Positions 1 to 64,000 of a stretch of DNA of 64,000 nt are shown here, in pieces. The stretch is from contig NZ_CM002299.1 of NCBI RefSeq assembly GCF_000153125.2, positions 3,761,338 through 3,825,337 of the forward strand, written 5' to 3'. Numbering within the stretch: position 1 is the stretch's first letter; the number at the start of each line of letters is the position of its first letter. The translations under genes were made by a program, and so were the position numbers. Below the pieces are notes generated by a model, which worked only from the letters and a program-made list of their open reading frames with translations, ran no database searches and was not told the DNA's origin. This DNA comes from Congregibacter litoralis KT71. GTDB lineage: Bacteria > Pseudomonadota > Gammaproteobacteria > Pseudomonadales > Halieaceae.

Positions 1-55
1 CTTTTTTCGGGAGTCGAGCGTAGCCGCGCCAAGCCGACCCAGATCGGATCAAAGC

Positions 56-403
56 TTAGTCGTCGCTGCTACGGGGTTTTGCTGGAGTGGACGGCATGGG
101 AAAAGAGGTTACGTTGGTGCTCTCGCCGGGTTTTACGTCAGAAATCTTGGCGACACCCTCTTTGGCCACCTCATCGATGCGAATCACCGAATGCAGGGGG
201 ATGTAGCTGCGCTGAACGCCACTGAACTCGGTTTTCAGCTTTTCTTCGGCGGGGTCTACAAGGATCTGAGAGCGCTCGCCGAAGAGCAGCTCTTCGACTT
301 CGATGAAGCCCCACATATCACTCTGATAAATCTGACGGGCAAAAATCTCTACGACCTGATTGCCGTTCTGGAAGATAACTTTGTAGACAGGACTGCTGGA
401 CAT
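56..403 (-). CDS. DUF1820 family protein
   Basis: A 115-residue soluble protein with no signal peptide or membrane segment. The body (YKVIFQNGNQVVEIFARQ, then YQSDMWGFIEVEELLFGE, then a VQRSYIPLHSVIRIDEV block) matches the DUF1820 family of gammaproteobacteria; its biochemical role is unknown. The C-terminal 25 residues are proline/serine-rich and probably disordered. It is transcribed divergently from miaB across a 226-bp gap. The family call rests on recognition of conserved blocks; no function is claimed. Confidence 0.85.
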   Translation of the reverse strand: MSSSPVYKVIFQNGNQVVEIFARQIYQSDMWGFIEVEELLFGERSQILVDPAEEKLKTEFSGVQRSYIPLHSVIRIDEVAKEGVAKISDVKPGESTNVTSFPMPSTPAKPRSSDD

Positions 404-629
404 GGCGATTCCGTTTACTCACTGTGGCTGCCCGGACGCCCGGTGACGCTCCGGATTGCCACGTTTTAGCGGGCGCGAGAGTCTACCTAGCCTACCACCG
501 GAATACCAGTAAAGTCGCTGGGCAGCGAGGGCATCGGACGCTATACTCCGCGGCCCTTAAATCAAGGCCTTCCCTCCGGAAAACCGTGAAGGAAAGCCGC
601 CAGGGCTAGAAGCCCCAAGGTCAGGAGCC

Positions 630-1970
630 GTGAGCAAAAAAGTCTTCGTCAAAACCCATGGATGTCAGATGAATGAGTACGATTCTGCACGCATGCAGGA
701 TTTGCTCGTCGACAGTCATGGGCTGGTGCCCACGGACCGTGAGGATGACGCCGATGTCATCCTCCTCAACACCTGCTCCATCCGTGAAAAAGCCCAGGAG
801 AAGGTCTTTCACCAGCTGGGCCGCTGGAAGAACCTCAAACAGAAAAATCCCGAGCTCATCATCGGCGTGGGCGGCTGCGTCGCGAGCCAGGAAGGTGCGG
901 ACATCGGCAAGCGCGCGCCCTACGTTGACCTGGTGTTTGGCCCCCAGACCCTCCATCGGCTCCCGGAAATGCTCGACGAACGCCGTGACAGCGGCAATCT
1001 CGTGGTGGACATCACTTTTCCGGAGATCGAGAAATTCGACCGCCTTCCCGAGCCAAGTGTCGACGGGCCCTCGGCCTTTGTGTCGATTATGGAAGGCTGC
1101 AGCAAATACTGCAGCTTCTGCGTCGTACCCTATACCCGGGGCGAGGAAGTGTCCCGCCCCCTCGATGACGTCATCGCCGAAGTCGCCAGTCTTGCGGGGC
1201 GCGGCGTTCGGGAAGTCAATCTTCTTGGACAGAACGTCAACGCCTATCGCGGTGAAAGCCACGAAGGCGACATCGTCGATTTTGCCGAGCTCCTGCATTT
1301 TGTCGCCGCTATCCCGGGCATCGACCGCATCCGTTACACCACCTCTCATCCCGTGGAGTTCTCCGAGGCGCTGATTCAGGCCTACGCCGACATTCCCGAG
1401 CTCGTTGATCATCTGCATCTGCCTGTGCAGGCGGGTTCGGATCGCGTACTGGCAAACATGAAGCGCGGGCACACGGTTCTGGAGTACAAGTCCAAGATTC
1501 GCAAGCTCCGCGCGATCCGACCGAATATCAGCTTGTCATCAGATTTTATTATTGGCTTTCCCGGAGAAACGGAAGCCGATTTCGCCGCCACCATGAAGCT
1601 CATTGACGATATCGGCTTTGATATGTCCTTCAGCTTTATCTATAGCGCCCGCCCGGGCACGCCGGCCTCGGATCTCAAAGACGATACCGACGAAGAGACC
1701 AAAAAGTCCCGGCTGCACATACTCCAGGCACGTATTAATCAGCAGGCACAGGCCATCAGCCGACACATGGTTGGCAGCCGTCAGCGCATCCTTGTCAGCG
1801 GCCCGTCACGGAAAGATCCGGGGCAGTTGCAGGGCCGCACGGAGAACAATCGCGTGGTCAACTTCAGTGCCGACGACCACGGTCTCATCGGCCAGTTTGT
1901 CGATGTCACCATTGGCGAAGCCCTGCCTAACTCTCTCCGGGGAGAATTGATACCCGGCACTGCGGGTTGA
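630..1970 (+). CDS. miaB: tRNA-2-methylthio-N6-dimethylallyladenosine synthase
   Basis: MiaB is a radical-SAM methylthiotransferase that adds a methylthio group to i6A37 of tRNAs reading UNN codons. The N-terminal UPF0004 domain holds the auxiliary-cluster cysteines C12 ([10 protein letters not shown]), C49 (NTCSIREKA) and C83 (GGCVASQ). The radical-SAM cluster motif CSKYCSFC gives C157, C161 and C164, and a C-terminal TRAM segment follows. Length (446 aa) is normal. The start is GTG, since no in-frame ATG precedes the conserved [13 protein letters not shown] block. It leads the miaB-ybeZ-ybeY-corC-lnt run, the standard order in gammaproteobacteria. Confidence 0.97.
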
Positions 1971-2009
1971 CTGTGGCGGATTCGTGACTATTCTTGCAGT
2001 TCCATCGAC

Positions 2010-3047
2010 ATGGCTAGCGCCACCAACAACAATTTGACCTCAGAACCTCCCAGTCCGGGCGGGCAGCCTTACAGGCTGACCCTCGAACCTGATGATGCAC
2101 GACATCTTGCGGCCCTGTGCGGGCAGTTTGACGCGCACCTGCGTCAAATCGAAGAGCGTCTCCAGGTCAGCATCCGCTCCCGCGGCAACCAGTTCACTCT
2201 TGAAGGTGAGGCCGATGCCGTCGCCACCGCGAGTGCACTTCTTGAGCATCTCTACGCCGAGGTGTGCCAGGGCATCGGCGTGACACCCGAGTCCCTGCAT
2301 CTGCAACTCCAGCACGCAGGCACCGAGGGGCTCAACACCGGCGAGGGCGCGTCCGCCCTTCAGGTGATTCGCACCCGCAAGGGCTCCATCAAACCCCGGG
2401 GCCGCAACCAGCAGGCCTACGTGCGCAGCATTCATAATTGCGATATCAATTTTGGCGTGGGTCCTGCGGGCACGGGCAAAACCTATCTGGCGGTGGCTTG
2501 CGCCGTGGAGGCCCTCCTTGAGGAAAAGGTTCGCCGTATCCTCCTTGTGCGTCCGGCGGTAGAAGCCGGGGAGAAGCTCGGCTACTTACCGGGGGATCTC
2601 AGCCAGAAAGTCGATCCCTACCTCCGACCCCTCTACGACGCACTCTATGAAATGCTGGGCTTCGAGACCGTGAGCAAATATATCGAGCGCAGCATCATTG
2701 AAGTCGCGCCCCTGGCCTTTATGCGCGGTCGCACGCTGAATCACTCCTTTATCATTCTTGACGAAGCCCAGAACACCACCCGGGAGCAAATGAAAATGTT
2801 CCTGACGCGTATCGGCTTTGGTTCCACCGCCGTGATTACCGGCGACGCGACGCAGATTGATTTACCCCGGGGTACCCAGTCTGGTTTGACCCATGCGGCG
2901 AACATTCTTGAGGATGTCCCGGGTATCGGCTTCACCTGGTTTGCCAACCGGGATGTGGTGCGCCATCCCCTGGTGCAACGCATTGTTGCCGCCTACGAGA
3001 GTCATGACGCAAAGAACACCACGAGTCTGGAGAAGAGTAAGCCCTGA
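2010..3047 (+). CDS. ybeZ: PhoH-like ATPase YbeZ
   Basis: A PhoH-family P-loop ATPase of 345 aa. The Walker A motif GPAGTGKT lies at residues 151-158 and the Walker B-like DEAQ at 251-254, the two PhoH landmarks. Residues 20-115 resemble the KH-like N-terminal part of YbeZ. YbeZ is thought to work with the endonuclease YbeY in 16S rRNA maturation. The coupling is visible here: the YbeZ stop and the YbeY start share a base (TGATG). Confidence 0.95.
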   Translation: MASATNNNLTSEPPSPGGQPYRLTLEPDDARHLAALCGQFDAHLRQIEERLQVSIRSRGNQFTLEGEADAVATASALLEHLYAEVCQGIGVTPESLHLQLQHAGTEGLNTGEGASALQVIRTRKGSIKPRGRNQQAYVRSIHNCDINFGVGPAGTGKTYLAVACAVEALLEEKVRRILLVRPAVEAGEKLGYLPGDLSQKVDPYLRPLYDALYEMLGFETVSKYIERSIIEVAPLAFMRGRTLNHSFIILDEAQNTTREQMKMFLTRIGFGSTAVITGDATQIDLPRGTQSGLTHAANILEDVPGIGFTWFANRDVVRHPLVQRIVAAYESHDAKNTTSLEKSKP

Positions 3048-3538
3048 TGCTCACCCTCGACGTATTTCGTGAGACTGTCGAGAAATCCCCGGATGATCAG
3101 ACGCTCCTTCGCGCCGCGGAAACGGCATTGACGGTAGGCTCTCCCGCGGCCCACGGGCACTGGGAGGCCGCTCTTCGCATTGTTGATGAAGCCGAAATGC
3201 AGCAGCTCAACGCGCAGTATCGCGCCAGGAACACACCCACCAACGTGCTGTCTTTTCCTGCGGATTTGCCCGCTGACGTCACCCTGAACCTGTTGGGGGA
3301 TATCGTTATCTGCGCGCCGGTGGTTAAAAAAGAGGCCACAAACCAGGGCAAGCCCCTCGCGGCGCACTGGGACCATATGCTGGTTCACGGCGTGCTCCAT
3401 CTCCTGGGTTTTGACCACGAATCTGACGCCGAGGCGACACACATGGAATCCCTGGAAACCCAGGCGCTGGCTACCCTTGGCTGGCCCTGTCCCTACAACG
3501 CCGACCCGGCAATGCTGGCAGAGGTAACGCCCGGATGA
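3047..3538 (+). CDS. ybeY: endoribonuclease YbeY
   Basis: Zinc-dependent single-strand endoribonuclease for 16S rRNA 3' maturation and ribosome quality control. The family's metal motif H-x3-H-x5-H is intact in HGVLHLLGFDH (H114, H118, H124). The usual NVLSFP block precedes it at residues 66-71. Length (163 aa) is typical. The gene overlaps ybeZ by one base and corC by four (ATGA), so it is probably translationally coupled to both. Confidence 0.96.
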   Translation: MLTLDVFRETVEKSPDDQTLLRAAETALTVGSPAAHGHWEAALRIVDEAEMQQLNAQYRARNTPTNVLSFPADLPADVTLNLLGDIVICAPVVKKEATNQGKPLAAHWDHMLVHGVLHLLGFDHESDAEATHMESLETQALATLGWPCPYNADPAMLAEVTPG

Positions 3539-4373
3539 GCGACGATCGCAACGGCAACGAAGAAAAGTCTTTTCTGAGCCGCATTGCCCAGGCTTTTTCC
3601 AGCGAGCCTCGAAGCCGCGAGGATCTCAAGGAAATCCTCCAGCTGGCCATGGAAAATGACATTATCGAGGAGGACTCCCTGTCCATCATCGACGGTGCCA
3701 TGCAGGTCAGCGGCATGCAGGCGCGGGACATCATGGTGCCCCGCCCTCAAATGGTGGTGATCAAGGCGGAGAGCAGGCTTGAGGAAATACTGCCTCATAT
3801 TTCCATCAGCAAACACTCCCGATATCCCGTGATCGGCGAGAGCCCCGACGACATCCTGGGAATACTCCTGGTCAAGGATCTGCTTCCGCAGATTTTGTCT
3901 GATGACCGCGAGAACTTTGATGTGCGACCCCTCCTAAGACAGACCGTGGTGGTGCCCGAAAGCAAGCGTCTGAATGTGCTGCTGCGGGAGTTTCGCGAAA
4001 ACCGCAATCACATGGCCATTGTGATCGATGAGTATGGCGGCGTCGCCGGCCTGGTCACCATTGAGGATGTTCTGGAAGAAATCGTGGGCGAGATCGAAGA
4101 CGAGACGGATGAAGAGGAAGATCAGTTTATCCGTCGCATCGCCGATGATGATTTCTTTGTGCGGGCGCTCACGCCCATCGAAGACTTTAACGCCTACTTT
4201 GAAGTGGCATTCAGCGATGACGAATTCGACACCATCGGCGGCCTGGTCATGCATGCCTTTGGTCACATGCCGACGCGCAATGAAATCACCCATATCGATG
4301 GCTTTGAATTCAAAGTGATCAACGCCGATCAAAGAAAGATCCACAGTTTGCGGTTACGTCCTCCCGGCGCGGA

Positions 4374-4377
<4 letters not shown>
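3535..4377 (+). CDS. corC: CorC/HlyC family protein (CBS-domain transporter-associated)
   Basis: A 280-aa cytoplasmic protein with the CorC/YbeX layout: an N-terminal adaptor (REDLKEILQLAMEND; IMVPRPQMVVI), a CBS pair at about residues 65-190 and a C-terminal CorC_HlyC domain from about 205. It lacks the DUF21 membrane domain, as YbeX/CorC proteins do. The family is linked to Mg2+/Co2+ efflux and, by neighbourhood with ybeY, to ribosome function. The start overlaps the ybeY stop and the stop overlaps the lnt start. Confidence 0.93.
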
Positions 4378-8434
<4,057 letters not shown>

Positions 8435-8444
8435 ACTAGTCACC

Positions 8445-8972
8445 ATGGCGAAGACTTTCCTCACCCGGTTTACGACCTCCTCCATTGTCCTGGCGCTGTG
8501 CCTGCTGATCACCGCCTGCGGTTTTCAGCTGCGGGGCACCGGTGGGGGCTCGGCCTTACCGCCGGAATGGTCCCGCATGTACCTGGCCTCCAATGATCCC
8601 AACGGGGAGCTCACCCGCATCGTTGCATCGACCTTCAGTGCCAGCGGCATCGTCTGGGTGCCCCGTGCCGAAGCACAGCACATCCTGCGCCTGGGTCCCG
8701 AGATCTTCAATCAGCGTAACCTGTCCGTGAACGCCCAGGCCCGCGCCGCGGAATTTGACCTGCAAATGAGCGCGGACTTCATCGTGTTCGACAGTAATCG
8801 CGAGATGGTCATGGAGCGCACCACCGCTTCCGTTAACAAGCAGATGGAAAACGACCCCCAGAACGTCGTGGGCAAGGCCGAAGAAGTGCGGGTATTGCAG
8901 GGCGAGCTGCGTCGCGAGCTGGCGACGCAGATTCTGCGCAGAATCAGTTTTTTCGCAGCCAACGTCGAATAG
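8445..8972 (+). CDS. lptE: LPS-assembly lipoprotein LptE
   Basis: Outer-membrane lipoprotein that plugs the LptD barrel in LPS export. With the ATG at 8445 the protein begins with a lysine/arginine-flanked hydrophobic stretch ending in the lipobox LITAC (C25), followed at once by the conserved LptE start GFQLRG. The rest is the family's alpha/beta sandwich (about 150 residues). An upstream in-frame TTG would overlap leuS and place residues ahead of the signal, so ATG is preferred. Its place between leuS and holA supports the call. Confidence 0.93.
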   Translation: MAKTFLTRFTTSSIVLALCLLITACGFQLRGTGGGSALPPEWSRMYLASNDPNGELTRIVASTFSASGIVWVPRAEAQHILRLGPEIFNQRNLSVNAQARAAEFDLQMSADFIVFDSNREMVMERTTASVNKQMENDPQNVVGKAEEVRVLQGELRRELATQILRRISFFAANVE

Positions 8973-8983
8973 CGTCAGTCCCG

Positions 8984-10018
8984 ATGCGCCTCTATCCCGA
9001 AAAGCTCGCCCAGGATCTGGCACGTACGCTCCACCGCGTGTACCTCATCAGCGGCGACGAAACGCTGCTCGTACAGGAATGTGCCGATCAGGTACGCGCC
9101 GCGGCGCGCCGGGGAGGCTGCAACGAGCGCCACGTGATGGACAGCAGCGATCGCAGCTTTAACTGGCAGGATCTCACCCAGGACGCCAGCAGCATGTCCC
9201 TGTTTGCCGAGCAGCGTCTCATAGAGTTGCGGATTCCCAACGGAAAGCCCGGCGCCGAGGGCAGCAAAGCCTTGCAGGAATACCTCGCCCAGGCACCAGA
9301 GACCGATACGCTGCTGATCGTAGCGGGAAAGATCGATAAAGCCAGCACCAATAGCAAATGGTACAAGGCCATCGACCAGGCGGGCGCGACGGTTCAGCTC
9401 TGGCCCGTGAATGCGGATGAACTTCCCCGCTGGCTGGAGCAGCGCGCGCGGAGCATCAGTTTATCCATAGACCGGGAGGGTTTGGCCCTCCTCGCGGAAA
9501 GAGTCGAGGGCAACCTCCTTGCGGCGGTGCAGGAGTTGGAGAAGCTTCGCCTTCTGGCAGGAGACAGCACCGTAAGCGCCAAGCAGGTCGCCTACGCGGT
9601 AGCCAACAGCGCCCGTTTTGACAGCTTCGCGCTGATAGACGTGGCCCTGTCGGGACGCGCCGGGGACAGCCTGCGTATGCTTCACGGACTGCGGTCCGAG
9701 GGCATTCAGCCACCGGCGCTCCTATGGGGGCTGGTGCGGGAACTGCGTCTGCTACGCGGACTTTTGCAGGCGGTGGAAGCGGGACAGGCCCCCATGCAGG
9801 CGCTCAATGGGGCTCGGGTCTGGAAAAGCCGACAAGGGGTAATCCAGGCGGCCATGCGCAGACATTCCGTAGCGAGCTGTGAGGTGCTCCTCTCCCTGGC
9901 AAGCCACGTAGATGGCTGCATCAAGGGCTATGCTCAGGGCGACCCCTGGGAGCAAACCGAGTGGCTCGTGGCCGGTATTGCCCGGGACGGACAGCCAGGC
10001 CTGGCGCGGTCGGCCTAG
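8984..10018 (+). CDS. holA: DNA polymerase III subunit delta
   Basis: Clamp-loader delta subunit that opens the beta ring. Length 344 aa is normal. Conserved blocks include YLISGDETLLVQECAD at the N-terminus, the clamp-contacting SMSLFAEQRLIELRIPNG region near residues 65-85, and WLEQRARS with the GNLLAAVQELEKL helix in domain II. It follows lptE by 11 bp, as in E. coli and Pseudomonas. An in-frame GTG for the next gene begins two bases after its stop. Confidence 0.95.
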   Translation: MRLYPEKLAQDLARTLHRVYLISGDETLLVQECADQVRAAARRGGCNERHVMDSSDRSFNWQDLTQDASSMSLFAEQRLIELRIPNGKPGAEGSKALQEYLAQAPETDTLLIVAGKIDKASTNSKWYKAIDQAGATVQLWPVNADELPRWLEQRARSISLSIDREGLALLAERVEGNLLAAVQELEKLRLLAGDSTVSAKQVAYAVANSARFDSFALIDVALSGRAGDSLRMLHGLRSEGIQPPALLWGLVRELRLLRGLLQAVEAGQAPMQALNGARVWKSRQGVIQAAMRRHSVASCEVLLSLASHVDGCIKGYAQGDPWEQTEWLVAGIARDGQPGLARSA

Positions 10019-10019
10019 G

Positions 10020-10490
10020 GTGACCGACGATCTCGCCAGCCCCCCTGCGGCCCATGGCGCCTGTAACTGCGGTGCAGTCCGGTTTGAAGTCAGTGCCGAG
10101 CTTAAGGACGTTTTTGTATGCCATTGCTCCATCTGTCGCCGGTCCACAGGCAGTAACGGTATTGCCGTTGTAGTGGTCGATAATTCGGTGTTCCGCTGGA
10201 CAGCCGGCGAGGACGCTATTGCGACCTGGAAGAAACCGGATGCGGACTGGCAAACCTGGTTCTGTCGCCACTGCGGCTCCAGGCTCCCGGGCGCCAACGA
10301 TGCCGAGCGCACCTTTGTGCCTGCCGGCCTGTTGCTGGAAGGCAGCGACTCCCTCACGGTCAGGCACCATATTTTCGTGGACTCCAAAGCGTCCTGGGAC
10401 GAGATCGGTGATGCTGGCTGCCAGCACCGCGAAGCGTTCAAGAGCCAGGGGAGCCCCGGCCATCACTCACTGAAGCAGCTTTTTCCGTAA
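10020..10490 (+). CDS. GFA-domain zinc-binding protein
   Basis: A Gfa/CENP-V family protein of about 156 aa. Cysteine motifs for two zinc sites are present: CNCGAVRF near the N-terminus, CHCSICRRSTG, and CRHCGSRLPG. The founding member was reported to act on S-hydroxymethylglutathione, but most homologues have no proven substrate, so none is assigned. The GTG at 10020, two bases after the holA stop, is preferred to longer in-frame starts inside holA because the conserved region begins about 14 residues after it. Probably cotranscribed with holA. Confidence 0.82.
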   Translation: MTDDLASPPAAHGACNCGAVRFEVSAELKDVFVCHCSICRRSTGSNGIAVVVVDNSVFRWTAGEDAIATWKKPDADWQTWFCRHCGSRLPGANDAERTFVPAGLLLEGSDSLTVRHHIFVDSKASWDEIGDAGCQHREAFKSQGSPGHHSLKQLFP

Positions 10491-10549
10491 ACATGTCTCA
10501 ATAGGCGACAGGTTAAAAGTATTTACTTGCGGAATGCCCGCTTCCAGAC

Positions 10550-10569
10550 TACTGTTTTTATATACAGTA
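10550..10569. promoter_or_regulatory. LexA (SOS) box upstream of imuA
   Basis: The 20-mer TACTGTTTTTATATACAGTA contains CTGT-N8-ACAG and matches the gammaproteobacterial LexA consensus apart from T-rich changes in the left half of the spacer. It ends 16 bp before the imuA ATG, so LexA binding would cover the promoter/leader. Two further boxes in the window sit ahead of imuB and dnaE2. Confidence 0.92.
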
Positions 10570-10585
10570 CTTTTGGAGAGCGGCA

Positions 10586-11533
10586 ATGCATCAGGATCCG
10601 GGCAATACCTTAGAAAACAATAGCCATTTACAAAACAATATCCACAGTCTTCACAACTCTCACAATCTTTACAGCCCTCACAACCTTCACGCGCCTCGTG
10701 ACCCCAGCGCATCCGACGCCGCCCATGGTCCGCGCAAGGCCGTCCATCATCTGACGGCGGGGCTGGCGGCAAAAGAGATCCCTGAAAGCCTGCACAGCAT
10801 TATCAACCGGCGCGATACCTGGCTCGGGTACAGTGATTTTGCCGGTGCACCGCTTATTGATAGCCCTCAGAACAAACAATACAGCGATGGCGCGGCAAAC
10901 GGCGACCTTCACCACCATCAACGCATTCCTACCGGGTTTGGCGCCCTGGATGCCCGCCTGTGTGAGCAGGGCTGGCCCCTGGGCACCTGCATTGAAGTCA
11001 TGAGCGATGCCTCGGGCATGGGCGCTATGGGCTTATTTCTGCCGGCCATGGAAAACCTCAGCCAGCAGGAGCGCTGGCAGGCTTTTATCGCGCCCCCCTA
11101 CACACCCTATGCTCCCCTCCTCGCAGCCCGGGGGGTCGACACCCAGAAAGTCCTCCTCGTACACCCCAGGGAGCGCGAAGAATTACTCTGGAGTACCGAG
11201 CAGGCCCTGCGCAGCGGCACCTGCAGCGTGGTGTTCAGCTGGCTGGGAAGCGGCGAGTATCGTTATGCAGAGCTACGGCGACTGCAGCTGGCTGCGGCGC
11301 GAGGTAATACCCTGGCCGTATTGTTCCGCTCTCAGGACGCCGCACATCAGCACGCCCCGGCCGCCCTGCGCTTACAGATGAATGCGTATCGGCAGGTACA
11401 CATTCTCAAGCAGCGCAGCGGCATACAGGGCATCGATGTCTATTTGCCACCGGAGGATGACGTGCCGCACCAGCCCCAGCTTTGGGAGCTACCCAAGGAT
11501 GAAATTACACCGACGAGTCGCGCCGCCTCTTAA
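10586..11533 (+). CDS. imuA: SOS mutagenesis protein ImuA
   Basis: RecA/SulA-related accessory protein of the ImuA-ImuB-DnaE2 translesion mutasome. The family core begins near residue 66 (SLHSIINRRDTWLGYSDF) and continues through PTGFGALDARLCEQGWPLG, where a Walker-A-like loop would be but without GKT, as in many ImuA proteins. Length 315 aa exceeds the usual ~240 because the first ~60 residues are a His/Asn-rich extension (repeats like HNLHS). The ATG at 10586 follows a GGAGAG Shine-Dalgarno and a LexA box, so the extension is probably translated. It is separated from imuB by two unrelated genes. Confidence 0.85.
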   Translation: MHQDPGNTLENNSHLQNNIHSLHNSHNLYSPHNLHAPRDPSASDAAHGPRKAVHHLTAGLAAKEIPESLHSIINRRDTWLGYSDFAGAPLIDSPQNKQYSDGAANGDLHHHQRIPTGFGALDARLCEQGWPLGTCIEVMSDASGMGAMGLFLPAMENLSQQERWQAFIAPPYTPYAPLLAARGVDTQKVLLVHPREREELLWSTEQALRSGTCSVVFSWLGSGEYRYAELRRLQLAAARGNTLAVLFRSQDAAHQHAPAALRLQMNAYRQVHILKQRSGIQGIDVYLPPEDDVPHQPQLWELPKDEITPTSRAAS

Positions 11534-11602
11534 AACTGAAGGTCAACTCAAGCTTTAACTTAATTTTCAACTTAGGCTTCAAACCAGGCGTCAGTTCAGG
11601 TC

Positions 11603-11639
11603 AAAATCCGCGGTAACGGGGCGATAGCCGCGGGGTTTT
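11603..11639 (+). terminator. probable Rho-independent terminator of imuA
   Basis: CCGCGG at 11608-11613 pairs with CCGCGG at 11628-11633 around a 14-nt loop, followed by GGTTTTG. A-rich bases to the left pair partly with the T tract. It lies about 70 bp after the imuA stop and before the osmC-like gene, so imuA may be monocistronic. Confidence 0.5.
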
Positions 11640-11647
11640 GTCAGCTA

Positions 11648-11676
11648 TTCCTGTCATGAGTGCTCTGCCCTAAAAT
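11648..11676 (+). promoter_or_regulatory. possible sigma-70 promoter of the osmC-like gene
   Basis: TAAAAT at 11671-11676 with TTCCTG at 11648-11653, 17 bp apart, placed 47 bp before the ATG at 11723. The -35 is weak; the call rests on spacing and position only. Confidence 0.3.
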
Positions 11677-11722
11677 GCAGGCACTCCATCACGCGTATTC
11701 ATCAAGACAGGAATGATTGGTC

Positions 11723-12160
11723 ATGCAGGATTTTCCCCATCACTACGAAGTTCGTGGCAACGCTACAGCTGACAGCCCCGTTGTACTCACCGCCGCCAAC
11801 GTTTCAGAAATCGTCACGGCGCCTCCGGCGGAATTCGGCGGCCCCGGGGACAAGTGGTCCCCGGAGTCATTGCTCGTTGCGGCGGTGGCGGATTGCTTCA
11901 TTCTGTCCTTCCGGGCCATCGCCCGAGCATCCAAGCTGGACTGGAACGAACTTCAATGCCAGGCGTCGGGCACCCTGGATCGTGTAGAACGGGTTACTCG
12001 GTTCACTGCTATTACCGTGGAGGCCACGCTGCATGTTCCCGCAGGTACCGATGTGGAGAAAGCCGAGAAGCTCCTGCACAAGGCTGAGCAAAGCTGCCTG
12101 ATCACAAACTCCCTCATCGCTGACAGCAGCCTCAGCACAACGGTCACGGTAGACGACTGA
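11723..12160 (+). CDS. OsmC family peroxiredoxin-like protein
   Basis: OsmC/Ohr-fold protein, 145 aa from the ATG at 11723. The two redox cysteines of the family are in place: C58 in VADCFILSFRAIA and C125 in AEQSCLITNSL. Members reduce organic hydroperoxides with dihydrolipoyl or similar dithiols. The sequence looks more like the general OsmC (YhfA-like) branch than Ohr, so the substrate is uncertain. It lies between imuA and imuB but has its own weak promoter and no LexA box, so a role in the SOS response is not implied. Confidence 0.85.
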   Translation: MQDFPHHYEVRGNATADSPVVLTAANVSEIVTAPPAEFGGPGDKWSPESLLVAAVADCFILSFRAIARASKLDWNELQCQASGTLDRVERVTRFTAITVEATLHVPAGTDVEKAEKLLHKAEQSCLITNSLIADSSLSTTVTVDD

Positions 12161-12169
12161 CCCCCTCTC

Positions 12170-12376
12170 ATGGATCTGTGGCTCACGGAGTACGGCGTCA
12201 CCATCGGTGTCGGCGGTCTGATTCTATTTATGGTGTTTATTATCTGGGATCTTGCCAAACGTAGTAACGCCGGTGTTTTTGGCACCATGATCCTCTACCT
12301 CGCTCTCGCCCTGGGGGTGCTGGGTTTCGTGATCAAGATAGCCATCAGCTATCTGCTAGAGCGAGGCATGAACTAA
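12170..12376 (+). CDS. DUF2788 small membrane protein
   Basis: A 68-aa protein with two hydrophobic segments (about residues 12-26 and 38-62) separated by the charged loop DLAKRSNAG. It matches the DUF2788 family of short gammaproteobacterial inner-membrane proteins of unknown function. It starts 9 bp after the osmC-like gene and is probably cotranscribed with it. Confidence 0.8.
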   Translation: MDLWLTEYGVTIGVGGLILFMVFIIWDLAKRSNAGVFGTMILYLALALGVLGFVIKIAISYLLERGMN

Positions 12377-12425
12377 AAGCAGGTCTTTTCTCCCGCCGGC
12401 TATCGCCATACACCAGAAAATTAAG

Positions 12426-12445
12426 TACTGTATAAATATACAGTA
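12426..12445. promoter_or_regulatory. LexA (SOS) box upstream of imuB
   Basis: TACTGTATAAATATACAGTA is a near-perfect palindromic LexA site, extended by one matching base pair on each side. It ends 14 bp before the imuB ATG. The same 20-mer occurs ahead of dnaE2, showing that the separated mutasome genes share identical LexA control. Confidence 0.96.
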
Positions 12446-12459
12446 CTTAGAATCATCTC

Positions 12460-13887
12460 ATGCAACTCTGGTTATGTCTGCGCCTCAGGGAACTGGCGGT
12501 TCAATGCCTTCCTCAACGGCGGCCTCAAGCTCTCGCTGTCGTGGAGAAGCAGCGAATTTATGCCGTCAACGCCACGGCGAGTCTCCTGGGCCTGGAGCCC
12601 GGCATGGATCCGGCCGCTGCTCGCAGCCTCGCAGGCGACAGCCCGCTGCAACTGCTGCCCCGGGACCCCGAGGCGGAAACCCAGGCGCTGGAGAGTCTCT
12701 GCTGCTGGGCCTATGGCATTACCCCGCATCTGTACCCCTTTCGGGGCGACTGCCTGATGCTCGAAATTGGTGGCTCCCTGAAACTGTTTGGCGGCAGTGA
12801 TGCCATTATTCGTCATGCCCGCCAGGGCCTGGCCGGTCGCGGCTACAGTGCAGATATCGCCTTGGGGGCAACACCCCTCGCCGCCTGGGCGTTTTCCTAC
12901 GCCGCCAGCGATGACGATGCTGAAAAGGATTACTCCCAGAGTGAAAGGCTTCATAAACTGCCCCTGCAAACACTCGAGCCGCTACACGAACAGTTTGTTG
13001 CCTTGCAGCGCAGCGGATTTAAAACCCTGGGCGAGGTTCTCGCGCTCCCCGCTGCGTCCCTGAATCGACGCTGTGGGGCCCAGTTCCGGGAGCTTCTTCA
13101 ACACCTGAGCGGCGAAGTGATCGCGCCGCCGGTGCATTTCGAGCCCCCCAGCTGCTTTGTGGACAGTTACCCCCTGGGTTATCCCGTGCGCAATCAGGAC
13201 GAACTGGGCCCGGCCCTGGAGCAATTGCTGGCATCACTGGATGATTATCTCCGCCAGCGACAGCTACAGACCCGACAGCTTATCTGGCATTTTTCCGGCA
13301 TTAACAATTATCGGGAGGTACTGGACGTGCGCACCAGCCAAGCGCGCACACCGCGACAGGACTGGTATCGCCTGACCCGCCTTCGCCTGGAACGGCAGCC
13401 CTTTACGGAGGAGGTCGAACTCGTACAGCTACGCGCTGAGCAGCTGGAATCGGCTCAACCGACCAGTGGTGACCTGTTCCGCCAAGCCAGCCAGTCAGAA
13501 TCGACAAGTCAGCTGGTAGATCTACTCAGTAACCGCCTGGGGGCCCGGGCGGTCAACAGCCTCCACCACCGGGACGCTCACCTGCCAGAACATAGTACGG
13601 CTGAAACGGCCGCGGGTACTGCCAACGCACTGCACCCGGCGGATACGGCGCAGCGACCCTTCTGGCTCCTGCCAAAGCCGGAAGTTCTCCGCCATGAGGC
13701 CGGCGAGCTGCTGTTTTGGGGCAGCCGCCTGGAACTGATTTATGGACCCGAGCGCATTGAGGACGGCTGGTGGGAGCGCAGCACCAGCCGGGATTATTTT
13801 GTGGCGCGCAACACCCAGGGACAGCGATTCTGGGTATTCCATGAGCGCCGGGAGCAACGTTGGTTTATGCAGGGATTCTTCGCGTAA
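12460..13887 (+). CDS. imuB: ImuB, inactive Y-family polymerase-like protein
   Basis: Y-family-like scaffold of the ImuA-ImuB-DnaE2 mutasome, 475 aa. The palm and little-finger regions are recognisable, but the metal-binding acidic residues are missing. The N-terminus MQLWLCLRLRELAVQC lacks the DMDxFF aspartate, and the SxDE-type motif is replaced by DCLMLEIGGSLKLFGG. This loss of catalysis is typical of ImuB, which tethers DnaE2 to the beta clamp. A candidate clamp-binding motif is QPTSGDLF near residue 334. It is driven from its own LexA box rather than from the imuA promoter. Confidence 0.9.
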   Translation: MQLWLCLRLRELAVQCLPQRRPQALAVVEKQRIYAVNATASLLGLEPGMDPAAARSLAGDSPLQLLPRDPEAETQALESLCCWAYGITPHLYPFRGDCLMLEIGGSLKLFGGSDAIIRHARQGLAGRGYSADIALGATPLAAWAFSYAASDDDAEKDYSQSERLHKLPLQTLEPLHEQFVALQRSGFKTLGEVLALPAASLNRRCGAQFRELLQHLSGEVIAPPVHFEPPSCFVDSYPLGYPVRNQDELGPALEQLLASLDDYLRQRQLQTRQLIWHFSGINNYREVLDVRTSQARTPRQDWYRLTRLRLERQPFTEEVELVQLRAEQLESAQPTSGDLFRQASQSESTSQLVDLLSNRLGARAVNSLHHRDAHLPEHSTAETAAGTANALHPADTAQRPFWLLPKPEVLRHEAGELLFWGSRLELIYGPERIEDGWWERSTSRDYFVARNTQGQRFWVFHERREQRWFMQGFFA

Positions 13888-13994
13888 TCGATAAACAGTT
13901 CGATCAAATATGACAAGATTATTACAAATTTATGAAAAATATAGCTTTTCCCTTGGAATTAGGCGTAAACTAGCGTCCTGCCTAGCACAGCTTT

Positions 13995-14033
13995 ATGTCA
14001 TTTTTGTGACAGTTTGCTTCAGATTGTCATAAT
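13995..14033 (+). promoter_or_regulatory. candidate promoter and inverted repeat
   Basis: The AT-rich 260-bp gap after imuB holds the inverted repeat TGTCA-N6-TGACA near 13996-14011 and a third TGTCA at 14025. TTGTGA (14004-14009) and CATAAT (14028-14033) are 18 bp apart and could be -35/-10 elements for the exported-protein gene about 115 bp downstream. An unknown regulator may bind the repeat. Confidence 0.3.
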
Positions 14034-14147
14034 CAGATCGTCGTAAATGCAGCTAAGAGCATAAATTTAAACCCCGGGTACCGGCAGGAACGGAAGGAAT
14101 CGAGAAACTTGCAGGACCCACATCGCCGTGAGGCGAAGGAGACACAC

Positions 14148-14546
14148 ATGTACAACACAAAAAAATCAAATGGACGCCTGGGAGCCAATCACTCAGTGAT
14201 TAAAAGCAGCCTGCTCATCGCAGCAAGCGCTCTAGGTCTATCCCTACTTCCCCTCTACGCCAGCGCAGAAATCACTCAGGAATGTATCCTTGAGGGCACT
14301 GTGGACATGCGCAAAGCTGAAGAACTCGGTCAGCCCGTGTACGTCAAGTTCCGTAACGCGCGCCGGGGCACGGAAGCCGGATGCAGTCTTAACCGCCGCG
14401 CAAAAAGCCGGCGCGTGCAATTCACCAGTAGCCCGGATATCACGGACGTCAAGACCGCTCCTCACGGCAGCAAGGTGCGCTACCGTTACATTGAGCGCGA
14501 CAACCAGGCGGGCAAATGGGAACTGCTGGACGTCAGCGGAGCCTAA
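14148..14546 (+). CDS. small exported protein of unknown function
   Basis: A 132-aa protein not recognised as a known family. The ATG at 14148 is preceded by a strong GAAGGAG Shine-Dalgarno. Residues 20-42 form a signal peptide (VIKSSLLIAASALGLSLLPL, cleavage near YASA-EI). The mature part is about 90 residues, basic, with two cysteines (QECILEG and AGCSLNRR) that could form a disulphide. The end is beta-rich (KVRYRYIERDNQAGKWELLDV). A terminator follows, so the gene is probably monocistronic. Periplasmic location is inferred. Confidence 0.75.
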   Translation: MYNTKKSNGRLGANHSVIKSSLLIAASALGLSLLPLYASAEITQECILEGTVDMRKAEELGQPVYVKFRNARRGTEAGCSLNRRAKSRRVQFTSSPDITDVKTAPHGSKVRYRYIERDNQAGKWELLDVSGA

Positions 14547-14591
14547 ACGCCGCTAAGACAGCAACCCAGCACTAGGAACGCATCAAAAGGT

Positions 14592-14614
14592 CCGGCAGAA
14601 ACGCCGGGCTTTTT
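14592..14614 (+). terminator. Rho-independent terminator
   Basis: CCGGC (14592-14596) pairs with GCCGG (14603-14607) over a short A-rich loop and is followed by GCTTTTTC. It ends the exported-protein transcript 45 bp after its stop. Confidence 0.7.
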
Positions 14615-14719
14615 CATGCTTTGACTGTTTGCATTTGTCGGCTACCTGACTCGCAAACTTTTTGCCGGTCCTTTCACCTACGCTCTTACCCGCCCTTTCA
14701 CCTGCATTCTCACCTGCCG

Positions 14720-15316
14720 TTACCCGCCTTCACTCCCCGCCACAGGTGAGTGCTCAACCCAGATCAACGCTTCCGTATCAAAGCCCAGGGCAGACGCCCG
14801 CTCTACAAATTGTGAGCGCAGGGCATCAGACACCGTCGGGGTTCGCGCAAGTAACCACAGGTAATCGCGATTAAAGCCAGATACAAAAGCGTACTCGTAG
14901 TTCTCGCGTTCCAGCTCAAACACCACATAAGACGCATAAAACGGCCCGAAAAAAGACACTTTCAAATGCGCTTCATCCTGAGGTCCTACAAAACTGGCCT
15001 TACCCTCTATCTCGCTCCACTCCTGATCCTCGATATCGTAACCGCGGTTAAAGACCCGCACGGAACCATCCTCCCGCCAGGCGTACTCAGCGGTAACGTT
15101 CTTCAAGCCCCTCTCAAAGCTATGATCCAGGCGCGCAATCTCGTACCAACGCCCGAGATACCGTTCAGCCTCAAACTCCTGTACCGCTACCACACCATCG
15201 GGAGTGCCCAGACAGGCCGACAGCATTGACAGCACGGCAGCCGCCAAGGCCCAGCGCGTCAAATGTCTCAGGCGCCCCATGCGCCCCAGACCAGCCCTTC
15301 GCTTTATTTCATTCAT
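14720..15316 (-). CDS. blc: lipocalin-family outer-membrane lipoprotein
   Basis: Bacterial lipocalin (Blc) that binds lysophospholipids or fatty acids at the outer membrane. From the ATG at 15316 (behind an AGAGGAAG ribosome site) the protein has a signal peptide ending in the lipobox LSMLSAC and then the lipocalin hallmark YLGRWYEIARLDHSFERG. A second conserved region is GFNRDYLWLLARTP. Length is 198 aa. The frame continues upstream through the 7-bp repeat, but that part is not plausible protein. Confidence 0.88.
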   Translation of the reverse strand: MNEIKRRAGLGRMGRLRHLTRWALAAAVLSMLSACLGTPDGVVAVQEFEAERYLGRWYEIARLDHSFERGLKNVTAEYAWREDGSVRVFNRGYDIEDQEWSEIEGKASFVGPQDEAHLKVSFFGPFYASYVVFELERENYEYAFVSGFNRDYLWLLARTPTVSDALRSQFVERASALGFDTEALIWVEHSPVAGSEGG

Positions 15317-15363
15317 AAACTTCCTCTTAAGTACACCAGGGCCTTTTTGCTCACGACCCATGA

Positions 15364-15401
15364 CCCACAACCCGCAACCCACAACCCACAACCCACAACC
15401 C
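15364..15401. repeat. 7-bp tandem repeat (CCCACAA)n
   Basis: Five consecutive units: CCCACAA at 15364, CCCGCAA at 15371, then CCCACAA at 15378, 15385 and 15392, trailing into CCC. It lies in the gap between the blc start and the upstream methyltransferase stop, about 50-85 bp ahead of the blc ATG, i.e. in its promoter/leader zone. Confidence 0.9.
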
Positions 15402-15473
15402 ATCAGCCATGATCGCCCCATGGCGGCGACACCCGATGCACCGTCAGCATCGCTATTCAACATCACCACTACG

Positions 15474-15932
15474 CTACAACCAACGCCGAACACTCCGACG
15501 ATACTTCACAAAGTCATCGCCGAAGCGCTGCGCCATGAAACGCTCTTCCGGGACAATCTGAAACCGCGTCATATAAGTCAAAAACCCAAGGGCGACCAAC
15601 AGCGACAAGCCACTACCCAGATACAAACCCCAGGCGATGAGCACCAGTAACATACCGAGATACATGGGGTTGCGGGTTATTTTGTATACACCGATGACCA
15701 CCAGTTCGGAGGAACGCTCGGGATAGCGGGGATCCACCGTTGTGCCGGCTTGACGAAATGCCTTAACGCCCAGGAGGGCAATGACGATGCCGAAGGTGAG
15801 GGCGAGTGCCGACAGACCATGCCTCATAGGCAGGGTAAAGGCGGCAAAACTGTCCCCACGATCGACAAGCCACATCAGCGCTCCGGCGCCGGCAAGCAGG
15901 ATTACCGGGGGGATCTTTAGTTCCAGATTCAT
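15474..15932 (-). CDS. isoprenylcysteine carboxyl methyltransferase-family membrane protein
   Basis: A 152-aa integral membrane protein with hydrophobic segments near residues 7-25, 32-52 and 85-120. The C-terminal half has the ICMT/PEMT-type SAM-binding block: VIGVYKITRNPMYLGMLL and, at the end, a basic tail with EERFMAQRFGDDFVKYRRSVRRWL, in which the EE and the Y-x3-V-R-R elements are family marks. The bacterial substrate is unknown; phospholipid or small isoprenoid methylation is possible. Confidence 0.82.
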   Translation of the reverse strand: MNLELKIPPVILLAGAGALMWLVDRGDSFAAFTLPMRHGLSALALTFGIVIALLGVKAFRQAGTTVDPRYPERSSELVVIGVYKITRNPMYLGMLLVLIAWGLYLGSGLSLLVALGFLTYMTRFQIVPEERFMAQRFGDDFVKYRRSVRRWL

Positions 15933-15941
15933 GGGGAAAGC

Positions 15942-16193
15942 TTAACGGTTTTTGCGGCGCAACTGACGACTGAATTTACGGCAGCCGGCAGTATGGAACT
16001 CCTCTTCGTAGCGGCTGCGCGATTTACGCCACGACGCCATGCGCGCGCTGGAGCCCCCTTTGCGTCGCAACGCCGTGTAATGCTCAATCTTCTCGCTGAG
16101 ATAGATGCAGCGCTGCAGGGCCTTATCAGGCTTTGCGGCGAAGAGTGTTTCCATCGCAAGCACGAGGAACATAAACAGCAGTAAACGGGGCAT
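15942..16193 (-). CDS. small exported conserved hypothetical protein
   Basis: An 83-aa protein from the ATG at 16193. Residues 1-19 (MPRLLLFMFLVLAMETLFA) form a signal peptide with cleavage near LFA-AKP. The mature chain is basic and helical, with two cysteines (LQRCIYLSEKIEHYT and HTAGCRKFSRQ) and an ALRRKGGSSARMASWRKSR block. Upstream in-frame TTG/GTG codons exist, but they would place charged residues before the signal. The family is not recognised by name. Confidence 0.6.
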   Translation of the reverse strand: MPRLLLFMFLVLAMETLFAAKPDKALQRCIYLSEKIEHYTALRRKGGSSARMASWRKSRSRYEEEFHTAGCRKFSRQLRRKNR

Positions 16194-16313
16194 GTACCCA
16201 TGATCGCCCCCTGAGCGCTCCCATAGAACGTCCTCCACGGGCAAAAATATTCAATTGCGCTCTCGAGTTCACCGCCGGATCGATGGCGTATAGAGGGACG
16301 GAGTATCTACTGG

Positions 16314-17519
16314 CTACTGACCCGCTTGTTCGGCTGCAGCCAGCATATCCAACGCAGAGTTGGGGATACCGCCGTCATGGACAAGCACAATCACCTCATC
16401 GGGCTTCACTCGCATCATCACCTCCTTGAGGAAAGCATCGGCCTCTTGTCGCTGCAAGGCATTGAGATTGATATGCGTGAGAGTCTTGAAGCCCGGTGCG
16501 AGGTGCGGGGCGACAAAGGCGCCAAAAGAATTGGAAAGCAACAGCGCAGACCGGGGCGACGCAGGATTGGCTGCCCGGTATTGTCCAAAGTCCCTCGCGC
16601 GGCTGTAAAAGCGCTTAACCCAGGCAGGCTCGCCTCTGGCAACCCTGACGCCATAGCTTGCGTAGGGATAAATCCATGCCTCCACCCGGCGGGTGAAACC
16701 CATGGAGCGCATATCCGCGCTGATCACTCCTAAGCTGGCACCTTGTCCGTAAGCGTCTCCGGGCTCAATACCCAGCGTTCGCAATAATCGTCCTGCAAAC
16801 TCGTGATTAATCATGCTGGCGGAGTGAAAATTCCCCGGCGGATAAAAAGCGGGCTGGTCGCGCAGCGCCAGGAGCGCTTCTATGGGAAAGTGCACCCGAT
16901 AGCCCTTCCCTGCGGAACGGGTCCGCAGCTGCCCCCCAACGCTATCCAGGGGATCAAGAGACAGACAGGCTCGCCTCACCGGAGCCGGTACCGTGCGCGG
17001 CAACTCGTCGGGATACAGCAACGGCTTGGAGGGTACGATAGCGTAGCTGGTATTGGCCCCATAGCGTCGAACCGTGGCTGCAAAGCCCTCCATGGCTGTT
17101 TCGCTAGCGCGGACCTGCGGCATCTTGGGCAGGCACAGCTTACGAAGGGCGGCGTAGGGCCGCGTCGCACTGTGCGCATTAAAAAACACAAAACCGTCGT
17201 CACCAATATCAACATTGGCGATGGGGCTGTCTTTGAACAGGTAAAACTGGAGCATGCGATAAAACTTGTTCAGGGACATGGCAAAGCCAACGTGGTCGTC
17301 AATGAAGGCCTCGAGTCCCGTAAAAAAGGCCTTTGCCGACTCCGCGCCCTTAACGTCGGGAAAATCCGCGAGCTCACGCTTCTCCCAGTTCTGCCGTGCC
17401 TGGTGATCGGCAAAGAAACCGCCCAGGGACGGTAACAAGAACACCAGGGCCACTGCGGCTATCGCCAGCCGGGCGCGGGCTCCAAAGCCTGCGACTGCTG
17501 TTTCCTGCTCTTCGCTCAC
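16314..17519 (-). CDS. AlgX/AlgJ-like SGNH acetyltransferase-type protein
   Basis: A 401-aa protein with one N-terminal membrane anchor (residues about 17-36) and a periplasmic AlgX/AlgJ-type SGNH-hydrolase-like domain. Such proteins take acetyl groups from an AlgI-type MBOAT and place them on an exopolysaccharide. The conserved DGFVFFNAHS start and the nucleophile block LLLSNSFGAF (S331) are present. The DxH motif appears as N230-F-H232, so the usual aspartate is replaced, which could weaken catalysis or mark a subfamily. It starts with GTG three bases after the MBOAT stop, so the two are coupled. Confidence 0.8.
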   Translation of the reverse strand: MSEEQETAVAGFGARARLAIAAVALVFLLPSLGGFFADHQARQNWEKRELADFPDVKGAESAKAFFTGLEAFIDDHVGFAMSLNKFYRMLQFYLFKDSPIANVDIGDDGFVFFNAHSATRPYAALRKLCLPKMPQVRASETAMEGFAATVRRYGANTSYAIVPSKPLLYPDELPRTVPAPVRRACLSLDPLDSVGGQLRTRSAGKGYRVHFPIEALLALRDQPAFYPPGNFHSASMINHEFAGRLLRTLGIEPGDAYGQGASLGVISADMRSMGFTRRVEAWIYPYASYGVRVARGEPAWVKRFYSRARDFGQYRAANPASPRSALLLSNSFGAFVAPHLAPGFKTLTHINLNALQRQEADAFLKEVMMRVKPDEVIVLVHDGGIPNSALDMLAAAEQAGQ

Positions 17520-17522
17520 CGC

Positions 17523-18953
17523 CTAAAACCTGAAGTAAATAAAAGGGTTATAGGTGCCAGACATAATGTATGTCGAGCACATGAGTAATAGGGCGAGAGC
17601 CACCACCCCATTGGCGGCACGGTAAATCCAGTGACCGCCCCTTGCGTCTCTCAGAGTCGCACCGCCCGGGTCGACGTCATCAGGATCCTCGCCATTTCTA
17701 AAGGCCCTCGTCCGCTCCAGCACGGGCATCGCAAAGATCACGCCCAGGAGCATAAAGCTCAGGTTCTCGGTGCTCACCAGGCGCACAAAGCTGATGCCTT
17801 TCGCGGGCACGGAAGAGAACATAGCCTCGAGATAGTACATCGCCTGTGGCAGGGTCTCGGCGCGAAAGAGTACCCAGCCAATCATCACCAGCAACATTGC
17901 GTAAACATGCTGCGCTGGACGGGGAATCTTTTGTAACGCTGCCCCAAGCCCTGCGCGCTCCACTGCGAGGATGAGACCGTGAAAAACACCCCAAATGATG
18001 AAGGTCCAGGCCGCGCCATGCCAGAGACCGCAGAGCAAAAACACCGTAAACAGATTGACATAGGTCCGATAGGGACCGTGCCGGTTGCCCCCGAGGGGGA
18101 TGTACAGATAGTCCCGAAACCAGGACGACAGGGACATATGCCAGCGCCGCCAAAAATCCGTGATGGAGCGGGATGTATAGGGAAAATCAAAGTTCTTGGG
18201 GAAGTGAAAACCCATGATCCGACCAATACCAATTGCCATGAGCGAGTAGCCGGCAAAATCAAAGAAAATCTGCAGGGTGTAGGCAACAATGCCGGTCCAG
18301 GCGTTTGCCGTTGACAGGCGCCCGGGCGCAAAACCAAACACCGTGTCCGCGACCTGTGCGGCATTGTTGGCGATCAATACTTTGTAACTCAGACCCACGA
18401 TAAACAGAATCACGCCACGATAAACGTCATAGGACGATATCTGCCGGTGCCGGATCGCCTCCGCGACCGTGGCGTAGCGCACGATGGGACCCGCAATCAG
18501 CTGCGGAAACATCGCAATATACAGCGCCAGATCAAAGTAGGAACGCGCCCGGGGGGAGTCTCCCCGGTAAACATCGATGAGATAGGAAATCGATTGAAAG
18601 ATAAAAAATGAAATCCCCAGGGGCAGATGGGGTATGTCCTCCGGGGGAATGGGAATCTCCAGCACACTGCCGATGAGAAAACCGAAGTACTTGTAGTAGC
18701 CCAGCACCAGCAGATTGGCCGCCACCCCCAGGGCGAGAAACTGCGACCGCCGGCTGCCCGCCTCCAGATGCTGTCCCAGAAAATAGTTAAAACCCACGGT
18801 AGCGAGGAGGAGCAGCACATAGGCACCTTCCCCCCAGGCAAAAAACAGGAGGCTGAAGACCAGGGCCGTGAGGTTCCGCCAGGGCAGCAGCGCATAGCAC
18901 AGCAAAAAAATCGGCAAGAAAACAAACAAAAATGAGGTAGTGGAAAAAACCAT
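17523..18953 (-). CDS. AlgI-like MBOAT O-acyltransferase
   Basis: Membrane-bound O-acyltransferase of the AlgI/DltB group, 476 aa from the ATG at 18953, with about ten hydrophobic segments starting MVFSTTSFLFVFLPIFLL. The MBOAT signatures are present: DFWRRWHMSLSSWFRDYLYI and the catalytic histidine block LCGLWHGAAWTFIIWG. It probably carries acetyl groups across the inner membrane for the AlgJ-like partner just downstream. No alginate polymerase lies nearby, so the acetylated glycan is unknown. Confidence 0.9.
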   Translation of the reverse strand: MVFSTTSFLFVFLPIFLLCYALLPWRNLTALVFSLLFFAWGEGAYVLLLLATVGFNYFLGQHLEAGSRRSQFLALGVAANLLVLGYYKYFGFLIGSVLEIPIPPEDIPHLPLGISFFIFQSISYLIDVYRGDSPRARSYFDLALYIAMFPQLIAGPIVRYATVAEAIRHRQISSYDVYRGVILFIVGLSYKVLIANNAAQVADTVFGFAPGRLSTANAWTGIVAYTLQIFFDFAGYSLMAIGIGRIMGFHFPKNFDFPYTSRSITDFWRRWHMSLSSWFRDYLYIPLGGNRHGPYRTYVNLFTVFLLCGLWHGAAWTFIIWGVFHGLILAVERAGLGAALQKIPRPAQHVYAMLLVMIGWVLFRAETLPQAMYYLEAMFSSVPAKGISFVRLVSTENLSFMLLGVIFAMPVLERTRAFRNGEDPDDVDPGGATLRDARGGHWIYRAANGVVALALLLMCSTYIMSGTYNPFIYFRF

Positions 18954-19043
18954 AATCGACGCTGGCGGGCGCTCTCCCAAAGACCGGCCGTCTTATAGCA
19001 GGCCGACCGGCGCTTTGCGAGTCGCCGAGGGCTTAGTCGCCTC

Positions 19044-19865
19044 TCAACGCAATGCCACCTTCACGACAAAGGGCGTCCACTGGCGGGCACCGGGCAGCAA
19101 ATCGACCGTCTTGCTGGCCAGGCGGGCCGCGCCCCGGGGGAAAAACGGATAGTCCAGAAGACTGACATCGCAGGGGCGCCCCACCCAGCTTTTGAGTCGC
19201 GATTTCAACAGAATCCGATGGACCCCCCAGGGCATGACCGGCGTTCGGTAATGGCGCGTCAGGGGCAGTCCGCCCATCAGCACCGATGCCCGGGACACCC
19301 AGTGGGGAATCACATCAAACAGCAGATGGCATCGAGGGAACTGTGCGGCGATATCGCCAAGCAAATCCCGCACATCCTGCTCCTGAAAATACATAAACAG
19401 TCCCTGCGCTGCGATACACACGGGTCGGTCCCGGGGAATGCACCTCATCCAGGCTCGATCCGTGGCTGACAGGGCAATGTGCTGGTGCCGCGCGTCGGCA
19501 GGAATAAAACGCTCGCGTATCCCTATGGCCTCGGGCAGGTCCACGGTAAACCACTCGCCCGGAGTCTGTTCCAGGCGATAGCGCTGGGTCTCCAGGCCCT
19601 CACCCAGATTTACGACGCTGGCACCGGGATGCTCCTCAAGAAAAGCAGAGACCAGCTGATCAAACAGCTGCGCACGCAGCGCCGCCATGGGGTTGCTGCG
19701 CCCGAAGTTCCGCTCAAAGTCATAGTCCAGGCCCTGATAAATCTCTACGGCTTTAGGGTCGCTGAACACACCGTCCGGCCGCATGGCCTCGTGCGCCCGA
19801 CTGTGCAGGGTCCAGAGCATGGTTTCCGGCACATCCGTGAGCCCCGGCGGCTGAGGATCTGTCAT
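19044..19865 (-). CDS. leucine carboxyl methyltransferase-family SAM methyltransferase
   Basis: A 273-aa class I SAM-dependent methyltransferase of the LCM/Ppm1-like group found in bacteria. Marks are the N-terminal TMLWTLHSRAHEAMRPDGVF, the SAM-binding segment SVVNLGEGLETQRYRLEQ (an aberrant GxGxxT-like loop) and WFTVDLPEAIGIRERF. Relatives methylate polyketide or other carboxylates, but the substrate here is not known. The start overlaps the stop of the lipase gene by four bases (ATGA), which suggests a two-gene operon. Confidence 0.82.
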   Translation of the reverse strand: MTDPQPPGLTDVPETMLWTLHSRAHEAMRPDGVFSDPKAVEIYQGLDYDFERNFGRSNPMAALRAQLFDQLVSAFLEEHPGASVVNLGEGLETQRYRLEQTPGEWFTVDLPEAIGIRERFIPADARHQHIALSATDRAWMRCIPRDRPVCIAAQGLFMYFQEQDVRDLLGDIAAQFPRCHLLFDVIPHWVSRASVLMGGLPLTRHYRTPVMPWGVHRILLKSRLKSWVGRPCDVSLLDYPFFPRGAARLASKTVDLLPGARQWTPFVVKVALR

Positions 19866-20704
19866 CGTTTTTTTCCTCGCTCTTCCCGGGCAAGGTCTTC
19901 CATCAGCCGGGGGATGTAGCTGTTGGGGGCTGCCGCCAGTCGATGGTTGTCGCCTATGTCAAAGCGCTTCCCCGTCATGCTCACGAAACTCTTCAGGGCC
20001 GCGATGCGCTCATCGAGCCACGAGCCCTTGGTGCGCTTTTTGTGATTGTGCTTGAGTATGATCCGCGACCCCGGATGGCTGAAGAAGGGTTCCGGGGGCA
20101 CATGGGGAACCACGTCACCGGAATTCACCACCCGATAGTGGGGGCCCAGGACTCTGTCGTTGAGGGCGGATGCGAATTTCTCATCGCCGGGTCGCGGACT
20201 CGCAAAGGTATAGACGCCATACACATCTATATCGTTTTCAAGAAGCATACCGGCATAAAGGGAGCCCAGCGCGCCCCCCAGGCTGTGTCCCGTAATCCAC
20301 AGCTTTCTTGGTTCCCCCGGGTCCCTGCGGAGTATTTCTGTGAGCTTGATCACCGCGGGATACAGGGAATCCTGAAAGCCCTCATGAGCGCCGGTGCTTT
20401 CGAAAGGACCCGGATCCTGAGACGCCTGAAAATTCGCAAACCAGTCACTCCCCGAATCACTGCCGCGAAAGACCACGGCAATGTTTTTGTCATCGGCCAT
20501 AAGAAAGCACTGGGTATCGATATCGGGCTTTTTCTGTCGGGAGACCTGACCCAGAAACTCATAACTCCAGGTGTTTTGCACACAGCGCTTTACATCCCTA
20601 AGCGGTGCATAGGCCAGCTCACAAGCCAGCGCCAGGGACAGGGCATTCTGGGGGTCGTAGGCATCGCAGGCCCGCAAAGGCCGGAAGTGCTGCGCGTACT
20701 CCAT
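19862..20704 (-). CDS. class 3 lipase family protein
   Basis: An alpha/beta hydrolase of the lipase-3 family, 280 aa, without a signal peptide. The nucleophile elbow is GHSLGGALGSLY with S141. The preceding VVFRGSDSGSDWFANF and following VYTFASPRPGDEKFA blocks (with the likely catalytic Asp region) match fungal-type lipases; the histidine may lie in the VPPEPFFSHPGSRI region. The ATG follows GGAGG. It is coupled to the LCM-like methyltransferase. The substrate is probably a lipid ester. Confidence 0.85.
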   Translation of the reverse strand: MEYAQHFRPLRACDAYDPQNALSLALACELAYAPLRDVKRCVQNTWSYEFLGQVSRQKKPDIDTQCFLMADDKNIAVVFRGSDSGSDWFANFQASQDPGPFESTGAHEGFQDSLYPAVIKLTEILRRDPGEPRKLWITGHSLGGALGSLYAGMLLENDIDVYGVYTFASPRPGDEKFASALNDRVLGPHYRVVNSGDVVPHVPPEPFFSHPGSRIILKHNHKKRTKGSWLDERIAALKSFVSMTGKRFDIGDNHRLAAAPNSYIPRLMEDLAREERGKKR

Positions 20705-20792
20705 GCCCGCCTCCTGAGGATTGGTGTTCCTTTGCTCATTATGCCGCTATGCTGGCAAAAAAAAACACCAGACCCACCTGGAGAGTCCATCC

Positions 20793-21572
20793 ATGCCCAC
20801 AAGCGATAACACGCTCACCGCCAAAGTCGCTCTGATCACGGGGGCGGCGTCAGGCATTGGTGAAGCCAGTGCCCGAAAAATGGCCGCCGCCGGTGCCTCC
20901 CTAGTACTCACCGATATCAATCATAGCGCGGTAGCGGCGCTTGCTGATGAGCTAGGTCGTGAAGGCACACAGGCAGCGGCGCTGCAGCACGACGTGACGC
21001 AGCCAGGGGACTGGGAACGAGCCGTAGCGCTGGCCGTCGACACCTTCGGCGGCCTGGATATTCTCGTGAACAACGCAGGCATTGCCGGCGATAACACGGA
21101 CTTGATGAATCTGGATCTCGAGAACTGGCACAGCGTGCTCTCGGTGAATCTCGACGGGGTTTTCCTGGGCCTCCGCTATTCCGGTCCGGCCCTTGAACGA
21201 CGGGGCGGCGGATCGGTGATCAACATCAGTTCGATTCTCGGCAAGGTCGGGTTTCCCGGAGCAGCTCCCTATTGCGCCTCCAAAGGGGCCGTCACCCTGC
21301 TCAGCAAATCCGCCGCCCTGGAGTGGGCGCCCCTCAAGATTCGCGTGAACTCCGTGCACCCCGGCTTTGTGGAGACGCCGCTGGTTCGGGACGCATTGGC
21401 CGAGCGAGAAGACGGCGCCGAAATGGCGGAGCTACTGGTCGCCGCCCACCCCATAGGCCGCCTGGGTCTGGCGACGGAGATCGCCAACGCCGTGACGTTT
21501 CTTGCCTCCGATGAAGCTAGCTTTATGACCGGCTCAGAGTTGGTTATCGACGGCGGTTACACCGCGCAGTAG
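20793..21572 (+). CDS. SDR family NAD(P)-dependent oxidoreductase
   Basis: A 259-aa classical short-chain dehydrogenase from the ATG at 20793. The dinucleotide motif TGAASGIG spans 16-23, NNAG spans 93-96, and the catalytic Ser-Tyr-Lys is S146 or S147, Y160 and K164 (PYCASKGAV). D41 after the second strand suggests NAD rather than NADP preference. The end DGGYTAQ is usual. The substrate cannot be deduced; hydroxysteroid, 3-oxoacyl and polyol dehydrogenases share these features. It is divergent from the lipase operon. Confidence 0.9.
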   Translation: MPTSDNTLTAKVALITGAASGIGEASARKMAAAGASLVLTDINHSAVAALADELGREGTQAAALQHDVTQPGDWERAVALAVDTFGGLDILVNNAGIAGDNTDLMNLDLENWHSVLSVNLDGVFLGLRYSGPALERRGGGSVINISSILGKVGFPGAAPYCASKGAVTLLSKSAALEWAPLKIRVNSVHPGFVETPLVRDALAEREDGAEMAELLVAAHPIGRLGLATEIANAVTFLASDEASFMTGSELVIDGGYTAQ

Positions 21573-21583
21573 GCGGCGCTCTC

Positions 21584-22717
21584 CTAAGGCGTCACTCCCA
21601 GCTTTTTGGCGATAAGGGGTAAATGCTGGCGGCCGATAAAAATCTCGTCATCCAAGAGCACCACCACCCCGGGCATGGCCGGGCGCAGGACCTGCTCCGG
21701 ACACTCGGCCTCAAGGGGTATACCCGCCGCTCGCAGCATCTCGCTGATCAGATCCCCATAATTTGTCTGCCCTTGATCAAGAACGCCGTAGCGACGCTCA
21801 TTGGCAGCCACCGCGGCGCGCCGGAAGCGCTGATGCATGGCGCTCCGTGAATGATCCTCGTCCGGCAGGACAGCGCTGCCTGACTTGCGGGGCGGAATCC
21901 GCACCCAACTGACGGCGCCCTGATAACCCTTCAGAAGCGCTCTCAACTGCGGCACGGCCCGCACACTATCCAGCGAGTCATCGACACCAACAACGACACG
22001 CCCGGGGGTGGACCCGTCTATGCTCATTGTCTCCGGCACTACATTGGCGATATCCGGCGCATCGCCCCGGCGGCCTTCCAGATGCCAGCGTACCCGGGGC
22101 AAATGTTCCCGACCAAAATAGCACTCGCCATCGACAACATAGCTGGGCACGCCGTAGATGCCCGCGGCAAAAGCCGCGTGCTGGAAGTCGGCATTCATCG
22201 CCAATCCCTCATCGTGAGCCCAGCGCAAAAACGCCTGTCCATCGAGCTCGCAGTCATCGAGTACCTCCTTGATGACATCTTCTCTTTCCAGGTCGAGGTC
22301 GCGCACCCAGAACGGTGGGTACACCCGGTTAATGAATCGCGCCGTCGCCTCAAAGGAGAGTGACCTTGTCCATAGCATCGCAGCGGAAACCAGATTGGTG
22401 TCCCAGATTTTTTCCGTGCCGCGTATCCGCAGCCCGTACAGGCTCCCATAGCGACGACAGTCGTAATACGCGTATTTCACACCGGACCACTGTTCGGGGC
22501 TCCGCTGCGCCTCGACGACCTCGCCGCTTTTCCCCAGCCGGGCACTCCCCAGATAACTGGGAATATCCAGTACAAAAGGCCGCCAGTCGAACTGCAGCCC
22601 CAGGGCTTGTTCGAGCTGCCGCGTGGGCTCCACCGCCAGGTAGGCGTAGGGGCTTTTGAAGTCGATATAGACGATGGCGGGAGCATCAGATACCAGAGGA
22701 GACAGCTGCATAGACAT
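21584..22717 (-). CDS. tandem DsbA/2-hydroxychromene-2-carboxylate isomerase-like protein
   Basis: From the ATG at 22717 the protein has 377 aa, nearly twice the ~200 aa of HCCA isomerases. Residues 14-225 form one complete thioredoxin-fold unit: IVYIDFKSPYAYLAVEPT at the start, where DsbA has CxxC, and YGVPSYVVDGECYFGREHLP at the end. A second, shorter unit follows from about residue 240 (RVVVGVDDSLDSVRAVPQL ... GVVVLLDDEIFIGRQHLP). Both ends align by eye, so this looks like an internal duplication with a reduced helical insert. The first unit probably keeps activity (glutathione-dependent isomerase or related); the second may be structural. Confidence 0.75.
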   Translation of the reverse strand: MSMQLSPLVSDAPAIVYIDFKSPYAYLAVEPTRQLEQALGLQFDWRPFVLDIPSYLGSARLGKSGEVVEAQRSPEQWSGVKYAYYDCRRYGSLYGLRIRGTEKIWDTNLVSAAMLWTRSLSFEATARFINRVYPPFWVRDLDLEREDVIKEVLDDCELDGQAFLRWAHDEGLAMNADFQHAAFAAGIYGVPSYVVDGECYFGREHLPRVRWHLEGRRGDAPDIANVVPETMSIDGSTPGRVVVGVDDSLDSVRAVPQLRALLKGYQGAVSWVRIPPRKSGSAVLPDEDHSRSAMHQRFRRAAVAANERRYGVLDQGQTNYGDLISEMLRAAGIPLEAECPEQVLRPAMPGVVVLLDDEIFIGRQHLPLIAKKLGVTP

Positions 22718-22900
22718 GATCCTTAGGAGCGGTTCCCACCGCGCCAATACCGTCGAGTGAAGTCTGACCGCAGTATATCTACCGAATATCGAAGATAGGG
22801 ATTCATCTGCTAGAGTTGATTTTTGGGCACAATGCCCTGACCAGCAACAACGCTGACACAACAGAGAAAGCCACCGCCGTGGCGCAGCCGGGAGCACACC

Positions 22901-23800
22901 ATGCGCTGGAAAGGTAACCGACGCAGCGACAATATCGATGACCGCAGGAGCCGCCGGATTGTGAGATCCACGGGCACGCGATCCTCCATGGTGCCGCTGA
23001 TTCTCCAGCTTACCCGCAGTCGCGGCGGCTGGGCGATTATCGTCATCGCAGCGGGGTTGATGTTTTTCACCGGCACGGACCTGACGTCCCTGTTGGGGCT
23101 CGCAGAGCGTCAGCCGGCCCAGGCCACGACCGCGCCGGTGCAGCAATCGGAGGAGGAGGCCGAAACCGTCGAGTTCATGGCCACAGTGCTCGCCGATACG
23201 GAAGACACCTGGGCTGCACTCCTCGCGGATGGACCCACGGCTTACGAAGAGCCCAAACTCGTGCTGTACCGCGACTCTACGCGCTCAGCCTGCGGCCTGG
23301 GGCAAAGCGCCATGGGACCCTTTTACTGCCCGGCTGACCAGAAGATTTATCTGGATCTGTCATTCTTTGAACAACTGAGTCGTCGCTACGGCGCCCCGGG
23401 CGATTTCGCCCAGGCCTATGTTCTGGCGCATGAAGTCGGCCATCACGTGCAGACGCTGTTGGGGATCAGTGCCCGCAATCAGGCGGCGCGCCAAAGTGCC
23501 ACCGAAGTTGAGGCGAATCGCCTCAGCGTCCGGCAGGAGTTACAGGCCGATTGCTTTGCGGGCCTCTGGGCTCATAAAGCGGACGAGGCGCGACAAATTC
23601 TTGAGAGCGGTGATATTGAGGAAGCCCTCGCCGCCGCGACAGCCATTGGCGATGACACCCTGCAGCGCCAGGCTCAGGGTCGCGTGACGCCGGACTCCTT
23701 TACTCACGGAAGCGCCGAGCAACGCCTGCGCTGGTTTACCGTAGGGCTGGAAAGAGGCTCCCTGGAAAGCTGCAATACCTTTGCAGCGACGGCGTTGTAA
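22901..23800 (+). CDS. YpfJ-family neutral zinc metallopeptidase
   Basis: A 299-aa membrane-anchored protein of the zinc_peptidase (YpfJ) family. The N-terminus MRWKGNRRSDNIDDRRS is the family signature, followed by one membrane segment at 44-66. The zinc motif HEVGHHVQ starts at residue 177, and an ELQADCFAG block provides the third ligand downstream. Two cysteine pairs (CGLGQSAMGPFYC) suit a periplasmic location. Physiological substrates are unknown. Confidence 0.9.
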   Translation: MRWKGNRRSDNIDDRRSRRIVRSTGTRSSMVPLILQLTRSRGGWAIIVIAAGLMFFTGTDLTSLLGLAERQPAQATTAPVQQSEEEAETVEFMATVLADTEDTWAALLADGPTAYEEPKLVLYRDSTRSACGLGQSAMGPFYCPADQKIYLDLSFFEQLSRRYGAPGDFAQAYVLAHEVGHHVQTLLGISARNQAARQSATEVEANRLSVRQELQADCFAGLWAHKADEARQILESGDIEEALAAATAIGDDTLQRQAQGRVTPDSFTHGSAEQRLRWFTVGLERGSLESCNTFAATAL

Positions 23801-23852
23801 ATTGTTGAACTGAGTGAACCTAGAGTCGCGTCGCAGCTAAAACTGCTCAGCC

Positions 23853-24248
23853 TCAAGCGAACACGCGATCTATCAGCGCTGTATCCATATATTCGCGGAC
23901 GCTGACAATCTTCCCTCCGCGCACCGTAAACACCTGAGCATAGCTGTTGTTGTACTCAACACCGGACCTGGTGCGAGCTGCTCCGCGGCTCAGAACAACG
24001 GCCTGCTCACCATCGGCAATCACCGATTCCACCTCGGAGTGAATGCCATCCTCCAAAGCACCAAAAAGCGGGGCAAGAAGATCCTCCGTGATCGCTTTGA
24101 GACCCACGAAGTCGCCAGAAAATTTCGTTGAACCAATGTTGGTCCACACGGCATCCTCGGCAAAAAGAGCCATGGCACCCTCCACGTTTCCGCTCCCCGC
24201 CAGGGAGAGCCAATGCTGCACAAGCTGTCGCGTTTCTTCAGTTTTCAT
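23853..24248 (-). CDS. SnoaL/NTF2-like protein
   Basis: A 131-aa NTF2-like fold protein from the ATG at 24248 (AGAAAGAG ribosome site). Family features are the helix RQLVQHWLSLAGSGNVEGAMALF, the FAEDAVWTNIGSTKFSG turn and the final strand pair VFTVRGGKIVSVREYMDT. SnoaL-like proteins range from polyketide cyclases to ketosteroid isomerase-like enzymes, and no substrate can be assigned. Convergent with the metallopeptidase. Confidence 0.8.
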   Translation of the reverse strand: MKTEETRQLVQHWLSLAGSGNVEGAMALFAEDAVWTNIGSTKFSGDFVGLKAITEDLLAPLFGALEDGIHSEVESVIADGEQAVVLSRGAARTRSGVEYNNSYAQVFTVRGGKIVSVREYMDTALIDRVFA

Positions 24249-24360
24249 ACTCTTTCTAAACCCGCTCTCAAGCATGCACTCGCTAGCATAGCCCAATTGA
24301 AGCGTGTCGCCTTATAAAGCTGGTAGTGCTATGGCGATGTTATTTGGGCCACGAGCCCGA

Positions 24361-24963
24361 CTAAGCAAGTACCAGCGATACGGCGATAAAAAGCATCAGC
24401 AGGCCGATGAGCCCGTCCAGGATTTTCCAGGCGATGGGTCGCTGAAAAAGCGGTCCGAGAAATCGGGCCCCGAAACCCAGACTAAAAAAGAACACAAATG
24501 ACGCCGTGATCGCGCCTATCCCGAATTGCACTCGTGCTGCGTCCTCGTATTGCACTGACACAGCGCCCAACAGCACCACGGTATCCAGATAAACATGGGG
24601 ATTCAGCCAGGTAAAAGCCAGACAGGTGAGTAGGGTCTTCCACAGTGCCGCCGGAATCTCGCCCTCGGGTTCGAGGGCATGACTGGTGCCAAACGCCGAG
24701 TAAAAGCTCTTGCCCCCATAGATCGCCAGAAAGAGCGCACCACCATAGCGAGCGGCAGTCTCAATCTCAGGATAGGCCGCTATGGCGGCGCCGTATCCGG
24801 CAATTCCCGCGAAAATAAGCACCGCATCGGACAGGGCGCAGACTAAGCAAACCCAGAATACGTAATGTTTTTTTAGACCCTGCTTAAGTACAAAGGCATT
24901 TTGAGCACCAATCGCAACGATGAGCGACAGGCTGAGAAAAAAACCTGAAAGACCTGAGTCCAT
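24361..24963 (-). CDS. LysE/ArgO family amino-acid exporter
   Basis: A 200-aa inner-membrane protein with about six hydrophobic segments. The LysE signature is near the N-terminus (SLIVAIGAQNAFVLKQGLKKHY) and the central WLNPHVYLDTVVLLG motif is typical of ArgO/LysE, which export arginine or lysine. No LysR-type regulator lies next to it, unlike many lysE loci, so control is unclear. Confidence 0.88.
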   Translation of the reverse strand: MDSGLSGFFLSLSLIVAIGAQNAFVLKQGLKKHYVFWVCLVCALSDAVLIFAGIAGYGAAIAAYPEIETAARYGGALFLAIYGGKSFYSAFGTSHALEPEGEIPAALWKTLLTCLAFTWLNPHVYLDTVVLLGAVSVQYEDAARVQFGIGAITASFVFFFSLGFGARFLGPLFQRPIAWKILDGLIGLLMLFIAVSLVLA

Positions 24964-25275
24964 CTTTAAACCTTTCGACCGGCGGGCAGTGCATCAAATT
25001 TTGTTGTTACTACGCTTTTTAGCCGAGGCGAACTCCCGAAATATGTCCTCATAAAGCATCCCAAATTCGTGAAACTGCGCTGTCGTGGTACGACGGCCGC
25101 AGCTTCGGTTTGAAGCACTGCGACATGTCCATGGCGTGAAGGTTAAAGCCGGCTTCCCGAAACCAAAAAGCGATCAGTGATCATGGATCAAAAGCAGCCT
25201 TTCAACAACTGGTTCCTTGACTTAGATGGCAGGTGAAGGTGAACTCCGACATCTACCAAAGGCGAGTCGATAACA
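24964..25275. other. 312-bp intergenic region with no recognised element
   Basis: This gap separates the divergent lysE-like and GDT1-like genes. I see no coding frame with a ribosome site, no convincing hairpin terminator, and no yybP-ykoY manganese-riboswitch-like motif ahead of the GDT1 gene, although I looked for one. It presumably holds the two promoters. Confidence 0.5.
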
Positions 25276-25548
25276 ATGGATTGGAAAGTTTTCGGTACCG
25301 TATTCGTCGCAATATTCCTTGCGGAACTTGGCGATAAAACTCAACTGGCAACGATGCTCTTCGCGGCCGACGATAAAGCCAGCAAGTGGTTGGTCTTCGC
25401 GGCCGCGTCCCTTGCACTGGTGGCGTGTTCAGCCATAGGGGTGTTGGCCGGGTCTCTGGTCGGCGCGTACATTAATGAGCGCTATCTTCACTATGTTGCC
25501 GGCTTCGGCTTCATAGCCGTGGGGGCGTTTACACTCTATAACGCCTGA
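25276..25548 (+). CDS. half-size TMEM165/GDT1 family (UPF0016) transporter
   Basis: A 90-aa membrane protein with three hydrophobic segments. The ELGDKTQLA motif at residues 17-25 is the cation-binding E-x-G-D-[KR]-[TS] signature of GDT1 proteins, which move Mn2+ or Ca2+. Most bacterial and eukaryotic members have two such motifs in a ~200-aa chain; this gene carries only one. It must therefore act as an oligomer or with a second half encoded elsewhere. A second half is not found next to it. Confidence 0.85.
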   Translation: MDWKVFGTVFVAIFLAELGDKTQLATMLFAADDKASKWLVFAAASLALVACSAIGVLAGSLVGAYINERYLHYVAGFGFIAVGAFTLYNA

Positions 25549-25623
25549 TCCAGTGCAGGAAACTCCTACCGATGGCACGGGTAAGCAACTGCGCCGAAGA
25601 ACTATGTCTCGCGACGCGCTGAC

Positions 25624-26577
25624 TCAGTGGTCAAGACATCGGTGTACTTCAACCGTTGCATGCACGATTTCCATCTGGGCCGGGATCAGAGATTTGTAGT
25701 GCTCTGGTGATCGGGGTTCATCACTGACGATGGCAATCTCTGCGGCGAAGATCCCATGACCAATGCTCCACAGGTGAAGATCTGTCACGCGATCAGAGCT
25801 GCCGTGCTCAATGGCTGCGCGCAACACGTTCACTTTGCGGTCATCCGCCTGACTATCGAGCAAAACCTTACTGGCCTCGCGGATAAGACCGAAAGACCAA
25901 CGGGTAACTAACGCTGCCCCCACGATACCCATGAGCGGATCGAGCCAGGACGCCCCCATGTATTTGCCGGCGAGCAAAGCTACGATCGCCAAAATGGAGG
26001 TCAGGGCATCCGCCAGCACATGAAGATAGGCACCGCGTAAATTGTGATCATGCCCTTTTTCATGGGCGTGGTCGTGCGTGTGCGTGTGCGTGTGGTCGTG
26101 AGAATGACCGTGCTCATGGGGCGTTGACAGTAATACCCAGGCGCTGAAACCGTTTACGACAAGCCCGATCGTCGCAACCATGATCGCCTGATCAAACACG
26201 ATAGCCACAGGATCTATCAGTCGACCCGTGCTCTCTATGACCATGGTCAAGGCAAAACCCAGGAGTAAAATTGCGCTGGCAAATCCTGCGAGGCTGTTGA
26301 TCTTGCCGACCCCAAAAGCAAAGCGCCGATCCGACGCCAGCCGCCGGGATATCACGTAAGCAAAAACCGAGATACCCAACGCGACCGTGTGTGACGCCAT
26401 GTGAAGCCCATCGGCTAACAGCGCCATTGATCCGGAGATCAGGCCGGTGCTGATTTCCACCACCATCATGGCTGCCGTCAGCAAAACGATCAGGAGCGTG
26501 CGCTTTTCACCCTCGCGCTGCTGATCCTGACCAAACACATGATCATGGGTCCATTTCTCCAACTGGTGTGTGTGCAT
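25624..26577 (-). CDS. CDF-family divalent cation exporter, DmeF-like
   Basis: A cation diffusion facilitator of 317 aa from the ATG at 26577. Six hydrophobic segments lie between residues 27 and 212. Metal-site motifs are LLADGLHMASHTV in TM2 and YLHVLADALTS in TM5. A very His-rich loop (about residues 154-178, HGHSHDHTHTHTHDHAHEKGHDH) links TM4 and TM5. The N-terminal MHTHQLEKWTHDHVF resembles DmeF, a Co2+/Ni2+ exporter. The C-terminal cytosolic dimer domain includes VTDLHLWSIGHG. No metal-responsive regulator is adjacent. Confidence 0.9.
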   Translation of the reverse strand: MHTHQLEKWTHDHVFGQDQQREGEKRTLLIVLLTAAMMVVEISTGLISGSMALLADGLHMASHTVALGISVFAYVISRRLASDRRFAFGVGKINSLAGFASAILLLGFALTMVIESTGRLIDPVAIVFDQAIMVATIGLVVNGFSAWVLLSTPHEHGHSHDHTHTHTHDHAHEKGHDHNLRGAYLHVLADALTSILAIVALLAGKYMGASWLDPLMGIVGAALVTRWSFGLIREASKVLLDSQADDRKVNVLRAAIEHGSSDRVTDLHLWSIGHGIFAAEIAIVSDEPRSPEHYKSLIPAQMEIVHATVEVHRCLDH

Positions 26578-26705
26578 AGTGAGCGCTCTCGACAATTCTT
26601 CGTAGGAACAATTAAAAAAGCCGCAAGCTAGGTCGTCACAAGATTTCCGTCAAGCGATGGCGGTATACATACCACAGCGCGATCAGCACAGCTTAAGGGG
26701 CGCCT

Positions 26706-27896
26706 TCAAAGATGCTGACCACAACACCATCCCGATGCCCAGGCCCATTGAAAATTGTAGCCACCCAGCCAACCGGTGACGTCCAGGGCCTCACCGATAG
26801 CGAACATGCCGGGCACACGTTTCAGCTCAAAGGTTTTTGAGGACACTTCGTCTGTATCGATACCACCCAGCGTAACCTCGGCGGTGCGATAGCCCTCACT
26901 GCCACCGGGCATAAAGGACCAGTCGTTCAAACGCTCGCCGATGGCCCTGAGCTCCGGCGGCGAAAAGCTGCCGATCTTCTGGTCATCAAACCAGGTGCCG
27001 AACATCAGATCGACCAGACGGTTGGGGAGCTGTGTCTTGAGCACCGTCATCAGCCGCTGCTGAGGATTCCTCTCCCGCGCATCAAGCAACCATGCGCCGG
27101 CGTCACAATCAGGGAGGAGGTTGATATCCACCGTCAGACCCTCGCGCCAGAAGGACGATATCTGCAGGATGGCGGGGCCGCTCAGGCCTCTATGGGTAAA
27201 CAATAGGTTCTCTCGAAAGCTATGCCCCTGGCAGCTTGCAATCACCTCCGTGGATATACCCGACAGCGATCCGTATCGGGATTTGTCACTGGAGTTCCAG
27301 GTGAGGGGCACCAGAGCGGCTCGTGGCGGGTTCAGTTTCAACCCCAGCTCTTTTGCCGTGCGAAAGGCCAGATCGCTGGCAATCTTTGGCATGGATAAAC
27401 CACCTGCGGCAATAACCACCTTGGTCCCGCGGTATTGCCGCTCGTCAGTGGCCACCACAAAACTCTGAGACTCCTTTGGGCTGATGGATTGCACCGCCTG
27501 GCGCAGGCGAATCTCAACGCCCGCATAGGAACACTGCTCCAAAAGCATCGCGACAATGTCCTTGGCACTATGATCACAAAACAGCTGCCCCAGCTTTTTT
27601 TCGTGATAGTCGATGCCGGCAGTCTCCACCATCTGAATAAAATCCGCCGGCGAAAATCGCTTCATGGCAGAGATACAGAAATTGGGATTCTGCGACAGAT
27701 AATGCTCCCGGGGATCGGCAAAAACGTTGGTGAAGTTGCAACGCCCCCCGCCGGATACCAGAATTTTTAATCCGACCTTGGGGCCCTGCTCCAACACCAG
27801 CACGCGCAGACCACGATAACCCGCGCTGATGGCGCACATGAGACCACTGGCGCCACCACCTACAATGATGACGTCATAGTTTGATGGACTACTCAT
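26706..27896 (-). CDS. BaiN/HI0933-like NAD(P)/FAD-dependent oxidoreductase
   Basis: A 396-aa flavoprotein of the HI0933/YhiN family. The FAD Rossmann motif VIIVGGGASGLM is at the N-terminus, then VSGGGRCNFTN, a family signature, and the closing FAD-contact block WLGGYNFQWAWASGW. Family members are rarely characterised; BaiN from gut clostridia acts on bile-acid intermediates, which need not apply here. It overlaps the DUF1415 gene by eight bases, so they form one transcript. Confidence 0.88.
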   Translation of the reverse strand: MSSPSNYDVIIVGGGASGLMCAISAGYRGLRVLVLEQGPKVGLKILVSGGGRCNFTNVFADPREHYLSQNPNFCISAMKRFSPADFIQMVETAGIDYHEKKLGQLFCDHSAKDIVAMLLEQCSYAGVEIRLRQAVQSISPKESQSFVVATDERQYRGTKVVIAAGGLSMPKIASDLAFRTAKELGLKLNPPRAALVPLTWNSSDKSRYGSLSGISTEVIASCQGHSFRENLLFTHRGLSGPAILQISSFWREGLTVDINLLPDCDAGAWLLDARERNPQQRLMTVLKTQLPNRLVDLMFGTWFDDQKIGSFSPPELRAIGERLNDWSFMPGGSEGYRTAEVTLGGIDTDEVSSKTFELKRVPGMFAIGEALDVTGWLGGYNFQWAWASGWCCGQHL

Positions 27897-28431
27897 GGCG
27901 ACAGCGCTCCCACAGGTCGCGAAGTCTGTCTGCGCCTACATCATTGAGAGTGCGGATGTTGTCCTCGGGCACACGGTCGATATCGGGATGGCCGGCAACG
28001 GCCCGCGCCACGCTGTCCTCCCGAAGCAAGTGCAGCATTGGATAGGGTGAGCGATTCGAGTAATTCTCAGCGTCAGTGGCCGCGGTACCGGCAAACTGAT
28101 AGTCGGGATGAAAACTGGCGATCTGATAAATCCCTTCCAGTTTCATGGTCTTGAGCAGGGCATCACAGCGACCCAGAAAATCGTTGAAAAGATAGAAATC
28201 ACCGAGCACCTGCGGATGCACGATAAAGAGGGTCTCAATCTCCGGGCAATCCTCCAGCCGCTGAAGCTCCCTCACCAAAGCCTGCAGCAGTGCGTCCTCA
28301 TCGGTCGCATCGCAGAGGGTAAAGGTCACGCTACCCCGATTTAGCTCGCGCCTCGCAAAGGGACACAGGTTGTACTGCACCACGACCTCCTCGATCCAGC
28401 GGCGGCAGGCGCTTAAAGCATGATCCTTCAG
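27889..28431 (-). CDS. DUF1415 family protein, probable CTG start
   Basis: The protein contains the DUF1415 hallmarks YNLCPFARRELNRGSV, FHPDYQFAGT and NRSPYPMLHLLRE. The function of the family is unknown. The first standard start codon in frame is GTG at 28383, but coding similarity extends upstream (LSACRRWIEEVVVQYNLCPFA), matching the ~20 residues other members have before NLCPFA. No ATG, GTG or TTG lies between there and the stop at 28468-28470. A CTG at 28431 stands 8 nt after an AGGGAG Shine-Dalgarno and would restore a full-length N-terminus (180 aa), so CTG is proposed. Confidence 0.75.
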   Translation of the reverse strand: MKDHALSACRRWIEEVVVQYNLCPFARRELNRGSVTFTLCDATDEDALLQALVRELQRLEDCPEIETLFIVHPQVLGDFYLFNDFLGRCDALLKTMKLEGIYQIASFHPDYQFAGTAATDAENYSNRSPYPMLHLLREDSVARAVAGHPDIDRVPEDNIRTLNDVGADRLRDLWERCRHE

Positions 28432-28533
28432 ACGAATAGCTCCCTTGCGGTAATCCCGACCTGTGCGTCAAAACCCCCGGGGACACACAAGCCGTGGCGA
28501 AACTTAGACATACGAACTCAGGCGCACTATAAA

Positions 28534-28553
28534 TACTGTATAAATATACAGTA
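28534..28553. promoter_or_regulatory. LexA (SOS) box upstream of dnaE2
   Basis: TACTGTATAAATATACAGTA, identical over 20 bp to the imuB box, lies 90 bp before the dnaE2 ATG and about 100 bp from the proposed CTG start of the divergent DUF1415 gene. It could affect both promoters, but its role at dnaE2 is the expected one. Confidence 0.95.
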
Positions 28554-28643
28554 CACTGGCCGGCCGAAAAATTACGGAGCAAGGAGCCACGACCCGCCCC
28601 CTGACTGCCTCCTTAAACACGAGCGAGCAAGCTGCTACGAACC

Positions 28644-31600
28644 ATGCCCTACTGCGAACTCCATTGCCTGTCATGTTACAGCTTCCTGCGCGGCGCTTCC
28701 CGCCCGGAAGAGTTGGTAGCGCAGGCCGCAGCAAAGGGCTACAGCGGCATCGCCATCACCGATGAGTGTTCTCTGGCAGGCGTCGTCAAAGCGCATGTGG
28801 CCGCCAAGGAGCATGGTCTTTCCCTTATTATCGGCAGTGAATTCACGCTAACAGAGGGCATTCGGCTCCTTGCCCTTGCGCCCACGCGGGCAGCCTACGG
28901 CGAGCTCTCGGGACTGATCAGCCTTGCCAGACGGCGCAGCCCCAAAGGGGAATATGAGGTCACACTTCGGGATGTCATCTTTCACCTCAAACGCTGCCTC
29001 ATCGTCTGGCTACCCAGGGAAGACAGCGACGCTAACCGCGGCTATGGCAGGCAGCTGGCCCGCCTCTGTCGGGAGCGGGTCTGGATCGGCGTGCATTATC
29101 TTCTCGGTAATGATGAGCTGCGCCGCTACCGGGCGCTGCAAACCCTCGCCACCCATCTTCAGCTCCCCCTGGTCGCCTGCGGTGATGTGCGTATGCACTG
29201 CGCAACCCGCAAACCCCTCCACGATGTCATGACGGCCCTGCACCACAACTGCAGCGTGGCCGCCCTGGGTCGCCGCCGATTGCCCAATGCCCAGCAGCAT
29301 CTGCGCAGCGTAAAACAGCTTGAGCGTTTCTATCCGAACGAACTGCTGACAGAAACACTGAACATCCTCAGGCGCTGCCATTTCAGCCTGGATGAGCTGC
29401 GCTACGAGTACCCCAAAGAAGTGGTACCCGATGGACATAACGCGCGGGATTATCTGCGGGAGCTGACCTGGCAGGGGGCAAGCCAGCGCTGGCCTGACGG
29501 GACACCCACGGCCATCAGGGAGCGCATCGAAAAAGAGCTCGCACTCATCGCCGAACTGGATTACGAGTACTACTTTCTCACCGTCTACGACATTGTCCGC
29601 TTTGCCCGGGGCCGCGGCATTCTCTGCCAGGGCCGGGGGTCGGCGGCTAATTCCGTGGTGTGTTACTGCCTGCTTATCACCGAGGTCTCACCCGAAAAAG
29701 TCTCTCTGCTTTTTGAGCGATTTATCTCCCGGGAGCGGGACGAACCCCCGGATATCGACGTGGATTTTGAACACGAACGCCGCGAGGAAGTTATTCAGTA
29801 CATCTATGAAAAATACAGCAGGCGTCGGGCGGCTCTCGCGGCCACCGTCATCACCTATCGCGCCCGCAGCGCCGTGCGGGACGTAGGCAAGGCTCTGGGG
29901 CTGGACCCTCTGTTTGTGGATGACCTCGCCAAGTCCCTGGCCTGGTGGGATAAGCAGCGCGACCTGGAAGCCCGCTTTAGCGAGCACGGTCTGCAAACCG
30001 ACAACGACGACGGCGAACCCAATATCGCCCGGCTCTTCTATCAGCTGGTACAGGAGATATTGGGCTTTCCGCGGCATCTCTCCCAGCATGTGGGAGGCTT
30101 TGTCATATCCCGGGGCCCCATCTCCCAGCTCGTGCCCGTGGAGAATGCCAGCATGGCGGACCGCACGGTCATCCAGTGGGACAAGGACGACATCGAAGCC
30201 CTGGGACTGCTGAAGGTCGATGTGCTGGCCCTGGGCATGCTGTCGGCAATCCGCAAATCCCTGGCTCTGGTAAACCGCTACGATCCCCGCATCCGCACGC
30301 TGCAGGACATACCCGTCGAAGACGTCGCCACTTACCGAATGCTGCAAAAAGCCGACTCCATCGGCGTGTTCCAGATCGAGTCCCGGGCACAGATGAGCAT
30401 GCTGCCCCGCTTAAAGCCGGCGTGCTTTTACGATCTTGTTATCGAAATCGCCATCGTGCGTCCCGGACCCATTCAGGGCGACATGGTGCACCCCTATCTG
30501 CGCCGGCGGCAGGGATTGGAAGATATCAGCTACCCCGATGAAGCGGTCAAAAGCGTTCTGGAGCGCACCCTCGGCGTCCCCATATTTCAGGAGCAGGTCA
30601 TCCGTCTGGCCATGGTGGCTGCGGGTTTCAGCGGCGGCGAGGCGGATCAGTTGCGGCGCGCCATCACCAACTGGGGACGCAACAGCAAACTACTGACCTT
30701 TGAGAAGAAACTTACGGAGGGCATGCTCCGTCGTGGTTATAGCGAAGACTACGCGCGCCGGCTCTTTGACCAGATCAAGGGCTTTGGAGGCTATGGTTTT
30801 CCTGAGTCGCACTCGGCGAGCTTCGCCCTGCTGGCCTATGTCTCCTCCTGGCTTAAATGCCACCACCCCAGCGCCTTTTACGTCGGACTGCTGAACAGTC
30901 AGCCCATGGGTTTTTACAGTCCTTCACAACTGATTCAGGATGCCCGGCGTCACGATGTCGTCGCCCTACCCCCGGATGTGAATCACAGCGACTGGGATCA
31001 TCAACTCCTGGATGACGGGCAGCAAGGCACCCGCGCGCCCATACGGCTTGGCCTGCGGCTAATTAAAGGATTATCCAGGGATGCTGCCCGGCGTATCAGC
31101 ATGGCGCGCAGAGACACGCCCTATCGGCAAATCGCGGATTTACGCAAACGCGCCGCCCTCAATCGTAAGGATATGGAAGCCCTGGTTGATGCCGATGCCC
31201 TGTCCAGTCTCAGTGGACACCGCCATCAGGCACGCTGGCAGGTCATGGCCCTGGAGCCGGAGCGACCGCTGTTGGCTCATGAACACTATACAGCAGGCCC
31301 TTCACCCAGTGACGAGATCAGCTTGCCGGAGCCCGCCGTCGCCGAATCTGTCATTGCTGATTATCGCAGCACCGGCGTCACCCTTCGGGCCCACCCTCTT
31401 GCCCTGCTCCGCAGCGAAACGCCATTTAATCAATGCAAATGCCAGCGGGACCTTGAGCTCATGGACGATGGCCGCTTTGTGCGCATCGCCGGACTCGTGA
31501 CCTGCCGCCAGCGCCCGGGCACCGCCTCGGGGGTGCTCTTTCTCACCCTGGAGGACGAAACCGGTAATAACAATGTGGTGGTCTGGCCCAAGGTGCAGGA

Positions 31601-31754
31601 GAATTTTCGGGAGGCGCTCATGAAGGGCCATCTGCTGCTGGTTAAAGGCACGCTACAAAAACGCGATGGCGTCACGCATATCGTGGCCGGGGCATTGTTT
31701 GATCACAGCGATGCCCTGGGGAACCTGGAAACCCGGTCGAGGGATTTTCATTGA
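28644..31754 (+). CDS. dnaE2: error-prone DNA polymerase III alpha homologue DnaE2 (ImuC)
   Basis: C-family polymerase of 1036 aa, the catalytic part of the ImuA-ImuB-DnaE2 translesion complex. It opens with the DnaE2-type PHP domain (YCELHCLSCYSFLRGASRPEEL cut short here; then AITDECSLAGVVKAH). The palm carries the catalytic aspartates in PDIDVDFEH near residue 373, with GRGSAANSVVCYCL ahead. The C-terminal OB domain (VRIAGLVTCRQRPGTASGV) is present, and the tau/epsilon-interacting tail of DnaE1 is absent. It lies 15 kb from imuB but shares the same LexA box. Confidence 0.96.
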   Translation: MPYCELHCLSCYSFLRGASRPEELVAQAAAKGYSGIAITDECSLAGVVKAHVAAKEHGLSLIIGSEFTLTEGIRLLALAPTRAAYGELSGLISLARRRSPKGEYEVTLRDVIFHLKRCLIVWLPREDSDANRGYGRQLARLCRERVWIGVHYLLGNDELRRYRALQTLATHLQLPLVACGDVRMHCATRKPLHDVMTALHHNCSVAALGRRRLPNAQQHLRSVKQLERFYPNELLTETLNILRRCHFSLDELRYEYPKEVVPDGHNARDYLRELTWQGASQRWPDGTPTAIRERIEKELALIAELDYEYYFLTVYDIVRFARGRGILCQGRGSAANSVVCYCLLITEVSPEKVSLLFERFISRERDEPPDIDVDFEHERREEVIQYIYEKYSRRRAALAATVITYRARSAVRDVGKALGLDPLFVDDLAKSLAWWDKQRDLEARFSEHGLQTDNDDGEPNIARLFYQLVQEILGFPRHLSQHVGGFVISRGPISQLVPVENASMADRTVIQWDKDDIEALGLLKVDVLALGMLSAIRKSLALVNRYDPRIRTLQDIPVEDVATYRMLQKADSIGVFQIESRAQMSMLPRLKPACFYDLVIEIAIVRPGPIQGDMVHPYLRRRQGLEDISYPDEAVKSVLERTLGVPIFQEQVIRLAMVAAGFSGGEADQLRRAITNWGRNSKLLTFEKKLTEGMLRRGYSEDYARRLFDQIKGFGGYGFPESHSASFALLAYVSSWLKCHHPSAFYVGLLNSQPMGFYSPSQLIQDARRHDVVALPPDVNHSDWDHQLLDDGQQGTRAPIRLGLRLIKGLSRDAARRISMARRDTPYRQIADLRKRAALNRKDMEALVDADALSSLSGHRHQARWQVMALEPERPLLAHEHYTAGPSPSDEISLPEPAVAESVIADYRSTGVTLRAHPLALLRSETPFNQCKCQRDLELMDDGRFVRIAGLVTCRQRPGTASGVLFLTLEDETGNNNVVVWPKVQENFREALMKGHLLLVKGTLQKRDGVTHIVAGALFDHSDALGNLETRSRDFH

Positions 31755-31843
31755 GACGGTGTTGCTCATATACCTGAAAGCTGCAATTGGTCTACACTCG
31801 GGAGAGGCAACATTAGCTGAAAGAAGTAACATCAGGAGGCCCC

Positions 31844-32044
31844 ATGAAAACCAACATCCATCCTATTGAACGAGCCGTTCGCGTCCTTGGCGGTGCAGCC
31901 ATTGTCAGCCTCGCCTTTATCGGTCCGCAGACACCCTGGGCCTGGCTGGGACTGATTCCCGTGGCCACGGGCTTGAGCGGCTGGTGCCCACCCTATGCCA
32001 TGCTGGGATTCAGCACCTGCAAGGCGCCGACGGAAAGCAGCTGA
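31844..32044 (+). CDS. DUF2892 (YgaP-type transmembrane) protein
   Basis: A 66-aa membrane protein with the DUF2892 pattern: NIHPIERAVRVLGGAAIV, a second hydrophobic segment WLGLIPVATGLSGWCP, and the closing PPYAMLGFSTCK. In E. coli the same module forms the membrane part of the rhodanese YgaP; here it stands alone. The ATG follows an ideal AGGAGG. The stop codon lies in the first unit of an 11-bp tandem repeat. Confidence 0.85.
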   Translation: MKTNIHPIERAVRVLGGAAIVSLAFIGPQTPWAWLGLIPVATGLSGWCPPYAMLGFSTCKAPTESS

Positions 32045-32073
32045 AAGGCAGCTGAAAGGCAGCTAGAAGACAG
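32041..32073. repeat. 11-bp tandem repeat overlapping the DUF2892 stop
   Basis: CTGAAAGGCAG at 32041-32051 and again at 32052-32062, then CTAGAAGACAG at 32063-32073; a shorter copy (GAAAGCAG) precedes. The stop TGA is at 32042-32044. The unit length is not a multiple of three, so the repeat lies outside coding sequence after the stop. Confidence 0.85.
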
Positions 32074-32080
32074 TAAAAAC

Positions 32081-33034
32081 TTAGCGGGCTTCTTCAGCCT
32101 CGCGCATAAAGCTGCGCAGCAGGTCGCGGTAAAGGGCCGGCTCGCGGCTTATGGAGCTGTGTCCCACACCTGGGATCACCTCGAAACGCGCGCCGGGCAC
32201 GGCATCCGCAAAGCCTTTCACCGTTGCGGGTCGCGCCTCATCAAACTCACCGGTGACAAATAGCGTCGGCACATCAATGGTCCCGAGGCGGCTTGTCAGG
32301 TCAAAATCCTGAAGACTGCCGGTGGCATAAAATTCCGTGGGGCCCCACATCTGGTTATAGATCACCGAGTTCCATGGCGCGCCGGGGCAATCGACCTCCT
32401 CTTTGGTTTCGCCGCGCCGCACAAACGCAGCGTAGAAAACCTCCGTCGCCTCGGCATAGTCGGGATGATCCGTCGTTCCCTCCGCCTCATGCTTGTCCAG
32501 TACCGCCTGCACCTCGGCATCCAGGGTGGCGCGCAGGGCATTGGCATCGCGAATCCACAGGGGCGTGCTGATGAGCGGCGAGGACAGGGTCAGAGACACG
32601 ATGCCTTCCGTGCCTTTCTCGAGGACATAATAAGCAGCGAGCGCTCCGCCCCAGCTGTGCCCCTGAAGATGCATGCGCTCAAGACCAAGCTCCCTCCGCA
32701 GGGTGTGCAGCGCCTCAACAAAGCGGTCGCGATTCCAAAGGCTCGCATCCCGGGGACGACCCGAGCGCCCGGTGCCGAGTTGGTCATAGCGAATGACGGG
32801 ACGCTCATCTGACAGGGGGTACAACAGCTGCAGACCACAGGAAGTGCCGCCGGGACCTCCATGGAGGGTGACTAAAGGCACCGCGTCTCCACTGCCAGCA
32901 TCACCATTGGCAATCTCGTACCAAAGGGGACCGCCCTCAACGTCAATGAAACCCGACCGGAGCTCCGTCTCGGCCTGGGATGCTACGGCCATCAGCATCA
33001 TCACACAGACTAACAGGCACCTAACTTTTTCCAT
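32081..33034 (-). CDS. S33-family alpha/beta hydrolase, proline iminopeptidase-like, exported
   Basis: A 317-aa protein from the ATG at 33034, with a signal peptide ending near ASQA-ET (residues 18-23). Features are the oxyanion loop HGGPGG (58-63), the YDQLGTGRSGRP block, and the nucleophile elbow GHSWGG with S127. These are the proline iminopeptidase-type S33 features; the GVGHSS near the end supplies the histidine and TGEFDE the acid. Periplasmic location suggests peptide or ester hydrolysis outside the cytoplasm; the substrate is open. Confidence 0.87.
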   Translation of the reverse strand: MEKVRCLLVCVMMLMAVASQAETELRSGFIDVEGGPLWYEIANGDAGSGDAVPLVTLHGGPGGTSCGLQLLYPLSDERPVIRYDQLGTGRSGRPRDASLWNRDRFVEALHTLRRELGLERMHLQGHSWGGALAAYYVLEKGTEGIVSLTLSSPLISTPLWIRDANALRATLDAEVQAVLDKHEAEGTTDHPDYAEATEVFYAAFVRRGETKEEVDCPGAPWNSVIYNQMWGPTEFYATGSLQDFDLTSRLGTIDVPTLFVTGEFDEARPATVKGFADAVPGARFEVIPGVGHSSISREPALYRDLLRSFMREAEEAR

Positions 33035-33087
33035 CACAACAGCACCGCCATAAGCATCACAGGGGCTAATGCCCGAAACAATCAGGA

Positions 33088-34224
33088 TTAAGGCGTCAGA
33101 CGCAAAAGCCGGCCCTTGCTATCGCCGTAATCATCCTCCAGCACCCAGATGCTGCCGTCGGCCGACTCCTGAACACTGCGGATACGGGCGCCCATGTCAA
33201 AACGCTCCACCTCTTCGGCGGAACCATCATCGCCCAACTCCACGCGAATAATGGCGCGGGAAGACAGGCCCGCAATGATGGCATCGCCTCGCCAGGCATC
33301 AAACGCCTTGCCACGATAGATAAGCATGTCGCCGGGAGAAATCACGGGGGTCCACCACAGCGCCGGCTCATTAAACTCCGGCCAGGTGTCATGATCGGGC
33401 ATCTTACGGCCATCATAGTGATCGCCATTGGAGACTTCCGGATAGCCGTAATTTGCACCGCGCTCAATAAGATTCAGCTCGTCGCCCCCCGCAGGGCCCA
33501 TCTCGATCTCCCAGAGACGCCCCTCCAGATCCAGAGCCAGCCCCAGAAGATTCCGGTGCCCCAGGGACCAGATTTGCGGATAAACACCACCGCGGCCGAC
33601 GCGGGGGTTTTCGGAATAGTAATCGACGAAGGGGTTATCCTCGGGTACGGACCCGTCGTCGTGGAGACGCAGCAGCTTGCCGGAATTGGACTGCATATCC
33701 TGGGATGTCGTGAACTTCTGGCGATCACCGGAAGAGATCCACAGATACCCTTCATCATCAAACAACATGCGGTGGCTGTAGTGGCCAAAGCCCAGAAGCT
33801 TGGGATACTGGCGCCAGATAACCTCGACATCTTTCAAAGCGGGGCGACGGCCGGATGCATCAAGAACACCGCGGGCCACTGCCGCACCGCGTGTACCGGC
33901 AACGCCTGCCTCGGCGTAGCTGAGATAGACCATGCCGTTCTCCGCAAAGTCCGGGTGAAGCACCACATCGCCTAATCCACCCTGTCCGCCGTAATTCACA
34001 TCGGGCACACCGCTGACGGGACGGGACTGCTTGCCGTCCGTGTCCACGATAATGAGGTTACCTTTGGTCTCCGTGACCAGGAGCCGTCCGTCGGGCATCT
34101 CGGCCACGGACCAGGGCTCGTCAAACTGACTGACTTCCGTAACCGTAAAAGGTAACTCGGCCTGGGCCGGTGCAAGGAACATCAGCGCGAACAGTGCCAG
34201 CGCCGAATTGAGCATAAGCTTCAT
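33088..34224 (-). CDS. periplasmic PQQ-dependent sugar dehydrogenase (YliI-like)
   Basis: A 378-aa six-bladed beta-propeller of the soluble aldose dehydrogenase family (E. coli YliI/Asd). From the ATG at 34224 (AAGGA ribosome site) a signal peptide ends near PAQA-EL. Family blocks are PWSVAEMPDGRLLVTE, VNYGGQGGLGDVVLHPDF, YSHRMLFDDEGYLW, NLLGLALD and RGDAIIAGLSSRAI. The enzyme oxidises aldoses in the periplasm when PQQ is available. It is next to the S33 hydrolase with 53 bp between them. Confidence 0.9.
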   Translation of the reverse strand: MKLMLNSALALFALMFLAPAQAELPFTVTEVSQFDEPWSVAEMPDGRLLVTETKGNLIIVDTDGKQSRPVSGVPDVNYGGQGGLGDVVLHPDFAENGMVYLSYAEAGVAGTRGAAVARGVLDASGRRPALKDVEVIWRQYPKLLGFGHYSHRMLFDDEGYLWISSGDRQKFTTSQDMQSNSGKLLRLHDDGSVPEDNPFVDYYSENPRVGRGGVYPQIWSLGHRNLLGLALDLEGRLWEIEMGPAGGDELNLIERGANYGYPEVSNGDHYDGRKMPDHDTWPEFNEPALWWTPVISPGDMLIYRGKAFDAWRGDAIIAGLSSRAIIRVELGDDGSAEEVERFDMGARIRSVQESADGSIWVLEDDYGDSKGRLLRLTP

Positions 34225-34276
34225 ATCCAATCCTTATTCTCTGTGAGTGTTAACTAGTGTATCGGAGCTTTTTTTC

Positions 34277-34306
34277 GGGGCCTCTTGGGGCCTCTTGGAG
34301 CCTCAT
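34277..34306. repeat. 10-bp tandem repeat at the ppnN 3' end
   Basis: GGGGCCTCTT at 34277-34286 and 34287-34296, followed by GGAGCCTCAT at 34297-34306. It ends exactly at the ppnN stop codon (34306-34308 on the minus strand), in the spacer to the PQQ dehydrogenase. Confidence 0.8.
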
Positions 34307-35730
34307 CAAGGTCGGCCAGCCACCTCAAAACAGGGGCGGTAGGACGCCGGGTCAATCTTCATACGCCCGTCGCGCACAAAGCCCTCGAGTAAGGCCGCCA
34401 GTCCGTCAATCACCTCCCCTTCTCCATGGAGTTGATACGGGCCATGGGCCTCAACGGCTCTCACACCGAAGTCCTTGACGTTGCCGACCACAATCCCCGA
34501 GAAGGCGCGGCGTAACTCCGCGACAAGCTGATGCGCGGGTTGATCGCGATGGAGGGCGAGAGCGGCCATGTTGTCATGGGTGGGCAAAAACGTTTGCTGC
34601 AACTCCTCGGGTATATGCAGCGTCCAGCTGTAGCTGAAGGACTCATTTTGTTCGATGCGCTGACGACGCAGCGCTTTAATGGAACTCTTCATCGTCCGCG
34701 CCACCGCAGCGGGGTCCGCGTTGATGATCTTGTAATGCTCGCTCACTTCCTCACCCAGGCAATCGCGCAAAAAGCGATCAATCTGGGCAAAATAGTCCGC
34801 ACTCTCCCGGGGACCGGTAAAAATCAGCGGCAATTCGATATGCGCGTTTGCCGGGTGCATTTTGATCCCCAGCAAAAACATGATCTCTTCGGCGGTTCCT
34901 ACGCCCCCCGGGAACACGAGAATGCCGTGGGCCACCCGAACAAAAGCCTCAAGGCGCTTCTCGATGTCCGGGAGAATCACCAGCTCATTGACGATGGCAT
35001 TGGGCGATTCCGCCGCGATGATGCCCGGCTCGGACAAACCGACATAGCGCGTATTACTGCTGAGCTGTTTGGCGTGGGCAATGGCAGCCCCTTTCATGGG
35101 GCCCTTCATGGCGCCGGGACCGCAACCGGTGCAGATATCAAAGCCACGGAGTCCCAGGGAATAACCCACGGTCTTGGAGTAATCGTATTCGACGCGGGAG
35201 ATCGAGTGCCCACCCCAGCACACCACCAGCCGGGGCTGCACATTACTGCGCACCACGTTGGCGTTGCGAAGAATACGGAACACGGCGTCCGTAACCCCTT
35301 CGGGATTGCTCAAATCGAAGGTCTGCTGCTCCGCAAGCTTGTGCTCGGTGTAAACGATATCGCGCAGCGCCGAAAACAAATGATGACGAATCCCTTCAAT
35401 CATCTTGCCGTCGACGAAGGCCTCGCCCGGCGCGTTGAAGAGCTCCAACTTCAGCCCCCGGGGTTCGGGAATAACCTGCAAATCAAAGTCCGCATAGGCC
35501 TCGTAGACCTTGCGCGCATCGTCCACGTAGCCGTCGGTGTTGAGAATCGCCAGCGCACAGCGGCGAAACAGTTCGTGGAGGCTGGCATCGGCATTCGCCA
35601 GACTGGCCATCTCGCGCTGGGTGAGCAGATCGAGAGTCTGTACGGGGCGGACCGAGGCCCGGGCAACACGGGGGAGAGTCACTTCATTGCCGCCGGTGGT
35701 TTCACCGGCAAGCTGATCAGGAATATTCAT
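34306..35730 (-). CDS. ppnN: nucleotide 5'-monophosphate nucleosidase PpnN (LOG family)
   Basis: LOG-family Rossmann-fold enzyme that cleaves purine/pyrimidine nucleotide monophosphates to base and ribose-5-phosphate; in E. coli it is stimulated by (p)ppGpp. From the ATG at 35730 the length is 474 aa, fitting YgdH/PpnN, with an N-terminal DUF4478-like part, the LOG motif FPGGVGTAEEIMF in the middle and a C-terminal DUF3412-like part. CWGGHSISRVEYDY and TGCGPGAMKGPMKGA are also family blocks. An in-frame start further upstream exists, but conserved sequence starts downstream of 35730. Confidence 0.9.
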   Translation of the reverse strand: MNIPDQLAGETTGGNEVTLPRVARASVRPVQTLDLLTQREMASLANADASLHELFRRCALAILNTDGYVDDARKVYEAYADFDLQVIPEPRGLKLELFNAPGEAFVDGKMIEGIRHHLFSALRDIVYTEHKLAEQQTFDLSNPEGVTDAVFRILRNANVVRSNVQPRLVVCWGGHSISRVEYDYSKTVGYSLGLRGFDICTGCGPGAMKGPMKGAAIAHAKQLSSNTRYVGLSEPGIIAAESPNAIVNELVILPDIEKRLEAFVRVAHGILVFPGGVGTAEEIMFLLGIKMHPANAHIELPLIFTGPRESADYFAQIDRFLRDCLGEEVSEHYKIINADPAAVARTMKSSIKALRRQRIEQNESFSYSWTLHIPEELQQTFLPTHDNMAALALHRDQPAHQLVAELRRAFSGIVVGNVKDFGVRAVEAHGPYQLHGEGEVIDGLAALLEGFVRDGRMKIDPASYRPCFEVAGRP

Positions 35731-35813
35731 GACGCCAGTATAACGTGGCGAGATGACAGGATCTCGAATCGGGGCAGGCAAACGCACGAAAAGCCTCCAT
35801 AGCCACGAGTCAT

Positions 35814-36434
35814 CTACACTGGGGGCGTATGCACATAGCGGAAAGTCAGATTAATGCGCGGTCCGCAGGGCCTGCTCTGCTTGGGAACCTCATGACGCCA
35901 GTTTTCCTGCGTCGCACCGCGCATGATCAACAGCATGCCGGAAGCCAGAGGCAGACGGATGGGCTTGAGATCCTTTCGATGCCGGTGCTTGAGTCGAAAC
36001 ATGCGTTCTTCTCCCAGACTGAGGGACGCGATCACCGGCTGGGCGCCCAACTCCCGTTCGTCATCCGCGTGCAGCCCCATGCTGTCACGGTGATGGCGAT
36101 AGAGATTGGCAAGAACACTGTTAAACCGCGCGTCGCTCAGGGCCTCCACCCGCTCCCTAAGCACCGCAAGCTGCGGAGTCCATGGCAGGGGATCGTGCTG
36201 AATACCGGAATATTTGTAGGACACCCCGGCATCGGCGTACCAGGCGAGAAGTCGGGGCTGCAGGTAGCGTTTACCGAAGAGCTGGATGGGCTCCTCCCGC
36301 CAGGCAAGCTCCCGTTCCAGGTTCTCAAAGAGTTCCTGAGGATCAGCGCCCAGGTCCGCCGCCCGGTAGAGAAGCAATTCGCCGCCCGGCAAATCGATCT
36401 CCTCGGGATCGCTGTTTGGAAAAAGTTCAGTCAT
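35814..36434 (-). CDS. AlkB-like 2-oxoglutarate/Fe(II) dioxygenase
   Basis: A 206-aa protein like the ALKBH2/3-type bacterial AlkB proteins that demethylate 1-meA and 3-meC in nucleic acids. Iron ligands are H122 and D124 (GLHADDE) and H181 (NWRHEVPK). The 2-oxoglutarate-binding arginines fall in RINLTFR (R193, R199). The QPRLLAWYADAGVSYKYSG block is the substrate lid of the family. The ATG at 36434 is preferred, as the upstream frame runs into the GNAT gene end. No LexA or Ada-like site is evident. Confidence 0.9.
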   Translation of the reverse strand: MTELFPNSDPEEIDLPGGELLLYRAADLGADPQELFENLERELAWREEPIQLFGKRYLQPRLLAWYADAGVSYKYSGIQHDPLPWTPQLAVLRERVEALSDARFNSVLANLYRHHRDSMGLHADDERELGAQPVIASLSLGEERMFRLKHRHRKDLKPIRLPLASGMLLIMRGATQENWRHEVPKQSRPCGPRINLTFRYVHTPPV

Positions 36435-36465
36435 TGATAGAGCCGGGGCACGATTCGATGGCAGC

Positions 36466-37059
36466 TCACGGGGCGTCAAATCCCAGCATGTGATCAAGCT
36501 GCGCCTTTACGCCGGGCCATTCGCTATCCAGAATCGAGTACACGCAGGTGTCCCGCAGCGTGCCGTTCTGGTGGCGGCTGTGATTGCGCAGAATCCCGTC
36601 CGCCTTGGCACCGATGCGCTCAATGGCACGGCGGCTGGCGCGATTATAGGATGAGGTGCGGAACTCCACGGCGATGCAGCCGAGGGACTCAAAGGCGTGG
36701 GCCAGTAACAGCCGCTTGCACTGGGTATTCAGGGACGTGCGCTGGACGCGTTTAGCGTACCAGGTGGAGCCGATTTCCACGCGCGGCGACGTCGCATCGA
36801 TGTTCATATAGGTGGTCATACCCGCGGGCACGCCCGCCTGATCGAGTACGGTAAAAGGCAGCATGCGGCCTGCTCGCTGCTCGCCCAAACGTCGCGCGAT
36901 TTCGGCGGCTACATCTGCCGGTGCGGGCACATTGGTGTACCAGGCGCGCCACACCTCACCGTCACCGCTCGCCAAAGCCAGCGCATCAGCATGGTCCTCC
37001 TGGAGGGGAACCAAGCTCGCGAACTCGCCCTCAAGAGAAACGGGATCTGGCCACGGCAT
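36466..37059 (-). CDS. GNAT family N-acetyltransferase, RimJ/RimL-like
   Basis: A 197-aa acetyltransferase of the RimJ/RimL/YdaF type. It opens with LEGEFASLVPLQEDHADAL and has the acceptor-side strand VEIGSTWYAKRVQRTSLNTQCKR, shortened here to mark the block, then LLLAHAFESLGCIAVEFRT and NRASRRAIERIGAKADG, the acetyl-CoA loop region. Targets may be protein N-termini or small amines. It lies upstream of the alkB-like gene by 31 bp in the same direction, so they may be cotranscribed. Confidence 0.86.
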   Translation of the reverse strand: MPWPDPVSLEGEFASLVPLQEDHADALALASGDGEVWRAWYTNVPAPADVAAEIARRLGEQRAGRMLPFTVLDQAGVPAGMTTYMNIDATSPRVEIGSTWYAKRVQRTSLNTQCKRLLLAHAFESLGCIAVEFRTSSYNRASRRAIERIGAKADGILRNHSRHQNGTLRDTCVYSILDSEWPGVKAQLDHMLGFDAP

Positions 37060-37110
37060 AGGGAATGTCCTGATAAGGCAGAAAGACCCAAGGATGCCAT
37101 GATTCAGGCA

Positions 37111-37148
37111 AAAAAAACCCGCTCACAGGGGTGGGAGCGGGTTTTTAA
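37111..37148 (-). terminator. Rho-independent terminator of the peroxiredoxin gene
   Basis: Read on the minus strand, AAAAACCCGCTC pairs with GAGCGGGTTTTT around a 10-nt loop and is followed by a run of T residues. The symmetric A/T flanks make it usable from both sides. It lies about 90 bp after the peroxiredoxin stop and separates it from the GNAT gene. Confidence 0.88.
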
Positions 37149-37238
37149 GGGTCGGTGGAAGCCGACCCGGGCCTAAAGAGGCCTTATCTCACTGCAGGGT
37201 CTGCGCGTTCACAGACCTTTGCCGACTTTTAACCGGTC

Positions 37239-37805
37239 TTAACCTACGAAAGCCTTGCGCGGCTCGGATACACCTGCGGACTCCGTGCCCTTGAGGTAAG
37301 CGAGCATGGTGTCGGCGTCGGAGACTTCAAAGGGATCCGTCTCGCCGTTGTCGCAATAACCGGCTTCCGAAAACAGCTTCTCGATGTTGCCGTCATTGAC
37401 GAGCATGGAGTAACGCCAGGAGCGCATACCAAAGCCAATATTTGACTTATCTACAAGCATGCCCATCTTGCGAGTGAACTCGCCATTGCCGTCGGGGAGC
37501 AAAAAGATATTCTTGTTGCCCTGCTCCTGGCCCCACTTGAACATCACAAAGGCGTCATTCACGGATACGCAGATCACCTCATCAACGCCCTGGGCCTTGA
37601 ACTCCTCGTAGAGCTCGTCGTAGCGCGGCAGGTGGTTGGAGGAACACGTCGGTGTGAAAGCGCCGGGGAGGGAGAAGACAACCACTTTCTTGCCGCCGAA
37701 GATATCGGCTGTGGTCTTTTCTTCCCAGCGGAAAGGGTTATCACCGCCTACGGACTCGTCGCGTACGCGGGTTTTGAAAGTCGCTTCTGGTACCTGTGTC
37801 GTCAC
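37239..37805 (-). CDS. Prx5-type peroxiredoxin
   Basis: A 188-aa thiol peroxidase of the PrxV/AhpE-like redoxin group. The peroxidatic cysteine is C54 in [14 protein letters not shown]. The conserved [10 protein letters not shown] and [11 protein letters not shown] blocks follow, and a second cysteine lies in [15 protein letters not shown] near the C-terminus, where a fused glutaredoxin would sit in longer homologues. It reduces H2O2 or organic peroxides with an external thiol donor. It is a single transcription unit with a strong terminator; an AT-rich inverted repeat lies upstream. Confidence 0.9.
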
Positions 37806-37912
37806 GTCTAAGCTCTCCTTGATCAGTTAATAAAAGTACGGTTGGTCTGGCGATCTCCCGTGTGAACACCGCCCCAACTATCTAACCACGCCATCATAGC
37901 GAAGATACTACA

Positions 37913-37958
37913 ATCGATAAAACGATATTTATCGCATTAGCTGTTCGATTTTATCGAT
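37913..37958. promoter_or_regulatory. AT-rich inverted repeat upstream of the peroxiredoxin gene
   Basis: ATCGATAAAACGA (37913-37925) is mirrored by TCGATTTTATCGAT (37945-37958) with one extra base. It lies about 110-150 bp upstream of the peroxiredoxin start and just after the monooxygenase stop. It could be an operator for a redox regulator or a hairpin ending the upstream transcript. The spacing does not fit the OxyR ATAG-N7-CTAT pattern well. Confidence 0.35.
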
Positions 37959-37963
37959 CAGTC

Positions 37964-39457
37964 CTAGGCTGCCCGCTGCCCCTCGGACGCGGTTTCCCTG
38001 GGCGGCTCGTAGCGCAAGGCTGCCTCGTCAAAGCGCATCTCTTCAAACTCCTGCTTCTCCCGCAGATAGTTCTGGGAGTTCACCCAGGGGTTACGATCAC
38101 CCTGCCTGGGAAACAGATGCATGACCCGCTGCATATAGCCGGCGGAGAAATCATCAATCCAGGGTCTCGGCGTCATCGCCGGCAGCTCGTCTTCGATTTC
38201 GGGAGTCACCACGGCAGCCCCGGTGCTGTCCATGTGCGCGAGGAGGCGACACATCCACTGGGATACGATGTCCGCGCGGAGCGTCCAGGAGGCGTTGATG
38301 TAGCCAAAGACCGACACCATGTTGGGCAGCCCCGTGCACATCATGCCGCGGTAGGACCAGCTCGAGGGAATATCAAAACGCTCACCGTCCACCTGAAGAT
38401 CGATGCCCCCCATGAGCTCCAGTTCCAGCCCCGTGGCCGACACGATGATGTCCGCAGCGATCTCGGTTCCATCCGCGAGGCGCACGCCCCCGGGCGTCAG
38501 GGTCTCGATCTGATTGGTGACTACGCGTGCCTTACCACCCTTTATCGCCGCAAACAGGTCGCTGTCCGGGACCAGGCAAAGGCGCTGATCCCAGGGATTA
38601 TACTGAGGCGTGAAGTCGGCCATATCGCCGGCATCACCCAGCTCCTTGCGCGTTCGATCCAGGAGCATCTGACGCACTTTTTCCGGCTGTTTCCGGGTTT
38701 TTTTGTAGAGCCAGTGCTGCATGCGAGTGTTCTTCCAACGGGTGGCGCTGTAGGCCCAGCTCTTGGGTAGAACAGCACGCAGCAGGTTCGCAATCCAATC
38801 CGTGGAAGGACGGGACACCACCCAGGTGGGCGAGCGCTGGAGCATCACCACTTCTGCCGCTTTATCGGCCATGGAGGGCACCAGGGTCATTGCCGTGGCA
38901 CCGGAACCGATAATAAGAACTCGCTTGCCCTCGTAATCGAGATTCTCGGGCCAGAACTGCGGGTGGATAAACTCCCCCGCAAAACTATCGCGTCCCGGAA
39001 ACTCCGGTTGATGGCCGTGGGTGTAGTTGTAGTAGCCCGCGCACAAATGCAAAAAACGGGTTTTCAGGTGCGTTTCCTCGCCGTTTTCTCCATCATCAAT
39101 GATCAGCTCCCAGCACTGCTCCCGACTATCCCAGTTTGCCCGCTTTACCTTGTGTCGATAACGGATCAGGGATTCAAGGCCGTACTCTCTGGCCGTCTCC
39201 CGCACGTAGCTGAGTATCGAGGGGCCATCAGCAATGGCCTTGGACGCCTCCCAGGGTTTAAAGCTGTAGCCCAGGGTGTGCATGTCGCTGTCCGAGCGGA
39301 TGCCGGGGTAGCGAAACAGGTCCCAGGTACCGCCGCTGCGCTCCCGGCCTTCGAGAATAGCGATTTTTCGCTCGGGACAGCTGCGCTTCAGGTGACAGGC
39401 CGCGCCGACACCGGAAAGTCCCGCACCGATAATCACGACATCAAGAATCTCGCTCAT
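37964..39457 (-). CDS. flavin-containing monooxygenase, Baeyer-Villiger type
   Basis: A 497-aa class B flavoprotein monooxygenase from the ATG at 39457 (AGGGTGGAAA ribosome site). The FAD motif GAGLSG spans residues 11-16 and a second Rossmann motif GSGATAM lies mid-protein. The sequence FAGEFIHPQFWP matches FxGxxxHxxxWP, the Baeyer-Villiger fingerprint, so ketone-to-ester oxidation with NADPH is likely. The substrate is unknown. It is unlinked to an evident degradation pathway; argG upstream is in the same direction. Confidence 0.88.
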   Translation of the reverse strand: MSEILDVVIIGAGLSGVGAACHLKRSCPERKIAILEGRERSGGTWDLFRYPGIRSDSDMHTLGYSFKPWEASKAIADGPSILSYVRETAREYGLESLIRYRHKVKRANWDSREQCWELIIDDGENGEETHLKTRFLHLCAGYYNYTHGHQPEFPGRDSFAGEFIHPQFWPENLDYEGKRVLIIGSGATAMTLVPSMADKAAEVVMLQRSPTWVVSRPSTDWIANLLRAVLPKSWAYSATRWKNTRMQHWLYKKTRKQPEKVRQMLLDRTRKELGDAGDMADFTPQYNPWDQRLCLVPDSDLFAAIKGGKARVVTNQIETLTPGGVRLADGTEIAADIIVSATGLELELMGGIDLQVDGERFDIPSSWSYRGMMCTGLPNMVSVFGYINASWTLRADIVSQWMCRLLAHMDSTGAAVVTPEIEDELPAMTPRPWIDDFSAGYMQRVMHLFPRQGDRNPWVNSQNYLREKQEFEEMRFDEAALRYEPPRETASEGQRAA

Positions 39458-39521
39458 AAATTTCCACCCTGGCAATACATGTGTGCACAGAAGCGCATCA
39501 GTTCCCTGTACGTACTATCTA

Positions 39522-40742
39522 CTATCGGGCGCTGCGACCACGACCCGCTGCGATTCTCAGACGCAGGGCGTTGAGTTTGATAAAGCCCTCGGCATCCGCC
39601 TGATCGTAGGCGCCGGCGTCGTCCTCAAAGGTTGCAATACCCTCATCAAAGAGGCTGTCATCGGAGCTGCGCCCCACCGCCGACACGCTGCCTTTATACA
39701 GTTTGAGACGTACGGTCCCGTTGACCACCGCCTGGGACTGGTCGATAGCCGCCTGGAGCATCTGCCGCTCCGGTGACCACCAGTAACCGTTATAGATGAG
39801 ATTGGCGTAGCGCGGCATCAACTCATCCTTCAGGTGGGCCACCTCCCGGTCCAGGGTCAATGACTCGATAGCGCGGTGCGCCTTGAGCATAATGGTTCCG
39901 CCCGGGGTCTCGTAGCAACCCCGGGACTTCATACCCACGTAGCGGTTTTCAACGATGTCCAGGCGACCCACTCCATTGGCACCACCGACTCGATTCAATT
40001 CTGCGAGCACCGTGGCCGGCGACATCGCCTCACCATCAATGGCGACGATGTCGCCGCCGCGGAATTCCAGCTCAATATAGGTCGCTGTGTCCGGGGCTTC
40101 CTCAGGGCTGACGCTCCACCGCCACATGGACTCTTCTGCCTCCGCCCAGGGATCTTCGAGAATGCCGCCCTCGTAGGAAATGTGCAGCAGATTCGCGTCC
40201 ATGGAATAGGGGGACTTTTTGCCAGCGGCAGCAAAATCCACGGGAATATCCCGCTCGCGGCAATAGGCCATTAGCGATTCCCGGGAGCTGAGATCCCACT
40301 CACGCCAGGGAGCAATCACCTGAATCCCCGGCTTCAGGGCGTAGGCGCCGAGTTCAAAGCGAACCTGGTCGTTACCCTTGCCCGTCGCCCCATGGGAAAT
40401 GGCATCGGCACCGGTTTCCGTCGCGATATCAACCAGACGTTTGGCGATAAGGGGCCGGGCGATTGATGTGCCCAAAAGATACTCCCCCTCGTAAATGGTG
40501 TTGGCGCGAAACATGGGGTAAACGTAGTCGCGGACGAACTCCTCACGGAGATCCTCAATGTAGATTTCTTTCACCCCCAGAGCTTCGGCCTTTGCCCGCG
40601 CCGGCTCCACCTCCTCGCCCTGCCCGATATCGGCGGTAAAGGTCACCACCTCGCAGTTGTAGTGATCCTGCAGCCAGCGCACAATCACCGAGGTATCCAA
40701 CCCTCCCGAGTACGCCAAAACCACCTTATTTACCTTCGTCAT
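39522..40742 (-). CDS. argG: argininosuccinate synthase
   Basis: Joins citrulline and aspartate with ATP in arginine synthesis. From the ATG at 40742 the 406-aa chain starts [18 protein letters not shown], the N-type ATP pyrophosphatase P-loop (SGGLDTS). Other signatures are [16 protein letters not shown] and GGIEDPW-like [13 protein letters not shown]. Length is normal for the short bacterial form. No arginine regulator site was recognised upstream. pyrC is divergent. Confidence 0.97.
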
Positions 40743-40878
40743 GCTGCTCCCCGACCCGCAAAAGAGCGCAAGTCTACCGCCACGGAGCACTCTGTGCACG
40801 AAGCGACCGCCACAGAGAGTGTCGTCACTGGCACCTTTGCGGTAGCATCAGCATCCTTCTTCAGTTCGGCTCAGCTCC

Positions 40879-41928
40879 TTGGACACCCTGACTCTTATTC
40901 GCCCCGACGACTGGCACAGCCACCTCAGAGATGGCTCGTCACTCACCCAAACCTCCGCCGACATGGCCCGCTACATGGGTCGCGTCATTGTCATGCCCAA
41001 TCTTGTCCCACCGGTGACCAATGCGCGCCTCGCCGCCGAATACCGGCAGCGGATATTGCGCAGCATGCAGGATGCACCGCGGCAATTTGACCCCCTCATG
41101 ACGCTCTACCTCACCGATGGCACCAGCGCCGAAGATATTCGCGAGGCCGCCGCGATTGACTGGCTGGCCGCCGTAAAGCTGTACCCTGCGGGTGCCACGA
41201 CGAATTCCGCAGCGGGAGTTAAGTCCCTGGAGGCGCTCTACCCGGTGCTTGCCACCATGGAAGAGGTGGACCTGCCTCTCCTGGTTCATGGCGAGGTTAC
41301 GGATGCGGAAGTGGATATCTTTGACCGCGAGGCGGCGTTTATTGGCGAGCATCTGGCACCCATCGTTGAGCGTTTCCCCGGTCTGCGGGTGGTTATGGAG
41401 CACATCACCACCGCCGATGCCGTGGACTTTGTCAAAGGGGCGGGTTCGAAGGTGGCCGCGACGATCACCGCGCATCACCTGCTCCTCAACCGTAACGATA
41501 TGCTCGTAGGGGGCATCAAACCCCACTACTACTGCCTACCTATACTCAAGCGGCGGCAACATCAGGAAGCCCTGCGTGAAGCCGCAACCGGCACGGACCG
41601 CAGTTTTTTTCTGGGAACGGATTCTGCGCCCCACGAACAGGAAGCCAAGGAGAGTGCCTGCGGCTGTGCCGGCGTCTACACGGCGCATGCCTCCCTGGAG
41701 CTGTATGCCGAAGTGTTCGAAGAGATGAACGCCCTCGAGCGCCTCGAGGACTTCGCCTCCCTCCGGGGACCGGATTTCTATGCACGACCGCGCAACGAAG
41801 ACACCGTAACCCTCCGCCGCGTCGCCTGGGAGGTACCCGGGAGCATTCCCCTGGGAGACAGCCGCATGGTGCCCCTGCGCGCAGGCGAAACCCTGCGCTG
41901 GCAGGTCCTTGATGCGGGAGCGGCCTGA
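40879..41928 (+). CDS. pyrC: dihydroorotase
   Basis: Type II dihydroorotase (349 aa) of pyrimidine synthesis. The metal site opens with [12 protein letters not shown] (H-x-H); the carboxylated lysine is in [16 protein letters not shown] and [10 protein letters not shown] supply the histidines; and LGTDSAPH gives the last aspartate. The start is TTG, since no ATG precedes the DDWH motif and the first internal methionine lies after it. No strong Shine-Dalgarno is visible. Followed by rnt after 3 bp. Confidence 0.96.
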
Positions 41929-41931
41929 GGC

Positions 41932-42564
41932 ATGAGCATGAAATCGCGCTTTCGCGGATTTTTGCCCGTCATTGTCGATATGGAGACCGGCGGGTTTTCC
42001 TCGTCCACGGACGCCATTCTGGAAATCGCGGCAACCGTGGTGCGTATGGACGACACGGGGCAGATTGCGGTGCATGAAACCCACAGCTTTAACGTGGCGC
42101 CCTTCGAAGGCGCCAATATTGAGCAGTCAGCGCTGGACTTTACGGGCATCGATCCCTGGCATCCTTTTCGGGAAGCCCTGGCAGAAAAAGAAGCCCTGGG
42201 AGAGCTGTTTCAGATCATCCGCCGGGAAATCCGCGATCAGGAATGCACCCGGGCCATCCTCGTGGGCCATAACGCCCATTTTGATGCGGGCTTCTTAAAC
42301 GCAGCGGTAGAGCGCTGCGAAATCAAGCGCAATCCTTTTCACCCCTTCTCTCACTTCGATACGGCGACGCTCTCGGGTCTCGCCTACGGACAAACGGTAT
42401 TGGCCAAAAGCTGCTACGAAGCGGGTATCCCCTTTGACAACGAACAGGCCCACTCGGCGGCCTACGATGCTGAGCGCACCGCGGAGCTCTTTTGTGGAAT
42501 CGTGAACACCTGGCAGAAACTGGGCGGCTGGATGCCCGGTAGCCCGACCGCGACGGAGGAGTAA
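41932..42564 (+). CDS. rnt: ribonuclease T
   Basis: DEDDh 3'-5' exoribonuclease that trims the 3' ends of tRNA and other stable RNAs. The exonuclease motifs are VDMETGGF (Exo I, D and E), LVGHNAHFDAGFL (Exo II) and HSAAYDAERTAELF (Exo III with the histidine). Length 210 aa fits RNase T. It follows pyrC closely, an arrangement common in Pseudomonas-like genomes. Two in-frame ATGs (41932, 41938) are possible starts. Confidence 0.95.
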   Translation: MSMKSRFRGFLPVIVDMETGGFSSSTDAILEIAATVVRMDDTGQIAVHETHSFNVAPFEGANIEQSALDFTGIDPWHPFREALAEKEALGELFQIIRREIRDQECTRAILVGHNAHFDAGFLNAAVERCEIKRNPFHPFSHFDTATLSGLAYGQTVLAKSCYEAGIPFDNEQAHSAAYDAERTAELFCGIVNTWQKLGGWMPGSPTATEE

Positions 42565-42574
42565 TCCTCTGCCT

Positions 42575-43165
42575 CTAAGCCTCGCCGCTGAGAGCGTTGA
42601 GGAGCAGATCCAGCTCACGCATGAGCTCTTCAATCACCGTAAGAGATAGCAATTCCACCTTGAGATCTTCCTCCAGGGGGAGCAACTGCACCAGGCTGTA
42701 GGCGACCTGCCAGGCGTCCGACAAATCCACGGGCATGCCGATTCGCTGCACGTGGGGGTGGGCCTCGAGACCCTGAAGCACCGTGCGCATGGGCTCCCAG
42801 GCATCAATCATGGCCGCAGGTTCCAACGGCGGGAGCAGGTCCACCTCGCCGCGAATCAGGCCGTTGTCTTCCCGCCAGAACTCCCGGGGCCGAAAACGCT
42901 GCCCGCCTTCCACGGTTACGCCTAGCAAACCGTTGTCCAGCTGATCCCAATCGACGATGGAGGCGATGGTACCGATGCTCGCAAGCTCCGGAAGACGCGC
43001 GGACCCGACTTCGACGCCCCGCTCGATGCGGACCATGCCAAAACCCTCGCCGCTGCGCATGGACGACTTCACCAGATCAAGATAGCGCTGCTCAAAGATC
43101 TGTAGGGGCATGCGACCGTAGGGCACAAGCACCGCGGACAGGGGAAAAAACGCAATCTCAGTCAT
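42575..43165 (-). CDS. LON substrate-binding-domain protein
   Basis: A 196-aa stand-alone LON N-terminal (PUA-like) domain, without the ATPase or protease parts of Lon. It starts EIAFFPLSAVLVPYGRMPLQIFEQRYLDLV, here abbreviated: the FPL...G...LQIFE...Y pattern is the family hallmark. GMVRIERG and GTIASIVDW follow. Function in bacteria is unclear. Its start overlaps the stop of the MMPL gene by four bases, so the two are translationally coupled. Confidence 0.85.
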   Translation of the reverse strand: MTEIAFFPLSAVLVPYGRMPLQIFEQRYLDLVKSSMRSGEGFGMVRIERGVEVGSARLPELASIGTIASIVDWDQLDNGLLGVTVEGGQRFRPREFWREDNGLIRGEVDLLPPLEPAAMIDAWEPMRTVLQGLEAHPHVQRIGMPVDLSDAWQVAYSLVQLLPLEEDLKVELLSLTVIEELMRELDLLLNALSGEA

Positions 43166-45816
43166 GACGGCGCACCCAGAGGCTTGAACAGCAAAATCAA
43201 TCGCGGCAGGAGCAAAAGAGCACCTACGACGGCCGCAGTCATGGCAATCACGGTCAGGACCCCAAAGTAGAGGCTGGGATTAAAGTTCGACAAGGTGAGC
43301 GTGCTAAAGCCCACCACCAGGGTCAGGGTGGTGTAGTACATGGCCCGTCCGATGCTGCCGTGGCAGCGGTACATGGTCGCCAGATAATCACGATCCTCGG
43401 GGAACTCCCGCTTGAAGCGATAGACGTAATGGATGCAGTTATCCACGCCAATACCCACCACGATGGCGGCAATGGTTATGGTCATGATATCCAGGGGGAT
43501 ACCGGCAAAGCCCATAATTCCCAGCACCATCCCCGCCGCCAGAAGATTGGGCGCCAAAGCAATAAGTGCCAGGGAGAAGGACCGAAAGAGAATCCAGAAC
43601 ATCACAAGGATCACGGCGAACACCGCGCCAAGGGTCAGTATTTGCGACGCAAAGAGACTTTGCAGCACGTTGTTGTACATCACCAGCATGCCTGTGAACT
43701 GCACCTGCCCCGCGTCGAGTCCACCTTCCTCCTGAAAGGCGCGATCCAGATCCCGCAGAAACGCCGCCCGTCGCAAATCCTCGCTGGTCTCTTTGACTCT
43801 GACGGTGATGCGCGCCTCATCCCGTTCCGCGTTGAAATAAGGCTCTACCAATTGCCGGGAGATGTCCTGGGACAGGGCGTTGCGCGCCAGGGCCAGTTCC
43901 ACGCTGCCCATGTCGTCCCCGAGAAGCTGACGGAACAATTCAAAGGTCGTGGACAGGGACTGCACCTTACCGGTCTCGTTGTAGGCATCTACGATCCCCT
44001 GAAGGCGATCAACGAGGCGCATGCCCTCCAAACTGAACCAGAAACCAGGATCGACACTCGCCCCTGCGCCACCGCCGGCAAAGACATCGTCACCATCGGA
44101 TCCCAGAAAATCATCACCGTCGACAAAGGCATCATCTGCGAAGGGATCGTCAGAAAAACCGCCGTCAGCGAGGAGATCATCGTCGGCTGATGAGGCAAGG
44201 GAATCCCCCGCAAAGGGGTCATCGAACTCATCGGCAAAAGGATCGTCCGCGGCGACCGGCGTCGCAGGGGCCGTCGATGTGTTCTCCAGTCCCGGCAGCG
44301 GTGCGGAGCTATCGGGCGCCGCCACAATAATATCCAGGGGAATAGTGCCCCCGAGCCGGGCGTCCAGCAGCTCCATGCCCTGATAGATTTCCGTGCTCTC
44401 TTTAAAATAATCGATGAAACGATTCTCAACCTGGAGGCGCAGCACGCCCAGCACCACAAAAACGCTCAGAGCGACGCTGCCCCAGAGCACCAGGGAGCCA
44501 TGACGATCCGCAATCGCGGCAAATCGCAGGGTGAAGGGGGCGCTCTCGTCACCGGGCACGGGTTTGGGATCCCGACCCCACAGGAGCATAAGCGCCGGGA
44601 CCAAACTAAAGGACACCATCAGGGCTACGCAGATGCCCAGAGTCATCATCCAGCCAAAATCGATGACGGGCTGGATGCCCGACACCACCAGCGACACAAA
44701 GGCCACCATCGTGGTCACGCCGGTGTACACGCAGGGCACCGCCATGAGCCGCATGGTGTCGCGCACCCGGTCGTAGAGCGGGGCGTCGGGATCGTCCCCG
44801 TGGAGTTCGCGATAGCGCACCACCAGATGTATGGCGATCGCGAGGCCCACGATGAGCAGCACCGCCACCACGTTGGAGGAAATCACCGTCATGCGCCAAT
44901 CGAGAAAACCCAGGATACCAAGGGTGTAGGCCACGCCCACGGTACAGCTCAGGAGAGGAATGACCACCCATTTGACGCGCCGGAAGATCAGCGCCAGCAC
45001 CAGCACCATCACCGCGAGAATCGCGCTACCAAAGCGCAGGAGGTCATTGCGAACAAAACTCACCATATCGGCGGCAATCATGGGGACGCCGCCGACAAAG
45101 ATTCCCGCGTGATCGCGATAGCCCTGCACCACCTCCCGCACACCAGCCACCAGATTACTTTGCTGGCTGAGCTGCTCGGCATTGCGACGCTTGACCGCAG
45201 CTTCCACCGCGGCCAGACGCGCTTCAGCCTCTGACGTCAGACTCCCCTCGCGCTGAGACTGGCGAAGCTCTTCCCGCTCACGCATCAGCGCGGCATCGCC
45301 ATCGACGCGCTCGAGATTGACCTGAATGGCCGTCACATCGCCGGCCTCGCCAACCAGTAAGTTGCTGTAGAGCGGGCTTTGGGTAAATTCCTTGAGCGCC
45401 TGCTCCCGATCAATCTCGGGATCTCTGAGGGACGGCAGGGGATCCCCCGAGGTCACCTGGGAGAGGCCCACGGGCGGACTTTGCAGCAGGGGAACATCCA
45501 GAACCGTCACCACGGACGACACACCATCCAATTTACGCAGCTCATCGGCCATGGCGGACAGGGGCTGCAGGGATGCATCAGAGAGCAGCGGCGCGTCGGG
45601 GCGCCAGGTGATGACAATAAACTCCTCACTGCTGTAACGCCTGCCCACCTCCCGGAAATACTCCAGCGCGGGATCACCCTGGAGTAGCAGCGAGTCGGCG
45701 GAGGCATCAATGCGGATCTTGGGGAATTGCAGCAGCGCCAGAAAGAGCAACACCGCGAGCAGACCGAGCACCGCGACGGGACGCCGCAGCACTAACTGCT
45801 CGTAAAAGGCCAACAT
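43162..45816 (-). CDS. MMPL/RND-family exporter with acidic insert
   Basis: An 884-aa RND-superfamily (MMPL, hopanoid-exporter-like) membrane protein. It has two halves, each with a membrane helix, a large periplasmic loop and a bundle of about five helices (roughly 260-430 and 720-880). GTIPLDIIV and the GIGVDNCIHYVYRFK block in the second half are family marks. The second periplasmic loop carries a low-complexity acidic insert, about residues 513-585, built from repeats of DDPFAD-like units. The substrate is probably a lipid or hydrophobic molecule. No membrane-fusion or TolC partner is adjacent. Confidence 0.88.
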   Translation of the reverse strand: MLAFYEQLVLRRPVAVLGLLAVLLFLALLQFPKIRIDASADSLLLQGDPALEYFREVGRRYSSEEFIVITWRPDAPLLSDASLQPLSAMADELRKLDGVSSVVTVLDVPLLQSPPVGLSQVTSGDPLPSLRDPEIDREQALKEFTQSPLYSNLLVGEAGDVTAIQVNLERVDGDAALMREREELRQSQREGSLTSEAEARLAAVEAAVKRRNAEQLSQQSNLVAGVREVVQGYRDHAGIFVGGVPMIAADMVSFVRNDLLRFGSAILAVMVLVLALIFRRVKWVVIPLLSCTVGVAYTLGILGFLDWRMTVISSNVVAVLLIVGLAIAIHLVVRYRELHGDDPDAPLYDRVRDTMRLMAVPCVYTGVTTMVAFVSLVVSGIQPVIDFGWMMTLGICVALMVSFSLVPALMLLWGRDPKPVPGDESAPFTLRFAAIADRHGSLVLWGSVALSVFVVLGVLRLQVENRFIDYFKESTEIYQGMELLDARLGGTIPLDIIVAAPDSSAPLPGLENTSTAPATPVAADDPFADEFDDPFAGDSLASSADDDLLADGGFSDDPFADDAFVDGDDFLGSDGDDVFAGGGAGASVDPGFWFSLEGMRLVDRLQGIVDAYNETGKVQSLSTTFELFRQLLGDDMGSVELALARNALSQDISRQLVEPYFNAERDEARITVRVKETSEDLRRAAFLRDLDRAFQEEGGLDAGQVQFTGMLVMYNNVLQSLFASQILTLGAVFAVILVMFWILFRSFSLALIALAPNLLAAGMVLGIMGFAGIPLDIMTITIAAIVVGIGVDNCIHYVYRFKREFPEDRDYLATMYRCHGSIGRAMYYTTLTLVVGFSTLTLSNFNPSLYFGVLTVIAMTAAVVGALLLLPRLILLFKPLGAPS

Positions 45817-45930
45817 ACATTTACTCCCGTAATTCCTGACTGCGCCTGCCTGTGTATGGGCCTTCGCGTTTATCCGTGTGCTTACTTACTTGCTCTCTAC
45901 TGTGCCAGCTGCTGTACTCGCAGTCCTTAG

Positions 45931-47313
45931 CTAGGACGCCAACTGCGGCGCATCTGCCAATGCTGACAGCAGGCGCTCGTGGATGCCGCCAAAGGCACCG
46001 TTACTCATCACTAGGACATCATCACCGGGCAGAGATTCACTGACGACGCGCGCAATCAGCTCGTCTATATCCTCGCTGATCGTCGCCGGCACCTCACTCT
46101 TCGCCAGAACATCATCCAGGGACCAGCCCAGGGCCCTGGGCTGGTACCAGAACACGGCGTCGGCATCGACGGTCGACGGCGCCAAAGCCGCCCGGTGATC
46201 ACCCATACGCATGGTATTGGATCGCGGTTCGATAACAGCCAGCACTCTTTGCCGCCCCGCAGCGCCTTTCATGGCGCGAAGGGTGCTGGCAATGGCCGTG
46301 GGGTGATGGGCAAAGTCATCGTAGACCCGAACACCGCCCACTTCGCCGCGCAGCTCGAGTCGTCGCCGGACACCGGCGAAACGTTCCAGGGCCTCCACCG
46401 CGTGGGCCGGCGTGACACCTACATGACGCGCCGCCGCGCAGGCGCCCAGAGCATTGGCAACGTTGTGCGCACCTCGCTGCCCCCAGCTTACGGACAGGCG
46501 CTCGCCCCCTGGCGCAGCGAGGGCCCAGTGCGAGGCGCCGGGATCATCCAGGGACGCCTCCCAATCGGCGTTGCCACCGCTTACCGACAGGGTCTCTCGC
46601 GGCGTCCAGCAGCCCAGTTCCAGCATCTCCTCCACCGCCGGTATCCCTGCAGGGGTAAACACCCGGCCGGTGCCGGGGATGCAGCGAATCAAGTGATGAA
46701 ACTGCCGCTGTATGGCCGCCAGATCGGGGTAAATATCGGCGTGGTCAAATTCCAGGTTATTCACCACCAGAGTACGCGGACGGTAGTGAACAAATTTGGC
46801 ACGCTTATCAAAAAAGGCTGTGTCGTATTCGTCCGCTTCAATAACAAAAAAGTTGCCATCGCCCAGACGGGCGGACACACCAAAATTAAGGGGCACACCA
46901 CCGATAAGAAAACCCGGCGCCAGTCCCGCATCTTCGAGAATCCAGGCAAGCATACTGCTGGCCGTTGTCTTGCCGTGGGTGCCCGATACTGCAAGCACCC
47001 AGCGATCGGCCAGCACGGCCTCGGCGAGCCATTGGGGTCCAGACAGATAGGGCAGCCCCCGATCCAGCACTGCCTCTACCGCCGGATTACCCCGGGACAG
47101 GGCATTACCCACCACGATGAGCGCGTCGTCAGGGAGATGCTGTGGGTCAAAGCCCTCGTGGAGCGTAATGCCCGCCGCCGCCAGCTGATCGCTCATGGGC
47201 GGATAGACGTTGGCATCGCAGCCGCTGACCTCCCACCCCAGCTCCCGGGCAATGAGGGCCAGCCCGCCCATAAAGGTGCCGCATATGCCAAGAATGTGCA
47301 GATGCTGTTGCAC
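45931..47313 (-). CDS. mpl: UDP-N-acetylmuramate:L-alanyl-gamma-D-glutamyl-meso-diaminopimelate ligase
   Basis: Recycling ligase that joins salvaged murein tripeptide to UDP-MurNAc. From the GTG at 47313, which has GGAG 7 nt upstream, it begins QQHLHILGICGTFMGGLALIA, the Mpl start (shortened). The ATP site is AVSGTHGKTTASSML, and RVYDDFAHHPTAI closes the Mur central domain. 460 aa is normal. A longer frame from TTG at 47328 is possible. It is divergent from the phosphofructokinase gene. Confidence 0.94.
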   Translation of the reverse strand: MQQHLHILGICGTFMGGLALIARELGWEVSGCDANVYPPMSDQLAAAGITLHEGFDPQHLPDDALIVVGNALSRGNPAVEAVLDRGLPYLSGPQWLAEAVLADRWVLAVSGTHGKTTASSMLAWILEDAGLAPGFLIGGVPLNFGVSARLGDGNFFVIEADEYDTAFFDKRAKFVHYRPRTLVVNNLEFDHADIYPDLAAIQRQFHHLIRCIPGTGRVFTPAGIPAVEEMLELGCWTPRETLSVSGGNADWEASLDDPGASHWALAAPGGERLSVSWGQRGAHNVANALGACAAARHVGVTPAHAVEALERFAGVRRRLELRGEVGGVRVYDDFAHHPTAIASTLRAMKGAAGRQRVLAVIEPRSNTMRMGDHRAALAPSTVDADAVFWYQPRALGWSLDDVLAKSEVPATISEDIDELIARVVSESLPGDDVLVMSNGAFGGIHERLLSALADAPQLAS

Positions 47314-47444
47314 AGCCGATCTCCGCAAAAAAAGACCGAAAGTCTAGCACGGCATCACACTATGGCCCTGCCCCGCGGTGCACAGCGCGGCCCGCTTCCC
47401 GTATGATGCGGACCTTGGATTCACGCTCCCTGAGGAACGCTGTC

Positions 47445-48713
47445 TTGAGCTCCAAAGCTAACGCCTTCTACGCCCAATCCGGGGGCGTCACATCTGTCAT
47501 TAATGCCTCTGCCTGCGGCGTCATCGAGACCGCCCGGGAGCATCGTGATGTTATTGCCAAGGTCTATGCGGGTCGCAATGGCATCATCGGCGCCCTGCAG
47601 GAAGAGCTCATCGACACCAGCAAAGAGAGCAAGGCAGCGATTCGTGGGCTGCTCCAGACTCCTTCGGGCGCGTTTGGCTCCTGCCGCCACAAGCTCAAGT
47701 CTCTGGAAAAAAACCGCGCTGAGTATGAGCGGTTGATCGATGTGTTTCGGGCGCACAACATCCGTTATTTTTTTTACAACGGCGGCGGCGATTCTGCCGA
47801 TACCTGTCTCAAGGTATCGCAGCTCGGCGAATCCCTGGGATACCCCCTGCAGGCAATTCATGTCCCCAAGACCATTGATAACGATCTGCCCCACACGGAC
47901 AACAGCCCCGGTTTTGGCTCCGTCGCCAAATACGTGGCGATCTCCACGCGGGAAGCCGCCCTGGACGTTGCGTCCATGTGTGCAAGCTCGACCAAGGTAT
48001 TCATTCTCGAAGTCATGGGCCGCCATGCGGGATGGATCGCTGCCGCCTCGGGCCTCGCCGCAGAACAGGAAGGTGACGCACCGCACGTCATTCTTTTTCC
48101 TGAAGTGGCTTTCGACAAAAAGAAGTTTCTCGCCCGGGTAGAAAAATCAGTCAAACGCTTTGGATACTGCGTGGTGGTTGCCTCCGAGGGCGCGCAAACC
48201 GCTGATGGCCGCTTCCTGAGCGATATGGGCACCCGCGATGCCTTTGGACATGCGCAACTGGGCGGGTTGGCGCCGGCCCTCGCCGCCATGGTGAAAAAAG
48301 AACTGGGTTACAAATACCACTGGGCCGTTGCCGACTACCTCCAGCGCGCCGCGCGACACATCGCCTCACAAACCGATCTTGATCAGGCCTATGCCGTGGG
48401 TGAGGCCGCCGTGAAAATGGCGGTTGCCGGCAAAACCGCGGTGATGCCCGCCATCGTTCGGGGCAAGGGCAAGCGCTACAGCTGGCGCATCGGCGAGGCT
48501 CCTCTTGACGAGGTCGCCAACGTCGAAAAGAAGATGCCCCGGAACTTTATCAGCCGCGACGGCTTCGCGATCACCCCCGCCGCCCGGGACTACCTGCAGC
48601 CGCTGATACAGGGCGAGGCTTACCCCAGCTATCGCCAGGGCTTACCCCGCTATGTACGCATGAAGAATGAACTGGTGCCCCGGAAGCTGCGAAAACGCTT
48701 CAAGGTCGCCTGA
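47445..48713 (+). CDS. pfp: pyrophosphate-dependent 6-phosphofructokinase-type enzyme
   Basis: Phosphofructokinase family member, 422 aa from the TTG at 47445, which has GAGGA 8 nt upstream and starts SSKANAFYAQSGGVTSVINA. An ATG at 47403 or 47406 would add 14-15 residues. The substrate-site sequences NGGGDSADT (for GGDGS) and PKTIDNDLPHTD (lysine where ATP enzymes have glycine) mark the PPi-dependent type. MGRHAGW binds fructose 6-phosphate. It makes the reaction reversible. The pyrophosphatase gene follows 159 bp downstream. Confidence 0.9.
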   Translation: MSSKANAFYAQSGGVTSVINASACGVIETAREHRDVIAKVYAGRNGIIGALQEELIDTSKESKAAIRGLLQTPSGAFGSCRHKLKSLEKNRAEYERLIDVFRAHNIRYFFYNGGGDSADTCLKVSQLGESLGYPLQAIHVPKTIDNDLPHTDNSPGFGSVAKYVAISTREAALDVASMCASSTKVFILEVMGRHAGWIAAASGLAAEQEGDAPHVILFPEVAFDKKKFLARVEKSVKRFGYCVVVASEGAQTADGRFLSDMGTRDAFGHAQLGGLAPALAAMVKKELGYKYHWAVADYLQRAARHIASQTDLDQAYAVGEAAVKMAVAGKTAVMPAIVRGKGKRYSWRIGEAPLDEVANVEKKMPRNFISRDGFAITPAARDYLQPLIQGEAYPSYRQGLPRYVRMKNELVPRKLRKRFKVA

Positions 48714-48872
48714 GGGGTTCCTTCGACCCCGTCACAGAGTCAGCACTAACGTCTCGCAGGCATCCCGGCTAGGGGTTACAATCGCGCCCCGATTTTGCAG
48801 CACACATTGAAACACCGGATTCACCACGGTCCAGACGCAGCCCCGCGCGCCGTGAACCACGAAGGAGCCCCT

Positions 48873-49511
48873 ATGTATCGCAACGAAAAGTTCAACCGCT
48901 GGCGCCGACACCCCTGGCACGGCCTTCACACGCAGATGGACGGCGCCGAAGAAGGCGTAGTACAGGTCTATGTCGAAATGCTGCCCACGGACGTGGTCAA
49001 GTACGAACTGGACAAGGCCTCAGGCTTTTTGATGGTGGATCGTCCCCAGCGTACAACGTCCAGCCCCCCGGCACTCTACGGCTTTATTCCCCGCACCTAC
49101 TGCGCGGAAGAAGTAGCCAAGCGCTGCCCCGGTGTAGAGGAAGCCGATGGCGACCCCCTGGATATCTGCGTGTATTCCGAACGTCACATCAACCGCTCAG
49201 ACATCGTGCTGAACGCACGCGTGGTTGGCGGTATTCAGATGATTGATGACGGCGAGGCGGACGACAAAATCATTGCCGTGCTCGACGGTGACAATATCTG
49301 GGGCGATGTGCAGGATATTTCGGATCTGCCACAAATCAAGATTGAGCGCCTTCAGCACTACTTCTCCACTTACAAGCTCGTCCCGGGCAAGGAACTCAAC
49401 ATCAAGGTGGATCATGTCTATGGTCGCGAGGAAGCAATGCAGGTGATTGCTGCCGCGGAAAAAGACTACTGGAATCACTTCCAGGATCTTCACGAACAGG
49501 CCAAGGAGTAA
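48873..49511 (+). CDS. ppa: inorganic pyrophosphatase, family I
   Basis: Soluble Mg-dependent PPase, 212 aa, from the ATG at 48873 behind GAAGGAG. The family I core reads VYVEMLPTDVVKYELDK, YGFIPRTYC and the signature DGDPLDICVYSE with its metal-binding aspartates. DDKIIAVLDGD and KDYWNHFQD follow. It diverges from E. coli Ppa and resembles the longer family I type found with PPi-PFK. It would compete with the PPi-type PFK for PPi. Confidence 0.94.
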   Translation: MYRNEKFNRWRRHPWHGLHTQMDGAEEGVVQVYVEMLPTDVVKYELDKASGFLMVDRPQRTTSSPPALYGFIPRTYCAEEVAKRCPGVEEADGDPLDICVYSERHINRSDIVLNARVVGGIQMIDDGEADDKIIAVLDGDNIWGDVQDISDLPQIKIERLQHYFSTYKLVPGKELNIKVDHVYGREEAMQVIAAAEKDYWNHFQDLHEQAKE

Positions 49512-49517
49512 GTGCAG

Positions 49518-49551
49518 TATCTGCCGCCGGCGATCAGTCCGGTGGCAGATA
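49518..49551. terminator. hairpin between ppa and the VanY-like gene
   Basis: TATCTGCCGCCGG (49518-49530) pairs with CCGGTGGCAGATA (49539-49551) around an 8-nt loop, 13 bp with one G-T wobble. There is no T run. It lies between the convergent ends of two genes and overlaps the last codons of the minus-strand one, so it may act in both directions. Confidence 0.5.
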
Positions 49552-50265
49552 GGCAAGCGCGGCTGCGGGGGGCTCAGCCACCCGCGTCACAAAACGCTCA
49601 AACAGCGATTCCAGTTCCCCCTCCAACGCTTCCCTCGCAAGAAGCCCACCCACAGTGTCGTCCCGCCAGAGGGTTCGCAGCAAGGACGCATCGACCGCAG
49701 CCTCGCAGTCCGAGGCCAGGGGTGCGTAGCTTAAATGCCAGCGCTCAGGAGCCACACCGCCGCGATCCCGGTCGTAAGGTCGGTAAAACCCAAAACTCCG
49801 GCCCTGGGCAATGCGCTGATCCAGCCAGGCATGCAGGGCACCGAAGGGGCCCGTCTCCGAGACCTCGGCAGCGCTCAGCTGGACCTGATAGTCCTCTGCC
49901 ACAGCGGCTTCATCATAAACGTCCAGATCCGTACCCCAGTGATGACGGCTGGCGCCGGGGATGGCAGAAAACCGCAGCACACAGCGCAGGCAATCCGCAT
50001 CGCTCAGAGTCCTGATATCAATGGCATGATCGCGGTCATCCAGCACCGGGCGCTCGCCCGCTAATTTGCCGTTCCAGATTGAGCGCTGCCTTTCATAGGA
50101 GCGATAAGCGCTGGCAATCTGCAGTTTGAATCCAGCCTCGGCGGCCGCTGACGTGAGACGCACCCAGGCATCCCAGACAGCGGGCTGGAGTTTGTGTCGG
50201 CCGCGAGCGCGCAGTGCGTCCTCGTCGAGACCCAGAAGCTGCCTTTGAAGAGTTGACAGGCTCAA
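49534..50265 (-). CDS. M15-family D-alanyl-D-alanine carboxypeptidase-like protein
   Basis: A 243-aa VanY-type peptidase. The zinc site is HHWGTDLDVYD (HxxxxxxD) plus RWHLSYAP (the WHxxY motif), and QIASAYRSYERQ is the substrate-side block. No signal peptide or membrane anchor is visible with the TTG start at 50265, which is odd for a murein enzyme. Either the export signal is missing or the substrate is a cytoplasmic peptide. The start codon is uncertain because no ribosome site is clear. Confidence 0.85.
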   Translation of the reverse strand: MSLSTLQRQLLGLDEDALRARGRHKLQPAVWDAWVRLTSAAAEAGFKLQIASAYRSYERQRSIWNGKLAGERPVLDDRDHAIDIRTLSDADCLRCVLRFSAIPGASRHHWGTDLDVYDEAAVAEDYQVQLSAAEVSETGPFGALHAWLDQRIAQGRSFGFYRPYDRDRGGVAPERWHLSYAPLASDCEAAVDASLLRTLWRDDTVGGLLAREALEGELESLFERFVTRVAEPPAAALAYLPPD

Positions 50266-50352
50266 AGGCCCGCACCGGCTACAGACTTGCCTTTACTTTG
50301 GGACCAATGGCTTACTGCGCCATCTCGACGGTGACAAGAAGATTTCTGAACC

Positions 50353-50676
50353 ATGAATGACCCCGAAACAAATTCTCCGGTTGAAGAGATGACGGATAAC
50401 AGCAGCCAGAGTGTAACGCTGGAGGGCCGATCCCTGATACTGGTGAAGCGCCGGGATGAGTTTTTCCTCTTTGAGAACAATTGTCCCCACACCCGGGAGA
50501 CGCTGGACCCCCTCGGCGGATCCCTCAGTGATGACAGCGGTGATCTTATCCACTGTCAGCGTCATGGCGCAGAGTTTCTCGTCCAGACCGGAGAATGTGT
50601 AGGGGGCCCCTGCATGGGCGAATCCCTGACGCCCGTTGCATTTACCATCGCCGCCGGACAGATTTACCTCGATTGA
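50353..50676 (+). CDS. Rieske [2Fe-2S] ferredoxin-like protein
   Basis: A 107-aa single Rieske domain. Cluster ligands are C-x-H in ENNCPHTRETLDPLG and C-x2-H in IHCQRHGAEFLVQTGEC. Stand-alone Rieske proteins supply electrons to oxygenases or act as NirD-like subunits; no partner is adjacent, so its job is open. It is divergent from the VanY-like gene. Confidence 0.88.
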   Translation: MNDPETNSPVEEMTDNSSQSVTLEGRSLILVKRRDEFFLFENNCPHTRETLDPLGGSLSDDSGDLIHCQRHGAEFLVQTGECVGGPCMGESLTPVAFTIAAGQIYLD

Positions 50677-50816
50677 GCGCCGGACGAATAATGATTCGTC
50701 AATAGCGTTTTTTTCTGGTGTGCGGGGCGCAATTCTGGTAGCTTCTCGGCGCTTCGAAATGCGCCCTGCGGAAATGTCTCGCACGGCAGTCAGAGTAAGA
50801 TAGTTGGAACTCCACT

Positions 50817-51410
50817 ATGCCCACAAAAACGCCCACAAAAACGCCCACAAAAACGCCGACGAAAACGCCAACAAAAGCAGCAGCTAAAGCACCAAGCAAA
50901 ACCGCGAAAAAAGCCGCGCCTAAGAAAAAGGCTGCGACCAAAGCCAAGGCAGCGCCCGCGAAGAAGACCAGCGCCCGGAAAAAAGCCAGTAGCGGCGTAG
51001 AGTTCCGCAATTTTGAGCCCTACAAGCCCAAGCGCGGCGAAGAGTACATGAACGAGCCGCAGCGCGAGCATTTCAAGCTGATCCTCAAGCGCTGGAAAGC
51101 CGAGCTCATGGAAGAAGTGGACCGCACCGTCACCCACATGAAGGACGAGGCAGCCAATTTTCCTGATCCCGCCGATCGCGCGACGCAGGAAGAGGAGTTC
51201 AGCCTGGAACTGCGAACCCGCGACCGGGAGCGGAAATTGATCAAGAAAATCGATTCGACGATCGAACGCATCGAACAGGACGATTACGGCTTCTGCGACG
51301 CCTGCGGCGTGGAAATTGGTATCAAGCGACTCGAGGCGCGCCCCACCGCGTCCCTGTGTATCGATTGCAAAACCCTCGACGAGATCAAAGAAAGGCAGGA
51401 ACTGGGCTAA
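50817..51410 (+). CDS. dksA: RNA polymerase-binding transcription factor DksA
   Basis: Secondary-channel RNA polymerase regulator that works with ppGpp. The coiled coil lies at about residues 80-150, and the four-cysteine zinc finger has C160/C163 (CDACG) and C181/C184 (CIDC). Length 197 aa is about 45 more than E. coli DksA because of a Lys/Ala/Thr/Pro-rich N-terminus (PTKTPTKT repeats, then AKKA-type). The first part is encoded by a 12-bp tandem repeat. gluQ follows by 19 bp, as in other gammaproteobacteria. Confidence 0.96.
50820..50879 (+). repeat. 12-bp tandem repeat inside the dksA 5' end
   Basis: Five units of a 12-bp sequence of the type CCCACAAAAACG encode PTKT each; the first three are identical and the last two have base changes (50856 onward). 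The unit length keeps the frame, so copy-number change would alter only the length of the N-terminal tail. Confidence 0.9.
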
Positions 51411-51429
51411 GCCCGACGCAGGGCCCCGG

Positions 51430-52299
51430 ATGATGGCTGCCAAGCCTCAGTACCGGGGCCGCTTTGCACCCTCCCCGACGGGCCCATTGCATATGGGCTC
51501 ATTGCTTACGGCCCTCGCCAGTTACCTCCATGCGCGCTCGGCGTCCGGCCTTTGGCTCCTTCGCATTGAGGATATCGACCCACCACGGGAAGTCCCCGGC
51601 GCATCCGACAGTATCCTGCGATCCCTGGAAGCCCACGGACTCCACTGGGATGAGAGCGTGCTGTTTCAGTCCACGCGTCTGGATGCCTACGCCGAAGCCC
51701 TCAACACACTCAAAGCCAGCGGCCGACTTTTCCCTTGCTCCTGCACCCGGGCGACGCTCGGCCCGGGAGGAAGCTGTCTCCGGCGCTGTAAGCCCGGGCC
51801 AGACGACCCTACGGCGCTGCGCATTCAGCTTGATGAGAGTATGGGCTTTGAAGACCAGATCCTCGGCACCCAGGCGCCCCCGGGGGAATCCGGCGATCTG
51901 GTGCTGCGACGGAAAGACGGGCTCTACGCCTATGCCCTGGCCGTTGTGGTGGATGATGCCAGGCAAGGCGTTACCCACGTAGTTCGCGGCGCGGACCTCC
52001 TGCCCCAGACCTTTGCACAGCTTGAACTCCTGACCCTCCTTCATAGCCCCCGGCCCGACTACGCGCATCTCCCTATTGTCTGTGACCACCGGGGCACAAA
52101 GCTCAGTAAACAGGCAGGCGCGCCGGCGATAGATGATAAGCGGGCCCTGAACAACCTTCGCGATGCCCTGCGCCTCCTTCGTCAGCCCTGTGCCGACAGT
52201 CCCGCAGCCACGGTGGACGAACTGCTTGTGCAAGCTACGGCGGACTGGGATCCCAGGGCTCTGGCCAGGGCTGCCAAGGAAGTACTGGTTTACCACTGA
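51430..52299 (+). CDS. gluQ: glutamyl-Q tRNA(Asp) synthetase
   Basis: Truncated GluRS paralogue that attaches glutamate to queuosine 34 of tRNA-Asp. The HIGH-like motif is FAPSPTGPLHMGSLLTAL and the KMSKS-like motif KLSKQ (HRGTKLSKQAG). A four-cysteine zinc site is present in CSCTRATLG and CLRRC. It lacks an anticodon-binding domain, as expected for 289 aa. Two ATGs (51430, 51433) are possible. It follows dksA by 19 bp. Confidence 0.94.
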   Translation: MMAAKPQYRGRFAPSPTGPLHMGSLLTALASYLHARSASGLWLLRIEDIDPPREVPGASDSILRSLEAHGLHWDESVLFQSTRLDAYAEALNTLKASGRLFPCSCTRATLGPGGSCLRRCKPGPDDPTALRIQLDESMGFEDQILGTQAPPGESGDLVLRRKDGLYAYALAVVVDDARQGVTHVVRGADLLPQTFAQLELLTLLHSPRPDYAHLPIVCDHRGTKLSKQAGAPAIDDKRALNNLRDALRLLRQPCADSPAATVDELLVQATADWDPRALARAAKEVLVYH

Positions 52300-52380
52300 T
52301 ACGCATGTCCGTAGCATAAGCGACCCTTTCCCCTCACGGATGAGCCCCAGCGAACGCTGCCAACGCTTTTGCCAGTACCC

Positions 52381-53508
52381 ATGGACCTTCTCTACTTCGC
52401 GATACCTGCCCTGGCGCTAGCTGTAACGCTGATACTGTTATATCGCCAGCGCCGGGAATACCAACAGACCTTTGAAGAGCTACCCACGGGCCTTTGCGTC
52501 GTCAATGGCGATAACCGTGTTCTGCGCTGGAACCGCGAGATGGCGAGCCTCAGCGGCATTGCCGCGGAGGCGGCCCTAGGCGTAAAGATCGCCAGCCTGC
52601 CAAGCCCCTGGCCCGAGGCACTGAGCGACGCCCTCGTAGACCCCCAGGGTACGGTCATCAAGCAATCCCTGGGCTACGACGATAATGGCGGAGAACGCTG
52701 GGTGATTATTCACAGCAGCCCTCTGCAACTACCCGGAAGACGACGCCAGATCCTGGTGGAAAACATCACCGACTACCAGCGACTACAGGATGAACTGCTG
52801 CACAACGAGCGCCTGGCATCCATCGGACGCCTCGCCGCCGGCGTCGCCCATGAGATCGGCAACCCCGTCACCGGCATAGCCTGCATCGCCCAGAATCTCG
52901 CCGACAGTGCCGATCCCGTAGAGCTGGAAACCGGCACCCTGGAAATCCTGAAACAGACGGATCGGATTACACGAACCGTCAACGCCCTCATGCAGTTGTC
53001 GCACCCCGGCAGCAGTGTCCGCGAGGCAGATTCCGTGCCCTGTAATCTGGCTGACTGCATCGATGAGGCCGCTCATCTTCTCAATCTTGATATGGATGTT
53101 CCCCCGGGGGAGTTCATCAACAAGACGGATCGCGAACTGCTGGTTCGCGGCGACAGCCAGTTACTTCTGCAGGTGTTTCTCAACCTCCTGGATAACGCCC
53201 GCAGTGCTGCTGCCAACGAAGGGCCCGTGATTATCGACGCGGGACAAGACGGGGAAACCACGACCATCACGATTGATAACCCCGGCCCGGCCATCTCGAC
53301 GGAGGTGATTTCACAGGTTTTCGAGCCCTTCTACACCACCAAGGATGTCGGCGAGGGCACGGGCCTGGGCCTGGCTCTGGTACGACGTATGCTGGAAGAC
53401 ATGGGAGGCAGCGTCAGCCTCGCGAGCCCCTCACCGATCACGCCGGGGCGGGGGGTAAGAGCCCGTGTCCTGCTGTTTTCTGCGGAATACGGCCAGGGCT
53501 TTGCCTGA
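52381..53508 (+). CDS. cbrA: CbrA-type sensor histidine kinase, short form without transporter domain
   Basis: A 375-aa PAS-HisKA-HATPase kinase with one N-terminal membrane segment (residues 3-21). The phosphorylated histidine is H157 in GRLAAGVAHEIGNPVTGIA, which closely matches pseudomonad CbrA, and the ATP site has NLLDNARSAA and GTGLGLALV. Pseudomonad CbrA is near 980 aa because it also holds an SLC5-type transporter and a STAC domain; none of that is here. Synteny (dksA, gluQ, cbrA, cbrB, pcnB) supports the assignment. A TTG at 52369 is an alternative start. It is probably the partner of the regulator 75 bp downstream. Confidence 0.8.
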   Translation: MDLLYFAIPALALAVTLILLYRQRREYQQTFEELPTGLCVVNGDNRVLRWNREMASLSGIAAEAALGVKIASLPSPWPEALSDALVDPQGTVIKQSLGYDDNGGERWVIIHSSPLQLPGRRRQILVENITDYQRLQDELLHNERLASIGRLAAGVAHEIGNPVTGIACIAQNLADSADPVELETGTLEILKQTDRITRTVNALMQLSHPGSSVREADSVPCNLADCIDEAAHLLNLDMDVPPGEFINKTDRELLVRGDSQLLLQVFLNLLDNARSAAANEGPVIIDAGQDGETTTITIDNPGPAISTEVISQVFEPFYTTKDVGEGTGLGLALVRRMLEDMGGSVSLASPSPITPGRGVRARVLLFSAEYGQGFA

Positions 53509-53583
53509 GGAATCCATGGGAAGAAAGACAGATACGCTGAGAATGCTAGAATGCCCCGCAGCGCAAAGAGGAATCCCTGATCA

Positions 53584-55032
53584 ATGCAAAAGATACTGAT
53601 CGTCGAAGACGAGTCAGTCATCCGCGCGGCCTTGCGCCGATTGCTGGAGAGACACGGCTACATACTGGATGAAGCAGGGTCAGTGGCCGAGGCGCAAAGC
53701 GACTACTCCCTTGCCAGTTACGACCTGATCATCAGTGATCTCCGTCTGCCCGGCTCCCCGGGCACGGACCTCATCGCCCTTGCCGGCTCTACTCCCGTCT
53801 TGATCATGACCAGCTATGCGAGCCTTCGCTCCGCCGTGGATTCCATGCGCATGGGCGCTGTGGATTACATCGCCAAGCCCTTTGACCACGCTGACATGTT
53901 GCAGGCGGTGCAGCGCGTCATAGACAAGCACGCACAGCACAAAGCCCCCAAGGGGAAAAAAGCAACGAAAAGCGAAAAAACCGAGGCCACGCCGTCATCC
54001 GCCGCTCAGGATAATAATCCGACGATGATCATCGGCGAGTGCGACGCCATGCAGGCCCTCGCCGAGCACGTAGGAAAATTCGCACCTACAGACTCCACGG
54101 TCCTGGTGCTGGGAGAAACGGGAACCGGCAAGGAACTTGTCGCCCGGGAAATTCACGCTTTGAGCCGGCGAGCAGAGCAAACCCTGATCTCCGTCAACTG
54201 TGCCGCTATTCCCGAGACACTGATCGAGTCGGAGCTCTTTGGCTACGAGAAGGGTGCTTTCACCGGCGCCAACACTAATCGCATGGGACTCATAGAGGCG
54301 GCCGACGGTGGCACCCTGTTTCTCGACGAAATCGGTGAGCTGCCCATGGAAGCCCAGGCGAGGCTCCTGCGCTTTATTCAGGAAGGGGAAATTCGGCGCA
54401 TAGGCTCGGTGCATTCGCGTAAGGTGAATGTGCGTCTGATCTGCGCCACGCACCGGGACCTGCAAACGCTGGCCTCGGAAGGCAGCTTTCGACAGGATCT
54501 CTTTTATCGAATCAACGTGTTGCGGCTCAAGCTCCCGCCTCTCCGAGAGCGCGGCAAGGACATTCTGTTTCTTGCCGAACGGCTCCTGGAGAAACAGGCG
54601 GCCCGGGCCAAACGCGGCACCATGACCCTGTCACCTCGGGCCATACAGGCGATCACTACTTACCAATGGCCGGGCAACGTCCGGGAAATGGAACACGCCA
54701 TCGAGCGGGCGGTCATTCTCACGGACGGCACGGAAATCGATAACGAAGCCCTGGGGATTGACCTGGAACTGGTGAACATCAACCGTCTCCGCGGCGACCG
54801 GATGAACAGCGGTGCCAATAAAAGGCAACCCCGCAACAGTGACCCCGTGGAAGATCTGTCCCTGGAGGACTACTTCCAGCGGTTTGTGATCGAGCACCAG
54901 GACTCCATGAGCGAAACAGAACTGGCGCAGAAACTGGGCATCAGTCGTAAATGCCTGTGGGAGCGCCGCCAGCGTTTTGAAATACCACGGAAAAAGGCCG
55001 GCGGAAGTCGCCCTCGAAAGGCGGCGGGTTGA
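53584..55032 (+). CDS. cbrB: CbrB-type sigma-54-dependent response regulator
   Basis: A 482-aa NtrC-family activator. The receiver has its phosphoacceptor D52 ([12 protein letters not shown]), followed by [18 protein letters not shown] and [15 protein letters not shown], very close to Pseudomonas CbrB. The AAA+ domain at about 150-390 has GETGTGKE (Walker A) and the sigma-54 contact GAFTGA. A Fis-type helix-turn-helix ([19 protein letters not shown]) ends the chain. CbrA/CbrB govern carbon and nitrogen source use, largely through the CrcZ RNA. A sigma-54 promoter follows it. Confidence 0.92.
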
Positions 55033-55034
55033 CC

Positions 55035-55082
55035 GTTACCCTCCCCCACTGATACCCGCGGTAACAGTAGACATTAGTAACA
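55035..55082. promoter_or_regulatory. candidate CbrB upstream activating sites
   Basis: GTTAC at 55035-55039 is in inverted orientation to GTAACA at 55061-55066 and 55077-55082 (the latter two 16 bp apart). They begin three bases after the cbrB stop, about 75-120 bp ahead of the sigma-54 promoter, the usual range for an activator of this class. As I recall it, the reported pseudomonad CbrB site is TGTTAC-N14-GTAACA; the half-sites agree, but the spacing here differs. Confidence 0.55.
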
Positions 55083-55156
55083 AACCAGGCAAAGCAGCCC
55101 GACATCAGCAGAGCTTAAAAAGCCTAAGCCACTGAAATATATAGAATAAAAAAGTA

Positions 55157-55172
55157 TGGCACAAAGCCTGCT
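55157..55172 (+). promoter_or_regulatory. sigma-54 promoter
   Basis: TGGCACAAAGCCTGCT fits TGGCAC-N5-TTGCW with one mismatch. GG at -25/-24 and GC at -13/-12 have exact spacing. The predicted start is near 55183-55186. It lies 125 bp after the cbrB stop and is oriented towards pcnB. Confidence 0.85.
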
Positions 55173-55241
55173 TTTACTTCTGCGGACAAAAATAAAAATA
55201 ATGCGCACCGCAATAATAATAATTGGTTTAGTGAACCTGGA

Positions 55242-55266
55242 AGGGGGAAGTTTTTAACTTCCCCCT
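55242..55266 (+). terminator. strong hairpin in the CrcZ-like RNA
   Basis: AGGGGGAAGTT (55242-55252) pairs perfectly with AACTTCCCCCT (55256-55266) around TTT. The tail CGTTCGTTC is only partly T-rich, so it could be a terminator or an internal structural element. Confidence 0.5.
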
Positions 55267-55295
55267 CGTTCGTTCTGGCGAATGCTTTTAACTAG

Positions 55296-55410
55296 GACAC
55301 GCCGCGGCGCTTTACTACGACACGCCAGAGCCTCTTACAAAGACCCGCCGCAGCCTTTTATAGAGACACGCCGCAGCGCTTTACCAAAACCCGCCGAAGC
55401 GCTTCTATCA
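55296..55410. repeat. 23-bp imperfect tandem repeat
   Basis: Five units begin at 55296, 55319, 55342, 55365 and 55388, each of the form GACACGCCGCAGCGCTTTAC plus three bases. A sixth degenerate copy may begin at 55414. Cores such as GCCGCGGC can self-pair, with A-rich linkers between. The array lies between the short hairpin and pcnB and may be part of the small RNA. Confidence 0.85.
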
Positions 55411-55645
55411 CCAGACACTCGCGCACCCTACCTACAAGTTCCTGCACATTCCTCAGACAAGCCATGGTAGAGGCCTCCCGCAAGCGCCTCCAAGCCTGAC
55501 TTTATGGCACCCTGTGCTACCATGCGGGCTTCCTGAAACGGCCCTGGAACCCCCCGGTGACCCCGTTTTTTTAAAGGTTGCAGACTGGCAGGTCCCGAGG
55601 CCCGCTCTCTGCATTATTGGCGACACGAAGAGAAGACATCAACGC

Positions 55646-56926
55646 TTGAACGTCATACCCAGAGATCAACATTGCGTCTCCCGCAAAGACATCAGCCCCG
55701 GTGCTTTAAAAGTCATGGCAAGGCTCAGGGATAAGGAGCACCAGGCATATCTGGTCGGCGGCGCAGTTCGCGACCTCCTCCTGGGGGGGCACCCCAAAGA
55801 CTTCGATATCGCCACGGATGCCACGCCGGAAGAAGTGCACGCTCTGTTCGGCAACTCCCGCATTATCGGCCGACGCTTTCGCATCGTACATGTGCGCTTT
55901 GGCCGGGAAGTTATCGAAGTCACAACATTCCGTGGCCATCATGATGACACCGAAGCTACCACCGGCGCCAAACGCTCCTCCCGGGGCCTGCTCCTTCGGG
56001 ACAATGTGTTCGGGACCCTGGAAGAAGACGCAGTTCGCCGTGATCTGACGGTCAATGCACTGTATTACGACAGTGGCAGCTTCGAGGTTTTTGACCAGGT
56101 AGGCGGCCTCGACGACCTGGAGGCAAGACAGGTGCGGGTTATTGGTGATCCCGCAACGCGCTACCGCGAAGATCCCGTACGCATGCTCCGCTGCCTGCGC
56201 TTTGCCGCAAAGCTGGGATTCAACGTAGAGAAGTCCAGCGGCGCGGCTATTCCCAGGCTCGCTGCACTGCTGGATGACATACCGCCCGCGCGACTCTTTG
56301 ATGAGTTCGGCAAGCTGTTTCTCACGGGCAACGCCCAGGCAACTTTGCGCCTGCTGCGGGAATACCGATGCTTTGAACATCTGTTTCCCGATAGTGCCCG
56401 CCTGGCCGACAGCGACGGTTTTTACGATCGCCTCCTTGACGCCGCTATGGGTAATACGGATCAGCGTATTCGCCAGGAGAAACCGGTAACTCCCGCCTTC
56501 ATTCTGGCCGCTGTGCTGTGGCCCGCGGTCTGTGAACGCCGACAGCAGCTGGAAAATCAGGGAGAGAAGCCCGTGCCCGCCATGCACGGTGCGGGACAGG
56601 AGATCGTCGCCCAGGCCTGCCAGCGCATCGCGATTCCCCGTCGCTTCAGCATGCCCATGCGCGAGATCTGGGAGATGCAGCTTCGCCTGCCTCGCACCGA
56701 GGGCAAGCGCGCCATAGAGCTCATGAGTAAACGCCGTTTTCGCGCTGCCTACGATTTTCTGTTGCTCCGGGAGCAAGCGGGCGAGGACTGCTCCGGGCTG
56801 GGGGCAATCTGGACACGCCTTCAGGAGGAACACGGCCCCATCGAGATCGTGGACTCGCCCGACGATCGCCGCCCGCCGCGCCGCCGTCGCCGGGGCGGAC
56901 GCCGACGCCCGGCACCTCCCGCGTGA
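55646..56926 (+). CDS. pcnB: poly(A) polymerase I
   Basis: Adds poly(A) tails that direct RNAs to decay. The homologous region begins LNVIPRDQHCVSRKDISPGALKVM (in parts), as in E. coli PcnB, at the TTG at 55646. The frame is open back to a GTG at 55514, but that extra stretch lacks family similarity. The nucleotidyltransferase core is LVGGAVRDLLLGGHPKDFDIAT, and ERRDLTVNAL-like VRRDLTVNALYYD follows. The C-terminus is an arginine-rich tail (RRPPRRRRRGGRRR). The folK GTG overlaps its stop. Confidence 0.92.
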   Translation: MNVIPRDQHCVSRKDISPGALKVMARLRDKEHQAYLVGGAVRDLLLGGHPKDFDIATDATPEEVHALFGNSRIIGRRFRIVHVRFGREVIEVTTFRGHHDDTEATTGAKRSSRGLLLRDNVFGTLEEDAVRRDLTVNALYYDSGSFEVFDQVGGLDDLEARQVRVIGDPATRYREDPVRMLRCLRFAAKLGFNVEKSSGAAIPRLAALLDDIPPARLFDEFGKLFLTGNAQATLRLLREYRCFEHLFPDSARLADSDGFYDRLLDAAMGNTDQRIRQEKPVTPAFILAAVLWPAVCERRQQLENQGEKPVPAMHGAGQEIVAQACQRIAIPRRFSMPMREIWEMQLRLPRTEGKRAIELMSKRRFRAAYDFLLLREQAGEDCSGLGAIWTRLQEEHGPIEIVDSPDDRRPPRRRRRGGRRRPAPPA

Positions 56927-57444
56927 CAGCGTGCTTCGTCGGGCTGGGCGCCAATCTTGGCGAGAGTCATGCGACTCTGATCCGGGCTGCACAGGACCTG
57001 GGACAGCTCAGAGCCACGCAGCTCACAGGCCGATCATCGATCTACCGATCAGCACCCATGGGACCTCAGGACCAACCCGATTACCTCAATGCTGTTATCG
57101 GCCTCGACACGGCGCTGAAGCCCCTCGAACTCCTCGACGAGCTGCAGTCCCTGGAGGATAAAGCCGGCAGAGTGCGCAGGGAGCGCTGGGGACCCAGAAC
57201 CCTGGATCTGGATCTGTTGATCTACGGCACAATCACCCTGCAAAGCGAGCGCCTGACCCTGCCACACCCGGGACTCTTTGAACGTAATTTTGTGCTGCGC
57301 CCGCTGGCGGACATTGTCAGCGAGCACTGGCAGTTTCAGGGCGGACCGACCCTCGCGGCGTGCCTGAAGCGATGCCCGGAATCAAACTTACGGGACAGCA
57401 ATCTCCCGTGGTCGCCCCTGGCATCCAAGGCCCTCAGCGCATGA
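56923..57444 (+). CDS. folK: 6-hydroxymethyl-7,8-dihydropterin pyrophosphokinase
   Basis: HPPK of folate synthesis, 173 aa. Signatures are FVGLGANLGES at the start, RRERWGPRTLDLDLLIYG (the metal-binding DLD block) and LPHPGLFERNFVLRPL. It begins with GTG overlapping the pcnB stop (GTGA) and ends overlapping the next gene by ATGA, so the three genes are translationally linked. Confidence 0.95.
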   Translation: MTACFVGLGANLGESHATLIRAAQDLGQLRATQLTGRSSIYRSAPMGPQDQPDYLNAVIGLDTALKPLELLDELQSLEDKAGRVRRERWGPRTLDLDLLIYGTITLQSERLTLPHPGLFERNFVLRPLADIVSEHWQFQGGPTLAACLKRCPESNLRDSNLPWSPLASKALSA

Positions 57445-58106
57445 CCACTCTGGATCTCCGGGGACGTAAGCCCCCCGCCTATATTGCGGTGGAAGGCCCC
57501 ATCGGCGTGGGAAAAACCACCCTCACACGGCGCCTGGCGGAAACCTTCAATCACGAGATCCTATTGGAGGATGCGGAGCAGAACCCGTTCCTGGAGCGTT
57601 TTTACCGCAACCGGAGTGAGGCAGCGCTTGCGACGCAGCTGTTTTTTCTGTTTCAACGGGCGCAGAAAATGCAGGAACTCCGGCAGTCGGAGCTCTTTTC
57701 GCCCGTGCGCGTAGCCGACTTTCTCATAGAGAAAGACCCGCTATTTGCCCGCATCAACCTCGATAGCGACGAGTTCGAACTCTACGAAAAGGTCTATCAG
57801 AAACTGACAATCGACGCCCCACGGCCCGACCTGGTGATCTACCTTCAGGCACCCACGGACGTACTCCTCGAACGTATCGAAAACCGCGGAATCGGGCACG
57901 AAAAAAGCATCGATAGCCGCTATCTGGAGCAATTGAACGAAGTGTACAGCGAATTTTTTCTGTACTACGATGGCGCGCCTCTGCTGATCGTCAATGCGAG
58001 CATGATCGATCTGGCGCAGGGTGATAGCGATTATCTGCAGCTGGTGGATTATCTGCTGGATATTCGTAGCGGTCGCCACTATTTCAACCCGACTTTTTTC
58101 GGGTAG
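57441..58106 (+). CDS. deoxynucleoside kinase
   Basis: A 221-aa dNK-family kinase with the P-loop GPIGVGKTT at residues 19-27, the helix ILLEDAEQNPFLERFY and the lid-type RIENRGIGHEKSID region. It phosphorylates deoxynucleosides or a related substrate; in gammaproteobacteria such genes often lie between folK and panB. The ATG overlaps the folK stop. The last codons (TTTTTCGGGTAG) fall into the first unit of a 21-bp repeat. Confidence 0.88.
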   Translation: MTTLDLRGRKPPAYIAVEGPIGVGKTTLTRRLAETFNHEILLEDAEQNPFLERFYRNRSEAALATQLFFLFQRAQKMQELRQSELFSPVRVADFLIEKDPLFARINLDSDEFELYEKVYQKLTIDAPRPDLVIYLQAPTDVLLERIENRGIGHEKSIDSRYLEQLNEVYSEFFLYYDGAPLLIVNASMIDLAQGDSDYLQLVDYLLDIRSGRHYFNPTFFG

Positions 58107-58247
58107 CGGCAGGCGTTTTTTGGGTAGCCGCAGGCGTTTTTCGGGTAGCCGCAGGCGCTTTTCGGGTAGCCGCAGGCGTTTTTTGGCTCGCCCCAGGCGC
58201 TTTTCGGCCAGCCGCAGGCCCTTTTTGGCTCGCCCCAGGCGCTTTTG
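58101..58247. repeat. 21-bp tandem repeat, seven units, at the dNK stop
   Basis: Units start at 58101, 58122, 58143, 58164, 58185, 58206 and 58227, each exactly 21 bp. Units 1-4 are GGGTAGCCGCAGGCG plus T-rich end; units 5 and 7 read GGCTCGCCCCAGGCG; unit 6 reads GGCCAGCCGCAGGCC. The dNK stop TAG is inside unit 1 and is repeated in frame in units 2-4. The array ends 39 bp before panB. Confidence 0.95.
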
Positions 58248-58285
58248 ATTTACGAGCTTCCCGTTTCGGAGCAAATTTGTAGTTT

Positions 58286-59080
58286 ATGGCTAAGAAAGTA
58301 ACCATCAGTACTCTCGACAAGATGAAGGCCGCAGGCGAAAAGTTTGTGTGTATCACGGCTTATGATGCGACCTTTGCGCGCCTGGTCAGCGAGGCCGGTG
58401 CAGAGACCATTCTCGTGGGAGACTCTCTGGGCATGGTGCTTCAGGGACACGACAGCACGATCCCCGTGACCATTCAGGATATGGAATACCACACGCGCTC
58501 CGTGAACCGCGCTGCGCCCCACTCTCTGGTCATCGCCGACCTGCCGTTTATGACCTACAGCGACAGCACCCAGGCCATGACCAACGCCACGCGGCTTATG
58601 CAGGCGGGGGCTCAGATGGTAAAGATGGAGGGCGGTGTCTGGCTCAGCGATACCATTAGCGCTCTAGTCGAACGGGGCATCCCGGTCTGCGCTCACCTGG
58701 GCCTCACCCCCCAGTCTGTAAATGCCTTCGGTGGTTATCGTGTGCAGGGCCGAACACCCAAGGAAGCAAAGTCTATTCTTGCCGACGCCGTCGAGATTCA
58801 GGACGCCGGGGCGAGCCTCCTGGTGCTGGAGTGCATCCCGGCGGAGCTGGCGAGCGACATCTCGGCAAAGCTCGATATCCCGGTCATCGGTATTGGTGCC
58901 GGCGCCGGTACCGATGCGCAGGTTCTGGTCATGCATGATCTACTGGGCCTGTCGGATCACCAGCCCCGCTTTGTAGAGAACTTCATGGCCGGCGCTGGCA
59001 ATGTCCAGGATGCGCTCAAGGCGTTCGTAACATCCGTCAAAGATGGTAGCTACCCCCGCGAGGAACACAGCTACACATAG
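58286..59080 (+). CDS. panB: 3-methyl-2-oxobutanoate hydroxymethyltransferase
   Basis: First enzyme of pantothenate synthesis, 264 aa. The barrel motifs are ITAYDATFARLVSEAGA, LVGDSLGMVLQGHDST (Mg-binding aspartate), MVKMEGG and HLGLTPQSVNAFGGYRVQG. The ending GIGAGAGTDAQVLVMHDLLG is the conserved C-terminal block. It is separated from panC by 265 bp, wider than the usual panB-panC spacing. Confidence 0.97.
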   Translation: MAKKVTISTLDKMKAAGEKFVCITAYDATFARLVSEAGAETILVGDSLGMVLQGHDSTIPVTIQDMEYHTRSVNRAAPHSLVIADLPFMTYSDSTQAMTNATRLMQAGAQMVKMEGGVWLSDTISALVERGIPVCAHLGLTPQSVNAFGGYRVQGRTPKEAKSILADAVEIQDAGASLLVLECIPAELASDISAKLDIPVIGIGAGAGTDAQVLVMHDLLGLSDHQPRFVENFMAGAGNVQDALKAFVTSVKDGSYPREEHSYT

Positions 59081-59101
59081 CGTTTACATCACGCCTTTTA
59101 C

Positions 59102-59119
59102 CGGGCGGTCAGGCGCCCG
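59102..59119 (+). terminator. possible weak hairpin after panB
   Basis: CGGGCG (59102-59107) pairs with CGCCCG (59114-59119) over 6 nt, 22 bp after the panB stop, with only two T residues following. Could end the panB transcript or be chance. Confidence 0.3.
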
Positions 59120-59345
59120 TTCAACATAACCAAAAGTTACACTTTGCGCTTCTTTTAGTAACAAAAGGGAGCTCACAACGGCGACTCTGAACGCTTGCCC
59201 ACCCCCTGGGAAAGCTGCATACTCGGCCCCCCTGAGCGGGAAAACCCGCCATAACCCGGGCAGAGAGCGGCTGTTCCTTATCGACATCTAGTCGATATGG
59301 ACGACGCTCTAACGAGCCCACCCTGACCGCAAGCGGGGTAACACA

Positions 59346-60230
59346 ATGCTGATAGTAGACAGCAAGACAGGACTGCAGCACGCGCTGCAGCGTCACCGCC
59401 TTTCCCAGGAAAGCATCGCCTTTGTGCCCACCATGGGCAATCTCCATGAGGGACACCTGGAACTGGTGCGCCGCGCGAGGCAGCTTGGTGATATTGTGGT
59501 GGTCAGCATATTTGTCAATCCCATGCAGTTCGGTGTCAATGAGGACCTCGACGCCTACCCCAGGACCTTGAGTGCAGACCGTGAAAAGCTCTTTGCCGAA
59601 GGGGTCAATTATCTCTTTGTTCCCTCAGACGAGGATGTTTATCCCGATGGCCTGAGCGCGCAGACCGTGGTCCGGGTGCCGGATCTCTCCGAAACCCTTT
59701 GCGGTAGTAACCGTCCGGGACACTTTGACGGCGTCGCCACCGTGGTCAGCAAGCTCTTTAATATGGTTCAGCCCCAGGTCGCTCTTTTCGGAGAAAAAGA
59801 CTTTCAGCAGCTGTCCATCATCCGAAAAATGGTTGAGGACCTGTGCATGCCCGTCGACATCGTAGGGGTGCCTACGGTGCGTGCGGATGACGGGCTCGCC
59901 CTGAGCTCCCGCAATGGCTATCTCAGCCTGTCTCAACGCAGCATAGCGCCTTTGCTGCATAAAACGCTTTTGGACTGTAGGGATGCCATCGCCTGCGGCT
60001 TCGATAATTTCCTTCAGATCGAATCCCATGCGCGCATGCAATTGCTGCAGGCCGGCTTTGTCCCGGACTATTTCGCGATCCGCGACGCCCGCACCCTCCA
60101 GGCCGTGGGAGAAAACACCGAGGAGATTGCGATCCTCGCTGCGGCCCGTCTCGGCGGCACCCGGCTCATCGACAATGTGCGACTGACCTTAAACCCCGTA
60201 TCTGACTGGGGCATGCTCGCGACCCCCTGA
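59346..60230 (+). CDS. panC: pantothenate synthetase
   Basis: Joins pantoate and beta-alanine with ATP. The nucleotidyltransferase HxGH motif is FVPTMGNLHEGHLELV; VVSIFVNPMQFGVNEDLDAYPR, in parts, and FGEKDFQQL, SSRNGYLS (KMSKS-like) are family blocks. Length 294 aa is normal. It has its own leader separated from panB, so a separate promoter is likely. Confidence 0.97.
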   Translation: MLIVDSKTGLQHALQRHRLSQESIAFVPTMGNLHEGHLELVRRARQLGDIVVVSIFVNPMQFGVNEDLDAYPRTLSADREKLFAEGVNYLFVPSDEDVYPDGLSAQTVVRVPDLSETLCGSNRPGHFDGVATVVSKLFNMVQPQVALFGEKDFQQLSIIRKMVEDLCMPVDIVGVPTVRADDGLALSSRNGYLSLSQRSIAPLLHKTLLDCRDAIACGFDNFLQIESHARMQLLQAGFVPDYFAIRDARTLQAVGENTEEIAILAAARLGGTRLIDNVRLTLNPVSDWGMLATP

Positions 60231-60435
60231 CTGCTGACGTCACGGCCCGGGCGCCCTGCGCCCATAAGCAAGCAGAGCCGTTCAGCCCTCGGGCCTGTGT
60301 TGCCCGACTCCTCGTCCTTCAAATCTAAAACCACAGCTGCCGACTTAGACTAACGTAGGCTTGTCTCCCTGCGCCGTGGGTCTAGAATCGATGGCTCATT
60401 CAATACAACGAATAATGATTAACGAGGGGCCCATC

Positions 60436-62370
60436 ATGTCTCACCATTTCCCTACGCATCCCATCCCCGCGGGTTTTGAAGACGCGCACATTCAACCCGC
60501 AGACTACAAGGCCATGTATGAGCGCTCCCTGAGCGATCGCGACGGCTTCTTCGCGGACATGGCCACAGAGTTCCTGACCTGGGATAAGCCCTGGGACTCC
60601 GTATGCTCCTTCGACTTTGTGAAAGGCGACGCCAGTTGGTTCGCTGGCGGCAAACTCAACGTCAGCGTCAACTGCATCGACCGTCATCTCCCGGCGCGGG
60701 CGGATCAGACAGCGATAATCTGGGAGGGTGACAACCCCGAGGACAGTCGGGCAATCACCTATGCAGAACTCAAGGACGAGACCTGCCGTTTAGCGAACGC
60801 CCTCCGTGCCCGTGGTGTGGGCAAGGGCGATCGCGTCTGCCTGTATATGCCCATGGTGCCCGAAGCCGCTATCGCCATGCTGGCCTGCACCCGAATCGGC
60901 GCGGTACACACCATCGTGTTCGGCGGTTTCTCCCCCGAGGCCCTGAAAGACCGTATTCAGTCCGCCGAGTGCTCTGCGGTCATCACCAGCGACGAAGGAC
61001 TCCGCGGTGGAAAGACCGTGCCCCTCAAGGTCAATGTCGACAAGAGCCTCGTCGACTGCACCAGCGTGAGCACCTGCATTGTGGTGCGACGCACAGGAGC
61101 AGAGGTGCCTATGGATGAGGGTCGCGATGTGTACTACGACGACATCACCGCAGAGCAAAGCACGGACTGCGAACCCGAGTCCATGGATGCCGAAGATCCA
61201 CTATTCATACTCTACACCTCGGGCTCCACGGGCAAACCCAAGGGCGTACTTCACACCACGGCGGGCTATCTCCTCCAGGCGAGCATGAGTTTTAAATACG
61301 TGTTCGATTATCGCGAAGGCGAGGTTTACTGGTGCACGGCAGACGTGGGCTGGGTTACGGGGCACTCCTACATCGTCTATGGCCCCCTGGCCAATGGCGC
61401 AACGACGCTGATGTTTGAGGGCGTACCGACTTACCCTGATGCGGGTCGTTGCTGGGATGTCGTGGACAAGCATCAGGTCTCTATTTTTTATACGGCGCCC
61501 ACGGCGATCCGGGCGCTCCAGGGTAAAGGCGACGCTTATGTGACGCGTTCATCGCGAAGCAGTCTGCGCATCCTCGGTACCGTGGGAGAACCCATCAATC
61601 CCGAAGCCTGGGAATGGTACTTTCATGTTGTGGGAGACGAACGCTGCCCTATTGTCGACACCTGGTGGCAGACGGAAACCGGGGCCCATATGATCACCCC
61701 CCTGCCCGGTGCGACCCCCATGAAAGGGGGCGCTGCATCGGTGCCGTTCTTTGGTGTTGAGCCCGTATTACTGGCGGAGGACGGCAGTGAAATAGAAGGC
61801 GTCGGATCCGGCTATCTGGCCATCAAATCCTCCTGGCCCAGCCAGATACGTTCAGTCTACGGCGACCACCAGCGCATGGTAGACACCTATTTTTCCAACT
61901 ATCCCGGCTACTACTTCACCGGTGACGGTGCCACCCGAGATGAAGATGGCTACTACTGGATTACCGGACGCGTAGATGACGTACTTAATGTTTCAGGACA
62001 TCGCATGGGTACGGCGGAGGTAGAAAGTGCCGTGGTACTACATGACAGTATCGCCGAGGCCGCGGTCGTGGGCTTTCCCCATGACATCAAGGGACAGGGA
62101 ATTTACTGCTACGTGACACCTATGGAAGGTGTTGAGACCACCGATGCGCTCAAAGCGGAACTGATTCAGCTGTGTGTGGAAGAAATAGGCCCCATTGCCA
62201 AGCCAGACGTCATTCAGTGGGCGCCGGGGCTCCCCAAAACCCGTTCGGGCAAAATCATGCGGCGTATCCTGCGCAAGATTGCCGAGAATGAATTGGACAG
62301 CCTTGGGGACACGTCCACGCTCGCTGATCCCGGCGTTGTGGATGAGCTGATAAAAAACCGCGCGGGCTAG
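60436..62370 (+). CDS. acs: acetyl-CoA synthetase
   Basis: AMP-forming acetate-CoA ligase, 644 aa from the ATG at 60436 (GAGGGG ribosome site). The adenylation motifs are [28 protein letters not shown] and [21 protein letters not shown], and the lysine that is acetylated in regulation is in [15 protein letters not shown]. In pseudomonads acs is near panC with pgi between; here pgi is absent. It scavenges acetate and may be under carbon-source control, consistent with the nearby CbrA/CbrB locus. Confidence 0.96.
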
Positions 62371-62405
62371 ACATAGCAGGCTGGACGTAAAAAGAGCACG
62401 GTAGG

Positions 62406-62428
62406 ACCCGCCGGGATCCGGGGGTTTC
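62406..62428. terminator. possible bidirectional terminator
   Basis: ACCCGCCGG pairs with CCGGGGGT with one bulge around GAT, followed by TTTC. It lies between the convergent acs and glycosyltransferase genes. Confidence 0.4.
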
Positions 62429-62439
62429 ACCGTCGGCCG

Positions 62440-63432
62440 CTAGTTCTTGAGAAACTCGATGTTTCGTCGGATTGTCTCATCGGTCTGAGGCCCCATACCC
62501 CCGAGGGCCAGACACTCTTCCAATAAACTCGCGGCTCTGGGTTTATCACCACTGCGTACCGCCAAATTGGCAAGGTTGAGGCAGAGGGAAGTCGTGCGCT
62601 GCCCGTCATCGTAGAGACGCCGGTACAGGTCCTGGGCTTCGCCATAGTTACCATGCCGATAAGCGGCCTCGGCGGCACCCTCAAGACTGCGTGACGGCTC
62701 ATAACCCAGCTCTGCGGCGCGCCGAAGATAACGGTTAGCCTTGGCGTAATCCTCTGCAAAGTACATAGCTGCTGAACCCGCCATGGAAAGCAAGCGACCG
62801 TCTTCCTTAAAGTACGGCTCGTTTTCCATCATAGAGAGGTAGCGGAGAGCTCGATCCTTTTTAGGCCTTTCGGGGTTAGCTTCGCCATAATGATGAATGA
62901 TGGCGTCGAGGGTCCCGCGCCGTGAATCCACAATCGAGCCATCGACGATTTCATGAACACCTCCCTCATAACGGATATCGTCCCGGGCTCGGAAAAGCTT
63001 CATTATCGGGTGAAGAGCATAGCCGGCATAGCCACGAGACATAGAGTCGTCCGGCGTCGCTAAAATAAAATCACTCCGCGTAGTGTTAGACGTGTAATTA
63101 CGGGTGGTCAGATAGAAACCGTCAAACGCTGTGGTTGCCATGGCCTCTCTAAGCCTGGGATAGTCCTCGGCGGCGATGCGCTCATCGGCATCGAGCACCA
63201 GGATCCAGTCTCCCGTCGCAGCGGCGAGACCCGCATTGCGCGCGGCAGAGAAGTTTTCAATCCATTCAAAGTCCAGCAGGGTATCCGCATAGCGCGCAGC
63301 AATGTCGCGGGTGCCGTCGGTGGACCCGGTGTCCACTACGACGATCTCATCCACGTGAGGTGCGGCGGCGGCGAGACACTCCTCAATAAAGAAGGCCTCG
63401 TCCTTGACGATCATGCACAGGGATAGTCGCAT
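62440..63432 (-). CDS. family 2 glycosyltransferase with TPR-like C-terminus
   Basis: A 330-aa protein from the ATG at 63432. The N-terminal GT-A fold has CMIVKDEAFFIEECL, VVDTGSTDGTRDIA and the DxD-type VLDADERI, placing it with GT2 proteins of the SunS/WaaE-like kind. From about residue 215 there are TPR-like helices (YLRRAAELGYEPSRS; RHGNYGEAQDLYRRLYD). The acceptor is unknown. The gene is alone between acs and pnp. Confidence 0.87.
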   Translation of the reverse strand: MRLSLCMIVKDEAFFIEECLAAAAPHVDEIVVVDTGSTDGTRDIAARYADTLLDFEWIENFSAARNAGLAAATGDWILVLDADERIAAEDYPRLREAMATTAFDGFYLTTRNYTSNTTRSDFILATPDDSMSRGYAGYALHPIMKLFRARDDIRYEGGVHEIVDGSIVDSRRGTLDAIIHHYGEANPERPKKDRALRYLSMMENEPYFKEDGRLLSMAGSAAMYFAEDYAKANRYLRRAAELGYEPSRSLEGAAEAAYRHGNYGEAQDLYRRLYDDGQRTTSLCLNLANLAVRSGDKPRAASLLEECLALGGMGPQTDETIRRNIEFLKN

Positions 63433-63491
63433 CGCTAACAACGTCGGAAAGTCATGAATAAGGGATAGGAACTATAAAACACCGGGCAAGA

Positions 63492-63516
63492 AAAAGGGCG
63501 CCGAAGCGCCCTTTTA
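63492..63516 (-). terminator. Rho-independent terminator of pnp
   Basis: AAAAGGGCGC and GCGCCCTTTT form a 10-bp stem around a UUCG tetraloop on the minus strand, followed by further T residues. It lies 21 bp after the pnp stop. Confidence 0.92.
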
Positions 63517-63536
63517 CCATCGCCTGAACGACAGTT

Positions 63537-64000
63537 TTACTCGTCGCCGGCAGACTCCGCAGGCGCTTCGTCTTCAAGAAGCTCCTTGATAGACAGCTTG
63601 ATACGACCGCGCTGATCCACATCCAGAACCTTAACGCGAACTTCCTCGCCTTCTTTCAGGTGATCTGACACATTCTCGACCCGCTCGTTGGCAATCTGCG
63701 AAATGTGCAGCAGTCCATCCTTACCCGGGAGGATGTTCACGAAGGCACCAAAGTCGACGATTCGCTCGACCTTACCGGTGTAAATCGCACCGACTTCCGC
63801 CTCGGCCGTGATCTCTTCGATCAGTGCTACGGCTTTATCCCGGGACGCCTGATCCTGACCAAAGACACGCACCGTGCCATCGTCTTCAATATCGACGGTC
63901 GCACCCGATTGCTCGGTAATGGACCGAATCATCGCGCCACCCTTGCCGATGATGTCACGGATCTTGTCCGCATCCACCTTCAGGGTCACCATGCTCGGCG
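63537..64000 (-). CDS. pnp: polynucleotide phosphorylase, C-terminal part (gene runs off the window)
   Basis: The frame stays open to the window edge, so this is the 3' part of pnp. It encodes the KH domain ([17 protein letters not shown], with the GxxG loop) and the S1 domain ([20 protein letters not shown], then [16 protein letters not shown]), followed by an acidic tail ending [11 protein letters not shown]. The two RNase PH domains lie beyond the end. PNPase degrades RNA 3'-5' with phosphate and is part of the degradosome. Confidence 0.95.

Follow-up and report, generated by a model that had tools for sequence, protein, structure and literature searches.

Does the interval between cbrB and pcnB in the window (the whole 64,000-nucleotide stretch of DNA analysed here) encode an RNA related to CrcZ, which in Pseudomonas titrates Hfq/Crc and so relieves catabolite repression? 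A first-pass annotation had proposed a CrcZ-like small RNA there, running from 55157 to 55572. Our analysis indicates that the locus probably encodes a shorter molecule, a CrcZ-type Hfq/Crc decoy of ~95 nt driven by CbrB and sigma-54; we infer its transcription, ends, Hfq/Crc binding, titration and signal from the sequence. The RNA lies between cbrB and pcnB in the gene order dksA-gluQRS-kinase-cbrB-RNA-pcnB-folK-panB-panC, on a source genome of a single 4.35-Mb contig. The surrounding genes are as follows:

50817 (start): dksA
51316 (start): gluQRS
52369-53508, plus strand: short CbrA-type kinase of 379 aa, with Pfam PAS-HisKA-HATPase domains and one transmembrane (TM) segment by sequence
53584-55032, plus strand: CbrB ortholog, an NtrC-type sigma-54 activator (Pfam; 59-63% identity to CbrB)
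55646-56926, plus strand: pcnB (TIGR01942, 490.7 bits), with a TTG start placed by the conserved N terminus
56923 (start): folK

The open reading frame between folK and panB, which we take to resemble a deoxynucleoside kinase, gave no NCBIfam match at 1e-20. The named records nearest to the window's PcnB are gamma proteobacterium NOR5-3 (90% identity), MAG Co_bin.81 (84%) and Halieaceae bacterium UBA6060 (80%), and we therefore place the organism in the Halieaceae.

Directly after cbrB we recovered the sigma-54 element reported by the first-pass annotation, with its exact -24/-12 spacing, preceded by an array of upstream sites:

55034-55040, plus strand: CbrB-type subsite CGTTACC, -123 from TGGCAC, conserved
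55060-55066, plus strand: CbrB-type subsite GGTAACA, -97 from TGGCAC (most relatives have their middle site near -105)
55076-55082, plus strand: CbrB-type subsite AGTAACA, -81 from TGGCAC
55125-55137, plus strand: weak IHF-like site with two mismatches
55157-55172, plus strand: sigma-54 -24/-12 element, TGGCAC (55157-55162), N5, CTGCT (55168-55172), with exact GG-N10-GC

The predicted transcription start from this element is ~55183. In P. putida, CbrB acts through three TGTTAC/GTAACA-type subsites at each of crcZ, crcY and PP2810, with assistance from IHF (PMC6296734); in the window, likewise, three CbrB-type subsites lie upstream of the sigma-54 promoter. At all 31 Halieaceae-like loci, two or more GTTAC/GTAAC subsites precede a sigma-54 element, against 2.1 loci expected from dinucleotide shuffles, and 25 of the 31 have at least three, the usual positions being near -124, -105 and -82 from TGGCAC. 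Twenty of these loci (5.4 expected) have an IHF-like site with no more than one mismatch; the window, with its two mismatches, is not among them. L026 and L028, where the sequence piece taken holds no cbrB, stand outside the 31. Other families contributed 26 further cbrB loci; the first 500 bases contain a sigma-54 element in 17 of them, and all 17 have at least two subsites.

The combination of promoter and A-tract was then compared between loci with and without CbrB, using 89 distinct loci (L031, L032, L033, L036 and L038 were excluded as duplicates of L002, L003, L004, L008 and L037, and loci with fewer than 1000 bases before pcnB were left out). A sigma-54 element with an A-tract lies between cbrB and pcnB at 53 of the 58 loci with a CbrB ortholog (at least 50% identity), where mononucleotide shuffling gave 0.0 expected, whereas none of the 31 loci without a CbrB ortholog has the pair in the 1.5 kb searched before pcnB. 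The exceptions among CbrB-bearing loci are L051, L054, L059, L061 and L072; L059 and L072 have the sigma-54 element with more distant A-tracts. Promoter and A-tracts also sit beside cbrB in Microbulbifer, Porticoccus, Oceanicoccus and Thalassolituus.

Downstream of the promoter, the predicted RNA has a compact anatomy:

55183-55275, plus strand: compact CrcZ-type small RNA (ends predicted, give or take a few bases; covariance model R1 matches 55181-55272)
55186-55202, plus strand: A-tract 1, ARN repeats
55211-55224, plus strand: A-tract 2, ARN repeats
55233-55241, plus strand: conserved box GAACCTGGA (GGACCTGGAT in relatives)
55242-55266, plus strand: GC hairpin, probable terminator

The two A-rich tracts and the strong hairpin 3' of them agree with the first-pass annotation, which had named loss of the tracts and of the sigma-54 element in close relatives as grounds for rejecting its proposal. 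Both are retained, the sigma-54 element with its subsites at 31 of 31 loci. All 31 Halieaceae-like loci also have the box together with the hairpin start. Outside the window's genus, one order of elements is common to the 27 loci: 5' arm, tract 1, 3' arm, tract 2, GGACCTGGAT and a GGGGAAG hairpin. Identity to NOR5-3 is 74% up to the hairpin and 38% from the hairpin to pcnB. Since conservation ends at the hairpin, the RNA probably ends near 55275 and not at the originally proposed 55572, which is too far downstream; a length of ~95 nt is most likely. The sequence CGTTCGTTCT at the tail of the hairpin does not form a canonical U-run.

Taken alone, the 97-nt RNA is predicted to fold more stably than its shuffles (z -3.6). 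Arms flanking tract 1 at the 31 loci pair better with their own partner (mean -7.59 kcal/mol) than with the arms of other species (-6.13 kcal/mol), a result equalled in 1 of 5000 permutations that ignore kinship between loci; tract 1 therefore probably lies in the loop of a 5' stem in the relatives. In the window's predicted fold, the 5' stem (55181-55185/55208-55212) competes with an inter-tract hairpin (55202-55205/55209-55212). The small stem previously drawn between the tracts thus exists in the prediction, as one of two competing structures.

Two other accounts of the locus bear on this anatomy. One is that an A-rich sequence happens to lie next to a chance sigma-54 match, as might be thought from the 0 matches in the window at Rfam's gathering cut-off and from the full originally proposed interval (55157-55572), whose folding stability is not above that of shuffles (z -1.1). 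The anatomy is nevertheless conserved at 31 of 31 loci, the R1 model matches, and loci with and without CbrB differ; conservation refutes the chance reading, to which we give practically no credence. The other account has no free small RNA at all: CbrB and sigma-54 would drive a leader of pcnB, with the hairpin as attenuator. We consider this very unlikely. In its favour, pcnB lies downstream in the same direction, the hairpin tail makes a poor terminator and the relatives' second RNA unit is close to pcnB; against it, pcnB is 0.8-2 kb further away at several loci and the conserved block adjoins cbrB. Moreover, a sigma-70-like extended -10 element with TGTGCTA, TGTGCTACCAT, stands just upstream of pcnB at 55513-55523 and recurs before pcnB in relatives as TGTGNTAGACT (by eye); it is probably the pcnB promoter.

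Related genomes were searched with a covariance model, R1, built from the 27 loci outside the window's genus with base pairs modelled for the terminal hairpin alone. R1 matched the window RNA at 55181-55272 with 53.9 bits (E 8.4e-9), the window's genus being absent from training, and on the whole source genome the window RNA was the sole match (E 5.7e-7). At E<=0.1, matches occurred in 41 of 58 relatives, including 35 of 37 within the window's family; first-unit matches of training loci arise by construction, and the independent ones are those in the window's genus, in second units, in untrained genomes and in other families. By eye, 63 of 66 R1 matches adjoin pcnB. The matches away from pcnB (G030:C43:29038-29132, G049:C160:7902-7992 and G027:C301:12299-12389) are possibly moved or second copies. 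Among 194 genomes sampled from the order, R1 found the compact module in 46 at E<=0.01.

How close is this RNA to CrcZ itself? The Rfam CrcZ family RF01675 scores 9.3 bits in the window (E 4.3) against a cut-off of 95 bits, and over the source genome it gave no match at E<=1. Other Rfam candidates in the window (HrrF, MALAT1, mir-564 and Xist) were far below cut-off and taken as chance. RF01675 exceeds its cut-off in 9 of the 194 genomes of the order. Five other Halieaceae give matches below cut-off, of which four fall at model positions ~270-380 (E 5e-6 at best), and RF01675 also matches 3 of 14 control genomes below cut-off at E<=1, so that weak RF01675 matches alone prove little. In the other direction, R1 matches six CrcZ loci of Pseudomonas type (L102-L107, labelled from their RF01675 scores of 307-368 bits) at their 3' end, with 24.8-32.2 bits and E 6e-4 to 0.02 in 203 kb. 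In the R1-L106 alignment, A-tract falls on A-tract, followed by ACCU and then the terminal hairpin. At whole-genome scale, R1 against CrcZ is not significant: G056 gave E 0.09 and was absent at E<=0.01. The family of compact RNAs thus resembles the 3' module of CrcZ weakly in both directions, and the window's member joins that family through R1.

Window RNA and CrcZ (RF01675, with paralogs CrcY and CrcX) share their site between cbrB and pcnB, the CbrB-type subsites, the sigma-54 promoter, ARN tracts and a terminal hairpin, and the 3' end of CrcZ resembles the ~91-nt module of the compact RNA. They differ in length (~400 nt for CrcZ, about 95 nt here), in (AAN)3+ runs (4-6 at CrcZ-type loci, 2 in the window) and in the central TGATT-T(n)-GGAGA core of CrcZ. 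A pattern search found this core at 11 of 12 CrcZ loci (L102 was missed by the pattern) and at 0 of the 31 Halieaceae-like loci; the window has neither the ~400-nt length nor the core. The compact RNA is set apart further by its RF01675 score, its GGACCTGGAT box and, in many relatives, a second unit. We therefore describe it as a compact variant that has the location and promoter of CrcZ and a 3' module that looks homologous, and as no CrcZ by Rfam's definition. The earlier idea of a compact CrcZ relative outside Pseudomonas gains support from the promoter, subsites, gene order, CbrB identity, encoded Hfq and Crc, and model matches in both directions. Separately, L111-L113 and other genomes of families f35, f20, f44 and f8 hold full-length CrcZ-type RNAs that score below the Rfam cut-off (roughly 35-73 bits), which suggests that RF01675 under-covers the order.

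Most Halieaceae carry the module twice. R1, trained on the first unit alone, matched a second copy downstream in 24 of 35 family genomes, and a stricter pattern found the box twice at 21 of the 31 Halieaceae-like loci. The window and three genus mates have the first unit without the second; in the window, a GC-rich tandem repeat of ~23 nt with about 4.8 copies (55291-55408), located between the RNA and pcnB, lies in the stretch where most relatives have the second unit. In the Halieaceae sequences inspected, the second unit has no sigma-54 element of its own, bar a chance-like match 79 bases upstream in L011. An Oceanicoccus locus (L037) carries tandem compact RNAs at 3193-3281 and 3593-3683, both of which have a sigma-54 element and GTTAC/GTAAC sites of their own.

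The recurrence of box and hairpin strand in the second unit, and their near-invariance across Halieaceae beyond what pairing needs, could point to a different kind of RNA under CbrB: an Hfq-dependent base-pairing small RNA, or one that binds another protein, in which the GGACCUGGAUGGGGAAG box does the work and the A-tracts merely recruit Hfq. Complements of the box in the crc, cbr and pcnB loci offered no obvious partner among the matches listed, however, and at the Porticoccus-type loci L052 and L060 the box differs while A-tracts and promoter are retained. We regard this alternative as unlikely and retain the Hfq/Crc decoy as the preferred reading.

The Hfq of the window's genome is closest to P. 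aeruginosa Hfq and nearly identical to it in the first ~65 residues. A candidate Crc (L116:1465-2226) sits between pyrE and rph. Among solved structures it matches P. aeruginosa Crc best, at 201 bits, the next being an ExoIII at 193 (8 bits less), and NCBIfam names it exodeoxyribonuclease III with 184.9 bits, compared with 257.4 for a true-looking ExoIII paralog; from the structure match, by its small margin, and the pyrE and rph neighbours we take it as the ortholog of Pseudomonas Crc. In Hfq/Crc/RNA structures, K139, R140, R141, K155, M156 and R196 of Crc contact RNA and Crc-Crc contacts involve E142, E193, R229 and R230 (PMC6422490). K139-R140-R141 is retained in 27 of 27 aligned proteins, which makes the core RNA contact plausible. 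K155, R196, R229 and R230 are altered in 20 of 20 Halieaceae examined (the window's genome plus 19 of 36 family relatives), and at residue 142 the window's genus has K or D (4 of 4), whereas the remaining 16 have E. The P. aeruginosa complex and that of the window would therefore be alike in near-identical Hfq, in a Crc encoded between pyrE and rph and in K139-R140-R141, and unlike in two RNA contacts (K155 and R196) and in the Crc-Crc residues R229 and R230; with these residues altered, Hfq/Crc assembly may differ in Halieaceae, and it is probably different from that of Pseudomonas.

Candidate targets were sought with the pattern AAHAAHAAHAAHAA, which fits tract 1. It gave 13 matches at 11 distinct places in the 4.35-Mb genome; the pattern reads identically when reversed, making a reversed-pattern control uninformative. 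One of the 11 places is the window RNA. Another runs into a possible GTG start, that of a 505-aa frame, and eight have no start beside them in either orientation within the distance used. Start-site targets found by this long A-tract pattern lend only thin support to the decoy. At L120:1501-1519, AACAACAATAAAAA stops 2 nt short of the ATG of an aldehyde-dehydrogenase-like gene, a candidate Hfq/Crc target; in 57 other genomes, relatives of this aldehyde dehydrogenase do not exceed 47%.

We also compared the regulators with those of seven genomes with CrcZ-type loci (four above the RF01675 cut-off, three below it at 67-73 bits). The window's CbrB shows 59-63% identity to theirs over 474-478 residues, end to end, which marks it as a CbrB ortholog. 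Its kinase aligns solely to residues ~642-1024 of the ~1000-aa CbrA (36-41%), and three genus-mate kinases, in frames of 394-404 aa with one TM-like segment, match the PAS-kinase end alone. CbrA's ~640-residue transporter-like region is thus absent in 4 of 4 genomes of the window's genus. CbrA regions were taken from 16 of 36 relatives in the family; in 12 of 13 other Halieaceae the kinase frame has 996-1043 residues and 9-14 TM-like segments, the TM count being the basis on which the SLC5-type region was judged present in these 12, and Pfam named no transporter domain in two long CbrA proteins tested. One full-length CbrA (L156) is 44-49% identical to CbrA of the seven genomes over 992-1022 residues. 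A split-off transporter half, sought in the window's genome and three mates, gave 31-32% matches in ~1180-1200-aa frames alone, which were rejected as that half since counterparts exist in other relatives. In the thirteenth of these Halieaceae genomes (G015, L167), CbrB and the compact RNA occur without an adjoining CbrA, and gluQRS is directly beside cbrB.

The CbrA-CbrB system of the window thus has a CbrB orthologous end to end and an orthologous kinase core, whereas the N-terminal ~640 residues found in the full-length CbrA of most Halieaceae examined are missing from its genus. This short CbrA is a naturally occurring equivalent of the delta-TM construct of P. putida: PMC6591292 reports that P. 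putida CbrA without TM domains gives a carbon response when overproduced and not from its own promoter. A short form can therefore work.

In the mechanism we favour, CbrB bound at the three GTTAC/GTAAC subsites would activate sigma-54 transcription of the ~95-nt RNA when good carbon is scarce. The RNA, its 3' end formed by the GC hairpin, would present two (ARN)n tracts to the Hfq distal face and Crc, the first probably within a 5' stem-loop and the second single-stranded. It would thereby titrate Hfq/Crc from mRNAs with like A-tracts at their start sites and relieve catabolite repression, as CrcZ does in Pseudomonas. More tentatively, and with real doubt, we propose a reusable decoy module (stem-loop A-tract, free A-tract, ACCU box and GC hairpin) that may be present once in the window's genus, twice in tandem in most Halieaceae and as the 3' end of the ~400-nt CrcZ. 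Copy number might then tune Hfq/Crc titration, the genus might have lost the second module together with the transporter-like region of CbrA, and the near-invariant GGACCUGGAU box might have a second function.

A 2022 review describes CbrAB and the conserved crcZ locus as unique to Pseudomonadaceae (PMC8871633), and titles and abstracts on CrcZ and CbrB beyond that family contain, among the matches listed, no description of the compact RNA. The RNA is of a kind already known, in a form and range that are new: a putative compact CrcZ-type decoy beside a simplified CbrA. For structural work it would supply a minimal Hfq/Crc decoy of natural origin, and a CbrA that naturally lacks the transporter-like region bears on what CbrA senses. 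A CbrAB-crcZ-type circuit would extend to the Halieaceae and, judged by promoter and A-tracts, to Microbulbifer, Porticoccus, Oceanicoccus and Thalassolituus.
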